Translations under genes and position numbers: made by a program | Source: Massilia sp. METH4 | GTDB lineage: Bacteria > Pseudomonadota > Gammaproteobacteria > Burkholderiales > Burkholderiaceae_D | Assembly: GCF_037094685.1 (NCBI RefSeq) | Contig: NZ_CP146614.1 | Span: forward strand, 3,596,001 to 3,660,000 | Direction of reading: 5' to 3' | DNA: 64,000 bases | Shown here: in pieces, positions 1 through 64,000 of the stretch | Layout of the letters: every line of letters begins with the position of its first letter | Numbering within the stretch: position 1 is the stretch's first letter | The notes under the pieces: generated by a model | What the model saw: the letters and a program-made list of their open reading frames with translations, nothing else | Told to the model about the DNA's origin: nothing | The model's database searches: none

Positions 1-946
1 CGCCGCGCAGCACCCCATCGCCGAAATGGGCGGCCAGCGACATTCCGTGGGTGATGACGGAAATTGCTTCGGCCGTGCTCATGCTGGCACTGGGCGCCTT
101 GATCTTCACCTTGCCGTCGGCCGTGACGCCTTCGCGCAGCTCGCGGAACACGGTGACGATGCGGCGGATTTCCTCGAGTGCCGGCAGCTCGCCCGGCAGT
201 TCGAGCGCGCGGCCCATGCTGGCCACGCGCGTCTGCACGATGCGCACTTCCTCGTCCGCGGTGCGCGGCGGTGGCAGCACGACGGTGTTGAAGCGGCGCT
301 TCAGCGCGCTCGACAGCTCGTTGACGCCGCGGTCGCGGTCATTCGCCGTGGCGATGATGTTGAAGCCTTTCTGGGCCTGTACTTCGTCGTCGAGTTCTGC
401 GATCGGCAGCACTTTCTCGGAGAGGATCGTGATCAGGCTGTCCTGCACTTCGCCGGCGATGCGCGTGAGCTCTTCGACGCGTGCGATCTTCCCTTCGCGC
501 ATGGCGCGCATCACCGGGCTGGCCACGACCGCGTCGAGCGAGGGGCCTTTCGAGAGCAGTTGCGCGTAGTTCCAGCCGTAGCGCACCGCCTCTTCGCCGG
601 TGCCGGCGGTACCTTGCACCACGAGGGTCGAGTCGCCGCTGATGGCTGCCGCCAAGTGCTCGGACACCCAGGACTTGGCGGTGCCCGGCACACCCAGCAG
701 GAGCAGGGCCCGGTCGGTCGCCAGGGTCGCGACGGCGATCTCGATGACGCGGGGATTGCCGATGTACTTGGGGCTGATCTCGAAGCCGTTGTCCAGTTTT
801 CCGCCCAGCAGGTAGGTCGAAACCGCCCAGGGCGACATCTTCCAGCGCGGCGGGCGCTGGCGCTTGTCGCAGGCGATCAAGGCTTCCAGCTCGGTCGCGT
901 ACTGGGTTTCGGCGTGCTGGCGAAGAACGGTGCTGCTTGCGGTCAT
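1..946 (-). CDS. MoxR-family AAA+ ATPase (C-terminus outside window)
   Basis: A MoxR-type AAA+ ATPase, expected to act as an ATP-driven chaperone usually paired with a VWA-domain protein. The reverse strand is open from ATG at 946 to the window edge (about 315 residues). It has a MoxR-style Walker A, GVPGTAKS, at residues 85-92. The Walker B region reads IARVEEL (about 154-160), without the usual Asp. A sensor-1 segment ATAND lies near 200, followed by an LKRRFN segment typical of the arginine-finger region. The start overlaps the upstream DUF5691 stop as ATGA (943-946), so the two are translationally coupled. In other bacteria this trio is often followed by DUF5682 and VWA genes, which would lie left of the window. 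Confidence 0.85.
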   Translation of the reverse strand, partial: MTASSTVLRQHAETQYATELEALIACDKRQRPPRWKMSPWAVSTYLLGGKLDNGFEISPKYIGNPRVIEIAVATLATDRALLLLGVPGTAKSWVSEHLAAAISGDSTLVVQGTAGTGEEAVRYGWNYAQLLSKGPSLDAVVASPVMRAMREGKIARVEELTRIAGEVQDSLITILSEKVLPIAELDDEVQAQKGFNIIATANDRDRGVNELSSALKRRFNTVVLPPPRTADEEVRIVQTRVASMGRALELPGELPALEEIRRIVTVFRELREGVTADGKVKIKAPSASMSTAEAISVITHGMSLAAHFGDGVLRG

Positions 947-2538
947 GCGGGCTCCTGGAATGAAAGGATCATCTCGTGGCGGAAACGCACGAGGTGGAAA
1001 AATTGATCGACCGGGCCTTGCCAGCCGTGGGGATCGTCCGCCAGGCCCGGCCACGGGCGCGCGGCATCGAGGACCGCGAACGGGTCGAGAATCGCAGCCA
1101 GCGAGAGCAGGGCCGAACGGAAGGTCCATTGCTGGGTTGCCAGCGCAGGCAGGCCGGCGAGCAGGCGCCGCGTGATCGCGTGCGACAGCTCCGTGGGCCA
1201 TGGTGCCGGCGTGGTTGCCGCCAGCTGATGGAGCAACTCGACCAGCGGAGCATCGGCGGCTTGCCAGGGCGTGTGGCTGGCTTCCACGAGGTTGAGCAGC
1301 ATGGCGTGCATGGCGGGTGGCGGCAAGGCGGTGTACGCCCCCACAAAGGCAGAGGCATTCTGGTAGCGCACCGCGCCGCCCGTCTTGAGCCAGGTGCGCG
1401 CCCATGCGTCGAGCCAGGCGAGGAGGCCTGGGGTGGGGGCGTGCGCCAGGTGCAGCTGCAGGGCGTTCGTCCAGCCGAGCAGCAGCGCTTCCTGGTAGTC
1501 CGTGTCGGCACTCCGGGCAATGCACTCGTCCGGCGCAAGGTTCAGCGACGCCGACCAGTGCGAGGGATCGATCGCCGACAGCACGTCGACCAGCCAGCCC
1601 GCCTTCTCGCCCAGGCCCGGATGTTTCACCTCTCCGATACCGTCGCGTATCATCGCCGCATCGCGCTCCGCCGGCGGCGTGACGGCCAGGCGGGTACCTC
1701 GCAAGAAGCGCTTTTCGAGCTGCAGCAGGGGCGCCGCGCGTGCGATCATCCGTTGCCCCAGCTGCGATCCGGGCAGGCTCGCCAGCAAGCGCTGCGCAGC
1801 CTGGCGCACGGCTTTCCTGCGGTCGTCCAGCGCAGCTTCCAAAAAGGCTTCGTCTGCCCCCTGGAGGCCGATGCGTAGGCAAAGCAGCAGGGCGGCGCGG
1901 TTCTCCGGCGGCTCGGCGGACCAGGAAGATTGCAGGGCTGCGCGGGCGGCGGCCGGGTCCACGCGCCGCCAGGCTTCGAATGCCGCGACACGTTGTTCGA
2001 GCGTGCCTTCGTGCCATGCCTGCTGCAACTGGTCCGTTTCCCGCGGTCCCGTTGTCCATGCCCATGCGGGTTCGAGCGCCGCCAGCCATGCGCCGCGCTT
2101 GCCCAGCACGGATTGCACGCTTGCCCTGAGCGGGGGCGCACGTGTCGCCAGCTCCAAAACATTGGGCAGGAAGCGTTCGGGCAGCCGCGCCGGCTTGCGC
2201 GCCAGCAGATGGAGCCACTCGGCTTGCACGGATGGCGGTTGGCCGCCTTCGAGCAAGCGTTTCAGGAACGATTCCGCAGGCACGGGGCAGGCTGCCAATT
2301 GTTCCGGTGCGCTGGGCGCTTGCGCGGTGCCGGGTGGCGGCGGCGGCACGTGACCGGCGCGCGACCACAGGTCGGTCGCCCCGGCCGCCAGCCAGAGGCG
2401 GCGCTCCGGCGCAATGCCGGGCAGATCGATGGCGGGGCTGGCAATGGCGGCCAGTTCCGCTTCCAGCAGGTCGGCGGGCAGCGGGGCGCGGCCGGTACCG
2501 ACCAGCAGCAGCTTGTGTAGCGATACGGGGGCCGTCAT
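943..2538 (-). CDS. DUF5691 domain-containing protein
   Basis: A 531-residue protein beginning MTAPVSLHKLLLVGTGRAP, which resembles the DUF5691 family found between SWIM and MoxR genes. Its biochemical function is unknown. The sequence is Ala/Leu-rich with repeated helix-like pairs, suggesting an alpha-helical HEAT-like scaffold (inference). The open frame continues upstream past 2538, but that part is the antisense shadow of the SWIM gene. ATG at 2538 is preferred because it overlaps the upstream stop as ATGA (2535-2538). The gene also overlaps the downstream MoxR start by four bases. This tight coupling implies the three products are made together, probably for one complex. Confidence 0.75.
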   Translation of the reverse strand: MTAPVSLHKLLLVGTGRAPLPADLLEAELAAIASPAIDLPGIAPERRLWLAAGATDLWSRAGHVPPPPPGTAQAPSAPEQLAACPVPAESFLKRLLEGGQPPSVQAEWLHLLARKPARLPERFLPNVLELATRAPPLRASVQSVLGKRGAWLAALEPAWAWTTGPRETDQLQQAWHEGTLEQRVAAFEAWRRVDPAAARAALQSSWSAEPPENRAALLLCLRIGLQGADEAFLEAALDDRRKAVRQAAQRLLASLPGSQLGQRMIARAAPLLQLEKRFLRGTRLAVTPPAERDAAMIRDGIGEVKHPGLGEKAGWLVDVLSAIDPSHWSASLNLAPDECIARSADTDYQEALLLGWTNALQLHLAHAPTPGLLAWLDAWARTWLKTGGAVRYQNASAFVGAYTALPPPAMHAMLLNLVEASHTPWQAADAPLVELLHQLAATTPAPWPTELSHAITRRLLAGLPALATQQWTFRSALLSLAAILDPFAVLDAARPWPGLADDPHGWQGPVDQFFHLVRFRHEMILSFQEPA

Positions 2539-3872
2539 GCCAGGAAATCCGTTTCGATATTGAACAGCCGTCCGCCTTGCCAGACACTCAGGGGCAGGAG
2601 AGCGGTGCCATCCCACACGCCGAAGACGGTCAGGGGATGGCCCCCGCTGAGGGCAAGCAAGTGCAAGGCATGCTTGAACGAGGAGTGCAGCGCGAGTTGC
2701 CGTCCGTCTGCGCTGACCAATGCGGTTCGGCTTGCGCTGTCGGGCACCAAGCCGCCGAGCATCATGGGGTAACGGTCGATGAAGGGCTGGACAGCCAGCG
2801 CATTCGCATAATCGTCGAGCGCCGCGCCAAGGTCGGTGCATGCGGCGATGGAGCCGATCGGCCGCGCTGCCGACTGTTCCTTGATCAGCGCACGCAACGG
2901 CCAGGCACCAGGGTAGAAACACAGTGCGCCATCGAATTCGGTTCCGGCCGGGAGCGCGACATCGAAGCCTTGGCCGCCGACCGAATAGTGCAGCAGCATC
3001 GCCCAGCGTCCACTGTTGGCGCCGCGCAGCCAGGTGGTGCGGGAGCGCATGCGCCCTTCGTCCGCCGTATATTGCGCAATTACCTGCCAGCGATCCGCGA
3101 CCGGGGGCGCGGCGAGCACGCTTTCGCGAGGGACAGACCAACCGACCAGGGTGCGCACGTCCGCTTGCAGCGGGACGGGCAGCGTGTCCAGGCGATCATG
3201 CGCCTCGCACAGCATATACAGGGAAGTGAGCTCGGCGCCCAGCTGGCGCTCCCAGTCGGGATTGCCCGCCTGGAAGCACAAGCCCGACAGGCGGCGCAGC
3301 TGGCTGCCGATGGCGCCTGCCTGTACATCGACCATGCGCGCGGCCATGCCTTCCCAGAAGGCGGGGCCGCGCTCACGCACAGTGACAATGCCGTCGCGGG
3401 CCAGGTCCTCGAGCCAGGTCCGCAGGTCGGCCAGGCCCCTGGCGATATTCTGCTCGCGTTTGTCCTCGCGCTTGCGGGCCTGGGCCGCGGCCGCGGCGGC
3501 CGCTTCGGGCGAGCGTTCGCCAGCCGGCTCTTCTTTCTTCTCGCGGCGTGCCTTGCGGCCATCGAGCCAGTCCGCCACCCATTGGGGCGCCTCGCTTTCC
3601 CTGAACAGCGATGGTTGCGCCGCGCGCAGCAGGTACAGCCCCAACCCGTGCTTGCATGGGAATTTGCGGCTGGGGCAGGAGCATTTGAAGGCGGGTTCGC
3701 CCAGATCGATCTGGGTACGGTAGGGAAGCTTGCCGCTGCCCTGGCACTCGCCCCACAAGGCACTACCGTTCAGGCCAAGCCCGCCCCATTTGGCGGGCAA
3801 AGCCAATTGCGACCCTGCTTTTGCGGAAGCGGCGTCGGGAGCAAGCGCAAGGATCTGTTCGGCAGTGAGCAT
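2535..3872 (-). CDS. SWIM zinc-finger family protein
   Basis: A 445-residue protein with a SWIM zinc-binding motif CxCx6CxH (C64, C66, C73, H75). The motif lies near the N-terminus, followed by a charged Arg/Lys/Glu segment at about 115-150. SWIM fingers bind nucleic acid or protein, and the precise partner here is unknown. It is the first gene of a three-gene operon (SWIM, DUF5691, MoxR) with ATGA overlaps at both junctions. ATG at 3872 is the first in-frame start and places the first residues (MLTAEQILALAPD) where a short helix precedes the domain. The gene is divergent from the rRNA operon. Confidence 0.82.
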   Translation of the reverse strand: MLTAEQILALAPDAASAKAGSQLALPAKWGGLGLNGSALWGECQGSGKLPYRTQIDLGEPAFKCSCPSRKFPCKHGLGLYLLRAAQPSLFRESEAPQWVADWLDGRKARREKKEEPAGERSPEAAAAAAAQARKREDKREQNIARGLADLRTWLEDLARDGIVTVRERGPAFWEGMAARMVDVQAGAIGSQLRRLSGLCFQAGNPDWERQLGAELTSLYMLCEAHDRLDTLPVPLQADVRTLVGWSVPRESVLAAPPVADRWQVIAQYTADEGRMRSRTTWLRGANSGRWAMLLHYSVGGQGFDVALPAGTEFDGALCFYPGAWPLRALIKEQSAARPIGSIAACTDLGAALDDYANALAVQPFIDRYPMMLGGLVPDSASRTALVSADGRQLALHSSFKHALHLLALSGGHPLTVFGVWDGTALLPLSVWQGGRLFNIETDFLA

Positions 3873-3993
3873 GAAGGGCCGGATGAGTAAGTTGTGCTAG
3901 AGAATCTTGCTGAGAGAATACCCGTATTTTCATTGCTGGAAAACTACTGGCAAAAGTTCAAGCGGGTACCGCGTCAGGCAAGCGCCGAAAGAC

Positions 3994-4022
3994 TTGCGGA
4001 ACCGGTGCCGCTTTGCTATAGT
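3994..4022 (+). promoter_or_regulatory. rrn promoter P1 (sigma-70)
   Basis: -35 TTGCGG at 3994-3999 and -10 TATAGT at 4017-4022 are separated by exactly 17 bases. A GC-rich discriminator (TCGGTCCCTCG) follows, as expected for a stringently controlled rRNA promoter. Confidence 0.75.
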
Positions 4023-4108
4023 TCGGTCCCTCGCGAAAACAACAACGAAATCAAGTAGTTGAAGATGCAACGAGGAGCCGCTGAAAACGCGGTGTGGTGA
4101 AAAAGAAG

Positions 4109-4137
4109 TTGACGATGCAAACGAAACACTGCATAAT
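4109..4137 (+). promoter_or_regulatory. rrn promoter P2 (sigma-70)
   Basis: -35 TTGACG at 4109-4114 and -10 CATAAT at 4132-4137 are separated by 17 bases. This forms a tandem second promoter about 115 bp downstream of P1, the usual P1/P2 arrangement of rRNA operons. Confidence 0.75.
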
Positions 4138-4213
4138 CTCGCTTCTCTGCTGCTGACAAACACAACGATTTGTCGACGAACCCAAGGGGTTCGACAGCAA
4201 GCCTTCAAGGGCA

Positions 4214-4227
4214 GAATTCTTTAACAA
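4214..4227 (+). promoter_or_regulatory. boxA antitermination element, leader
   Basis: TTCTTTAACA matches the core of the rRNA boxA sequence bound by NusB/NusE. A near-identical copy lies in the spacer before 23S (6259-6272), as in other rRNA operons. Confidence 0.7.
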
Positions 4228-4230
4228 TCA

Positions 4231-4257
4231 ACAGTCGATAAGTGTGGGCGTTTGATG
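4231..4257 (+). other. 16S processing stem, 5' arm
   Basis: These 27 bases are complementary to 5956-5982 downstream of 16S, with one G-U pair at 4247. Such a stem bracketing 16S rRNA is the RNase III substrate in precursor rRNA. Confidence 0.75.
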
Positions 4258-4396
4258 ATGTGCCCGGGACTTCGGTCCCGAAGCTCAAAATATATAGCAT
4301 CAAACGTTCACGCAAAATAAACGTAATCATCTTCGGATGATTCGTCAGTATTTTGAGTGAATGACCCTCGGCAGCAATGCCGAGACAACAGAGATT

Positions 4397-5930
<1,534 letters not shown>

Positions 5931-5955
5931 GAGTGGCACTGACCGCAAGGTCGTG

Positions 5956-5982
5956 CATCAAACGCTCACACTTATCGACTGT
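5956..5982 (+). other. 16S processing stem, 3' arm
   Basis: Complement of 4231-4257 with one wobble pair. Together they form the 27-bp stem around pre-16S rRNA. Confidence 0.75.
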
Positions 5983-6019
5983 CGAATGAAGAAGAAACAG
6001 TAGCACCGCAAGATCATGC

Positions 6020-6096
6020 GGGTCTGTAGCTCAGCTGGTTAGAGCACCGTGTTGATAACGCGGGGGTCGTTGGTTCGAGCCCAACCAGACCCACCA
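6020..6096 (+). tRNA. tRNA-Ile (anticodon GAT)
   Basis: A 77-nt cloverleaf. Acceptor GGGTCTG pairs with CAGACCC, the D-arm is GCTCAGCTGGTTAGAGC, the anticodon GAT is at 6054-6056, the T-loop is TTCGAGC, and CCA is encoded at 6094-6096. It sits in the 16S-23S spacer, the usual place for the tRNA-Ile/tRNA-Ala pair. Confidence 0.97.
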
Positions 6097-6117
6097 CGTA
6101 TTGCACAGAAATCCTCT

Positions 6118-6193
6118 GGGGGATTAGCTCAGCTGGGAGAGCACCTGCTTTGCAAGCAGGGGGTCGTCGGTTCGATCCCGTCATCCTCCACCA
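6118..6193 (+). tRNA. tRNA-Ala (anticodon TGC)
   Basis: A 76-nt cloverleaf. Acceptor GGGGGAT pairs with ATCCTCC, the anticodon loop is TTTGCAA with anticodon TGC, the T-loop is TTCGATC, and CCA is encoded at 6191-6193. It is the second spacer tRNA, 21 nt after tRNA-Ile. Confidence 0.97.
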
Positions 6194-6258
6194 AAAGCTT
6201 AAACGTAAGCGTGACGAGTTCACATTTATGTTTAGTCTTTTAGAGACTTAAGCTGTTT

Positions 6259-6272
6259 CGTTCTTTAACAAT
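6259..6272 (+). promoter_or_regulatory. boxA antitermination element, 16S-23S spacer
   Basis: TTCTTTAACAAT at 6261-6272 repeats the leader boxA core. It lies between tRNA-Ala and 23S, where NusB/NusE reload onto the transcript. Confidence 0.65.
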
Positions 6273-6403
6273 CTGGATGAAGTAAAGTTTTATTAAGCGT
6301 GGATCGAAAGATTCACACTTAGGGTAGTGTTCGAAAGAACGCATACAAAACTCATCAAACACAGTAGTAAATGCATTTGAAGCTATAGCCGTCAAGGTTA
6401 TAG

Positions 6404-9280
<2,877 letters not shown>

Positions 9281-9390
9281 ATAACCTTGACGGTTATATC
9301 TGCATTTACTCTTGATGAGTACCCTAACTTTACTGAATCCAGATTGAGGTTCGTTGCTGCTCCACTGAGAGCAACGCGCCGTACAAGTCA

Positions 9391-9506
9391 TGCCTGATGA
9401 CCATAGCAAGTCGGTCCCACCCCTTCCCATCCCGAACAGGACCGTGAAACGACTTTGCGCCGATGATAGTGCTGCAACCAGTGTGAAAGTAGGTTATCGT
9501 CAGGCT
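9391..9506 (+). rRNA. rrf: 5S ribosomal RNA
   Basis: About 116 nt. The 5' end TGCCTGATGACCATAGCAAG and the 3' end TCAGGCT pair to form helix I, and the conserved CCCATCCCGAAC loop is present. It is the last gene of the operon, 110 nt after 23S, and is followed directly by a terminator. Confidence 0.95.
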
Positions 9507-9517
9507 GTTATACCGAG

Positions 9518-9550
9518 AAAGCCCGTAGCGTGATCGCTGCGGGCTTTTTC
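9518..9550 (+). terminator. rrn terminator 1
   Basis: GCCCGTAGCG and CGCTGCGGGC form a stem with a TGAT loop, followed by a run of five T. This is a rho-independent terminator just after 5S. Confidence 0.85.
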
Positions 9551-9639
9551 CATTTTCTGCTTCCGTCTCATCCGTGCCCACCCTCCGCTTCGAGCTGTCG
9601 AATGCGCCGATCGTTCGGCCGGGCACTGCCCGACCTCAC

Positions 9640-9688
9640 TGCTGCAACCAGTGTGAAAGTAGGTTATCGTCAGGCTGTTATTCCGAGA
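9640..9688 (+). pseudogene. truncated 5S rRNA remnant
   Basis: From 9640 the sequence repeats the last ~37 nt of the 5S gene (GCTGCAACCAGTGTGAAAGT onward through TCAGGCT) and continues through the terminator. It is offset by exactly 170 bp from the first copy until one inserted A at about 9691. The 5' two thirds of 5S are missing, so no functional 5S can be made. It is probably what remains of a second 5S gene after a deletion, or a partial tandem duplication. Confidence 0.75.
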
Positions 9689-9721
9689 AAAGCCCGTAGC
9701 GTGATCGCTGCGGGCTTTTTT
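9689..9721 (+). terminator. rrn terminator 2 (duplicate)
   Basis: Same GCCCGTAGCG / CGCTGCGGGC stem as terminator 1, followed by six T. It was copied together with the 5S tail and gives the operon two successive terminators. Confidence 0.8.
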
Positions 9722-10167
9722 CATTTGCGGGTCACAAAAGGGAACTTCACCCCAAGTGCAAACCCCGCGGTCAGGGAGGAGCATGGGTTTGCGAGCCCAA
9801 TCCGCTACGCCGGCAGGGAGCGGTGCTCCTTGAAACACCCGTCCCGACGCGCGCCATTGTAAAAAGCCGCCTAAGAGCGCCTAACAAAACCCGCAGGGCA
9901 AGGCGCGGCGTCGAAGGCAGTACACCTGTACGGCGAGACGCTGCAACGCAGCCATGGGGGTTTTGTTAGGCGCTCTAAGTCAATCATCCGCACATTGAGC
10001 AATGCACGGCATGCCCCATGCCGCCCAGCGATATGCTCGCTGAACTCGAATAAACGCCCGGACCCTTGAGAGGTTCCACGGCTTGCATATCAATAGTTAC
10101 CTGGGTGCAATTAAAGTGTGGTAAAATTAGAAATTAATTATTTCAAGTTTCAATCCACGGGCGTGTC
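9722..10167. other. intergenic region before the A2M operon
   Basis: About 446 bp without a supported gene. It contains the inverted-repeat element at 9871-9979. The AT-rich stretch at 10100-10150 probably carries the promoter of the downstream operon: TAAAAT near 10123 is a possible -10, but the -35 is not convincing. Confidence 0.5.
9871..9979. repeat. 109-bp element with 22-bp inverted ends
   Basis: The left arm, from CTAAGAGCGCCTAACAAAAC at 9871, is matched in reverse complement by the right arm ending GTTAGGCGCTCTAAG at 9979 (21 of 22 bases agree). The interior has a smaller palindrome, GTACACCTGTAC. It has no coding capacity. Size and ends fit a MITE or REP-like mobile repeat. I recall similar elements scattered in related Oxalobacteraceae genomes but cannot confirm copy number here. 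Confidence 0.6.
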
Positions 10168-11757
10168 ATGCAAAAGAAAACGCTGATCAAAGCTGCCGCT
10201 GGCGTGGCGGTCGTGGCTGCTGCGCTGGTGGCCTACCGCTCGTTCGGCTGGGCGCACTGGTCGGGGCCGGCCAATAGCCTGGGGCTCGACCTGTCGAAGC
10301 CCGACGCGTTGATCGTCACGAAAAGCCTTTCCGCGCTGCCGCGGGACATGTTGAAGATTCCGCTGGCCCGCGATGTGCTGCGCGAGGACTTCGTATTTTA
10401 TTACGAGCAGAACGAAGACCGGCTTGGCCTGAAGGGCAGCTTGCGCCGCATCGCTTACGAGCACGAGCTGGGCTGGGGGGATCAATTGCTGCGCGTGGTG
10501 CTCGACCAGCCGGCGGACGTGGCCCTGTGGCGAGACGCGGATGGTTCCCTCAAACACTTCGCCATTGCTGTCTCGCGCAACCAGCTCACCCGCCTGGTCG
10601 AGGAAGCCGGCAAGGTCGCGTTGAAGGACAGCCAGATGCGCATCGCTGGCGAACTGTCGGTCGATGGCGACGAGGTCAAGGTGTTCGCGCTGGACTATGC
10701 ATACGACCGCACGCTGCTGCTGGCTGCACACCGCGACCGCCTCGTGATCCTGTCCCATCCAGGGATGCTCTACGGCGGCGAGGATGGCGCGAAAGCCGAT
10801 GACACGGCCGAAAAGGCCGTGGTCGATCTGCTATCGAAGGATGGGGCGCGACAGCGCGTCTTCCACGACCAGTTCCGCCTCGGGCGCGGCGTTGTCGATG
10901 GCCACAGCATCGCCGTGAAGGCCGATTACCTGTCGTTCGGTTACCAGCCATTCTTCGGTGCCATCGACGCATTGCGCTTCGACTTCAGCAAGGGCAAATG
11001 GGCCTCGCATGCGCTGCTGGACGCGGGCAAGCTGAATAAGGGCGGCTACGACGCCGCCGCGCTGTGGCCAGTGCTGCCGCACAATCCCAGCGCCTGCTTC
11101 ATCGTGCCCGCCGACTGGGCGGCAATGCAGCCGGTGCTCAAGAAGATCGACAGCGAGGCGCCGCTGCTGCCGCTGGCTGAACAGATGAGTGGCCCAGCCG
11201 CGGCATGCTGGTATGGCGGTTCGCGCCTGCACACGCCGGTCTTCGTCGCCACGCGCGCGCCGGCGGCCGCGAATGCGGAGGCCCTGCTGGCGGACCTGTT
11301 CAAGGCGACTGTCGGCGGCAAGGGCGACGCTGCCGCGGGCAAGGCCGACGGCGGTGTCATGCGCTGGCAACGGACCGTGGCGACACGCCAGGGCAAAGCA
11401 CAGCCGACCCTGGCCATGGCCGGCAACCTCGTCGTGTTCTCCGCGGACGGGCGGCTCGTCGACCGCGTGCTGGCGGTGCGGAGCAAGCAGGCACCCGCCG
11501 TGGCCGACAAGCTGGCCGATGCGACGCGCACCATCGGTGTCATCGCGCCGGCATCGCTGGCGCAACTGATCGAGACCGAGGCATTCGGCAGCCTGCCGCA
11601 AAGCCAGGAACCGATCCTGCGCGCGGCGGCGGACGAGCACCTGGTGCCGCGCCTGGAAGCCCTCAAGAAATATCCGCCTTACCGGATGGTGCTCAAGCAG
11701 TTGCCATCCTCCGGTATCGCCTGGGAGCCGCTGGAATGGCAGGAAGTCAAACGGTAG
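10168..11757 (+). CDS. DUF2138 protein of the A2M operon (YfaA-like)
   Basis: A 529-residue protein with an N-terminal hydrophobic anchor at about residues 9-22 ([15 protein letters not shown]), so it is predicted to be periplasmic and tethered to the inner membrane. The sequence and position resemble the DUF2138 family (E. coli YfaA; MagF-type protein of the Pseudomonas mag operon). The molecular role is unknown. Members are found only beside bacterial alpha-2-macroglobulins, so a scaffolding or regulatory role in that complex is inferred. It is the first gene of six on the plus strand and overlaps the next by 22 bases. Confidence 0.8.
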
Positions 11758-12419
11758 GTGCCCGCCGCCGCTGCCTGCGCATGCTGGCTGCGCCAGTCCT
11801 CGCCACCGCGGCGGCGCCCGCGTTCGCCTTGAAAGGCCCGCGGGACGCGCAAGTGCGGCTCACGCAGGCGCAATCCCGGGCGTTCCAGGCATGGATGCTG
11901 CGCATCATCACCGCCCAACTCGAACGCGGGCCTTCGCCCCGCTGGCAGCACCGCGATTGCGCAGGCCTCGTGCGCTTTGCCGTCAACGAGGCCCTTGCCG
12001 TGCACGACGCGAAGTGGCTGCGCGCGAACGGCATCGGTACGGACCGGCGCCTGCCGCCGGAGCTCGGCCTCACGCCGGAGCAGGCAGCGCTGCGCAATCG
12101 CTGGGTGCAATCGGACGGCAAGGTGGGGCACTTCGTGACGGCCCTCGCGCTGGTACAGAACAACAGCAGGTTCGTTTCCCGCGAACTCGGCATGGCACTG
12201 CCCGGCGACCTGCTGTTCTTTGACCAGGGTGACGAGCAGCACCTGATGGTGTGGATGGGGGCGCGCATCGCATACCACACGGGCACGGTCACGCCCAAGG
12301 ATAACGGTCTGCGGACCGTCGATGTTCAACAACTAACGATGTGGAAGGACACGCGGTGGCAACCGACGGTCGACAATCCCAACTTTGCCGGCGTGTTCCG
12401 GCTTTCCTTCTTGTCCTGA
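11736..12419 (+). CDS. DUF1175 protein (YfaT-like), candidate papain/NlpC-like fold
   Basis: A 227-residue exported protein with a basic N-terminus ([10 protein letters not shown]) and a hydrophobic signal ending near AAPAFA. It resembles DUF1175 (E. coli YfaT). ATG at 11736 is chosen because GGGAG lies eight bases upstream; the start falls inside the preceding gene. A Cys in RDCAGLVRF (C75) and a His in QHLMVWMG (H169), the latter after GDLLFF, mimic the Cys/His dyad arrangement of NlpC/P60 amidases. That would make it a cell-wall or peptide hydrolase, but this is inference from motif spacing only. Confidence 0.75.
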
Positions 12420-15400
12420 AGCTTTGTGTGCTGGTCGCCTGGGCTGCCTTGATGGCGGGACCGGGCACCGTTGCCGCGCAGGAGTCGGGCAATGAGCCGC
12501 GCAATGAGCCCAGTAACTACGTGCCGCTCAAGGGCGAGCCGTTCTTCCTGCTGGCCGACACGGGCTTCGGCTCGGCGGAAGAGGCGCGCGTGCGGCTCGA
12601 AGTGCCGGGCCGCGACATGGCGCGCATGAACCTGCAAGCCTACTCGGGCGCCGACATTGTCGTGTACCGGGTGCCCGCGCCGCTGGAGTTCCTGAAGAAG
12701 CAGCGCAACCTGCACCGCGTGCAGGTCGAAGGCAACTACCAGGGCGAAGGGCTGGCCAATACGCTGCGCTACCTGTGGGACAGCTGGTGGAAACAGTCGC
12801 GCCTGATCTGGCGCCAGCTGTTCTCGGCCGATGCCCGCAAGGCCGTCACCGACACGCAGCCGAAACTCGCCACCAGCGAAGCCATCCGCCGGCCGGCCAC
12901 CTTCGAGAACAACCCGCAGTACAAGCCGCTGAAGGGCTTCGAGATGGTGGACCGCTTCCGCTATCCGATCTGGCAAGCGAAGCCGATCGAGCCGCCCAAG
13001 GGTGTGAAGCTGGACGGCTCCAGCAGCGAGTTCATTGCCACCGGGCCGGGCAACCTGATGATCCCGATCGGCAAGCGCAAGCCCGGCCTGTACCTGGTCG
13101 AGGCGATCATCGGCGAGCACCGCGCCACGACGCTGGTGTTCGTGTCGGATACCGTGGCCGTGACCAAGGTCTCGTCCGGCCAGATGCTGGTGTGGAGCGC
13201 GCGGCGCGACAATGGCGCCGCCGTGCCGGGCACGAATGTGGTGTGGACGGACGGCACCGGCGTGCTGCAGTCGGGGGCCACTGGCGCGGACGGCGTCGCG
13301 TCGCTCGAGCGGGGCAGCCCGGAACATACGTACGTGCTGGGCGAAGACCGCAACGGCGGCGTGTTCGTATCCGAGAATTTCTACTATGACAGCGAGATCT
13401 ACAACACCAAGCTGTACGCCGTCACCGACCGCCCGCTGTACCGGCCCGGCGACGAAGTCAACGTCAAGTTCCTCGGCCGCGAGTTCACGTCCGCGCGCGC
13501 TTCGCAAGCTGCGGCAGCCGCGCCGATCGGCCTGACCGTATATGACCCGAACGGTACGCCGCTGCTCACGCAAACGCTGCAGCTGTCGCCGGAAACGGGC
13601 AGCGAAACGCGCTTCCGCCTGCCCGAACAGGCGGGCGCGGGCGGTTACGAGCTGCGCTTCAGCTACCAGGGCGGCCTGTACGGCGCCGCGTTCCGCGTGG
13701 CCGAATACATCAAGCCGCATTTCGAGATCAGCGTGCAGCCATCCAGGCCCGAGTTCAAGACGGGAGAGAAGGTGGATGGCACGATTGCGCTGCGCTATGC
13801 CGACGGCAAGCCGGTGCGCAATGCCACGCTCACACTGTCGCTGCGCGGTCAGCAGAATACGCTCGTCGAGGGAGAGCTGCGCTACGGCGGCCTGTTCCCG
13901 GTCGACCTGGCAACCCAGGAACTGAAGACCGACAGCAGCGGCAACGCCGACTTCGCGCTGCCGCCTGCCGCCGACCCGTCGCGCTACATCCTCACCGTGC
14001 TGGCGACCGATGGCGCCGCCTACCGCGTGAAGACCACGCGCGAACTGCTCATCGCCCGCTCCGCCACCACCTACCAGCTGAAGGCGGCGCGGCAATTCTC
14101 CGATTCGGGCCAGGTGGTGCGCTTCGATATCGCTGCCCAGGGGCAGGGCGGGGCGAAGCCGACGCGATGGGAGATGGTGCAGCTCGAAACGCAGACGAAG
14201 ACGGAGGGAGCGTTCAACAGCGCGGCGAAGACGTGGGACGTGAAGTTCCCCGCCTCCGGCTCCTACCAACTGAGCCTGCGCGACGAGCGGGGCAACCTCG
14301 TGGCGGCCACGAGCCATTGGGTCAGCGGTGCCGGCGTCAAGGCAACGCCGGGCAGCATCGAGATCGTGCTGGACCGCGCGCGCTATCGCGCCGGCGAGAC
14401 GGCCGAGGCACTGATCACCTTCTCCGCCCCGGCCGACCAGGCGCTCTTGACGCTGGAGCGCGACAAGGTGGAAAACCATGGCCTGCTGAACGGCGGCGGC
14501 GCGTGGTTCCAGGCACGGCGCGTGGCACCGAACCAGTGGCGCGTGCGCATTCCCGTACGCGAGGAGCATGGACCGAACGTCACGTTCTCCGTCGCCACCG
14601 TGCGCAACGGCGAGTTCGTGTTCGAGAACGCCGGCCTGCAAGTGGTCGAGCCGCGCATCGCCCTGCAGTTCGCCACCGACAAGGAGGTGTACCAGCCCGG
14701 CGAGAAGGTCACCCTGGACATCACCGCCACGCTCGACGGCAAACCCGTGTCGACGCTGGTGGCGCTCGGTGTCGTGGACGAGATGATCTATGTACTGCAG
14801 CCGGAGATCGCGCCGGACATCGCGGACTTCTTCTACCACCCGCGCCGCAACAATGTGCGCACCACGGCCAGCCTGTCGTTCATCAGCTACGACATGGCGC
14901 AGGGCCGGCTGAGCGGAGTGCCCGCGCGCCACAACTACAACGAGCGCGGGGTGAAGGTGCTGGAACGGCCGCGCCGCGACAATGTCGATACCGCGTTGTG
15001 GGCGCCATCGCTGAAGACGGATGCCGACGGCCGCGCGCGCGTGACGTTCACGATGCCCGATGCGCTGACGCGCTGGCGCATCACGGGCCGCGCGATGGAT
15101 GCGCAGGGCCGTGTCGGCCAGCGCACCGGCTACCTGCGCTCGGACAAGTCGTTCTATGCGAAGTGGACCGCGCCGGGCTGGATGCGTGCCGGCGACGCGC
15201 CGCTGGCCACGGTCGCCGTGTTCAACCAGAGCGGCGCCAAGGCGTCGCTCGACGTCATGCTGACTGCCGGCGGCGCCGCCAGGACGCAGAAGATCGATGC
15301 CGCGCCTGGAGTGAACTACGTGGCATTCCCGCTGAACGGCGCTGGCGGCCAGTTGCGCCTGGAAGTGCGGCAGGGTGGCCGTGTCGTCGATGCGCTCGAC

Positions 15401-16966
15401 AGCGCCTTGCAGGTGCAGCCGGCAGGCTGGAGCAGCCCGCGCGCGCTGTCGGTGCCGCTGGCGGGCGCCGTGACGCCGCTGAAGCTGCCGGCCGACGCGC
15501 GTAACGTGCGCGTCTCGTTCGCGCAGGGCGCCGCCGGGCACTTCGCGCGCATCGCGGACGACCTGATCGACTATCCCTATGGCGGCGTCGAGCAGACCGC
15601 CAGCCGCATCATCCCGCTGACGATGGCGGCGAACAGCCTGCCGCCCGATACCCCCGGCCTGCGCGACCGTCTGCTGGCCAGCCTGCAGAACCAGCGGCTG
15701 CGCCTCGTTTCGATGGCCGGGCCGGACGCCGTGTTCGGCTGGTGGGGCGACGGCACGCAGGACAGTGCCCTGATGACGGCCTATGCCTACTACGCCGACT
15801 GGTACGCGGCGCGCGCGCTGAAGATCGACCTGCCCGCCGAGCACTGGGAAAACCTGCTGAAGGTGTATGGCGACAAGGGGCCGAACGAGGGCATGGGCCA
15901 GCGTGCGCTCGCGCTGTGGATGGCACATGACATGGGCCTGCCGACGAAGACGCTGGCTTCCGGCCTGGTCGACGAGGTGACGGCCGCGATGCCGGCGCCG
16001 GCAAAGCCCCAGGCGCGTGCGCTCACGGCGAGCATGGTGCTGGGCGGCGACGACGCCGCCGCGCAGGCACTCGCTCTGGGCCTGGTGTCGGTGGTGGCGG
16101 CGGAAAACGGTATCGTGGCCGCGCCGGCGCTGCAGGAACGGATCGGTGCCGCCTGGCAGGTGCTGCGCGAGACGCCGGCGCCGCTCGCCCAGGCCCTGCT
16201 GATGCTGGCCGGCCAGGCCCCCGCCAGCCAGGCCGAAGCCGTCCTTGCCGCGGTGCGCGGCGACATGCCGACCATGGACCGGGCGCTCACGCTGCTGTGG
16301 GTTCAGAAGAAGCTGGGAGGCGCAAGCTTCGGCAAAGGTGCCGAAATGGTGCCGCAAGGGGCATGGCGCAAGATCGAGACCGCCGCAGGCCAGGCGCAGT
16401 GGCGCTGGGTGGATGCGAAGGCGCTGCCGGACGCTCTGGCGCTGGCAGCTGCCGCACCGGCCGGAACGGTCGCGGTGGTGCAGTATGAAAGCCGCGCGGC
16501 GGAAACGGCCACGCTGCCCCTAGCCGTGGAGCGCCGTATCCTGCGCATGAAGCGTGGCAATGACGGCTACGCGATGGAACTCGTCAAGCCCGGCGAAGCG
16601 CTGCGCACGGATGAACTGTACCTGGACGAAATCCGCCTGAAGCCCGCCGCCGGCGCGCAGCACCGCTTCGGCGTGCTGGAAGTGCCGCTGCCGCCGGGCG
16701 CCGGCGTGGAACCCACCACCTGGGGCATCGCGCTCGAAGGCAAGCCGCCCACCCCGCTGGAACGTGCCCGTCATGCCGACCGGCCGGACGGTTATGCCGT
16801 GCCGGTCGATCCGGTCGCCGGCGAAACCGTGGTGCGCCACCTGCTGCGCTTTGCGCAGAAGGGCAGCTACGTGTTGCCGCCGGCGCGCTACTACCGCGTG
16901 TACCAGCCGGAGCAGAAGGCGATCGAAGGCAACGGCGCCGCCCGGCGCACGCTGAAGGTCGAATGA
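12356..16966 (+). CDS. alpha-2-macroglobulin family protein lacking the thioester Cys (YfaS/MagD-like)
   Basis: A periplasmic protease trap of about 1,536 residues. The start is probably GTG at 12356, with GGAAGGA six bases upstream (GTG at 12341 is the alternative). An N-terminal signal or anchor ends near VAAQ. The MG2 signature [12 protein letters not shown] is at residues 357-368, and the A2M domain motif [12 protein letters not shown] lies near 900. The thioester site of the YfhM-type family (CLEQ) reads GGVEQ at 1076-1080, so the Cys is replaced by Gly and no covalent thioester can form. This matches the YfaS/MagD subfamily, thought to trap proteases without the thioester. The start lies inside DUF1175 and the stop overlaps the DUF2300 start. 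Confidence 0.92.
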
Positions 16967-18663
16967 TGCGGCGCACGCTGGCCGCCGCGCTGCTGCCGGT
17001 CCCCCTGCTGTCGGTCCCGCTGCTGTCGGCGGCGGCCACGCTCGACGTGGCTTGGTGGAAGGAAGGGCGCGTGCAGGTCAGGCAATTGCGCGACGGCGGC
17101 GTGCCGCCGCGGCCGTTCGACGGCAGCCGGCAGGTTCCGCTGGGCAGCGTGTGGAAGCTGTTCGTCTATGTGTACGCGGTCGATACGGGCACGCCGCTGC
17201 CGGCCTACCGCTGCACCGGCCGCGATGCCGAAGAGGTGTACTGCTGCGACGCCGGCAAGTCCGTCGAGCGTGACGCGGCGCTGGCGCAATCGTGCGGCCC
17301 TTTCTTCGCGCCACGCCGCCTGATGATCGGCGCCGCACCGTGGCGAGCCTGGTGGAGCAAACGGCTGGGCGGCGCCCCGGCCGGCGAACTGGCGTGGCTC
17401 GCCACGCCCGATGCACTGGTACCGCAGCGCACCGTCCGGCTGGACAGCCTGTTGCGCGCACTGGACAGCGTGCCGGCCGAGCCGCGGGCGGTGGCGGAAA
17501 GTGCGCTGCTGCGCGTGGTGCTCGACGGGCGCGGTACCGATACGGTGCGCTGGTTCGGCAGCCAATTGCGCGTCAAGACATTCTCGTGGCATGAAACCGC
17601 CGAACGTGGCGGCGCCGGGCAGCGCCTGGGCGGCGCCGCCGGTTGGCTGGCCGATGGCACGCCCGTGTGGTTCGGGGGCCCTGGCGCGAGTGCAGGCGTG
17701 ATTCGCCAGTGGGTGCCGCGCCTGGCGGCCGCGCTGCCGCCGGCCAGGCCGGGGGACAGCGGCTGCGTCGAAGTCGATTTCTTCGCGCGCTATCCGATCC
17801 GCAGCGTGCGCGGGCTCGCCGGGTCGGCGGCGGAGGGCCCGCTGCAGGGCCGCCACGTGGTGCGCTTCGAGAACGGCAGCACGCTGGCCGTGCAGGGCAA
17901 CGGCGAGATGCTGTTGCACCGCGATGACGCCGGCAGGCCACGCGTGCGCGGCCGCTTTGCCGTCAACGAATACGTGGCGCGCGTGGTGGACCGCGAGGGC
18001 AGCACCGCGCAGCCGGAGGCCGCCCGGGCGCTGGCGGTTGCCGCGCGTACCTACCTGCAGCAGAATGCCCGGCAAGGTGCCGGCTGCCAGCGCATCGCCG
18101 ACAGCAGCGCCACGCAGCGCGTGAGCGCGAATCCCGCCACGGCGGCCGCGCTCGAAGCGGCACGCTGGACGGACCAGCTGGTGATCGACGGCGCCACCGT
18201 GCGATACCACCGGGACGCGGCGGCGCCGGATACGCTCGCCTGGACGCAGGCGGAGCGGCACGCGCGCGAAGGGCGCCGTTTCGATGAGTTGCTTGCCACC
18301 GCATGGCCGCGTGCCGCGCTCACGATCGCCGGCAACAGCGGCACCACCTGCACGCGCCTGCAAAAGAACGAACAGTGGCTGGCGCATGCGCTGCCGCGCT
18401 GGGAGCGCATGCTGCGCGCCGAGGCCGGCTACGAGCGGCCGGCCGAGCTGCCGGGCGTATGCGCGCTGGCCTTCGGCGCGCCGTACTCGGAACAATCGCG
18501 CAACCGCATCTTCATGCGGCCGCTGGCCACGCGCGAGGATCGCATCACGCTGGCCCACGAGTACCTGCACATCGGGTTGCGCCGTCATCCGCGCGGCCAG
18601 GACGAAACCTATGTCGAGCAGCTCGCACGGCGGCTGGCCGACCTGAATCCGGAGGCACCATGA
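16963..18663 (+). CDS. DUF2300 protein (YfaQ-like) with SpoIID-like and HExxH motifs
   Basis: A 566-residue exported protein with a signal peptide at about residues 5-25. It is homologous in context to E. coli YfaQ. Two enzyme-like regions are visible. Residues 334-363 (EYVARVVDREG followed by ALAVAARTYL) align with the catalytic segment of the SpoIID lytic transglycosylase, with E345 in the catalytic Glu position. Near the C-terminus HEYLH (532-536), followed by DETYVE (547-552), looks like a gluzincin zinc site with a downstream Glu ligand. It could therefore cut glycan strands and/or peptides at the cell wall. This assignment is inference; the family itself is uncharacterised. ATGA overlaps exist at both ends. 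Confidence 0.8.
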   Translation: MMRRTLAAALLPVPLLSVPLLSAAATLDVAWWKEGRVQVRQLRDGGVPPRPFDGSRQVPLGSVWKLFVYVYAVDTGTPLPAYRCTGRDAEEVYCCDAGKSVERDAALAQSCGPFFAPRRLMIGAAPWRAWWSKRLGGAPAGELAWLATPDALVPQRTVRLDSLLRALDSVPAEPRAVAESALLRVVLDGRGTDTVRWFGSQLRVKTFSWHETAERGGAGQRLGGAAGWLADGTPVWFGGPGASAGVIRQWVPRLAAALPPARPGDSGCVEVDFFARYPIRSVRGLAGSAAEGPLQGRHVVRFENGSTLAVQGNGEMLLHRDDAGRPRVRGRFAVNEYVARVVDREGSTAQPEAARALAVAARTYLQQNARQGAGCQRIADSSATQRVSANPATAAALEAARWTDQLVIDGATVRYHRDAAAPDTLAWTQAERHAREGRRFDELLATAWPRAALTIAGNSGTTCTRLQKNEQWLAHALPRWERMLRAEAGYERPAELPGVCALAFGAPYSEQSRNRIFMRPLATREDRITLAHEYLHIGLRRHPRGQDETYVEQLARRLADLNPEAP

Positions 18664-19472
18664 TACCGCGCACCGCATGCGCTTCGACCACGTTACTGGC
18701 ATTGCTGGCGTTGCTGGCACTGCCGGCGGCCGCGATCGCGCAGGAGCACGCGCTGGCCACGCCCGCCGGCGGCTGGAATCGCGCCGGCCTGACGGACAAG
18801 TCGCAGGAGTTAACCAGGAACTATCCCTATTCGCTGATCGACCGCGGCAGCCAGAAGAACCGGCGCATGATCGCCGGCCGCCTGACCCAGGCGGGCGAGA
18901 AGCGGCCGTTCCCCAAGCTGGTCGTGAACGGCAACCCCACCCCGCTGTATACCGACAGCGACGGTCGCTATGCGCGCGCCTACTCGTTCGGCTCCGGCTC
19001 CAACAGCGTGGAAATCCGCGGCCAGGATGGCCGCGGGATCAAGCGCGTACAGTTCTACGAGGCCGACCGCAGCCGCCCGCAGCCCGTCTTGCGCGTGATC
19101 GCGGCCTGGGACGACAACCAGGCAGAAGTCGACCTGCACGTGGTCACGCCGGACGGCCAGCATGCCTTCTGGGCCCATCCCGCGCTGAGCAATGGCGGTG
19201 GGCTCGATGCCGACACGGTCGATGGGCCGGGACCCGAGAATTTCGTGATGACGGCGCCGCAACGCGGTGCCTACCAGGTATGGATCAACTACTGGGGGAA
19301 CTTCGGCGGATCCGGCTACCATTTCGACGAATCGACACGGCAGCAACCCATCATCACCACGCGCATCACGCTGGTCTTCCACGAAAACACGGCGCGGGAG
19401 CGGCGCGAGGAATTCGTCGTCCCCCTGCGCAGCATCGGCGAGCTGACGCTGGTGAAATCCTTCAAGTTCTAA
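18660..19472 (+). CDS. DUF2135 protein A (YfaP-like)
   Basis: A 270-residue secreted protein. The signal peptide LLALLALLALPAAAIAQ is followed by an N-terminal beta-rich segment with GSGSNSVEIRG. The C-terminal DUF2135 domain has DDNQAEVDLHVVTPDGQH and ends GELTLVKSFKF. ATG at 18660 is preceded by GGAGG and overlaps the DUF2300 stop. DUF2135 proteins accompany bacterial A2M genes, and Pseudomonas counterparts have been reported in the Mag complex. The biochemical role is unknown. Confidence 0.85.
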   Translation: MIPRTACASTTLLALLALLALPAAAIAQEHALATPAGGWNRAGLTDKSQELTRNYPYSLIDRGSQKNRRMIAGRLTQAGEKRPFPKLVVNGNPTPLYTDSDGRYARAYSFGSGSNSVEIRGQDGRGIKRVQFYEADRSRPQPVLRVIAAWDDNQAEVDLHVVTPDGQHAFWAHPALSNGGGLDADTVDGPGPENFVMTAPQRGAYQVWINYWGNFGGSGYHFDESTRQQPIITTRITLVFHENTARERREEFVVPLRSIGELTLVKSFKF

Positions 19473-19475
19473 GCC

Positions 19476-20252
19476 ATGACCATGCCTTCGTACCGATTGC
19501 CGCCGCTGTTGCCGCACCTGCTGCTTCTTCTGCCGCTGGCCGCCACGGCCCAGGTCACCATCGAATCGCCGAAAGGCGGCTGGCGCAACTCCGCCGGCGC
19601 CCGCGAACAATACACGCAGGGCGTCAACTATCCCGCCAACCGGGTGAACCTGCAGCCGGGCCAGAGCGAGACGGCGCAGATTCGCGGCCGCATCGCCGGC
19701 GCGCACAAGGGCAAGCCCGCCACGCTCGTCGTCAACGGCGTGGCGATGCCGCTGGAAGTGCAGGAGGATGGTACGTTCGGCCGCCCGTACGGCTTCGGTA
19801 GCGGCGCCAACAGCGTGGAAGTGCGTGCCCCCGACGGCACCGCGCGGGCGCGCAGCCAGTTCGTCGACGCCTACGCGGGCAAGACGCAGGCGCGCCTGCG
19901 CGTGGTGCTGTCGTGGGACAGCCCGGGCACCGACATCGACCTGCACGTGGTGACGCCGGATGGCGGCCACGCCTGGTACGGCAGCCGCGTGCTCAGGGAT
20001 GGTGGGGCGCTGGACGTGGACGTGACGACCGGCTACGGCCCGGAAATCTTTTCCAGCGCGACACCGCCGAAAGGCAACTACCACGTCTACGTCAATTACT
20101 ACGGCAGCGGCGAGGAGCGCCAGGCGCTGACGGTGGCGCAGGTGGCCATCATCACGAACGAGAACACGCCGCGCGAGAAGCAGCAGGTGTTCCGCGTGCC
20201 GCTGCGCGCGCCGGGCGAGCTGACGCTGGTGAAGTCGTTCGTGTTTCCCTGA
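19476..20252 (+). CDS. DUF2135 protein B, paralogue of the preceding gene
   Basis: A 258-residue secreted protein, starting three bases after its neighbour. It has a signal peptide (LLLLLPLAATAQ), a GSGANSVEVRAPDG segment, the DUF2135 core DIDLHVVTPDGGHAW, and the terminal GELTLVKSFVF. These match the upstream protein segment for segment, which indicates a tandem duplication with divergence. It ends the A2M operon, eight bases from the convergent rtcR stop, with no terminator visible between them. Confidence 0.85.
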   Translation: MTMPSYRLPPLLPHLLLLLPLAATAQVTIESPKGGWRNSAGAREQYTQGVNYPANRVNLQPGQSETAQIRGRIAGAHKGKPATLVVNGVAMPLEVQEDGTFGRPYGFGSGANSVEVRAPDGTARARSQFVDAYAGKTQARLRVVLSWDSPGTDIDLHVVTPDGGHAWYGSRVLRDGGALDVDVTTGYGPEIFSSATPPKGNYHVYVNYYGSGEERQALTVAQVAIITNENTPREKQQVFRVPLRAPGELTLVKSFVFP

Positions 20253-20260
20253 CGGCGCGC

Positions 20261-21853
20261 CTACACCTGCACGGCTTCCCAATCGAGCGCGAAGCGCGCC
20301 AGGTATTTTTTCAGCCGGTCGGCGTCGTTCGGCTTGGCCTTCGCCTCGCGCGATACGCCATACAGCTTGCGGCCCGCGTCGGACAGGGTGCGTGACTGCC
20401 GGCAGACGCCGATCACCGCACGCAGCTGCAGCGCATCGAACAGGTCGAGCTGCGCCGCCGCGTCCTCGCCCAGCACCATCCCCAGGTCGACATCGCCGGC
20501 CGGCGCTAGGCCGGCGTGGCGCCACAGCGCCTTCAGCCGCACGATCTCGTTCGTCACAGTGGCGATGGTGATCACGCCCGACTCGGCCAGGGTGGCCATG
20601 CGCGTGACGGAAGCCACGAGGTCGCGGAAGTTGCCCGTCCATGGCGCGGCGGCCGACGTGGCGAAGCGCAGGTAGTGCTCCCTGGCTTCCTTGTTGAAGC
20701 GCACCTGCTGGCCGTTCTCGCGCCCGTGCTCGGCCAGCAGGTAGGCAAGGTTGGGTTCGATATCCTCGATGCGTTCGGCCAGGCCGGGCAGTTCGTAGGT
20801 CCACAGGTTGATGCGCGCATACAGGTCTTCGCGGAACCGGCCTGCCCGCACTTCCAGCCCCAGGTCGCGGTTTGTGCCGGCGATCAGCTGGAACTCGCTG
20901 CGCACCTCGGTATCGCTGCCCACCGGCAGGAAGCGCTTTTCCTCGATCGCCTTCAGCAGCATCGCCTGTTCGTCCAACCCCAGCTCGCCGATTTCATCCA
21001 GGAACAGCAGGCCCTTGTGCGCCGCGCGCAGCAAGCCGGGCCGGTCGGACGTCGCGCCGGTGAACGAGCCGCGCACATGGCCGAACAGCGTGGACGAGGC
21101 GCCATCGCCGCGCAGCGTGGCACAGTTGATGTCGACGAACTTGCCGTCCAGCTGGTGGCGCGTCTTCTTCAATTCGTAGATGCGCCGGGCCAGGAAGGAC
21201 TTGCCGCCGCCGGTGGGCCCCATCAGCAACATCGGCGCGCGCGAGCGGACGGCGACCCGTTCCACTTCCTCGATCAGCGCATTGAAACGGGCGTTGCGGG
21301 TAGCGATGCCGGACTTCAGGAACGCCACGCCTTCTTCCTGCTCGCGCGAAAAGCGCTGGGCGATCTGGTCATAGCGCGACAGGTCCAGGTCGATCAGCGT
21401 GTACTGGCCGGGCCCGTTGCCCTGCGGCCGGGGCGGGGAAGTCTGCACGAGCCGGCCGGGGAAGAAGCGCGCCTCCGTCATCAGGAACAGGCAGATCTGC
21501 GCCACGTGGCTGCCGGTGGTGATATGGATCCAGTAATCCTCCCGGTCCGGATCGAAGGGGTAGCGCTTGGCGAAGTCGAACAACGCCGCATACACCCGCT
21601 CGAAGTCCCATATATCGTCGATCGGCAACAGGTGCGGCACCACGGCCGTCTCCGGCGACACTGCGGCGATGTCCGCCGCGACCTCCTTGACCAGGCGACC
21701 CGCATTGTCCGTGTGAAGAAGATCGAGCCGGTCGACGATGAAATCCTCGTGCTGCGTCAGCGCCACCGTTGGCCGCCAGCGCTCCCAGCGCGTGGCACCG
21801 CGTGCATTGTCGAGCTGCGTGCCGACGAAACCGATGATGACCGTCTTTTTCAT
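20261..21853 (-). CDS. rtcR: RtcR, sigma-54 activator of the RNA-repair operon
   Basis: A 530-residue enhancer-binding protein. The N-terminal region (MKKTVIIGFVGTQLDNARGA through about 185) is the RtcR-specific CARF-type sensor domain, thought to bind RNA ends or cyclic phosphates. The AAA+ domain has Walker A GPTGGGKS and the sigma-54 contact loop GSFTGA, a GAFTGA variant. A short C-terminal DNA-binding region follows. It is transcribed away from a perfect sigma-54 promoter that drives the rsr-remnant/rtcB/rtcA genes, as in other bacteria. The gene looks intact. Confidence 0.95.
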   Translation of the reverse strand: MKKTVIIGFVGTQLDNARGATRWERWRPTVALTQHEDFIVDRLDLLHTDNAGRLVKEVAADIAAVSPETAVVPHLLPIDDIWDFERVYAALFDFAKRYPFDPDREDYWIHITTGSHVAQICLFLMTEARFFPGRLVQTSPPRPQGNGPGQYTLIDLDLSRYDQIAQRFSREQEEGVAFLKSGIATRNARFNALIEEVERVAVRSRAPMLLMGPTGGGKSFLARRIYELKKTRHQLDGKFVDINCATLRGDGASSTLFGHVRGSFTGATSDRPGLLRAAHKGLLFLDEIGELGLDEQAMLLKAIEEKRFLPVGSDTEVRSEFQLIAGTNRDLGLEVRAGRFREDLYARINLWTYELPGLAERIEDIEPNLAYLLAEHGRENGQQVRFNKEAREHYLRFATSAAAPWTGNFRDLVASVTRMATLAESGVITIATVTNEIVRLKALWRHAGLAPAGDVDLGMVLGEDAAAQLDLFDALQLRAVIGVCRQSRTLSDAGRKLYGVSREAKAKPNDADRLKKYLARFALDWEAVQV

Positions 21854-21865
21854 GCGTATAAAGGC

Positions 21866-21881
21866 TTATCCAAAAAGATAA
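21866..21881. promoter_or_regulatory. possible RtcR upstream activator site
   Basis: TTATC-N6-GATAA is a small inverted repeat about 90 bp upstream of the -24/-12 promoter, a plausible distance for an enhancer site. It is a single copy and not compared with known RtcR sites. Confidence 0.3.
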
Positions 21882-21967
21882 TTCTACACGACAGTCGCGC
21901 AGGGGTATTCTGTACGCAAAAAGTTAAATGTCAATGAAATCAAATGGTTGAGAAAAAGGCCATGCCC

Positions 21968-21983
21968 TGGCACGGCTGTTGCA
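21968..21983 (+). promoter_or_regulatory. sigma-54 (-24/-12) promoter
   Basis: TGGCACGGCTGTTGCA matches the RpoN consensus TGGCACG-N4-TTGCW at every specified base. It lies 37 bp before the start of the rsr remnant, facing away from rtcR. Confidence 0.92.
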
Positions 21984-22020
21984 ATACATGGGATGTCAAA
22001 CAAAAAAAATGGAACGCACC

Positions 22021-22506
22021 ATGAACCCGCAACTGTTCGAAACCATCAAGGGCATCTTCCTGCCTCCGGCGAATGCGGCCAATGCCGAGAATGCGCCCGC
22101 CTACGTGCTGTCGCCCCGCCACCAGCTGGCCCAGTACGCGGCGACCGGCTGCCTGAACACGACGTTCTACGCGAACGCCGAAGACCAGCTGGCGGCCGTG
22201 CTGGCGCTGTGTGCGGATATCGACGACGACTACATCGCCAAGGTGGCGCTGTATGCCCGCGAAGCGGGATTCATGAAGGATATGCCGGCCCTGCTGGTCG
22301 CCGTGCTGGCGGCGCGGCGCGCGCCGCAACTGGAAGCGGTATTCCAGCGCGTGATCGGCAACGGCAAGATGCTGCGCAACTTCGTGCAGGTCGTGCGCTC
22401 CGGTGTCGTGGGCCGCAAGTCCCTCGGCACGCGCCCGAAGAAGCTGGTGCAGGCATAGTTGAACGGCGCATCGGATGCGGCGCTGCTGTCCGCGGCCGTC
22501 GGCTCG
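22021..22506 (+). pseudogene. rsr: TROVE-domain (Ro60/Rsr) gene remnant
   Basis: The first 145 codons encode the N-terminus of a Ro60/Rsr-like RNA-binding ring protein. PQLFETIKGIFLPPAN, the Ala-rich repeats and NFVQVVRSGVVGRKSLG are recognisable, and the family is usually over 500 residues. At 22456-22458 a TAG stops the frame exactly where the family has a Trp (VQAW). The same frame then continues as LNGASDAALLSAAVG to about 22503, after which homology ends and rtcB begins 54 bp later. This suggests a nonsense mutation plus deletion of most of the gene. A Y-RNA gene, often found between rsr and rtcB, is not visible. Confidence 0.82.
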
Positions 22507-22557
22507 AAACAGTGTTTCGCCCCTCTCGTCATCGTTTTTTTTACAAGAGAGAACAAT

Positions 22558-24835
<2,278 letters not shown>

Positions 24836-24964
24836 GCGGGAGCCGGCAACGAGGTAAGGCATGTCCTACATGCCTGCACAGGCTGCGCCGATACAGCCAT
24901 GGGAGGCGCAAGCGCATGATCGCCCTGTTGACGCCCGGCGGCGTCGTCACAGGAGGAGCTCATC

Positions 24965-25456
24965 ATGTCGAAGAAAGGCAGCTCGGACGACAAGCGCGTC
25001 CGTTCACAAACCACGAAGGACCAGAACACGGTGGCCGAGGGCAGCCTGCAGGGCGTGGCCCCCGGCGCGGTGCAGAAGGGCGGTGCGAACGTGCAGTCCG
25101 CATCGGAAGAGCAGCAGGGCGGCTCCCTGCGCGACCGCAGCTCGCTGCAGGGCTCAGTGGATGAGAACGTCGGCAGCAGCCGGGGCGGCGAAGGCGCCCA
25201 GCAGGCAGGGTGGAGCGCACGCCAGAAGGCAATACGCGAAGAGGCCCGCGCCGACGAGGACCGCGACGCGGCCCCCCGCCAGTCCGGCTATGGCGGCCTG
25301 GAACAGAAGCAGCATGCCGGTTCGCAGGAGTCGCCGACCGGGCCGTCGGGCAACCGGCAGTCCGGCGCGGCGAACAACCAGCAGCGCCAGGGCAACCCCG
25401 GCGAGGCGCCGTCCGACGCCGGCAGCCAGCGCACGGACAAGATCCAGCAGCGCTGA
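24965..25456 (+). CDS. small hydrophilic disordered protein
   Basis: A 163-residue protein with a strong ribosome site (AGGAGGAG just before ATG). It is rich in Gln, Gly, Ser, Glu, Arg and Asn, with no hydrophobic core, Cys, Trp-rich or membrane segment. Motifs such as SLQGVAPGAVQKGG and GGSLRDRSSLQGS recur loosely. The composition resembles stress or desiccation-related hydrophilins, but I recognise no family. It is about 130 bp downstream of the rtcA remnant and convergent with the PEBP gene, whose stop follows immediately. Confidence 0.6.
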   Translation: MSKKGSSDDKRVRSQTTKDQNTVAEGSLQGVAPGAVQKGGANVQSASEEQQGGSLRDRSSLQGSVDENVGSSRGGEGAQQAGWSARQKAIREEARADEDRDAAPRQSGYGGLEQKQHAGSQESPTGPSGNRQSGAANNQQRQGNPGEAPSDAGSQRTDKIQQR

Positions 25457-25933
25457 TCAGGCGCGAGGGTTGCGCTGGTACATGCCCATCAGCTGGGCTT
25501 GTGCCAGCACGTGGCCCTGCATGGCCCGTTCCAGCTCGGCCTTGGTCGGAGTGCCAAGGCCGGGCAGCGTCGCGTCCAGCGCATACAGCTTGAAGAAGTA
25601 GCGGTGGCGGCCGATGGGCGGGCAGGGCCCGCCATATGCGGCATTGCCCCAGTCGTTCTTGCCGGACACGGTGCCGGCGGGAAGTTGCCGGCTGGAGCCT
25701 CCCGCCAGCCGCCCCGCATCCGGCGGCAGGTTGTACAGCACCCAGTGCACCCAGGTACGCTGCGGAGCGGCCGGGTCGGGCGCGTCGGGATCGTCGACGA
25801 CCAGCGCCAGGCTCTTCGTGCCGGCCGGCAGCTCGGACCAGGCCAGCGGCGGCGGCGAGTCGGCCCCGTCGCAGGTATGGATGGGCGGGATGTCGCCGCC
25901 GTCCACGAAAATCGATGACAGGGTCATGGCCAT
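25457..25933 (-). CDS. YbhB/YbcL-type PEBP family protein
   Basis: A 158-residue protein of the phosphatidylethanolamine-binding/Raf-kinase-inhibitor-like family (bacterial YbhB type). The conserved ligand-site motifs are present: DIPPIHTCDGAD, LVVDDPDAP, THVHW-like TWVHWVLYNLP and GGPCPPIGRHRYFFKLYALD. The physiological ligand in bacteria is unknown. ATG at 25933 has GGAGG four bases upstream; ATG at 25927 is the alternative. No signal peptide is seen, so it is probably cytoplasmic. Confidence 0.9.
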   Translation of the reverse strand: MAMTLSSIFVDGGDIPPIHTCDGADSPPPLAWSELPAGTKSLALVVDDPDAPDPAAPQRTWVHWVLYNLPPDAGRLAGGSSRQLPAGTVSGKNDWGNAAYGGPCPPIGRHRYFFKLYALDATLPGLGTPTKAELERAMQGHVLAQAQLMGMYQRNPRA

Positions 25934-26039
25934 GGCGCCTCCGTCGGTGTGCACGACACGCTGCAAGCGTACACCGGTGTGCGGACGGCTGCCGCGCGCC
26001 TGGGGCGTTACAATCCGATTTCAACAATAAAGGACGCCC

Positions 26040-27485
26040 ATGAACGAAGAGCTGGCCCGCAGCGTGGTCCTGGTGCGAGCGATCGAAACGACCGACCAGA
26101 AGCGCGAAATCCTCAGCGACGACGACCGCCGCTATGCCAACCGCACCGCCCGCGAGCTGGCGCAATGGCAGGCTTCGGAAACGAAGGCCCCCGCCACCTC
26201 CGAGCATTTCCTGCAGCAGCGTTCCGAGCAGATCATCAAGAAGCTGTCGCAGCGACACCCGGCCTTTGCCGCGTTCGCCAAGCGCACGCCCGGCCTGCAC
26301 GCCACCGCGTGGCTGCTGCCGCTGCTGGCGCTGGTGCTGGGCGCCGGACTGGATCGCATCACCGACCCACACCGCGTCGACCTGCTGTCGGCACCGCTGC
26401 TGGCGATCATTGCCTGGAACCTGCTCGTCTATGTCGTGATGCTCGTCTGGCTGTGCATCCCGAAGGCCGGCACCACGCGTGTGCGCGCCGCCTGGATCCG
26501 CCACCTCTCGGTAGGCAAGGGCGCCATGCCGCGCAAGATGCCGCACGCGCTGTCGTCGGGACTGTATGCGTTCATGGCCGAATGGGCCCAGCTGAGCAGC
26601 CGGCTGAACGGCGCGCGGCTGTCCCGCACGATCCACCTGTCGGCCGCCCTGTTCGCCGTCGGCGCAATGGCGTCGCTGTATGCCCGCGGCATGCTGGCCC
26701 AATACGGCGCCGGCTGGGAAAGCACGTTCCTGGATGCGGCCCAGGTGCACCAGCTCCTGTCCGTCCTGTTCTGGCCCGCGATCACCGTGTTCGGGCTGCA
26801 GGGTTTCTCGATGGCCGACGTGCAGGCGCTGCATTTTGCCGCCGGTGCACCGGCCACGGCGGCGGACGGCGCCCGCTGGGTGCACCTGTACGCGGGGACC
26901 ATCCTGCTGCTGGTCGTGCTGCCGCGGCTCGTCTTCACTGCCTTCGCGGCGGCGCAGGCCTCGTTCCACAAGCGCCGCTTCCCGCTCGACCTGGAGCAGC
27001 CGTACTTCCGCCAGCTTGACGACGCGGCCGGCGGCGAGCCGGGCACGCTGCGCGTGCTGCCGTACAGTTATTCGGTGGACGAGGCGCGCAGCCGCGGCCT
27101 CGAGGCCGTGGCTGCGCAATTGCTGGGCGAGCGTGCCCGCGTGCGCTTGCTGGCCGCGGTGGCGTATGACGCCGAGCCGGCCGCCACGCTGCGCGAGATC
27201 GATCCGCGCGCCCCGGGCGTCACGTCGACGGCGCTGCTGTTCAGTCTTGCCGCCACGCCGGAAAAGGAAAACCACGGCGCCTTCATCGCGCGCGCCGTCG
27301 AAGCGCTGGGCGGGCGCGCCGTCGTGCTGCTCGACGAATCGGCATTCAGCACGCGCACGCCGGACCCGCAGCGCGTACGCGAGCGCACCGAACTGTGGCG
27401 AGAATTCTGTGTCTTCCACGGCGCCGAACCCACCGTCGTCAACCTGCTCGCGCCGCTGGTCGCGGTGAAAGGGGAGGGCGCATGA
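26040..27485 (+). CDS. DUF2868 membrane protein
   Basis: A 481-residue protein. A charged N-terminal 75 residues are followed by four or more membrane spans, including LLPLLALVLGAGL, LLAIIAWNLLVYVVMLVWL, SAALFAVGAMASLYA and ILLLVVLPRLVF. A soluble C-terminal domain of about 180 residues follows. It matches the DUF2868 family. Its stop overlaps the start of a DUF3482 GTPase as ATGA, and the two families are usually neighbours. The arrangement recalls the E. coli YcjX/YcjF pairing of a P-loop protein with a membrane partner. Function unknown. Confidence 0.85.
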   Translation: MNEELARSVVLVRAIETTDQKREILSDDDRRYANRTARELAQWQASETKAPATSEHFLQQRSEQIIKKLSQRHPAFAAFAKRTPGLHATAWLLPLLALVLGAGLDRITDPHRVDLLSAPLLAIIAWNLLVYVVMLVWLCIPKAGTTRVRAAWIRHLSVGKGAMPRKMPHALSSGLYAFMAEWAQLSSRLNGARLSRTIHLSAALFAVGAMASLYARGMLAQYGAGWESTFLDAAQVHQLLSVLFWPAITVFGLQGFSMADVQALHFAAGAPATAADGARWVHLYAGTILLLVVLPRLVFTAFAAAQASFHKRRFPLDLEQPYFRQLDDAAGGEPGTLRVLPYSYSVDEARSRGLEAVAAQLLGERARVRLLAAVAYDAEPAATLREIDPRAPGVTSTALLFSLAATPEKENHGAFIARAVEALGGRAVVLLDESAFSTRTPDPQRVRERTELWREFCVFHGAEPTVVNLLAPLVAVKGEGA

Positions 27486-28933
27486 GCGAAACGATCCAGC
27501 TGGCGCTGATTTCCCATACCAATAACGGCAAGACCACGCTGGCGCGCACGCTGCTGGGCATGGACGTGGGCGAGGTGCGCGACGCGGCGCACGTGACGGC
27601 CCTTTCCGAAGCCCACACCCTGCAAGCCACCGAACAAGGCGACCGGCTGGTGTTGTGGGATACCCCCGGATTTGGCGACTCGGTGCGGCTGATGAAGCGC
27701 CTGGCCATGTCGGGCAATCCGATCGGCTGGTTCCTGCGAGAGGTGATCGACCGTTACCGCGACCGGCCGTTCTGGCTCAGCCAGCAAGCCTTGCGCGCCG
27801 CGCGCGACGATGCCGACATCGTGCTCTACCTCGTCAACTCCGCCGAGCGTCCCGAGGATGCGGGCTACCTGCCTTCCGAGATGCGCATCCTGGAATGGCT
27901 CGGCAAGCCCGTGCTCGTGCTGCTGAACCAGATGGGCCCGCCACGCCCGGCGCCGGACGAACAGGCCGAGCAACTGCGCTGGCGCGAGCACATGCGCCAG
28001 TACGCGGCGGTGCGCGACGTGCTGCCGCTTGACGCGTTCGCCCGCTGCTGGGTGCACGAACGCGTGTTCTACGAAGCGCTCGGCCGCCTCGTGCCGGAGG
28101 AAAAACGGCCGGCGCACGGGCGGCTGCTGGCCACGTGGGATGCGCAGAACGCGCAGCGCTTCCACCAGTCGATGGCCGTGCTCGCGCAGCAGTTGCACGA
28201 TGCGTCGCGCGACCGCCAACTGGTGGAAACCGCCGACAAGGGCATGCTGGGTTCGGCGCTGAAGCTGGTCGGCATCGGCAAGGGCGACGATCGCAGGCGC
28301 CAGGAGCGCGCCATGAACACCCTGGTCGCGCGCCTGAATCTCGGCATCGGCCAAGCCACCGTCAACCTGCTGTCGCTGCATCGCCTCGACGCCAGTGCGG
28401 CCACCACGATCAATGCCCGCGTCAGCAACAACTTCGTCGTGAAGGCGCCGGTCGAGAAGGGGCAGGCGGCGCTGCTGGGCGCGATCGTCTCCGGCGCCGC
28501 CACCGGGCTGTCGGCCGACCTGGCCGCCGGGGGGCTCACGCTCGGCACCGGTGCGCTGCTGGGCGGCGTGATCGGCGCGCTCACCTTCGCCGGCGCGGCC
28601 TGGGGCTTCAATGCCGGCACCGACCGCAACACCCCGTCGATCACGCTGTCGGATGAATTCCTGCGCACGCTGCTGGTCACGAACGTGCTGCGCTATCTCG
28701 CCGTCGCGCACTTCGGCCGCGGGCGTGGCAACTTCGTGGAAAGCGAGGCGCCGGCATTCTGGCAGGACGAAGTGGAGCAGGCCGTGGCCGTGCGCGAGCC
28801 GGATGTCGCGACGCTGTGGCGCACGCTGCGCGAGCAGGACGAGCGGGACATCGGCCCCGCCACCGAGCTCCTGGCCGGGATCACGCGGCAGGTCCTCGAA
28901 CGGCTGTATCCGGGCGCGCCCGTCAAGTGGTAG
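27482..28933 (+). CDS. DUF3482 P-loop GTPase-like protein
   Basis: A 483-residue protein. The P-loop SHTNNGKTTL (residues 11-20) lacks the first canonical Gly. The G3 motif is DTPGFGDS. The G4 position reads LLNQMG, not NKxD, so guanine specificity is uncertain. A Gly/Ala-rich hydrophobic stretch (ALLGAIVSGAATGLSADLAA and ALLGGVIGALTFAGAAWGF) near 340-380 looks like a membrane-inserting hairpin, as in dynamin-like or bacteriocin-type helices. It is translationally coupled to the DUF2868 membrane protein and probably works with it at the inner membrane (inference). Confidence 0.85.
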   Translation: MSETIQLALISHTNNGKTTLARTLLGMDVGEVRDAAHVTALSEAHTLQATEQGDRLVLWDTPGFGDSVRLMKRLAMSGNPIGWFLREVIDRYRDRPFWLSQQALRAARDDADIVLYLVNSAERPEDAGYLPSEMRILEWLGKPVLVLLNQMGPPRPAPDEQAEQLRWREHMRQYAAVRDVLPLDAFARCWVHERVFYEALGRLVPEEKRPAHGRLLATWDAQNAQRFHQSMAVLAQQLHDASRDRQLVETADKGMLGSALKLVGIGKGDDRRRQERAMNTLVARLNLGIGQATVNLLSLHRLDASAATTINARVSNNFVVKAPVEKGQAALLGAIVSGAATGLSADLAAGGLTLGTGALLGGVIGALTFAGAAWGFNAGTDRNTPSITLSDEFLRTLLVTNVLRYLAVAHFGRGRGNFVESEAPAFWQDEVEQAVAVREPDVATLWRTLREQDERDIGPATELLAGITRQVLERLYPGAPVKW

Positions 28934-28972
28934 CCAGACGACCTGCCGGGCGATACGCGGCAAGGTCGGCGG

Positions 28973-30367
28973 CTACATCCTCCCTTCGCGCACGTAGCCG
29001 TCGGCAAAGATCAGCGACGGGTCGGCATCGCCTGAATGCGTGCCGGGGCCGTTGACCAGGCCGCCGGCCAGCCAGCCGCCGTTCCAAGCGGCCAGCGAGC
29101 GCACCTGGTTCTGGCGCGCCCCTGCCGTGAAGGGCAGGCGTTGCTGCACGCCGCCATTCGCGTCGAGCACGGCCAGCAGCGGCTGCGCCGTTTCCGAGAT
29201 GCTGGCGCCGGCCGGGTTTTGCGTGTAGCCGGTGGCGCCCGCCGCGAGCATGCGGCCCTGGCCGAGCGGCAGCAGGTCGAACACGATGTCGCAGCGGTCG
29301 ACATCGATCACCTGCACTGCCGGCGACTGGCCGGGCTTGAGCAGCGCCACGTAGGCATCCCAGCCGCTGCCGTCCGCCGCCGCGGCGGTGCGCTGCCGTC
29401 CCGCCACCGCGATCGTGCCGCCGACCCAGCGCACGGCGTGCACCTCGGGCCGCACCGCCATCGGGACCACCCGCGTGCCGATGCGCGTGCCGGCGGCATC
29501 CAGCTCCGTCACGAACAGGCCATAAGCGAGGTTCGCGGGCAGCGTTTCGTTGAAATGGCGCGCATGGCCTTCGATCAGGTTCGTCCGGTCGCTCTGCACG
29601 GCGATGGCGATGCGGCCGGTGTCGCTTACGTCCAGGCGCACGTGGGCGGGATTGGACAGCGACTGGAAAGGATCGAAGCCGCCACCGACGATGGCGGCGA
29701 TGCCCAGCTGAACGCCTGGCTCGACGAGCGTGCGCCAGCGTTGGGTGAATCCGGCGGGCCCATGGGCGAATCGATAGGCGACCACCGCATCCTTGCCGGT
29801 ACGCAGGGCCAGCACCGCATCCTCGCCGAACGCGGCCAGGCGCGCCGCGTCGCGCGTCACGTACGGCAGCATGGAGTTCGGGTCACGCACGTGGATCGGA
29901 TCGTCCATGTAGGGATCGTGCGGCGCAACCGGATCGGTGAACCCCTGCTCGCGCAGCAGGGTGCCCCGCGCGTCGAAGCGCAGCAGGCGCACCGCATGGT
30001 CGGTACCGATGACCGCCGACACCTCGAGCGAGGGATGCTGCGTGAAATCGAGCAGCGACCAGCCTTCCGGCGGCGTGTATGTGACGGGCACGCCGGCGCT
30101 CCGGGCGAACAGCAGGCGGCGCTCCGGCCGCGTCAGCGCGGCCACTTTCTGGGTTTCCGCCAGCGCCGCCCATGCGCCGTCGTGCGCGCGCACCTTGGTG
30201 ATCGCCGCGCCGGACAATGCGTACTGCACCGGTGGCGGGGGTGGGGGCGGCGGCTCCCCGCCCTCGCGCGGTCCGGGTTCGGACGAGCCTCCGCCGCCGC
30301 AGGCGGCCAGCACGGCCAGGGAAAGGGTGGAGAGCAGGGCGCGGCGGCGCGGCAGGGAAAGGGGCAT
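28973..30367 (-). CDS. putative lipoprotein, beta-propeller-like
   Basis: A 464-residue protein with an N-terminal twin-Arg-like basic stretch (LPRRRALLS), a lipobox LAAC (C23), then a Gly/Ser and Pro-rich linker (eight consecutive Pro) typical of envelope lipoproteins. The remaining ~400 residues are beta-rich with repeated motifs such as AVIGTDHAVRLLRFD and VLALRTGKDAVVAY, suggesting a beta-propeller. No enzymatic motif is seen. ATG at 30367 is chosen because AGGAA lies six bases upstream. Function unknown. Confidence 0.7.
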   Translation of the reverse strand: MPLSLPRRRALLSTLSLAVLAACGGGGSSEPGPREGGEPPPPPPPPVQYALSGAAITKVRAHDGAWAALAETQKVAALTRPERRLLFARSAGVPVTYTPPEGWSLLDFTQHPSLEVSAVIGTDHAVRLLRFDARGTLLREQGFTDPVAPHDPYMDDPIHVRDPNSMLPYVTRDAARLAAFGEDAVLALRTGKDAVVAYRFAHGPAGFTQRWRTLVEPGVQLGIAAIVGGGFDPFQSLSNPAHVRLDVSDTGRIAIAVQSDRTNLIEGHARHFNETLPANLAYGLFVTELDAAGTRIGTRVVPMAVRPEVHAVRWVGGTIAVAGRQRTAAAADGSGWDAYVALLKPGQSPAVQVIDVDRCDIVFDLLPLGQGRMLAAGATGYTQNPAGASISETAQPLLAVLDANGGVQQRLPFTAGARQNQVRSLAAWNGGWLAGGLVNGPGTHSGDADPSLIFADGYVREGRM

Positions 30368-30473
30368 GGTCGTTCCTGAAATGATGGAACGGCCCATTCT
30401 AGGGATCGGATGTCGTTAAAGTTTCGCCGAGTGTCGCGATTTGTCCGCCGCCTTGTTACTGAACGTAAAAATC

Positions 30474-30507
30474 AAAACGGCGCGGTCCTCGCGGAGCGCG
30501 CCGTTTT
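30474..30507. terminator. bidirectional rho-independent terminator
   Basis: AAAACGGCGCG at 30474 and CGCGCCGTTTT ending at 30507 form an 11-bp stem with A and T runs on either side. It lies just past the stop of the nitronate monooxygenase-like gene (minus strand). Confidence 0.8.
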
Positions 30508-30524
30508 CCTCGTGGCGTAAGGCC

Positions 30525-31796
30525 TCACGCCGCTTCCGCCTCCTCGCGCGGCGGGAGGGCAATGCGATTGTCGGTGCTGAACTGGTAGTCGCGGAACACG
30601 TGTTCCGCGGTGAGCAGTTGATAATCGCCGTTGGCCAGCTTGTGCGTGGTGTCCTTCAGGCGGTACGTGTAGTGGCCGCAGGTCCAGCAGTTGAAGTTGC
30701 GCATGTGCGTGCACAGGCAGGTCTTGTCCATCACCTTCACGCCCTTGTCGCTGCCGCCGTTCGCCATCACTTCGCGGTTGTACGAATTGATGTAGGCGCA
30801 GTTGCCGTTCGCGTCCAGCAGATAGCCGTACGATTCGCAACCGGGGCGGGTGTTGGTGCCGATCGCCGGCGTATTGCGCAGCATGCGCATCGGGTAGCCG
30901 GTGGGCGAGATGCCGTTGACGATCACGTCTTCCTCGGAAGCTTTCGCGTATTCCTGCTTTACCTTGTCCGGCAGGCCGCATTCCTTGGTGATCGTGAAGC
31001 GGGTAGCCACCTGCACGCCGGCCGCGCCCATTTCCAGGAAGGATACGGCGTCGCTGCCCGTGAAGATGCCGCCGGCGGCGATCACCGGAATGTCGAGCTG
31101 TTCCCCCTTCAGGTAGGCGAGGATCTCGGCCACGATCGTGTGCAGGTCGTAGTCCTGCCAGTCTTCCAGGCCGAAGCCCAGGTGGCCGCCGGCCAGCGGG
31201 CCTTCGACGATCACGTAGTCGGGCAGGCGATCGAGCTTGGCGTTCTTGCGCAGGAAGATCTGCAGGGCGCGCACGGACGACACGATGATGCCCAGCTTGG
31301 CGTCGCGGAAGCGCGGGTGGTCGGCCATCAGGCCGAACGAGTTGAAGTGCAGGCCGGCGGACAGCGTGATGCCGTCGATGCCCGCATCCAGCGCCGCGTT
31401 CAGGCGCACGCGCAGCGTTTCGCGCGGGCCGTTCATCGTCAGCTTTTCCATGCAGTTCACGAAGATGAGGCCGGGCCCCTTCTTCGCTTCCATGGTCCGG
31501 CCGATGTGCAGGCGCTGCGCCTCGGCCAGGCGGTTCAGGTCGAACTGCACTACCGCCTTGTCCATGTTGTTGATGTTGAACTTGTAGAGCTTGGTCTTTT
31601 CCTTGACGAAGGTGGTATCGAAGCGGCGGTCGGAAACGTCTTCCACCATCGCGTCCGAGATATGGCCGATACCCCCCAGGCGTGCCGCTTCCAGCGCGAG
31701 CCCGGCCGTGGAGATGTCCACGCCCATGCCGCCGATCATGATGGGCACATATTCTTTGTCGCCGAACCGCAGGCGGAAATCATCAACACGTTTCAT
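30525..31796 (-). CDS. nitronate monooxygenase / 2-nitropropane dioxygenase-type flavoprotein
   Basis: A 423-residue TIM-barrel FMN protein of the NMO/YrpB superfamily. The N-terminal VPIMIGGMGVDIS, the FMN/phosphate loop VIVEGPLAGGHLGFG, and IPVIAAGGIFTG with MGAAGVQVATRF are clear. The C-terminal ~80 residues carry a Cys-rich tail (CLCTHMRNFNCWTCGHYT) that could bind metal, unusual for plain NMOs. The true substrate is unknown. It is co-directional with yajQ, 30 bp downstream of it, and ends at a strong terminator. Confidence 0.85.
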   Translation of the reverse strand: MKRVDDFRLRFGDKEYVPIMIGGMGVDISTAGLALEAARLGGIGHISDAMVEDVSDRRFDTTFVKEKTKLYKFNINNMDKAVVQFDLNRLAEAQRLHIGRTMEAKKGPGLIFVNCMEKLTMNGPRETLRVRLNAALDAGIDGITLSAGLHFNSFGLMADHPRFRDAKLGIIVSSVRALQIFLRKNAKLDRLPDYVIVEGPLAGGHLGFGLEDWQDYDLHTIVAEILAYLKGEQLDIPVIAAGGIFTGSDAVSFLEMGAAGVQVATRFTITKECGLPDKVKQEYAKASEEDVIVNGISPTGYPMRMLRNTPAIGTNTRPGCESYGYLLDANGNCAYINSYNREVMANGGSDKGVKVMDKTCLCTHMRNFNCWTCGHYTYRLKDTTHKLANGDYQLLTAEHVFRDYQFSTDNRIALPPREEAEAA

Positions 31797-31826
31797 TGCT
31801 ATCCTCAGGAATGGCCGGCGCGCCGG

Positions 31827-32312
31827 TCAATCGCGGAAGTTGTTGAATTCGAGCGGCGTATCGGCCACTTCCTTGCGCAGCAGCGCCATCGCGGCCTGCA
31901 GGTCGTCGCGCTTGGCGCCCGAGACGCGCACCGATTCGCCCTGGATGCTGGCCTGCACCTTCATCTTGCTTTCCTTGATGATCTTCGTGATCTTCTTCGC
32001 CGTTTCGGTGTCCAGGCCGTTCTTCACCTTGATCACCTGCTTGACCTTGTCGCCGCCGATCTTCTCGACCTTGCCTTCATCGAGGAAGCGCACGTCGACC
32101 TTGCGCTTGGCCAGCTTGTTGGTCAGCACATCCTTCACCTGGTTCAGCTGGAACTCCGAATCGGCGAAGGCGGTCAGGTCGTTTTCCTTCTGTTCCACGC
32201 GCGCATCGCTGCCCTTGAAGTCGAAACGGGTAGTGATCTCCTTGTTGGACTGGTCGACGGCGTTACGCACCTCGATCATGTCCGCTTCGGATACGACGTC
32301 AAACGATGGCAT
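31827..32312 (-). CDS. yajQ: YajQ-family nucleotide-binding protein
   Basis: A 161-residue protein covering the full YajQ family length, beginning [12 protein letters not shown] and containing [11 protein letters not shown], the Lys-rich centre, and [18 protein letters not shown]. YajQ proteins bind cyclic di-GMP in Xanthomonas (YajQ/XC_3703) and have also been linked to nucleic-acid binding. Its presence near a Wsp diguanylate cyclase operon is suggestive but not evidence of interaction. Divergent from murB. Confidence 0.92.
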
Positions 32313-32419
32313 GATGTTTCCTTTCGAATTTCTTGTTGCCCGCGGTAATGCCGCGCAAATGATGCGACATTTTAACGGACGCGCGCTGCGAACGCTCGAT
32401 CGTTTTTATCGTGCCACTC

Positions 32420-32425
32420 TATAAT
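32420..32425 (+). promoter_or_regulatory. -10 element upstream of murB
   Basis: TATAAT at 32420-32425, a perfect -10, lies about 18 bp before the first ATG. No good -35 is visible at 16-18 bp. The predicted transcription start is near 32432, giving a very short leader. Confidence 0.45.
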
Positions 32426-32443
32426 CGACTAAATATCGAGAAA

Positions 32444-33487
32444 ATGCGTCAGCCTGCCATGTATTCCGAACCGACCCTCCAGCACGATTTTTCCCTGCGC
32501 GACCTGAACACCTTCGGCATCGATGCGCGCGCCCGTCATTACGTTCGCATCACGTCCGCCGGCCAGCTGGCGACCATCCTGGGCGATCCGGCCCTGGCCG
32601 CGCTGCCGCGGCTGGTGCTGGGCGGCGGCAGCAACCTGCTGCTCACGGGGGACTTCGACGGCCTCGTGCTCCACATGGCGAACACGGGCCGAGAGATCCT
32701 GGGCGAAACGGCTGAACACGTGCTGGTACGCGCCGCGGCCGGGGAAAACTGGCATGGCTTCGTGGAGTGGACGCTGGCGCAAGGCCTGGGCGGGCTGGAA
32801 AACCTGGCACTGATTCCGGGCACCGTGGGCGCGGCGCCGATCCAGAACATCGGTGCCTACGGCCTGGAAACGAAGGACGTGTTCCACAGCCTGACCGCCT
32901 TCGATCCGGCCACCGGTGCCACCATCGTCCTGGATGGCGCCGCCTGCCGCTTCGCCTACCGCGACAGCATCTTCAAGCATCCGGAAGGGCGGCACCTGGT
33001 CATCAATGACGTCACCTTCGCGCTGCCGCGCGCATGGCGGCCAAGCCTGCGCTACGCGGAGCTGGCCAATGCGCTGGCGGAAGGGGGCATTGCAGCGCCT
33101 TCCGCCCGCCAAGTGGCCGATGCGGTCATTGCCATCCGGCGCCGGAAGCTGCCGGACCCGGCCGAGATCGGCAACGCGGGCAGCTTCTTCAAGAACCCGG
33201 TCGTCGGTGCCGCGCAGTGTGCCGCGTTGCTGGAGCGCTTCCCGGCGCTGGTGCACCACCGGCAGGACGACGGCACGGAAAAGCTGGCGGCCGGCTGGTT
33301 GATCGACCAGTGCGGCTGGAAGGGAAAACGCCTGGGCGCCGCCGGCGTCTACCCGAAGCAGGCGCTGGTGCTGGTGAATCATGGCGGGGCCACTGGCGCC
33401 GACGTGCAGCGGCTGGCCCGGGCCATCCAGGCCGACGTCCAGGCGCGCTATGGCGTGCTGCTCGAGCCCGAGCCCGTCTTCGTGTAG
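32444..33487 (+). CDS. murB: UDP-N-acetylenolpyruvoylglucosamine reductase
   Basis: A cytoplasmic FAD enzyme that reduces UDP-GlcNAc-enolpyruvate to UDP-MurNAc in peptidoglycan synthesis. Family motifs are intact: [37 protein letters not shown], and the catalytic-Ser segment NAGSFFKNP. The C-terminus ends in LEPEPVF. The start is either ATG 32444 (GAG nearby) or 32459; the first conserved residues begin at about LQHDFSL, so either fits. Convergent with wspR. Confidence 0.96.
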
Positions 33488-33488
33488 C

Positions 33489-34508
33489 TCAGAGCGGTCC
33501 GGCGCTGGCGGCCCGGTGGCGGCCGCCGCCCTTGGCCGCGTACAGGGCCCGGTCGGCACTTTCCAGCAGATCGGACGGCGATTTCGCGGCAACCGGCACC
33601 AGCGTGGCGACCCCGATGGACATCGTCACCACGCGGTGCGGCGATTGCGGGTTCTCGATGTTCAGTTCGGCAAGCGCGCGCAGGCAATCCTCGGCCACGC
33701 TGCGCGCGCCGGCTTCATCGGTATCGGGCAGCACGAGCGCGAATTCCTCGCCGCCGTAGCGCGCCGCCAGGTCGGCGGGGCGCTTCAGGCAAGCCGTCAT
33801 CACCGCGGCCGCCTTCTTCAGGCACAGGTCGCCCGCCAGATGGCCGAACGTATCGTTGTACCCCTTGAAGCAATCGATATCGCACAGCAGCAGCGACAGC
33901 GGCCGGCGCTCGCGCTGGCTGCGCTGCCATTCGTGCTGCAGCAGTTCGTCGAAGCGGCGGCGGTTGGCGATGCCGGTCAGGCTGTCCAGTGCCGCCAGCT
34001 TCTGCAGTTCGATATTCGCCTCGGCCAGGTGTTTCTGGCTTTCACGCAGGAAGCGGAAGGCTTCGTCGCGCTGCAGCCGGCTGATGTAGGCCCCCGAGTG
34101 ATAGCGCACGCGAGCCAGCAGTTCCAGCCGGTCGGGCAGCTTCACCAGGTAGTCGTTGGCGCCCACCGCGAAGCCATGGGCCTTCGACGCTGCCTCTTCG
34201 CGCGCGGACAGCACGATCACCGGCACGTGTTCCAATTGCGGCTCGGTGCGGTAGCGGCGGATCAGGTCGAAGCCATCCCAGCCCGGCATCACGAGGTCTT
34301 GCAGGATCACGGTGGGTTGCAGGCGCTGCGCGCAGGCGACCGCGGTCGCCGCGTCGGTCACGAAATGGAACTCGATATCGGGCTGGTCGGCCAGCATGCG
34401 GCGCACCGCTTCCACGACGAGCAACTGGTCGTCGACCAGCAGCACGCGCACCTTGAAGTTCGTGAGGGCAAATTCCGGTTCCGCGCCAGCGGAGGAGGCC
34501 TGGGACAT
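33489..34508 (-). CDS. wspR: WspR, diguanylate cyclase response regulator
   Basis: A 339-residue response regulator with a receiver domain (phospho-acceptor D71 in ILQDLVMP), a helical linker, and a GGDEF domain with the active signature GGEEF (residues 252-256). An I-site RPAD (R243, D246) sits five residues upstream of the signature, giving product inhibition by cyclic di-GMP. In the Wsp system it is phosphorylated by WspE and makes cyclic di-GMP to promote biofilm formation. It is the last gene of the minus-strand wsp operon, 49 bp after wspF. Confidence 0.95.
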   Translation of the reverse strand: MSQASSAGAEPEFALTNFKVRVLLVDDQLLVVEAVRRMLADQPDIEFHFVTDAATAVACAQRLQPTVILQDLVMPGWDGFDLIRRYRTEPQLEHVPVIVLSAREEAASKAHGFAVGANDYLVKLPDRLELLARVRYHSGAYISRLQRDEAFRFLRESQKHLAEANIELQKLAALDSLTGIANRRRFDELLQHEWQRSQRERRPLSLLLCDIDCFKGYNDTFGHLAGDLCLKKAAAVMTACLKRPADLAARYGGEEFALVLPDTDEAGARSVAEDCLRALAELNIENPQSPHRVVTMSIGVATLVPVAAKSPSDLLESADRALYAAKGGGRHRAASAGPL

Positions 34509-34557
34509 CGGGCTTTCCTAAGTAAGTTGAACGCTGGCGGCGAAAGGGTTGCGTCCC

Positions 34558-35586
34558 TCAGGGTTTGCCTCCAGTTGTACTGCGTAAAAACGGGCCGATC
34601 TTCTCAAGTGGCAGGATCATCTGCGCCGCGTCGAGTTCGGCAGCCGCGCGCGGCATGCCGTACACGGCGCTGGTTGCCTGGTCTTGCGCCACCGTGGTCT
34701 TGCCGGCACGCCGCATGGCCAGCAAGCCTTCGCCGCCGTCGCGGCCCATGCCGGTCAGCAGGATGCCGACCGCGTCGTCACGCCAGTGCCGTGCCACGCA
34801 ACGGAAGAATACGTCGACCGACGGGCGGTAGGCATAATCCTTCGGCACCGCATCGTAACCCAGTTGGTGATTTTCATCCAGTACCAGATGGTCATTGCTC
34901 TTCGCTATCATGACGGTACCGCCCATCAGCGCATCACCATGTTCGATCGGCCGCACGGGCATGGTCAACTGGTCGCCCAGCCATTTCGCGAAGTGGTCGG
35001 CAAAGTTCTCGTCGATATGCTGCACCACCACGATCGTACAGTCGGGCGGCGCCTGCCAGCCGGCCAGGATGCGGGCTACCGCGACCGGGCCGCCGGTCGA
35101 GGCGCCAATTGCCACCAATGTACGCACCCCCGGTACAACGCGCTCGACCGCCGTGGCGGCGGTGCGTGGCTGCAGGCCCTGGATGCCACCGCTGTGCCGG
35201 ATCAGCTTTTCCATCGTGCGCAGCTTGGCCAGCAACTGGGCGGCGCCCTCGTCGTGGCCCGGGATGAGGATCGGCGTGGCCGTCACGTCCAGCGCGCCGG
35301 CGCCCAGCGCGCGGAACACCTGGTTCACGCTGTCCTGCGGGCGGCCCGTCACCACCAGGATCGCGCATGGCGATTCGGCCATGATGCGCCGGGTCGCTTC
35401 CACGCCATCGAGTTCCGGCATGTTCAAGTCCATCAGCACCAGGTCGGGGCGGTTGTCGGCGCACATGCGCACGGCCTCCAGGCCGGTGCGGGCGATCCAC
35501 AGCACCTGGTGCAGCTTGGTACCGGCGATCACGCGGCGCAAGGCCTCGGCCGCCATCGCGACATCGTTGGCAATCCCGATCTTCAT
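34558..35586 (-). CDS. wspF: WspF, CheB-type methylesterase
   Basis: A 342-residue protein with a receiver domain (D53 in VLMDLNMPELDG) and a CheB esterase domain. The catalytic triad segments are visible: Ser in AIGASTGGP, His in VVVQHIDE, and Asp in LTGMGRDGGEG. It removes methyl groups from WspA to reset signalling; loss of WspF in Pseudomonas gives constitutive WspR activation. ATGA overlap with the end of wspE. Confidence 0.95.
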   Translation of the reverse strand: MKIGIANDVAMAAEALRRVIAGTKLHQVLWIARTGLEAVRMCADNRPDLVLMDLNMPELDGVEATRRIMAESPCAILVVTGRPQDSVNQVFRALGAGALDVTATPILIPGHDEGAAQLLAKLRTMEKLIRHSGGIQGLQPRTAATAVERVVPGVRTLVAIGASTGGPVAVARILAGWQAPPDCTIVVVQHIDENFADHFAKWLGDQLTMPVRPIEHGDALMGGTVMIAKSNDHLVLDENHQLGYDAVPKDYAYRPSVDVFFRCVARHWRDDAVGILLTGMGRDGGEGLLAMRRAGKTTVAQDQATSAVYGMPRAAAELDAAQMILPLEKIGPFLRSTTGGKP

Positions 35587-37868
35587 CGATATGCGTCCCC
35601 GACCAGGTCCGCGACCGCGTCCAGCAGTGTCTCGTCATGGAAACTGCCCTTGGTCAGGTAGTAGTCGGCACCGGCGGCCAGGCCGCGCGCACGGTCTTCC
35701 GGCCGGTCCTTGTAGGACACGATCATCACGGGCAAAGTATGCAAGTGCGGATCCCTCTTGATCAGGTTGACGAGTTCGATGCCGTCCATGCGGGGCATGT
35801 CGACGTCGGTGATGACCAGGTCGTAATCACCGGAACGGGCGGCGTTCCAGCCATCCATGCCGTCGACGGCGATGTCGACCTCGAAGCCGCGTCCCGTCAA
35901 CAGCTTGCGCTCCATCTCGCGCACCGTCAGCGAATCGTCGACGACGAGGATACGCTTCATTCTACGCCGTGCCGCGCCATCGGCGCGCGCCAATTGCTGC
36001 AATCCTCCTTCGGCCAGCAATTTATCGATCGACATGAGCAGGTCGGACACGTCGAGGATCAGCACCGGCTCGCCATCGTTCAACAGGGCGGCGGCGGCCA
36101 CGTCGCGCAGCTTGCCGAAAACGGGATCGAGGCTGTGCACGGCCAGGCTGTGCTCCCCCCGTATCGCGTCGACCACGAGACCATAGCGGTGCGTGCCCGT
36201 ACCGACCATGATTACCGGCAGCAGTTCCTGGTGCGTCGTCTCGCCCAGTTGCAGCACCTGCGCGGCCGAGACCAGTCCGACGTTGTCGCCCTCGTATTCG
36301 AAGAACTGCTTGCTTTCCAGCGTGTGGACGGCCTCGCGCGGCACCTGCAGCACGCGCTCCACCTTCACGATCGGCAACGCGTAGGCCTCGCCGCCGACAT
36401 CCACCACCAGCGAGCGCACGATCGATTGCGTCAGGGGCAGGGTGATGTGGGTATGGAAGCCGCGGCCCGGCTGCGATTCCAGCCGCACGGTGCCGTTCTG
36501 TTGTCGGATGCTGTCGTGCACGATGTCCAGGCCCACGCCGCGGCCGGAGATTTCCGTCACCTCCGCCTTCAGGCTGAACGCCGGCAGGAACAGGAACTGC
36601 ATCAGCTCCGCATGCGACATCGTGTCGGCCATCGCCTGCGTGGCCATGCGGCGCGCCACCACGGCGGCGCGGATGCGCTCCGGGTCCACGCCTGCGCCAT
36701 CGTCATGGATCTCGATATTGAGCATGCCGGCCCGGTGCCGCGCCTCGAGCACGATGGTGCCGTGCGGCGCCTTGCCGGCCCTTGCGCGCGCGTCCGGGGC
36801 CTCGATGCCGTGATCGACGGCATTGCGCAGCATGTGGTTCAGGGGGCTTTCGATGCGGGCCAGGATATCGCGGTCCACCAGCGTCTCCTCGCCGCGGATA
36901 TCCAGCCGCACGTCCTTGCCCAGGCTGCGCGCCAGGTCGCGCACCATGCGCGGGAAGTGGTGCACGCCGTCGCGGAACGGGCGCATGCGCAGTGCCAGCA
37001 CTTCATCGACCAAGCCCTGGGCCACGTTCAGCAACCGGCGTTCGTACTGCTCCATGTCGGCCACGTGGCCCAGGATGAACTGCTTCAGCGGCTGCCCGCG
37101 GTGCAGCACCTGGGCGGCCTTTTCGCGCAGCACCGGGTCGCCGTTGCGGCCGATCGCCTCCTGAAGGTCGTCGAGCGCGGCGAACAGCGCCGCTTGCTGG
37201 CGCTTGTAGCGCTGCATGGCCTGGATCAGCGGCTGCATCTGGTGCGCGGCGATGCGGGTTTCGCCGGCCAGCGACAGCAGCCGGTCCGACTGCACGCCGG
37301 GCCTGCCGCCGCGGGGCACCGTCGTGTCCTGGGAGGGCGCCGGCTCCGGCGCCGCCAGCTGGGACGGCTCAGGCATGACCGGGGCGGCGACCTCGGGCCC
37401 GGGGGCTGGCATAGGCGTCGGCATGGGCGCGGGTGCCGTCGCGGGCGCCTGGGCCACCGGCTCCGGCAGGAAGGCGATGCCACGGATCGCGTCCATCGTG
37501 CCACGGATCGTGTCGCCGCGCGTCGCCAGCCAGTCCTGCAAGCCGCTTTCCTGCAGGTTGGCGCACTGCACGATCAGGTCGACACCGGCCAGCAGCACGT
37601 CCACGCGGTTCGGAGTCAACTTCAACAGGCCGTGCTGGGCGGCGATGAACGCGTCTTCCATGCCGTGCGCCAGTTGCACGATCACGTCCAGGCCCACGAT
37701 TGCCGCGGCGCCCTTGATGGAGTGGGCCGCGCGCATCATCGCTTCGAGCGCGGCCGGGTCGGCATCGCGCTCCAGCGCCAGCAAGCCATCCGTCAGCATC
37801 TGCGTCTGGCTCTCCGCCTCCATGCGGAACAGCTCCAGCATCGAGAACTGGGACAGGTCGTCGCTCAT
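35583..37868 (-). CDS. wspE: WspE, CheA-REC hybrid histidine kinase
   Basis: A 761-residue protein. The Hpt domain carries the phosphorylated His (H49 in RAAHSIKGAA). A Pro-rich linker precedes the CheA dimerisation and kinase core (HMLRNAVDHGIE, DDGAGVD, GRGVGLDIV), then the CheW-like domain, and a C-terminal receiver with D688 in VITDVDMPRMDG. The open frame extends upstream of 37868, but ATG 37868 overlaps the wspD stop as ATGA and begins a typical Hpt. It passes phosphate to WspR and WspF. Confidence 0.95.
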   Translation of the reverse strand: MSDDLSQFSMLELFRMEAESQTQMLTDGLLALERDADPAALEAMMRAAHSIKGAAAIVGLDVIVQLAHGMEDAFIAAQHGLLKLTPNRVDVLLAGVDLIVQCANLQESGLQDWLATRGDTIRGTMDAIRGIAFLPEPVAQAPATAPAPMPTPMPAPGPEVAAPVMPEPSQLAAPEPAPSQDTTVPRGGRPGVQSDRLLSLAGETRIAAHQMQPLIQAMQRYKRQQAALFAALDDLQEAIGRNGDPVLREKAAQVLHRGQPLKQFILGHVADMEQYERRLLNVAQGLVDEVLALRMRPFRDGVHHFPRMVRDLARSLGKDVRLDIRGEETLVDRDILARIESPLNHMLRNAVDHGIEAPDARARAGKAPHGTIVLEARHRAGMLNIEIHDDGAGVDPERIRAAVVARRMATQAMADTMSHAELMQFLFLPAFSLKAEVTEISGRGVGLDIVHDSIRQQNGTVRLESQPGRGFHTHITLPLTQSIVRSLVVDVGGEAYALPIVKVERVLQVPREAVHTLESKQFFEYEGDNVGLVSAAQVLQLGETTHQELLPVIMVGTGTHRYGLVVDAIRGEHSLAVHSLDPVFGKLRDVAAAALLNDGEPVLILDVSDLLMSIDKLLAEGGLQQLARADGAARRRMKRILVVDDSLTVREMERKLLTGRGFEVDIAVDGMDGWNAARSGDYDLVITDVDMPRMDGIELVNLIKRDPHLHTLPVMIVSYKDRPEDRARGLAAGADYYLTKGSFHDETLLDAVADLVGDAYR

Positions 37869-38449
37869 CGCAATGCCCTCGCCAGTTGCGGGCCCAGCAT
37901 CGCGGCGTCCAGCAAGCCGATGCGCAGGTCGCCTTCCGCCAGCACGCCCGACAGGTAGCGCTGCACACCCTTGTTGATCGTCGCGGCGGGGGCCTGTACA
38001 CGCGTGCCGGCATAGCGCACGATGCCGTGCAGGTCGGCCACCGGCAGCGCATACGCGCGGCTTTCCCACTGCACCAGCAGGAGCCGCGCGAAGGTGTGGC
38101 GGCTGGCGCGCGCGCTGCCGCCGCCGGCGTCGATGTCCAGCAGGTCGGCCAGCGCGACGCATGGATACAGTTGCCCGCCCACGTTGACGACGCCGCGCAT
38201 GCCGCGCGCGGTCCGGTGCGGCACCCTGTGCGGCGTTGCATGGGGAGCGACGCGCAGCAACATCGCCGTGGGCAGCGCCAGCCACTCGGCGCCGACACGG
38301 AATGCCACCGCCGACGCGTCGGCCAGCTCCGCCGTGGCAAGGGGGGCGCGGAAATGCTCGGCCCACTCGTGCAAATAGGCGTCGTCGACCGCACGGCCCG
38401 CCCTGCTGGCACGATGCGCGCGATCTTCCGGTAATGTGACTTTGCTCAT
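37865..38449 (-). CDS. wspD: WspD, CheW-type coupling protein
   Basis: A 194-residue CheW-domain protein with a longer N-terminal extension (about 60 residues) than WspB. CheW motifs include FRVGAEWLALP, GMRGVVNVGGQLYPCVALAD, and LLLVQWESRAYALPVADLHG. In Wsp it links receptor WspA to kinase WspE. It starts 10 bp after wspC ends and overlaps wspE by four bases. Confidence 0.92.
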   Translation of the reverse strand: MSKVTLPEDRAHRASRAGRAVDDAYLHEWAEHFRAPLATAELADASAVAFRVGAEWLALPTAMLLRVAPHATPHRVPHRTARGMRGVVNVGGQLYPCVALADLLDIDAGGGSARASRHTFARLLLVQWESRAYALPVADLHGIVRYAGTRVQAPAATINKGVQRYLSGVLAEGDLRIGLLDAAMLGPQLARALR

Positions 38450-38459
38450 CTTTCCTTAC

Positions 38460-39788
38460 TCATGATTGGGCCCTCGCTCTATCGCCGCCCACGTTGGCCT
38501 GGCGCCGGCGCCATACGCGGGCGGCGCGCTCGCGCAGATTGTCCTGTACCGCCGTGTCGCCCTGCCGGCCGGCCAGCAATGCCAGGTGGCAGAGCGCCTC
38601 GTAATGGTCGGGTTCCAGGTAGATGCAGCGCCGCAGGTGCGCCTGCGCTTCCTGGGGTGCCGCGTCCTCGGTGAGCAGTCCCAGCAGGAACCAGGCGCCG
38701 GCATTGTCCGGCTCCCGCGCCACCAGGGCGCGGCAGATCGCCTCGGCCTCCGGCCGCTGGCCAAGGTCGGCCAGGCGGGCCGCTTCCTCGAGCGGCGCCG
38801 CCCGGACAGCGCCGGCGGTTGCCGGCGGCGGTGGCGCCGTGCGCGCAGGGCGTGGCGCAGGCGCTACCGAGGGGGCAGGCGCGGGCGCGGACGCCTGCGC
38901 GACCGTGCGCGGCACGGCGCGGCGCTCGCGCAGCGCGCCTTCCTGCGGTGGAACGCGGCGGCGTTCGGCGACCGACTCGTTCATCGGCAGCGGCAGGCGC
39001 GCGTATGGGCCGTCGGGCGGTGCTCCATCCTTGCGCAGCGCGAAGGCCTGGCGGTAGGGCAGCGTCGTGAAGCCGTTCTGCACGAAGGACGGTACTTCGG
39101 CGTAGCCCGCCAGCAGCACGCCGTCGTCGGCCAGCAGGGCGGCAAGCCGCGCGATCGCGGCGGCCGTGGTGGGCGCATCGAAATAAATCAGCAGGTTGCG
39201 GCAAAAGATCACGTCGTAGCTGCGCGGCGGCGCCAGGTCGCTCGTCAGCAGGTTGCCCTGGCGGAAGCGCACGCGGCGGCGCAAGGCGGGATCGATACGG
39301 TACAGGTTATCCCCTTCATGCGTGAAGTGGCGGTCGCGAAAGCCGAGATCCTTGCCGCGAAACGCGTTGCGGCCGTACAGCCCCTCCTGGGCACGCGCAA
39401 TGCAGGCAGTGGACAGGTCGACGGCATCGATCGCGAATGCCGCCGGCGACACGCCGGCATCGACCAGCGCCATCGCCAGCGTGTACGGCTCTTCGCCGCC
39501 GGCACAGGGGATCGACAGCATGCGCAGCAGCTGCCGCTCACCGGCCGCCAGCCGCCGCTGCGTGTACGCCGCGGCCACGGCGAACGCCTGCGGGTCGCGG
39601 AACAGCCACGATTCCGGCACCACCACCAGCTCGACCAGCGCGGCAAGCTCCGTGTCGTCGACGGTTTTCTCGTACTCCGCGCGGTCGGCGATGCCGTTGG
39701 CGCCCATCCGGCTGCGCACCGCCCGCTCGACGGTTTCAGGGCCGAGATTCAGCCCCGTGGCCGCGCGCAGCCGCTGCAGCGTGTTCAT
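38460..39788 (-). CDS. wspC: WspC, CheR-type methyltransferase with TPR tail
   Basis: A 442-residue protein. The CheR methyltransferase domain occupies about residues 1-270, with VVPESWLFRDP, SIPCAGGEEPYTLAM (SAM-binding), and DVIFCRNLLIYFD. A Pro/Ala linker and a C-terminal TPR-like region (about 355-430) follow. It methylates WspA. ATG 39788 overlaps the wspB stop as ATGA; the frame upstream of this point is shadow sequence of wspB. Confidence 0.93.
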   Translation of the reverse strand: MNTLQRLRAATGLNLGPETVERAVRSRMGANGIADRAEYEKTVDDTELAALVELVVVPESWLFRDPQAFAVAAAYTQRRLAAGERQLLRMLSIPCAGGEEPYTLAMALVDAGVSPAAFAIDAVDLSTACIARAQEGLYGRNAFRGKDLGFRDRHFTHEGDNLYRIDPALRRRVRFRQGNLLTSDLAPPRSYDVIFCRNLLIYFDAPTTAAAIARLAALLADDGVLLAGYAEVPSFVQNGFTTLPYRQAFALRKDGAPPDGPYARLPLPMNESVAERRRVPPQEGALRERRAVPRTVAQASAPAPAPSVAPAPRPARTAPPPPATAGAVRAAPLEEAARLADLGQRPEAEAICRALVAREPDNAGAWFLLGLLTEDAAPQEAQAHLRRCIYLEPDHYEALCHLALLAGRQGDTAVQDNLRERAARVWRRRQANVGGDRARAQS

Positions 39789-40237
39789 GGCGGCGGGTCC
39801 TGGAACAGCAGGGCGCGCAGCGTGTCCGGCAGCATGCGGTCCGGCTCGACCAGTTGCACGATGCCGTGCATGTCGCTGGCCACCCGGCCGAGGAAGGGGG
39901 CGGCCAGCACTCCGGCCGGTGCCAGCGCGGCATCGGCCACGTCCTGAACGCCCTGTACGCGCTCCATCACCAGGCCAAGCGGATGCACGACGCCGGCTGA
40001 CGCGGTGTAATCGACCAGCACGATGCGCGTGTCGGCCCGCCGCGCGGCGCCATCCCGGCCGGCGAGGCGGCTGACATCGATCACCGGAATGCTGCTGCCG
40101 TGCAGGTTCATCAGCCCGGCCACCTGGTCCGGCGCGCCTGGCACGGCCTTCAGCGTCATTAGCGGCAGCACGCGCCGGATGCATGCGAGCGGAAGGCCGT
40201 AGCGGTCAGCGCCGATGTGAAAGACCAGGACCTTCAT
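39785..40237 (-). CDS. wspB: WspB, CheW-type coupling protein
   Basis: A 150-residue single CheW domain: MKVLVFHIGADRYGLPLACI, then PDQVAGLMNLHGSSIPVIDV, and a C-terminal LAAPFLGRVASDMHGIVQLV. It couples the receptor to the kinase. It sits 10 bp after wspA in the same operon. Confidence 0.92.
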   Translation of the reverse strand: MKVLVFHIGADRYGLPLACIRRVLPLMTLKAVPGAPDQVAGLMNLHGSSIPVIDVSRLAGRDGAARRADTRIVLVDYTASAGVVHPLGLVMERVQGVQDVADAALAPAGVLAAPFLGRVASDMHGIVQLVEPDRMLPDTLRALLFQDPPP

Positions 40238-40247
40238 GGCCGGCAGT

Positions 40248-42062
40248 TCAGACGTTGACCGCGAACGTGGCCACGGAGGTCTGCAGGTCGCTGGCTGCGT
40301 ATTGCAGCTGGTGCACGGCCTCGCTGGTGGCCTTCAGCGATTCCACCGTCTGCTGGGTCGCGTCGTTCAGCTGCATCATCGTTTCCGAGATCTGCTGCGC
40401 GCCCACGGCTTGCGCTTGCATGCCCTGCAGGACCGCGTCGAACTGAGGCGCGAGCTTGCGCACCTGGTCCATCATGCTGGAGAGGTGTTCGGTCACGGCA
40501 CGCACCTCGCCCACGTTGCGGCGTATCTCCTCGGAGAACTTGTCCATGCCCATCACGCTGGCCGACACGGCGGACTGCATTTCCTTGAGCATCTGTTCGA
40601 TATCCCAGGTCGACACCGAGGTCTGGTCCGCCAGGCGGCGGATCTCGGTGGCGACGACGGCAAAGCCGCGGCCCGCCTCGCCGGCCTTCTCGGCCTCGAT
40701 CGCGGCATTGAGCGACAGGATATTGGTCTGGTCCGCCACCTTGGTGATCGTGGTCAGCACGCTGTTGATGTTCGACGCCTTCTCGGACAACGCGGCCAGC
40801 TTGGCATTGATCGAATCGGTGGCCGAGACCATGTTCTGCATCGTCGCATCCATGCGGCGCAGGTTTTCCTGCGCCTCGGCGGTGGCCGAGGTGGTGTAGT
40901 CCGCCACCGCCGTGGCGTCTTCCATCGTCTTCAACAGTTGCGACGTGTTCGACGAGATTTCCTTCGTGGTCGACAGCACCTCGACGCTGGTCTGCGCCTG
41001 CTCGACGCCCGTGGCTTCCTGCTGCTTGGCCGATGCGGCGATCTCCGTGGCCGACGTGGTCACCTGGATGCCCGCCTTCTGCACATTGTTGAGCAACAGG
41101 CGCAGATTGTCGAACATGCGCGCCAGGCCGTGGCCCAGCTGGCCGATCGCGTCATTGCCGGTGACCTCGACCTTGCCGGTCAAATCGCCCGACGCGGCGC
41201 GCGACACGACAACCAGCAACGAATCGACCTTGGCGCGCAACTCGTCGGTGGCGGCCCGCTCGCGTTCGCGGCTGTCCTGGATCGATTGCGCCATGCGGTT
41301 GAATTCCTGGCCCACCTGGCCCAGTTCGTCGCGCGTGATGAGCTGCACCCGCGCGCCCTGGTCGCCGGAGGCCACGCGGCTGACCACGCTGGTCAGGCTG
41401 GTCAGCGGTCCCATGATGGCGCGCGTCAGGGCCCACACAACCAGCATGCCCAGCAGGACCGACACCGCGCCCCCGCCCAGGAGCACCAGATTCATATCGC
41501 GGCGTAACTCCGTGGCGGCATCCGACCGTTCGGCCAGCAGCGCGTTCTCTTCCTTGCGTGCTTCCGCCAGCAGGGCGTGTACTCCGGAAATGACGGGGCT
41601 GGCTTCCTGGAACTGGGGCATCTTGCCGATCGTATCGGCGGCGCCCGGCGTATTGCCCAGCTGCTCGCGCAGTGCCGTTTGCGGCTCGAGCACGTCGCGT
41701 ACCCAGCTGAGCGTCATGTTTTCCAGCCTGGCCGCGCGTGCTGCCTGGGCCGGATTGTCCACGACGAGTTTCTGCAGCGTGGTGATGGTTGCGGGCAATT
41801 GTGCAACCGCTTCGCGGGTCTTCGCGAGGCGCGCCGGCGTGCCGGTCAGGTAGTAGCCGCGCGCTTCGACCTGTACTTCGACGACGGCAAGGCTGACCCG
41901 GTCGATCGCGTTCACCACTTGCATGGTATGCCGGTCCCACTCGTTGGCTGCGCGCAGTTTCGCGAAATTGTTATAGGCAATCACCAGCAACACCAGGATG
42001 ATGGCGAGGATAGTGCCGAAGCCGGCGTACAGCTTGTTCTTGATGCTCATGTTCTGGATCAT
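40248..42062 (-). CDS. wspA: WspA, methyl-accepting chemoreceptor
   Basis: A 604-residue receptor with TM1 at about residues 10-29 ([20 protein letters not shown]), a helical periplasmic sensor of ~150 residues, and TM2 near 187-205 ([20 protein letters not shown]). HAMP and the long coiled-coil signalling domain with its hairpin tip ([20 protein letters not shown]) follow. There is no C-terminal CheR/CheB-tethering pentapeptide; the end is VATFAVNV. It senses surface contact or envelope stress in Pseudomonas. It is the first gene of the wsp operon. Confidence 0.94.
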
Positions 42063-42128
42063 CTCGGTCGCATCCGAAGAGTTCGTGTCGTGGGCAATGT
42101 ATCACTTTCCGCGCTGGGCGGAAGTAAA

Positions 42129-42152
42129 AAGGGCTGCCGTGCGGCAGCCCTT
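42129..42152 (-). terminator. argG terminator
   Basis: AGGGCTGCCG and CGGCAGCCCT form a 10-bp stem. On the minus strand it is followed by TTTTT, just past the argG stop, and it separates argG from wspA. Confidence 0.8.
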
Positions 42153-42170
42153 GTTTCCCGTAGGTGATAC

Positions 42171-43403
<1,233 letters not shown>

Positions 43404-43421
43404 TTCAAATTTCCAGTCGCT

Positions 43422-43817
43422 TCAAACAGGGTCGTGGCATACCGTTTCGATGTTGTGCCCGTCCGGGTCCAGCACGAAGGCGCCATAGTAGTTGGGGTGA
43501 TAGTGGGCACGGATGCCGGGGGCTCCGTTGTCGCGCCCGCCCGCCGCCAGCGCCGCCGCGTGAAACGCGTCGACCAGCGCGCGGCTGTCCACGCGCAGGG
43601 CCACGTGGACGGGGCTGATTGCCTTGTCATCCGATTTCGCTTCCGAGATCCAGAAGTCCGGCTTCGGCGCGATGCCGAAGCCCGCCACGCGAACCGTGCC
43701 CGTGATCTCCGGGCCCAGCTCCATCAGCATGGCATGGCCGATCGGTGCCAGCGCCTTCTCGTAGAACGCGCGGCTGTTCGAAAAATCGGTGACGATGATT
43801 CCAACATGGTCGATCAT
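43422..43817 (-). CDS. VOC-family (glyoxalase-fold) protein
   Basis: A 131-residue protein of the vicinal-oxygen-chelate fold: MIDHVGIIVTDFSNSRAFYE at the N-terminus, HVALRVDSRALVDAFHAAAL in the middle, and YYGAFVLDPDGHNIE at the C-terminus, carrying His/Glu residues of a potential metal site. The substrate is not predictable. It lies between argF and argG, 16 bp after argF, so it is co-transcribed with arginine genes. Confidence 0.88.
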   Translation of the reverse strand: MIDHVGIIVTDFSNSRAFYEKALAPIGHAMLMELGPEITGTVRVAGFGIAPKPDFWISEAKSDDKAISPVHVALRVDSRALVDAFHAAALAAGGRDNGAPGIRAHYHPNYYGAFVLDPDGHNIETVCHDPV

Positions 43818-43833
43818 GGCAGGCTTTCGCAGT

Positions 43834-44760
43834 TCATTTGCCGTCGAGGCGGCCCAGCAGCAGGTATTCGATCAGCGCCTTCTGGATGTGCAGGCGGTTT
43901 TCCGCCTCGTCCCACACCACCGATTGCGGGCCATCGATGACTTCGGCCGAGACTTCCTCGCCGCGGTGGGCGGGCAGGCAGTGCATGAACAGCGCATCGG
44001 GCGCGGCACGCGCCATCTTCGCGCTGTCGACGATCCAGCCGTCGAAGGCTTTCAGACGGGCCGCGTTTTCCTCCTCGTAGCCCATGCTGGTCCACACGTC
44101 GGTGTTCACCAGGTGCGCGCCCTCGCAGGCATCCGACGGGTTGTCGAACAGCGTGAAGCGGTTGGTGGAGACCAGCGACATGTCCATGTCGTAGCCCTTC
44201 GGCGTGGACACGTTCATGTGGAAGCCGAACACCTCGGCCGCCTGCAGCCAGGAATACAGCATGTTGTTGGCATCGCCGATCCACGCCACCGTCTTGCCCG
44301 TAATGGGGCCGCGGTGCTCGTAGTACGTGAAGATGTCGGCGAAGACCTGGCAGGGATGGTGCTCGTTCGTGAGGCCGTTGATGACCGGCACCCGCGAATT
44401 GGCGGCGAAGCGCTCGATGATGTCCTGCCCGAACGTGCGCACCATGATGATGTCGCACATGCGGGACATCACCTGGCCGGCATCCTCGACCGGTTCGCCG
44501 CGGCCCAGCTGCGAGTCGCGGGTGTTCAGGTAGATCGCGGCGCCGCCCAGTTGATGCATGCCGGCCTCGAACGACAGGCGGGTGCGGGTGGAATTCTTTT
44601 CGAACACCATGACCAGCGTGCGGTCGATCAGCGGGTGGTAGATCTCGTAGTTCTTGAACTTGCGCTTGATGATGTGCGCGCGTTCGATCACGTATTCGTA
44701 TTCTTCGAGGGTGAAATCGGAAAACTGGAGATAATGCTTGATCGGTTTTTGCGTAGACAT
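43834..44760 (-). CDS. argF: ornithine carbamoyltransferase
   Basis: A 308-residue enzyme that forms citrulline from ornithine and carbamoyl phosphate. The carbamoyl-phosphate site FEKNSTRTR, the HPCQ motif in NEHHPCQVFAD, and the HCLPAHRGEEV loop are intact. ATG 44760 (MSTQKPIKHYLQF) gives the normal length; the upstream in-frame ATG would add 24 unrelated residues. It is first in an argF-VOC-argG operon. Confidence 0.97.
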   Translation of the reverse strand: MSTQKPIKHYLQFSDFTLEEYEYVIERAHIIKRKFKNYEIYHPLIDRTLVMVFEKNSTRTRLSFEAGMHQLGGAAIYLNTRDSQLGRGEPVEDAGQVMSRMCDIIMVRTFGQDIIERFAANSRVPVINGLTNEHHPCQVFADIFTYYEHRGPITGKTVAWIGDANNMLYSWLQAAEVFGFHMNVSTPKGYDMDMSLVSTNRFTLFDNPSDACEGAHLVNTDVWTSMGYEEENAARLKAFDGWIVDSAKMARAAPDALFMHCLPAHRGEEVSAEVIDGPQSVVWDEAENRLHIQKALIEYLLLGRLDGK

Positions 44761-44879
44761 ATTCACAACGGATTGGGCGGCGCGATGCTGCTGCACACTG
44801 TTATTCGACTCGATTGCCGGTATCCTGCGCATCGGCGTGGACAGCTTAACAAATTCATTATAAGGGGTTTTTCAGGGGG

Positions 44880-47714
<2,835 letters not shown>

Positions 47715-47723
47715 CGATGCCGG

Positions 47724-48620
47724 TCAGTACAGCGTTTGCGACGACTCGTGCAGCAATTGCCCGTACAGCTCGTGCCGCATCTTCGCGATCCGGCCTGAGC
47801 GCACGGCATCCAGCACGGCGCATTGCGGCTCCGACAGGTGCCGGCAGTTGTAGAACTTGCAGCCGCCCAGGTAGGGCTGGAAGTCGCGGAACGCGCGTTC
47901 CAGCATGCCTTCGCTCAGGTGGTACAGGCCGAATTCCTGGAAGCCGGGTGAGTCGATCACCGTCGCGTGACCGTCCAGGTGGTACAGGCGTGTAAACGTG
48001 GTGGTGTGCTTGCCGGTATCGAGCGCCGCCGAGATTTCGCGCGTGGCGATGTCGGCATCCGGCACCAGCAGGTTGATCAGCGAGGACTTGCCCATGCCGG
48101 ACTGCCCGATCAGGATCGTGGACTGGTTGGCCAGCAGCGGCGCCAGTTCGTCGACGGTTTCCTGCGGCCGGCCCTTGGCGGACACCTCGTGCACGGGATA
48201 GCCCATCGCCGTGTACACCTTCAGGCGCTCGCGTGCCTTGTCCAGGCCCTCGGTCACGTCCACCTTGTTGAGGATCAGCCGCGCGGCGATGCCCGCCGCC
48301 TCGGAGGCGACCAGGGCGCGCGACACCAGGTCGTCCGTGAAACTGGGCTCGGTGGCGACCACGATGAACAGCTGCGTCACGTTGGCCGCCAGCAGCTTCG
48401 ACTTGTACTGGTCGGAGCGGTACAGCAGCGTCTTGCGCTCCTGTATCTTGTCGATCACCGCCTGGTCGGGCGACGTGAGCGTGAGGTCGACGAAGTCGCC
48501 GACGGCCACATTGGTCTTCTTGCCGCGCGTGACGCATTGGAGGCGGGTGCCTTCCGCTTCGGCCAGGTAGTGGCGGCCGTGGGCCGCGATGATGATGCCG
48601 GTGCGCTGTTCCTTCTTCAT
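47724..48620 (-). CDS. rsgA: RsgA, 30S-maturation GTPase
   Basis: A 298-residue circularly permuted GTPase that acts in late 30S subunit assembly. An OB-fold N-terminus is followed by G4 ILNKVD, then the P-loop [10 protein letters not shown] and G3 DSPGFQEFG. The C-terminal zinc site is Cx5CxHx5C (CKFYNCRH onward to the last Cys). Full length. ATG 48620 overlaps the pterin dehydratase stop as ATGA. Confidence 0.96.
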
Positions 48621-48961
48621 GGGCGGCCCGCCACCCGTACCAGCGCATCCGCCTTGGCGGCGCAGATGAAATCGTTCAGCGATAATCCTTTCACGGAATG
48701 GGTCTCGAAGCGCACCACGCAATTCCTGTAGCCCACCACCAGCTCGGGGTGGTGGTCTTCGCAGTGCGCGATGTAGGCAATGGCGTTGACGAACGCCATC
48801 GTCTGATAGTAGTCCTTGAAGCCGAAGGCCCGGGTCAGGCGGCCGGCGTCGATCGCCCAGCCGTCCAGCAGCGCGAGCAGGCGCGCGGCTTCGGTTGCGG
48901 CCAGCTGCTCGTTGGCGTGCGCGCATTGCAGCGTGCGCAATTCGTGTGCGCTCGTGATCAT
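48617..48961 (-). CDS. 4a-hydroxytetrahydrobiopterin dehydratase
   Basis: A 114-residue PCD/DCoH-family enzyme that dehydrates 4a-hydroxytetrahydropterin, recycling the pterin cofactor. Conserved residues lie in [20 protein letters not shown] and [20 protein letters not shown] (active-site His residues). It sits between an M48 peptidase and rsgA, with four-base overlaps on both sides. No phenylalanine hydroxylase gene is in the window, so the physiological role is open. Confidence 0.92.
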
Positions 48962-50250
48962 GCGTGTGCCGTGCCAGCTTGCTGGTTCAAATGCCGGCCC
49001 AGGTGGCGGATGCGAATCGATGCCGGCGGGTGCGAGTCGTAGAAGGCCGAGTGCAGCGGATCGGGCGTCAGGGTCGAGGCATTATCCTCGTACATCTTGA
49101 CCAGCGCCGTGACGAGGTCGCGCGCATCGGTGTGCTGCGCGGCGAATGCGTCGGCTTCGAACTCGTGCTTGCGCGAACTGAGCGAAGCCAGCGGCCCGAA
49201 CAGGAAGGTGAACACGGGCAGCGCCAGCATGAAGAGGATCAGCGCCAGCGCGTCGTTGCCCTGGCCGGGGGCGATCAGCGGCGACACGCCCAGGCCCGTG
49301 TAGAACCACACCTGGTTCTTCAGCCAGCCCAGCAGGGCAAGGAAGGCCAGCGACAGCGCGAACATGAGCCCGATGCGCTTGACGATGTGCTTGAGCTTGA
49401 AGTGCCCCAGCTCGTGTGCCAGCACGGCTTCGATTTCCTGCGGGGCCAGGCGGGCAAGCAGCGTATCGAAGAACACGATGCGCTTGGCGGCGCCGAAGCC
49501 GGAAAAATACGCATTGCCGTGCGCGCTGCGCTTGGAACCATCCATCACGAACAGGCCCTTGGAGGCGAAGCCCACGCGCTGCATCAAGCCTTCGATGCGC
49601 GCCTTGAGCGTTTCATCGGCCAGCGGCGTGAACTTGTTGAACAGCGGCGCGATCACGGTCGGGAACAGCACCATCATCAGCAGCTGGAAGCCGCTCCACA
49701 CCAGCCAGGTGTAGAACCACCACAGTTCCCCGGCCCCGGCCATCAGCGTGAGCACGATCCACGCCAGCGGCAGGCCGAGCACCACGGCCAGCAGCACACC
49801 CTTCGCCATGTCGGTGAAGAACAGGCCGGGCGTCATCTTGTTGAAGCCGAAGCGCTCTTCCAGGCGGAACTGGCGGTACCAGTCGATCGGCACGTCGATC
49901 AGGCCGGAAATCGCCGCGAACGCCGCCAGCAGGCCGATCTGGTATGCCATGCCCCCGCCCGTCAGCGTGAACACCTGCGTCGACAGCCATTGCAGGCCGC
50001 CCAGCAAGGTGAAGCCCACGAGCACCGCGGCGTTGATGAACATGGTGACGATGCCGAACTTGGTGCGCGCGATCGTGTAGTCGGCCGCCTTCTGGTGCGC
50101 GGCCAGCGGAATGGTGGCGGCAAATTCGGCGGGCACGGCGCCGCGGTTGGCCAGCACGTGGCGCAACTGGCGCGAGGCAAGCCAGAAGCGGACGGCCAGC
50201 GTGAGCGTCAAAAATGCGACAAACAATAATGAAAACGCGTGTGAATACAT
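48958..50250 (-). CDS. M48-family membrane metallopeptidase (Ste24-like)
   Basis: A 430-residue integral membrane zinc peptidase of the CAAX-protease 1/Ste24 type. The zinc motif HELGH is at residues 279-283 ([11 protein letters not shown]), with the third ligand Glu expected in [13 protein letters not shown]. It has about six hydrophobic segments, including an N-terminal span. It probably degrades or processes membrane proteins. It is the first gene of a four-gene minus-strand operon with the pterin dehydratase, rsgA and the histidine kinase. Confidence 0.92.
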
Positions 50251-50297
50251 TCGGTGCCTGTGAGAAAATGGCGGTTTAGTTTGGCCAAGAGAGAATT

Positions 50298-50894
50298 ATG
50301 TCACAAGCGAACGATACTTCCGTCACCACGCCGGTCGCCCCCCAGCAGCAGCGCCCCAATGAAATGAACCTGGTCTGGGTCGACATGGAAATGACGGGCC
50401 TGGAACCCGATACCGACCGCATCATCGAAGTGGCGATCGTTGTTACCGACATGCACCTGAATGTGCTGGCCGAAGGCCCGGTGCTCGCGATCCATCAGTC
50501 CGACGCGACGCTGGACGCGATGGATTCCTGGAACAAGGGTACGCATGGCCGCTCGGGCTTGATCGACCGCGTGAAGGCATCGACGATCTCGGAAGAGCAG
50601 GCCGAGGCGGAACTGATCGCGTTCATGAAGCAGTGGGTGCCGGCCGGCAAATCGCCGATGTGCGGCAACACGATCGGCCAGGACCGCCGCTTCATGGTGC
50701 GCTACATGCCGAAGCTGGAGGCGTTCTTCCACTACCGCAATGTGGACGTGTCGACGCTGAAGGAACTGTGCCGCCGCTGGAAGCCGGAAGTGGTATCGGG
50801 CTTCAAGAAGGCGCAGAAGCATACGGCGCTGGCCGACATTCTCGAGTCGATCGAGGAATTGAAGTACTACCGCGAGCATTTCATCAAGCTGTGA
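50298..50894 (+). CDS. orn: oligoribonuclease
   Basis: A 198-residue DEDDh 3'-5' exonuclease that degrades 2-5 nt RNAs and the pGpG product of cyclic di-GMP breakdown. The acidic residues lie in [20 protein letters not shown] and [12 protein letters not shown]. It has an extra ~20-residue N-terminal tail compared with E. coli Orn. Its stop codon lies within the first units of a tandem repeat. Confidence 0.97.
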
Positions 50895-50966
50895 TGCGCA
50901 AGCTGTGATGCACAGCTGTGATGCGCCAGCCGTGATGCGCCAGCCGTGATGCGTCAGCCGTGATAT
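50885..50966. repeat. tandem 13-15 bp repeat after orn
   Basis: About five and a half units of TGATGCGCCAGCCG and variants (TGATGCGCAAGCTG, TGATGCACAGCTG, TGATGCGTCAGCCG) follow one another. The array begins within the last orn codons, ATCAAGCTGTGA. It appears to have grown by slippage out of the gene's own 3' end. Confidence 0.85.
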
Positions 50967-51008
50967 GCGAGGCCGGGGCGGCAACGGCCCCCCGGCCTTG
51001 CGGGAAAG

Positions 51009-51701
<693 letters not shown>

Positions 51702-51761
51702 GGGATGTGCTTTCTTCAAAAGGAATCCGACAGTATACGCGCGTCGTCTTACAATGGCGAG

Positions 51762-52751
51762 ATGGACCATCCAACCACCCACCCATTCTCCGCGCTGGGC
51801 CCGGAGACCGTGCTCGACGCGCTGGCAGCCGTCGGCCTGTTCGGCGACGGGCGCCTGCTGGCGTTGAACAGCTATGAAAACCGCGTGTACCAGGCGGGCA
51901 TCGAGGACGGCAAGCCCGTGGTCGTGAAGTTCTACCGGCCGCAGCGCTGGAGCGATGCGGCGATCCTCGAGGAGCACGCGTTCCTGGCGGAACTGCATGA
52001 ACGGGAAATCCCGGTCGTGCCGCCGGTGGCGATCGATGGGCGCACGCTGCATGCGTTCGGCGCGTTCCGCTTCGCCGTGTTCGAACGGCACGGAGGGAGG
52101 GCGCCCGAGTTGTCCGACCCGAATGTACTGGAATGGACGGGGCGCTTCATCGGCCGCATCCATGCCGTGGGCGCGGCACGGCCGTTCACGGAACGGCCGG
52201 CGCTCGACATCGAAACGTTCGGCATCGAGTCGCGCGACTATCTGCTGGCCAACGGCTTCCTGCCGCCCGAGCTGGTCGACCCCTACCGCAGCGTGGCCGC
52301 CCAGGCGCTGGACGGTATCCACCGCTGCTACGAGCGGGCCGGCGATGTGCTGCTGCTGCGCCTGCATGGCGATTGTCATGGCGGCAATGTGCTGTGGACC
52401 GATGCGGGGCCGCACTTCGTCGACTTCGACGATGCCCGCATGGGCCCGGCCGTGCAGGACTTGTGGATGATGCTGTCCGGCGAGCGGCAGGAGATGGTGC
52501 GGCAGTTGTCCGACATCCTGGCCGGGTACGAGGATTTCGTGGAATTCGACCCCCGCCAGCTCCATCTGGTGGAAGCGTTGCGCACCCTGCGGCTGATGCA
52601 TTACGCCGCCTGGCTTGCGCGCCGCTGGGACGACCCGGCATTCCCCGCGGCCTTCCCCTGGTTCAACACGCAGCGCTACTGGCAGGATCGCATCCTGGAA
52701 TTGCGCGAGCAGGTGGCGCTGATGGACGAGCCGCCGCTGTGGCCGGTGTGA
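51762..52751 (+). CDS. srkA: SrkA/YihE-like stress-response kinase
   Basis: A 329-residue APH/choline-kinase-fold serine/threonine kinase (E. coli SrkA, formerly YihE), which counters stress-induced death. N-terminal [16 protein letters not shown] and [11 protein letters not shown] hold the nucleotide-binding Lys. The catalytic loop is [12 protein letters not shown] and the metal site is [14 protein letters not shown] 51762 matches the family N-terminus. Confidence 0.95.
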
Positions 52752-52861
52752 CCAAACCCTGAATTGGCCGTAAAAACCGCCTCTGATCGGGGGCTGGCCG
52801 CGCGCACGCGGCCGGGATAATGACAGCTCGGAAATCCCGCAAACCCTCGAGCGAGACTGTC

Positions 52862-55057
52862 ATGCAAGCACAACTGGCCCAATCCCTGCACATCGCCTAC
52901 TCGGCCGACGAGGAAGACCACGATCTGTCCGAATTGCGGGCCGAGCCGGTTGCCGAGGAGGCGAAGCCGGACCGCGCCGAGGCGGAAATGCGGGCCATCC
53001 AGCAAGCCATCGCGCGGGTGGAAGCGGAAGCGAAGGCGGCCTGCGCTGCCGAGAGCCGCGCCCACGCCGAGGCACGCGCCCGCGCGCTGGCCGAAGACCG
53101 CGCCGCGATGGATGCGGCGGCGGCGGCCGTCGCGCTGCAGAACGCCCAGGCCGCCGAAGATGTCATCGCCGCGAACCGCGAACGGCTCGAAAGCCTGCGC
53201 GCCGCCGCCCAGGCCAGCGTCGCCAAGCTGGAAGCGGTCAAGCAGGAAACGGCCGAGCTGCGCGCCCGCGTGGAAGCCGATAACCGGATCCGCCAGGCCG
53301 CCGAACAGCGCGCCCGGGCCGAAGAGGAAAATCGCCGCCGCGCCGCCGAGCAGATGGAGGCGGAGGCGCACCTGGCCGAACAGGCTGCCCGCGCCGCCGA
53401 GGAATTGAAGAAGCAGACCGAGGAGGCACGCCTGCAGGCCGCCGAGCGCGTCGCCGCCGTGCAAGCCGCCAAGGAAGAAGTGATCGGCATTGCCAGTGCC
53501 GATGCGCGCATGGCCACGCTGGCCCGCGAACGCGAGCGCCAGGCGTTCGGCGCGCGCCAGACGGCGCAGCAGCTGGCGCAGGCCGAGGCCGAGGCGCTGG
53601 AAGCGACCCGCCAGCGCGAACGTGCCGACCAGGTGGCGCTGGAGTCGGCCTTTGCCCGTGCCGCCGCCGAGGTGCATGCGGCCGAGGAAGCCCGCGCGCT
53701 GGCCCACCTGGAACAGGAACGCGAGGCGATTGCGCTGGCCAAGGCGGAGTCGGACCGCAGCGCCGCCATGTCGCTGCACCTGCGCCTGCAGACGGAAAAG
53801 GAAATCCGCGACGCCGCCCAGCACCGCGAACGCCTGGAAGCGATGGCCGCCACGGCTGCCCAGGCGCGCCGGGATGCCGATGCCCGCATCCTCGCCGCCA
53901 CCGAGGCGCGCATCAACGCCGACCGCGAGCTGCATGCCGTGGCGATGGGCCGTGTGGAAGCGGAACAGCAGGCCGAATTCGAGGCCCGCGGCAAGCTTGA
54001 AGCCGAGCGCCACGCCACCGAGCAGGCCAGGCTGCGCCAGCAGGCCGAAGAGGCCGCTGCCGACGCGGCCCGCGTCGAGGCCGAGGAACAGGCCCGCGCC
54101 GCCCGCCTGGCCGAGGAACGCAGCCGGCTGACGCTGGCTGCCGCGGAAGCGGCGCGCGCGAAGAACGATGCCGAAGCCGCCGAGGTGGCCACGCTGGCCG
54201 AGCACGCGGCGGCGCTGGAAGCCGCCAACGAACTGGCACGGCAGAAAGCGGAACAAGCCGAGCGTGTGCTGGCAGCCGAGCGCGCCCGCGCGGCCGCCGA
54301 GCAGGACGCCATTGCCGCCCTCAAGGCCCGCCTGCTGGAAGAGGAGCGCGCCGCCGCGGCGGCCGAGGCACGCGCCGCTGCCGAACGTGACCAGGCGCAA
54401 GCCCATGCGCGCAACGCGGCCGCCGAAGAGCGCCGTGCCGAAGCGGCGCGCGCCGAGGCGGCTGCGCTGGCGGCCATGGCCGAGCAGTGTGAACTGGAAG
54501 CCCAGCAGAAGGAGGAGGAGGCCCAGGCCGCCGCGGCGCAAGCCCGCCTCGGCGCCGAACTGTCCGAAGTGCACCGCGAGCGTACCCGCGCCGAGCAGGC
54601 CAAGGCCGCGGCCGTCCAGGCCCAGCTGGATGCCGAGCGCGAATTCATCGCCCGCGAACAAGCCGCGCAAGCGTTGCTCGAGCAGCATACGGCGCAGCAG
54701 CGCGCCGCCGCCGCGGCCGAGGAGGAAACGGCGCGCGCGATCGAAAGCCGCATGGCTTCCGAGTTCGCCATCGCCACGACCGCCCGCGAACGGGCCGACG
54801 CCGAACTGGCCGCGGCGGCCATGCTGCGCGAGCGGGAAATGCTGGAAGCGGCAGCAGCCGCCACGGCGCGCGACAAGGCGGCCCATCAACAGTCGCTGCT
54901 GGAAGCGGCCCGTGCCCACGCGGAAATGCAGCGCAAGGCCGCCGACACGACCGCCGCGTTGGCCGCCGCAAAGCAAGCCCTGCTGGAGCAGGAAACGGCT
55001 CGCTACGAAGCCGCCCAGCGCGCCCTGAACGCCGTGCAGCGCAAGCTGCAAGCGTAA
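52862..55057 (+). CDS. long Ala/Glu-rich coiled-coil protein
   Basis: About 731 residues from ATG 52862 (ATG 52820 would add 14). After a short acidic N-terminus (SADEEDHDLSELRAEP) nearly the whole chain is Ala/Glu/Arg-rich with heptad-like repeats such as RARAEEENRRRAAEQMEAEA and no proline-rich breaks. This indicates one continuous coiled coil to the C-terminus. There is no signal peptide or membrane span, so it is cytoplasmic. The composition resembles TolA central regions or bacterial intermediate-filament-like proteins, but no family is assigned. A terminator lies 200 bp downstream. Confidence 0.75.
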   Translation: MQAQLAQSLHIAYSADEEDHDLSELRAEPVAEEAKPDRAEAEMRAIQQAIARVEAEAKAACAAESRAHAEARARALAEDRAAMDAAAAAVALQNAQAAEDVIAANRERLESLRAAAQASVAKLEAVKQETAELRARVEADNRIRQAAEQRARAEEENRRRAAEQMEAEAHLAEQAARAAEELKKQTEEARLQAAERVAAVQAAKEEVIGIASADARMATLARERERQAFGARQTAQQLAQAEAEALEATRQRERADQVALESAFARAAAEVHAAEEARALAHLEQEREAIALAKAESDRSAAMSLHLRLQTEKEIRDAAQHRERLEAMAATAAQARRDADARILAATEARINADRELHAVAMGRVEAEQQAEFEARGKLEAERHATEQARLRQQAEEAAADAARVEAEEQARAARLAEERSRLTLAAAEAARAKNDAEAAEVATLAEHAAALEAANELARQKAEQAERVLAAERARAAAEQDAIAALKARLLEEERAAAAAEARAAAERDQAQAHARNAAAEERRAEAARAEAAALAAMAEQCELEAQQKEEEAQAAAAQARLGAELSEVHRERTRAEQAKAAAVQAQLDAEREFIAREQAAQALLEQHTAQQRAAAAAEEETARAIESRMASEFAIATTARERADAELAAAAMLREREMLEAAAAATARDKAAHQQSLLEAARAHAEMQRKAADTTAALAAAKQALLEQETARYEAAQRALNAVQRKLQA

Positions 55058-55088
55058 GCGCGACCTTCCCGGAAGAATGTTTCCTCAA

Positions 55089-55275
55089 CACCGGTGACAG
55101 GCTCCGATCCTGAAGAAATGTTCAACACCGGTGACAGGCTCCGGTCCTGAGGAAATGTTTCCAGAAGATCGGAGCCTGTCACCGGTTTCCAGGAAATGTT
55201 GCCAGGAACATGGAGCCTGTCACCGGTCTTCTGCGCGCTGTTGTGTTCAAAAAGAAACCCGGTGACAGGCACCGG
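55089..55275. repeat. cluster of GGTGACAGGC palindromic repeats
   Basis: Five copies of the core ACCGGTGACAGGCTCC or a variant: direct at 55089 and 55126, inverted at 55171 and 55212, and a CCGGTGACAGGCACCGG form at 55259. Between them GGAAATGTT recurs. The region is 272 bp of non-coding DNA between two convergent genes. The same GGAAAtGTTGC flank occurs by the palindrome at 62095-62119. Confidence 0.8.
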
Positions 55276-55282
55276 GTTTTTT
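55257..55282 (+). terminator. terminator after the coiled-coil gene
   Basis: ACCCGGTG and CACCGGGT form a stem with loop ACAGG, followed by six T. It is built from the last unit of the repeat cluster. Confidence 0.65.
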
Positions 55283-55329
55283 GCAACGCTTTCGCGAGGG
55301 CGGTGGGACGCACGGCCCCGTGAGCACGG

Positions 55330-55707
55330 TCAATTCTGCACGAGCACCTTCTCGATGTAGTACTCGGTCTCGCCGAAGCAGCTGGTGGGCACGCCCTTGT
55401 GCTGGGCGTAGGTCAGTGTCACGCGCTTGCCCATGGCGGCCGACAGCTGCTTCGCCACTTCCTCGTCGCGCACGCTGAAGTGGAATTTCTCGGGAATCGC
55501 GCCCGGCATAGAGGTCAGCAGCATTTCGCCCTCCCACGTCTTGCAGAACCAGCCCACCTTCGAGAACTTCTGGAGGAAGCCATTGCGCTCGCCCTCGGAG
55601 TACGAGAAGTTGAGCGTCGCCATCGCCCATACCCAGAACAGCAGGGCGGCGAGAGCGAGGATGCCGATGAGGATCAGGATGGGCGAGCGTCGGGTGCGTT
55701 GGATCAT
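55330..55707 (-). CDS. small membrane-anchored hypothetical protein
   Basis: A 125-residue protein. The N-terminal basic MIQRTRRS is followed by one membrane span (ILILIGILALAALLFWVWAM), then a ~95-residue soluble domain with two Cys (GWFCKTWEGEM and PTSCFGETEYYIE) that could form a disulfide if periplasmic. I recognise only that similar unnamed proteins occur in related bacteria. It lies 31 bp after the DUF475 gene and is probably co-transcribed with it. Confidence 0.65.
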   Translation of the reverse strand: MIQRTRRSPILILIGILALAALLFWVWAMATLNFSYSEGERNGFLQKFSKVGWFCKTWEGEMLLTSMPGAIPEKFHFSVRDEEVAKQLSAAMGKRVTLTYAQHKGVPTSCFGETEYYIEKVLVQN

Positions 55708-55738
55708 GGCGGCTTGTCGAAGTTGAAATGCTGCGATC

Positions 55739-56782
55739 TTACTGCATGGCCATCCGTTTGCGGTACTTCACCGAGGAGTACAGCGACACGACGATGAACG
55801 CCACCCCGGACAGCCCCGTGAACCACTCCGGCACATGGTATTTCACACTGGCAAGCATGATCACGGCCAGGATGCCGATCGCATAGTGGGCGCCGTGTTC
55901 CAGGTAGATGAATTCGTCCAGCGTGCCCTTGTGCACGAGGTACACCGTCAGCGACCGCACGTACATGGCGCCGATGGCGAGCCCGAGCATGATGATGACG
56001 ACGTCGCTGGTGATGGCGAACGCGCCGATCACGCCGTCGAAGCTGAACGACGCGTCCAGCACTTCGAGGTACAGGAAGCCGCCGATGCTGCCACCCGCGA
56101 CTGCCTTGCCCAGTTCGCCAGTGCCCGAGTGGTCGTGCTCGCCTTCTTCCAGCAGCCCCGACAGCCACTTCACGCCCAGGTAGATCGCAATCCCCACGAT
56201 GCCGGCGTACAGCACGGCGAAGCGGTGCGTTTCCTCGACCAGTTCCACGCACACCAGCACCGCCAGCAACGCGATCAATGCCGACAGGCTGGTGGTGCCG
56301 ATGGCGCTGGCCTTCCGCTCGAACCAGTGCAGCCAGTGCACCTCCTTTTCCTCGTCGAAGATGAAGTTGAGAAACACCAACAGCAAGAACGCGCCGCCGA
56401 ACGCCGCCACCTCGGCATGCACGCTCATCAGGTGCCGCGAGTATTCATTCGGGTTCGTGGTGGCCATTGTCCATACCTGGAGCAGGTCGAGCCCCGTCGC
56501 AACGGCCACGATCGCCAGCGGAAACACGAGCCGCATGCCGAACACGGCAATCAGGATGCCGACGGTAAGGAACAGCTTCTGCCAGAACGGATTCCAGTCC
56601 TTCAGCACGGAAGCGTTGACCACCGCGTTATCGAAGGACAGCGATACTTCCATGATGCCCAGCACCCCGGTAATCCAGAGCGCGGTGAACAGTCCGGCAA
56701 TGCCGCGCTGGCTGTAGCCCCACCAGCCCGCCAATACCATCAAGACCACGGTGACAATAATTGAAATCCTGAAATGCTTCAT
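55739..56782 (-). CDS. DUF475 (TerC-superfamily) membrane protein
   Basis: A 347-residue protein with about nine hydrophobic segments. TerC-type acidic motifs lie in membrane segments: ITGVLGIMEVSLSFDNAVVN and LEVLDASFSFDGVIGAFAIT. A cytoplasmic loop holds EEGEHDHSG. TerC-family proteins are linked to metal export and tellurite resistance; DUF475 members often sit with stress genes. The substrate is unknown. ATG 56782 begins the usual N-terminus (MKHFRISI); the upstream extension is not membrane-like. Confidence 0.88.
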   Translation of the reverse strand: MKHFRISIIVTVVLMVLAGWWGYSQRGIAGLFTALWITGVLGIMEVSLSFDNAVVNASVLKDWNPFWQKLFLTVGILIAVFGMRLVFPLAIVAVATGLDLLQVWTMATTNPNEYSRHLMSVHAEVAAFGGAFLLLVFLNFIFDEEKEVHWLHWFERKASAIGTTSLSALIALLAVLVCVELVEETHRFAVLYAGIVGIAIYLGVKWLSGLLEEGEHDHSGTGELGKAVAGGSIGGFLYLEVLDASFSFDGVIGAFAITSDVVIIMLGLAIGAMYVRSLTVYLVHKGTLDEFIYLEHGAHYAIGILAVIMLASVKYHVPEWFTGLSGVAFIVVSLYSSVKYRKRMAMQ

Positions 56783-56914
56783 GCCCCATCCTTCATCAAA
56801 TATTGTTATTGGTACAAAAACATGCGGTCGGGCGATTTTACTTGAGCTGCCTTTTTCGCGGAGCCGGCTTCTGCGATAATGAAGAATTGCCAAAAAGGAA
56901 TTCGAAAGTTACTC

Positions 56915-57337
56915 ATGGATATTGCCTATCTCGTTACGCCATTGCTCACCTGGATCACCGTCGGCCCGATCAAATTCCTGATCAATAGTATTCGTGCCCG
57001 CAAATGGGCATTCAACCTGGTGGGCAACGGCGGCTTCCCCAGCAACCACAGCGCGGTCGTATCCAGCATGGCCACGCTGATCGCACTGCGCGAGGGCATC
57101 GGCCACCCGGCCTTCGGGGTGGCGGTGGCGCTGTGCTTCATCGTCGTGATCGACGCCAACAGCCTGCGCCAGCACGTGGGGCGCCAGGCCGCCGCGATCA
57201 ACCGCCTGGCCGAGGGGCGGCCGGAACACAAATGGCTGCGCGAACGGATGGGCCACACCGTCGTGGAAATCTGCGGCGGCCTGGCCACCGGCATCGGTAT
57301 CGGACACCTCGTGTACGCCATCTTCGGACAGGGCTGA
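56915..57337 (+). CDS. divergent PAP2-family (DUF212) membrane protein
   Basis: A 140-residue protein of the YuiD/DUF212 type. GNGGFPSNHSAVVSSMATLIAL matches the PAP2-like phosphatase segment with the conserved SNHSA, then VIDANSLRQHVGRQA and a C-terminal hydrophobic span (EICGGLATGIGIGHLVYAI). Possibly a lipid phosphatase, but the family is uncharacterised. Start ATG 56915; a longer start at 56879 is less likely. Divergent from the DUF475 gene. Confidence 0.85.
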   Translation: MDIAYLVTPLLTWITVGPIKFLINSIRARKWAFNLVGNGGFPSNHSAVVSSMATLIALREGIGHPAFGVAVALCFIVVIDANSLRQHVGRQAAAINRLAEGRPEHKWLRERMGHTVVEICGGLATGIGIGHLVYAIFGQG

Positions 57338-57603
57338 TGCCCGGCGGCGGACGGCGCCGGACGTCCGCCCGATACATGCCAAGCTTTCACATCGAGACAG
57401 GGTCCTTGGCATCGTTTGCAGCCTGTCCACGCTTTTCAGCAGTCCAGCCACATTTTCCCGCAGTCTGGCACCGCCCGAATTGACACTGTCCGACGCACTG
57501 GACATACTCGGCGCTCTCGGTCGTACAAAAAAAATAACGAACTGAATAATTAGAAAACGCAGTACTTCACCAGCTCAGCAGTCCAAAACTCTCGGAGATC
57601 TCC

Positions 57604-58749
57604 ATGTTGCGAAATACCTTGATCGCTCTCGCCGTCGCCACGAGCCTCGTCGCCTGCGGAAAACCACCCGGCGCGGCCGAAGAGGCCGCCAAAGGCGGGG
57701 ACAAGAAAACAACCCGGTTGCTAATCGCACCGGAAGATCTCCTGACGGTACACAGCAATGCGCTTGCTTCCGGCCCCGTGATCACCGGTTCGATCCAGCC
57801 GGAACGCCGCGCCGACCTGCGCGCCGAGGTTTCCGCCATCGTGCTGCAGGTGCTGAAGGAAAACGGCGACGCGGTGAAGAAGGGCGACCTGCTGGTGCGC
57901 CTGGACGACACGTCGATCCGCGACAGCCTGTCCTCGAGCGAAGAGTCGGTGCGCAACGCGAAGCAGGTCGTCGACCAGGCCCAGCGCATGTTCGAGCGCA
58001 ACAAGACGCTTCGCGCCTCCGGCATGACGTCGATGCAGGCGCTGGAAGATGCCGAGGTGCGGCTGAATACGGCGCAAAGCGAGCTGGCGGCCGCCAAGGC
58101 GCGCGCCGTGAGCGCGCGGCAGCAGCTCGACCGTACCCAGGTGCGGGCACCCTTCGACGGCATCGTCAGCGACCGCAAGGTGTCGAACGGCGATACGGCC
58201 CAGATTGGCAAGGAATTGATCAAGGTGATCGATCCGAACAGCATGCGCTTCGAGGGGCTCGTGTCGGCGGACAAGATCGGCGTCGTCAAGGTGGGCCAGC
58301 CGGTGCTGTTCCGCGTGAACGGCTACCCCGGCCAGAACTTCCAGGGCAAGGTCAGGCGCGTGGACCCCGCCGCCAACCCGGTCACGCGGCAGGTCGAGGT
58401 GCTTGTCGACTTCGCCGACGCGCACCAGCCCCGCGTGGCGGGCCTGTATGCGGAAGGCCGCGTGGAATCGGAAAGCAGCGATGCGCTCATGCTGCCGGAA
58501 TCGGCCATGGTGCAGGCCGGCGACAGCCGCTATGCCTGGCGCGTGAAGGACAACAAGCTGGCCAAGGTGGACTTGGCGGTCGGCACGCGCGACGAACGTA
58601 CGGGCATGTGGCAGGTCACGCGCGGCCTCTCGGCCGGCGACCGCGTGCTGCGCGCCCCCGGCTCGACCGTGCAGGACGGCCAGCCGGTCCAGCTCGTTAC
58701 GCCGAAGAACGTCGCGTCGGCCAATGAGGCCGCCAACAAAGGCAATTAA
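57604..58749 (+). CDS. RND efflux periplasmic adaptor (lipoprotein)
   Basis: A 381-residue membrane-fusion protein with lipobox LVAC (C18). It contains a lipoyl half-motif (LRAEVSAIVLQVLKENGDAVKKG), a long alpha-hairpin (about 110-175), the second lipoyl half (RAPFDGIVSDRKVSNGD) and a beta-barrel region. It bridges the inner-membrane pump encoded 52 bp downstream to an outer-membrane TolC-type channel, which is not encoded here. The substrate is unknown. Confidence 0.93.
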   Translation: MLRNTLIALAVATSLVACGKPPGAAEEAAKGGDKKTTRLLIAPEDLLTVHSNALASGPVITGSIQPERRADLRAEVSAIVLQVLKENGDAVKKGDLLVRLDDTSIRDSLSSSEESVRNAKQVVDQAQRMFERNKTLRASGMTSMQALEDAEVRLNTAQSELAAAKARAVSARQQLDRTQVRAPFDGIVSDRKVSNGDTAQIGKELIKVIDPNSMRFEGLVSADKIGVVKVGQPVLFRVNGYPGQNFQGKVRRVDPAANPVTRQVEVLVDFADAHQPRVAGLYAEGRVESESSDALMLPESAMVQAGDSRYAWRVKDNKLAKVDLAVGTRDERTGMWQVTRGLSAGDRVLRAPGSTVQDGQPVQLVTPKNVASANEAANKGN

Positions 58750-58801
58750 GCGCCAGTAAGTGCAAGTAAGCGAAATCAAGCAGGCAACCAAGGGCTGAGC
58801 C

Positions 58802-61800
58802 ATGTTCCTTTCCAATTTCAGTATCAAGCGGCCGGTCGCCACGATCGTGCTGATACTCGCGCTGATGTGCCTGGGCCTGATGGCCCTGTCCAAGCTGCGG
58901 GTGAACCAGAACCCGGACGTCGAGGTTCCCTTCATCGTGGTGTCGATCCCTTATCCGGGCGCCTCGCCGGAAACGGTCGAGCGTGAAGTGCTCAACCGCA
59001 TCGAGAAATCCTTGCAGAGCATTACCGGCGTCACGGAGATCAACGGCACGGCCAGCGAAGGGTCGGCGACGATCTTCATGAAGTTCACGTTCGAACGCAA
59101 CCTCATCGAAGCTTCCGACGACATCCGCAACGCGATCGCATCGGTCAAATACAAGCTGCCGCAGGAAATGCGCGATCCCGTGCTGCAGCGCATCGATCCC
59201 TCCGCGCAGCCGATCATGCAGCTTTCGCTCAGCTCGAAAACGCAGAGCCATGCCGAGATCTCGCGGCTGGCCGAGGACGTGCTGGCGGAAAAATTCCGCG
59301 GCCTCGACGGAGTGGCCACGGTCAATGTGGACGGCGCACTGCGCCGCGAGCTGTCGGTGCTGCTGAAAGCCGAGAAACTGCGTGAATACAATGTCTCGGT
59401 CAGCGACGTCACCGCCGCGCTGAGCAAGCAGAACATGAATGCTCCCGTCGGCAAGCTGCGCGGCGCGCTCGACGAGAAGAGCATCCGCCTGGTCGGCCGC
59501 ATCGAACGGCCGGAAGACTTCCAGCAGGTCGTCGTCAAGCGCAATGGCGACGAGCTGGTCCGCCTGGGCCAGGTCGCCACGATCCAGGATGCCTTCTCCG
59601 AAGTGAACAACCTGTCGATGCGCTCGAACCAGCCGAACGTCGGTATCTCCATCATCCGTTCGCGCGACGCCTCGACGGTAGCGGTATCGAAACTGATCCA
59701 TGCGCTCGTCAAGGAAATCGAGCCGACGCTGCCGAAGGGCACGACGCTGGAAATCACGAACGATGGCGGCGAAGATGCGCAGAGCAGCCTGAACAACGTG
59801 ATCGAGGCGCTGGTGCTGGGCGCGGGCCTGACGATCTTCGTGGTGTATGCGTTCCTGAATTCGTGGCGCTCGACGTTGATCACGGCGCTGTCGCTGCCCA
59901 CTTCCGTGATCGCCGCCTTTATCGGCGTATGGCTGTGCGGGTTCACGCTGAATTTCATGACGCTGCTCGGCCTGTCGCTGGCGATCGGCGTGCTGATCGA
60001 CGATGCGATCGTGGTGCGGGAAAACATCGTGCGCCACATGCAGATGGGCGCCGACCGCCGCACCGCCGCGATCAACGGCACCAACGAGATCGGCATGGCG
60101 GTGGCCGCGACCACCTTCTCGATCATGGCCGTGTTCATCCCTGTCGCGTTCATGCCCGGCATCACGGGCGAATGGTTCCGGCCATTCGCGCTGACGGTGA
60201 CGGCATCGGTGGCCGTGTCGCTGCTGATCTCGTTCACGCTGGACCCGATGCTGTCGGCTTACTGGGGCGACCCGCCGGGCCACCACGACGCGCCGCGCAA
60301 GGGCTTTGAGAAAGTGCTGCAGCGCTTCAACCACTGGTTCGACCACCAGGCCGACCGCTACGGCAACGTTATCGCATGGGCGCTGCACCACCGCCGCTCG
60401 ATGGCCGTGATCGCCATCGCCAGCTTCGTGGGCGCGATCGCGTTGCAGGCCAAGTTCGGTGGTGCGTCGTTCGTGCCGACCTCCGACTTCGGCACCATCG
60501 CGATCGACATCCGCACGCCATCGTCGAGCAGCCTGGAGTACTCCAAGATGAAGGTCATGAAGGCGGCCGAGCTGGCCCACTCCATCAAGGAAACGGAAAA
60601 CACGAGCAGCTACGTGAACCTGACGGGCGGCCGCGTGTACGTGGATATCGGCAAGAAAAAGGACCGCACGCGTTCGGCAACCGAGGTGGCCGAAGAGCTG
60701 CGCACCAAGCTTGGCCAGCTGGTGGGCGCCGAATACACGGTAATGGACGACCTGAACAACGGCGGCCGCAAGCCCGTGCAAATCGAGTTCATGGGCGAGG
60801 ACTCGCGCAAGTTGATGGAAATCACCAGCCGGTTCATGGACGAGCTGCGCAAGGTGCCTGGCGCGGTCGACGTCAGCCTGTCCGAGCAGGATCCCAAGGA
60901 TGAGTTGCAGATCGAACTGAACCGTGGCCTGGCCAACTCGATGGGTATCGGGGCTGGCGACGCCGCCATGTCGCTGCGCGTGGCCTTCGCCGGCATCGAG
61001 GTGGGCGACTGGGTCGACCCGACGGGCGAGACGCGTGACGTGGCCGTGCGCCTGGCGCCGGAAGACCGTACCAATTCCGAAAACATCGAACGCCTGCCGA
61101 TCGCCGTATCGGGCACGAACCAGATGGTGCCGCTGGACCAGATCGCCACGGTCACGATGGGCAAGGGCCCGGCCAAAATCCAGCACAAGGATGGCAAGCG
61201 GGTGATTTCCGTGTCGGCCAACGTGCAGGGGCGCTCGCCGGGCGAGGTAACGGCCGATGCAATGAACCTGGCCAAGTCGATGGACTTCCCGCCGGGCTAT
61301 GGCCTGGCCGTGGCCGGCTCAGGCAAGGACATGCAGGAGGTGTTCACCGAGATGGGCATCGCCCTGGTTGCCGGTATCGGCCTCATGTACCTGATCCTGG
61401 TAATGCAGTTCGGCTCGTTCACGGCGCCGGTGGCGGTGATGCTGTCGCTGCCGCTGTCGCTGATCGGCGTGGTGGTGGCGCTGCTGCTCACGAACGGCAC
61501 GATCAACCTGATGAGCCTGATCGGCGTGATCATGCTGATGGGCCTGGTGGCGAAGAATGCAATCCTGCTGCTGGACGCGGCGCGCAAGCGCGAAGAGGAG
61601 GGCTATGGCCGCGAGGACGCGCTGATGTATGCCGGCCGCATGCGCCTGCGACCGATCCTGATGACGACGTTCGCACTGATCGCCGGCATGCTGCCGGTTG
61701 CCATCGGCCACGGCGAAGGCGGCGAGTTCTACCGCCCGCTCGCGGTGGCGATCATCGGCGGCACGATCACCTCGACCGTGCTGACGCTGCTGATGGTGCC

Positions 61801-62023
61801 CACGTTCTACGACAGCATCGAGATCGCCCGCGACCGCATGTTCGCCAAGTTCGACCGCCGCGCGCAGCGCTGGAACGTGGGCGTGGCCGGCGTGCTGACC
61901 TTCATCGAAGCGATCTTCACGCTGACCTTCGTTCGCCTCGTCTACCGCCTCGTCATGAAGGGCGTGCACAAAATCACCGGGCGGGGCACGAAGACCCCGC
62001 CCCCGATGGCCGAAGCCGCCTGA
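58802..62023 (+). CDS. RND-family efflux permease (AcrB/MdtBC-like)
   Basis: A 1,073-residue proton-driven pump of the HAE1 family. TM1 follows SIKRPVATIVLILALMCLGL. Two large periplasmic porter domains flank TM2-6, which carry the proton-relay GVLIDDAIVVRENI (Asp-Asp), and TM8-12. A C-terminal cytoplasmic tail ends with TPPPMAEAA. Length is normal. It forms a two-gene operon with the adaptor and ends 22 bp before a strong terminator. No local regulator gene is seen. Confidence 0.94.
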   Translation: MFLSNFSIKRPVATIVLILALMCLGLMALSKLRVNQNPDVEVPFIVVSIPYPGASPETVEREVLNRIEKSLQSITGVTEINGTASEGSATIFMKFTFERNLIEASDDIRNAIASVKYKLPQEMRDPVLQRIDPSAQPIMQLSLSSKTQSHAEISRLAEDVLAEKFRGLDGVATVNVDGALRRELSVLLKAEKLREYNVSVSDVTAALSKQNMNAPVGKLRGALDEKSIRLVGRIERPEDFQQVVVKRNGDELVRLGQVATIQDAFSEVNNLSMRSNQPNVGISIIRSRDASTVAVSKLIHALVKEIEPTLPKGTTLEITNDGGEDAQSSLNNVIEALVLGAGLTIFVVYAFLNSWRSTLITALSLPTSVIAAFIGVWLCGFTLNFMTLLGLSLAIGVLIDDAIVVRENIVRHMQMGADRRTAAINGTNEIGMAVAATTFSIMAVFIPVAFMPGITGEWFRPFALTVTASVAVSLLISFTLDPMLSAYWGDPPGHHDAPRKGFEKVLQRFNHWFDHQADRYGNVIAWALHHRRSMAVIAIASFVGAIALQAKFGGASFVPTSDFGTIAIDIRTPSSSSLEYSKMKVMKAAELAHSIKETENTSSYVNLTGGRVYVDIGKKKDRTRSATEVAEELRTKLGQLVGAEYTVMDDLNNGGRKPVQIEFMGEDSRKLMEITSRFMDELRKVPGAVDVSLSEQDPKDELQIELNRGLANSMGIGAGDAAMSLRVAFAGIEVGDWVDPTGETRDVAVRLAPEDRTNSENIERLPIAVSGTNQMVPLDQIATVTMGKGPAKIQHKDGKRVISVSANVQGRSPGEVTADAMNLAKSMDFPPGYGLAVAGSGKDMQEVFTEMGIALVAGIGLMYLILVMQFGSFTAPVAVMLSLPLSLIGVVVALLLTNGTINLMSLIGVIMLMGLVAKNAILLLDAARKREEEGYGREDALMYAGRMRLRPILMTTFALIAGMLPVAIGHGEGGEFYRPLAVAIIGGTITSTVLTLLMVPTFYDSIEIARDRMFAKFDRRAQRWNVGVAGVLTFIEAIFTLTFVRLVYRLVMKGVHKITGRGTKTPPPMAEAA

Positions 62024-62044
62024 TCGTCGCTGTCTTTCTCCGTT

Positions 62045-62071
62045 GGGGCCGCCGTGTGCGGCCCCTTTTTT
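62045..62071 (+). terminator. terminator after the RND operon
   Basis: GGGGCCGC and GCGGCCCC form a stem around CGTGT, followed by six T, 22 bp after the pump stop. Confidence 0.85.
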
Positions 62072-62094
62072 GTGTCGCCGAAAAATTGTTTGCC

Positions 62095-62119
62095 GAAACC
62101 GGGGTCTGACCCCGGTTTC
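62095..62119. repeat. perfect 12-bp-arm palindrome
   Basis: GAAACCGGGGTC-T-GACCCCGGTTTC is perfectly self-complementary around one base. It is followed by AGGAAATATGTTGC, resembling the flank of the repeats at 55089-55275. Confidence 0.75.
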
Positions 62120-62140
62120 AGGAAATATGTTGCAAGTTGG

Positions 62141-62260
62141 AAGTGTTGTAAAAAATCGGGATAGTCGCCGCGCCGTACCGTGCGAGGCGAAAGTGTTGTA
62201 AAAATTCGGGGACAGTCCCCGTGCGGTTGTAAAAATTCGGGGACAGTCCCCGTGCGGTTG
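62141..62260. repeat. tandem GTTGTAAAAATTCGGGGAC repeats
   Basis: Two identical 31-bp units (62195-62225 and 62226-62256), each containing the palindrome CGGGGACAGTCCCCG. A degenerate longer unit before them at 62141-62194 shares AGTGTTGTAAAAA and a CCGTGCG end. Confidence 0.75.
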
Positions 62261-62411
62261 TTGGGTTGTTTTCGTTGTTTTGAGACCAGTTCAGCGGCAG
62301 TTGGATTGCCGTTGGGCGAAAAAAATTGAGACCAAAATGACCACGCTGTCTAGCGGATTCATCAAGCAAATTGTGACATTCGGTGTTTTGATACATGTTG
62401 CACTGCGGAAA

Positions 62412-62448
62412 ACGAACGTTCGTATCAAAATTTCCGATGGTGTAGTAT
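62412..62448 (+). promoter_or_regulatory. candidate operator and promoter of the fadL-type gene
   Basis: ACGAACGTTCGT at 62412-62423 is a perfect 12-bp palindrome of the type bound by TetR-family repressors. It overlaps a weak -35 (TTCGTA, 62419-62424) placed 18 bp before -10 TAGTAT at 62443-62448. The regulator is not encoded in the window. Confidence 0.4.
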
Positions 62449-62493
62449 CCTCGCCCCCGCAGCCCCAGCTGTTATAGGGGAGCAATTATCTAA

Positions 62494-63939
62494 ATGGTAA
62501 GAATAGATAGCGAGACTACCTTGGACAAAAAATATCTGACCCTGATCATTACGGCCGCGCTGGCGGCCGTTTCCGCGACGGCCGGCGCATCCGGCTACCG
62601 CTTCGGCTCGCAGAGCGTATCGTCGCAAGGCACGGCCGAGGCCAACGGTGCCGAGGCGGCCGACGCTTCCACCATCTTCGCCAACCCGGCGGGCCTGTCG
62701 CGCCTGGAAGGCCGGCAGATCATGGGCGGCGTGACCGGTCTGGTGCCGCATTCGACCTATGCGGACAGCGGCTCGACCCGCTTCACCGGCACGAGCACGG
62801 GTGGCCAGAAGCTGCAGGACGAATACGCGCCGAAAGCCGTGGCGGCCCCTTCGCTGTACTACAGCCACAAGATCAACGACCAGTTGACCGCCGGCTTCGG
62901 CATGTTCGTGCCGTACGGCGCCAACCTGTCGTACGACTGGGATTGGGCCGGCCGCTATGCGCTGACCGACATGAAGCTGACCGCCATCTCGCTGAACCCG
63001 TCGGTGGCCTGGAAGATCAACGAGCGTCATTCCATCGGCTTCGGTCTCACGGCCGAATTCATGAAGGCCACCCTGGGCCAGATGGTGGACGTGCCGGGCT
63101 CGGTGGCTGCCGCGCGGGGCAACCCCGCCACGGCCGCCCAGCTGCTCGGTGCGATCGTCGCCGCCGGCGGCAATCCTGCCGCCCTGGCCGCGATTCGCGA
63201 TGCACGCGCCGAGGTCGAGGGCAAGGACTGGGGCTACGGCTTCAACGTGGGCTACCTGTACCAGCCGGCGCCGGGCACCCGCTTCGGCATCGCCTACCGC
63301 TCGCATATCGACCACAAGCTGGGCGGCGGCGCGGACTGGGACTTTTCCAGCGTGACGACGGACCGCGTGATCAACGCCATCATCGAGAATCGCTCGCACC
63401 ACGAGGACTCGGCCGCGCGCGTCAAGCTGCGCACGCCGGAAACCGTGTCCGTGAACGGCTATCATGAATTCGACGCCCGCCTGGCCGGCATGTTCGACGT
63501 GACCTGGACGCGCAATTCGCGCATGCAGAACATCAACATCGAATTCCTGGGCACCGACAACGGCGACCTGGTGATCCGCCAGCAGTGGAAGAACACCGTG
63601 CGCGTGGCGCTCGGCGCGAACTACAAGCTGAACGACAAAGTGATGCTGCGCGCCGGTATCGCCCACGACGAGGCGCCGGTGCGCAGCGACGCGCTGCGCC
63701 ATGCCGCGCTGCCCGATTCGGACCGCAATCAGCTGTCGTTCGGCTTCAACTGGAAGCTCACGCCGAAGTCCTCGCTCGACGTGGCTTACTCCTACCTGGA
63801 CTTCAAGAAAGCCAACGGCGCGTACAAGAACGACTGCCGCCCTGGCGTGCTGGAGTGCACTGGTAACGGCGAAACCACCCGCGGCACCTGGCAGACGCAC
63901 ATGAACCTGCTGGGCGTGGCCTACAACTACCAGTTCTGA
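62494..63939 (+). CDS. FadL/OmpP1-type outer-membrane channel
   Basis: A 481-residue beta-barrel for long-chain fatty acid or other hydrophobic substrate uptake. A signal peptide (LTLIITAALAAVSATAGASG) precedes a hatch region with the family motif TIFANPAGLSRLEGRQ. Many amphipathic strands follow, and the chain ends in a C-terminal Phe (YNYQF) for BAM insertion. GGGGAG lies upstream of ATG 62494; the ~27 residues before the signal core make the start slightly uncertain. Followed directly by a terminator. Confidence 0.92.
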   Translation: MVRIDSETTLDKKYLTLIITAALAAVSATAGASGYRFGSQSVSSQGTAEANGAEAADASTIFANPAGLSRLEGRQIMGGVTGLVPHSTYADSGSTRFTGTSTGGQKLQDEYAPKAVAAPSLYYSHKINDQLTAGFGMFVPYGANLSYDWDWAGRYALTDMKLTAISLNPSVAWKINERHSIGFGLTAEFMKATLGQMVDVPGSVAAARGNPATAAQLLGAIVAAGGNPAALAAIRDARAEVEGKDWGYGFNVGYLYQPAPGTRFGIAYRSHIDHKLGGGADWDFSSVTTDRVINAIIENRSHHEDSAARVKLRTPETVSVNGYHEFDARLAGMFDVTWTRNSRMQNINIEFLGTDNGDLVIRQQWKNTVRVALGANYKLNDKVMLRAGIAHDEAPVRSDALRHAALPDSDRNQLSFGFNWKLTPKSSLDVAYSYLDFKKANGAYKNDCRPGVLECTGNGETTRGTWQTHMNLLGVAYNYQF

Positions 63940-63960
63940 CGCGAACCGGTATAAAAAAAA

Positions 63961-63993
63961 AGCCGGCACCTCGCAAGAGGTGCCGGCTTTTTT
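63961..63993 (+). terminator. fadL-type gene terminator
   Basis: AGCCGGCACCTC and GAGGTGCCGGCT form a perfect 12-bp stem with a GCAA tetraloop. An A run precedes it and five or more T follow, so it can work on both strands. Confidence 0.9.
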
Positions 63994-64000
63994 CATGGCA

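Follow-up and report, generated by a model that had tools for sequence, protein, structure and literature searches.

An RtcR-controlled RNA-repair operon of Massilia that appears to have lost its Ro60/Y RNA module, and a small open reading frame over the Y RNAs of its relatives

The rtc locus of Massilia sp. METH4 is, with a probability of roughly 90%, an RNA-repair operon of the rsr-yrlBA-rtcBA type from which the Ro60/Y RNA module has disappeared. It was analyzed in a window of 64,000 nt (GCF_037094685.1, NZ_CP146614.1, positions 3,596,001 to 3,660,000, forward strand) from a genome of one contig (6.88 Mb), and the positions below are those of this window. A deletion of ~1.3 kb would have joined codon ~161 of rsr to the last ~20 nt of yrlA, so that both Y RNAs and roughly two thirds of Rsr went missing, with an amber mutation sitting 15 codons before the junction. 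RtcR-driven output would still be possible and would comprise a 145-aa Rsr stub from which no function is expected, an intact RtcB, and a truncated RtcA. The lesions are present, and the genome holds no other rsr and no detectable Y RNA; we infer that no Ro60 activity remains. The case is ordinary in kind, a young pseudogene and a deletion in a known operon type.

The divergent rtcR gene (20261 to 21853, minus strand), encoding the sigma-54 activator, is open over 530 codons, and its product matches Pfam RtcR (E value of 1.1e-81) and Sigma54_activat. A promoter-like site of the sigma-54 -24/-12 type, TGGCACGGCTGTTGCA (21968 to 21983, plus strand), was found by a motif search as the one match in the whole window, where 0.24 are expected, and a like motif is present in 28 of 28 rtcR loci. 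A candidate RtcR upstream site, TTATCCAAAAAGATAA (21866 to 21881, plus strand), is suggested by likeness by eye, and TTATC..GATAA-like stretches are seen, also by eye, at the same place in the gaps of relatives. The rtcB gene (22558 to 23793, plus strand; Pfam RtcB, E value of 2.1e-128) is intact, with its own start and ribosome-binding site, and is in frame with the rsr remnant. The rtcA gene (23790 to 24835, plus strand) is frameshifted near 23977 to 23995, and its RTC domain is split across two frames, compared with one frame in 27 of 27 other loci; in L044 and L055, the one stop within the rtcA span is the protein's end. A frame model of the 64 kb gave six frame changes, five of which are ordinary stop/start overlaps by eye, and the rtcA frameshift is the only mid-gene break that it found in the window. 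As to operon membership, rtcR, the sigma-54 promoter, and an intact rtcB are present, and Y RNA genes and an intact rtcA are absent. The preliminary description had the sigma-54 promoter and RtcR as retained, which agrees with these results, and called the rtcR/rtcB locus otherwise intact, which is correct for rtcR and rtcB but passes over rtcA; at this locus, only rtcR and rtcB are intact.

The N-terminal remnant of rsr (Ro60) (22021 to 22455, plus strand; 145 codons) is recognized by its homology to Rsr. Its 145-aa product is 67 to 70% identical to the Rsr N-terminus in 5 of the 73 other genomes of the genus (E values of 4e-58 to 3e-61), and the stub has matches in 57 of 392 family genomes, its own included (E ≤ 1e-10). 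The open frame extends over at least 412 codons in 55 of these 57, the exceptions being its own genome and G250. The amber TAG (22456 to 22458, plus strand) occupies an alignment column in which every one of the 31 aligned relatives has Trp; these are the matched relatives whose loci were extracted (about half of the ~57, with G250 outside the 31). Past the TAG, rsr sequence continues in frame from 22459 to 22503 (plus strand; LNGASDAALLSAAVG), as recognized by homology to Rsr. The full-length Rsr of G289 matches 22024 to 22530 (residues 3 to 171 of 515, with one TAG), and the same query found no second rsr elsewhere in the 6.88-Mb genome at E ≤ 0.01. N-terminal homology is thus found, and a full-length Ro60/Rsr (~515 aa) with its C-terminal part is not. 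The preliminary description had proposed a TROVE/Ro60 N-terminus open for 145 codons, a TAG in place of Trp at 22456, and an in-frame continuation to ~22503, and the homology, the Trp column, and the G289 alignment together with the comparison with relatives bear out all three; the full-length Rsr search of locus and genome that it suggested gave the match reported above and nothing else. Close relatives whose functional protein ends at the same point would have spoken against it; of the 57 matches, only those in this genome and in the frameshifted G250 end near that position.

Among 69 columns invariant in the 31 relatives, the window departs at five. It lacks a residue in the first column, has substitutions in two columns ahead of the stop, and departs at the stop itself and at one position after it; as a control, each relative left out in turn departs at 0 to 3. 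No other indel is present in the stub, and where it differs from G164, the changes are distributed 42/30/69 over the three codon positions, mostly the third; this weighs against the preferred reading and suggests that the stub is very young or still under selection. Its end branch is the longest of 32 rows, and the RtcR of its own genome likewise has the longest branch in the RtcR tree, so that faster evolution or decay of the stub, looked for in the trees, was not seen beyond the genome's long RtcR branch. Pfam TROVE did not match the 145-aa fragment; it also missed three of the five full-length genus relatives and placed none of the five above the cut-off, and the missing match is therefore not counter-evidence. 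Neither the fragment nor the tail had a meaningful match in Pfam or NCBIfam. A search of solved structures (PDB) gave no match with the fragment and, with a full-length relative, five Rsr/Ro60/TROVE chains, including 2nvo (Rsr). A weak match in G050 (L009/L065, G050:C13:137205-137429; 36% identity over part of the stub, in a 442-codon frame away from the rtc locus) was rejected as rsr and is another protein, perhaps a distant TROVE protein. At 22456 to 22461, a TTG in the rtcB frame comes right after the TAG and could conceivably act as a restart codon. In G250 (L142), rsr is frameshifted at the same Trp codon, and its second part starts at a stop-overlapping TTG, so that two genomes carry lesions at one codon.

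At the deletion junction (22504 to 22514), 1,244 to 1,349 bp are absent compared with G164, G289, G282, G401, and G128, a size that is consistent over the five. In these rsr-carrying neighbors in the RtcR tree, the gap between rsr and rtcB ends in a YrlA-like RNA, the 3' strand of which reads TTTCACC, three or four bases, and CTTGTCATC. The pattern TTTCACCNNNCTTGTCATC, the spacing of which was picked after local alignments had been viewed, is exact for three of the five (the other two have one extra base) and matches the window once with ≤2 mismatches, at 22515 to 22533 (plus strand), where 0.02 matches are expected and 1 of 100 shuffles gave any match. When the tail was aligned locally to 15 relatives with 500 shuffles each, the shuffles scoring as high numbered 0 for G128, 2 for G282, 6 for G401, 17 for G264, 26 for G288, and at least 58 for the other ten, including 63 for G164 and 197 for G289; the same scar in G010 was not significant (best, 69 of 500). 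The assignment of 22515 to 22533 as a scar of the 3' end of the YrlA RNA gene is well supported by this resemblance, which points to a deletion of ~1.24 to 1.35 kb that would have removed YrlB, most of YrlA, and the part of rsr that begins at codon ~161. The earlier statement that no homology remains over the last 54 bp before rtcB therefore needs correction. These 54 bp were also considered as the 3' end of a small open reading frame (ORF) found in relatives (see below); this was rejected, and the YrlA scar is preferred, because the RtcR tree sets the window near ORF-less loci, whose YrlA 3' ends fit.

Three other explanations of the locus were weighed. The lesions are read from the assembled sequence, and a sequencing or assembly error could make the TAG and the rtcA frameshift false and the locus less damaged than it appears; this is improbable, since base-calling errors do not produce a deletion that leaves a colinear YrlA-like scar immediately upstream of rtcB, and rtcA has the sole in-gene frame change among the six flagged in 64 kb. 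It is slightly less probable still that the 145 codons specify a short protein with a function or serve as a leader that couples translation into rtcB. The clean frame and the immediate succession of TAG and TTG would suit such a role, but only its own genome and the frameshifted G250 end near there among the 57 family matches, 22 rsr-less loci in the genus manage without a stub, and rtcB retains its own start. Amber read-through into an Rsr(N)-RtcB fusion of about 590 residues is highly improbable, since the single frame of 613 codons with one TAG, which follows from the 537 bp between the rsr and rtcB starts, would arise by chance in about one of three joinings, and rtcB has its own start. 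Under the preferred reading of module loss, the TAG would block the Rsr-RtcB fusion that an in-frame deletion created, and because the deletion set rsr in frame with rtcB, it is possible that the TAG is later than the deletion and compensating.

The rsr-rtcB gap of relatives contains two kinds of Y RNA. Rfam found no Y RNA at gathering scores in the window or in six relatives' loci, and none at E ≤ 5 in window positions 20000 to 26000, and therefore two models were built, R1 for the short form (15 sequences) and R2 for the YrlA form (13 sequences). R1 has 19 pairs, 11 of which show change on both sides with pairing kept, and R2 has 24, with 5 such pairs. In the five rsr-carrying loci of the genus, R1 scored 63.6 to 83.8 bits (G037 has a second match, at 29.4) and R2 scored 99.9 to 112.4 bits; most of these loci were used in building the models, except G072 for R1 (74.8) and G035 for R2 (99.9). 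R1 searched over the 74 genus genomes with stricter filters (E ≤ 0.1) matched nine, the METH4 genome not among them: these five, G032 with a four-copy array (26.9 to 51.0 bits), and, weakly, G002, G025, and G044 (19.8 to 24.2 bits). The genome searched alone gave no R1 or R2 match at E ≤ 1 (150 candidates scored of 2,501 for R1 and of 7,324 for R2); the positive control is the genus-wide run for R1 and the loci only for R2, an empty result being weak without a control. The window gave no match to either model at E ≤ 5. The proposed loss of Ro60 and of a detectable Y RNA is thus supported by the searches, including the Rfam search round the locus that the preliminary description recommended. 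Elsewhere, G032 has four Y RNAs beside a C-terminal rsr relic (L140, G032:C1:3404693-3404976) in a genome without an rtcR match, and L141 (G269) has no rsr match at the locus, strong Y RNAs (52.9 and 87.6 bits), and an rtcB whose matches fall in two frames, as would be seen if decay had begun in this operon as well.

An rtcR match was found in 28 of the 74 genus genomes, its own included (E ≤ 1e-100), and an rtcB match in 40. Five of the 28 rtcR loci have rsr and Y RNAs, one is the window, and 22 have rtcR beside rtcB without an rsr remnant (18 with no rsr match and 4 with matches at E values of 0.27 to 0.74). Since 22 of 28 loci lack any trace of rsr, its loss appears to be ordinary in the genus, and the window is not a special case in kind. 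L044 (G035), counted among the five, carries a frameshift in rsr near residue 454 and retains its Y RNAs; other damaged copies are those of G250 (split by a frameshift) and G032 (the C-terminal relic). On the 54-row RtcR tree, G010, which has no rsr, forms a pair with the window (99/96), and both lie inside a 14-row set, 12 of which have rsr and Y RNAs (98/93). The tree requires six changes of rsr state, and starred branches force five of them; loss and gain of rsr are indistinguishable on this tree, which is that of a gene. The placement of the window with G010 among rsr-carrying loci and the second lesion, in rtcA, in the same operon both support the loss of the module.

The genome carries another rtcBA pair at about 1.43 Mb, in which rtcB (410 codons) and rtcA (347 codons) are both open and the upstream ~760 nt contain no sigma-54 motif. 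The 16-kb stretch that includes this copy (L066, G000:C1:1424000-1440000) has no match to rtcR or rsr. Studies on Salmonella and Escherichia coli state that RtcA is required for RtcR activation in some conditions (PMC7790460, PMC9650030), and RtcR induction here may for that reason depend on the second copy. This copy presumably supplies RtcA, and because it is present and open, the cell is probably not reduced to RtcB. The earlier phrase "reduced to RtcB" therefore fits the locus, where rtcA is frameshifted too, but probably not the cell.

The rtc operon of E. coli is not known to carry rsr or a Y RNA, and the rtcR-rtcBA locus is like the window in that RtcR is present and the operon is without a Y RNA. 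According to the E. coli study, RtcR controls rtcB, and rtcA is kept, whereas the rtcA of the window operon is broken and a second rtcBA copy lies elsewhere (PMC9650030). In the Salmonella study, the order is rsr, two Y RNAs, rtcB, and rtcA under RtcR control, an order that several relatives of the window share; compared with it, the window has a truncated rsr, no Y RNAs save the scar, and a frameshifted rtcA (PMC7790460). The same study names YrlA as a bacterial Y RNA with a tRNA-like domain and states that, among bacteria, Deinococcus alone had been used to study Ro60 and Y RNAs (PMC7790460). The YrlA-type RNA of the relatives shares with YrlA the Y stem, with covariation, and a T-arm-like hairpin (seen by eye and outside the modeled structure of R2), but differs from known YrlA in overlapping a conserved small ORF in Collimonas, Duganella, Massilia, and other records and in having no Rfam match in the loci searched. 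The roles of bacterial Ro60 and Y RNAs are largely open, and since some members of this genus have the whole module at one RtcR-controlled locus, some have half of it, and some have none, the genus would permit a comparison of RNA repair in its presence and absence.

The relatives hint at a small protein encoded over the Y RNAs and able to outlive them, which is the more interesting of the two results; the window serves as a marked intermediate and as a route into this observation. We consider it fairly likely that Y RNA genes in Oxalobacteraceae are dual, carrying structured RNAs and a conserved small protein in one frame, and that where rsr is lost, the fold weakens or vanishes and the protein stays before rtcB with an rtcB-linked role of its own; the window would represent the other outcome, the loss of the whole module. 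If this is true, a yrl deletion may remove a protein as well as the RNAs. Against the dual reading, the g6 loci keep the RNA with the frame broken, 18 of 31 rsr-carrying loci have no ORF by the pattern used, and RNA constraint alone reduces change in rsr-carrying loci. Among the matches listed in a search of the open-licence literature, none reported a small ORF over Y RNAs or rsr loss in these bacteria.

The small ORF, preceded by a ribosome-binding site, lies between rsr and rtcB in 13 of the 31 rsr-carrying loci examined (L004 to L008, L067, L069 to L072, L079, L082, and L086), where it crosses the Y RNAs in one frame and starts with ATG, GTG, or TTG at one place. It also lies between the promoter and rtcB in 12 of the 22 rsr-less genus loci (among them L042, L045, L048, L053, L056 to L060, L062, and L063), with only 29 codons in G030; a similar frame runs on towards rtcB in G003 and G014, which are outside the 12 yet counted in the tree labels. 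The product has ~65 to 82 aa with the pattern M(S/G)W...QA..VW..VL..LVG and belongs to no Pfam family (six tried) or NCBIfam family (five tried, with one chance-level match); an AlphaFold model had low confidence (mean pLDDT of 49) and was left unused. A total of 175 proteins match it (E ≤ 0.01), and the named ones among the best 120 of the 175 are "hypothetical proteins" of Collimonas, Undibacterium, Noviherbaspirillum, Massilia, Duganella, Pseudoduganella, and the like. It is found in 37 of 392 family genomes (E ≤ 0.001), four of these matches having internal stops and two being partial and weak. Sixteen named records were found via the C-terminal pattern, 14 of them with rsr, and in 13 of the 16 the final ~33 codons of the ORF match coincide with a YrlA match (95.6 to 113.4 bits) whose register hardly varies. 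This does not apply to Undibacterium seohonense, with a YrlA-like match after the ORF, or to the two rsr-less Massilia.

Where rsr is missing and the RNA fold has become weaker or can no longer be detected, the small ORF persists and shows signs of selection on the protein. Across six rsr-less genomes, the 15 pairs all have dN/dS values of 0.06 to 0.43, with differences of 79/54/179 by codon position; these six genomes gave no R1 match, and the R2 scan, which covered four of the six loci, gave no match. A second set of 15 comparisons, of which five repeat earlier pairs and nine include one or two rsr-carrying members, gave 0.17 to 0.69 and, for G402/G409, 0.90. Three very close rsr-carrying pairs gave 0.69 to 1.20, and a shifted-frame control on five rsr-less pairs gave 0.66 to 2.93. 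In alignments that were both fitted to the model, eight rsr-less loci with a YrlA trace scored 13.6 to 37.0 bits with 78.1% of pair cells standard, compared with 78 to 104 bits and 94.4% in six loci with a Y RNA (five with rsr), which suggests that the YrlA fold of rsr-less loci is weakened, yet above slid controls.
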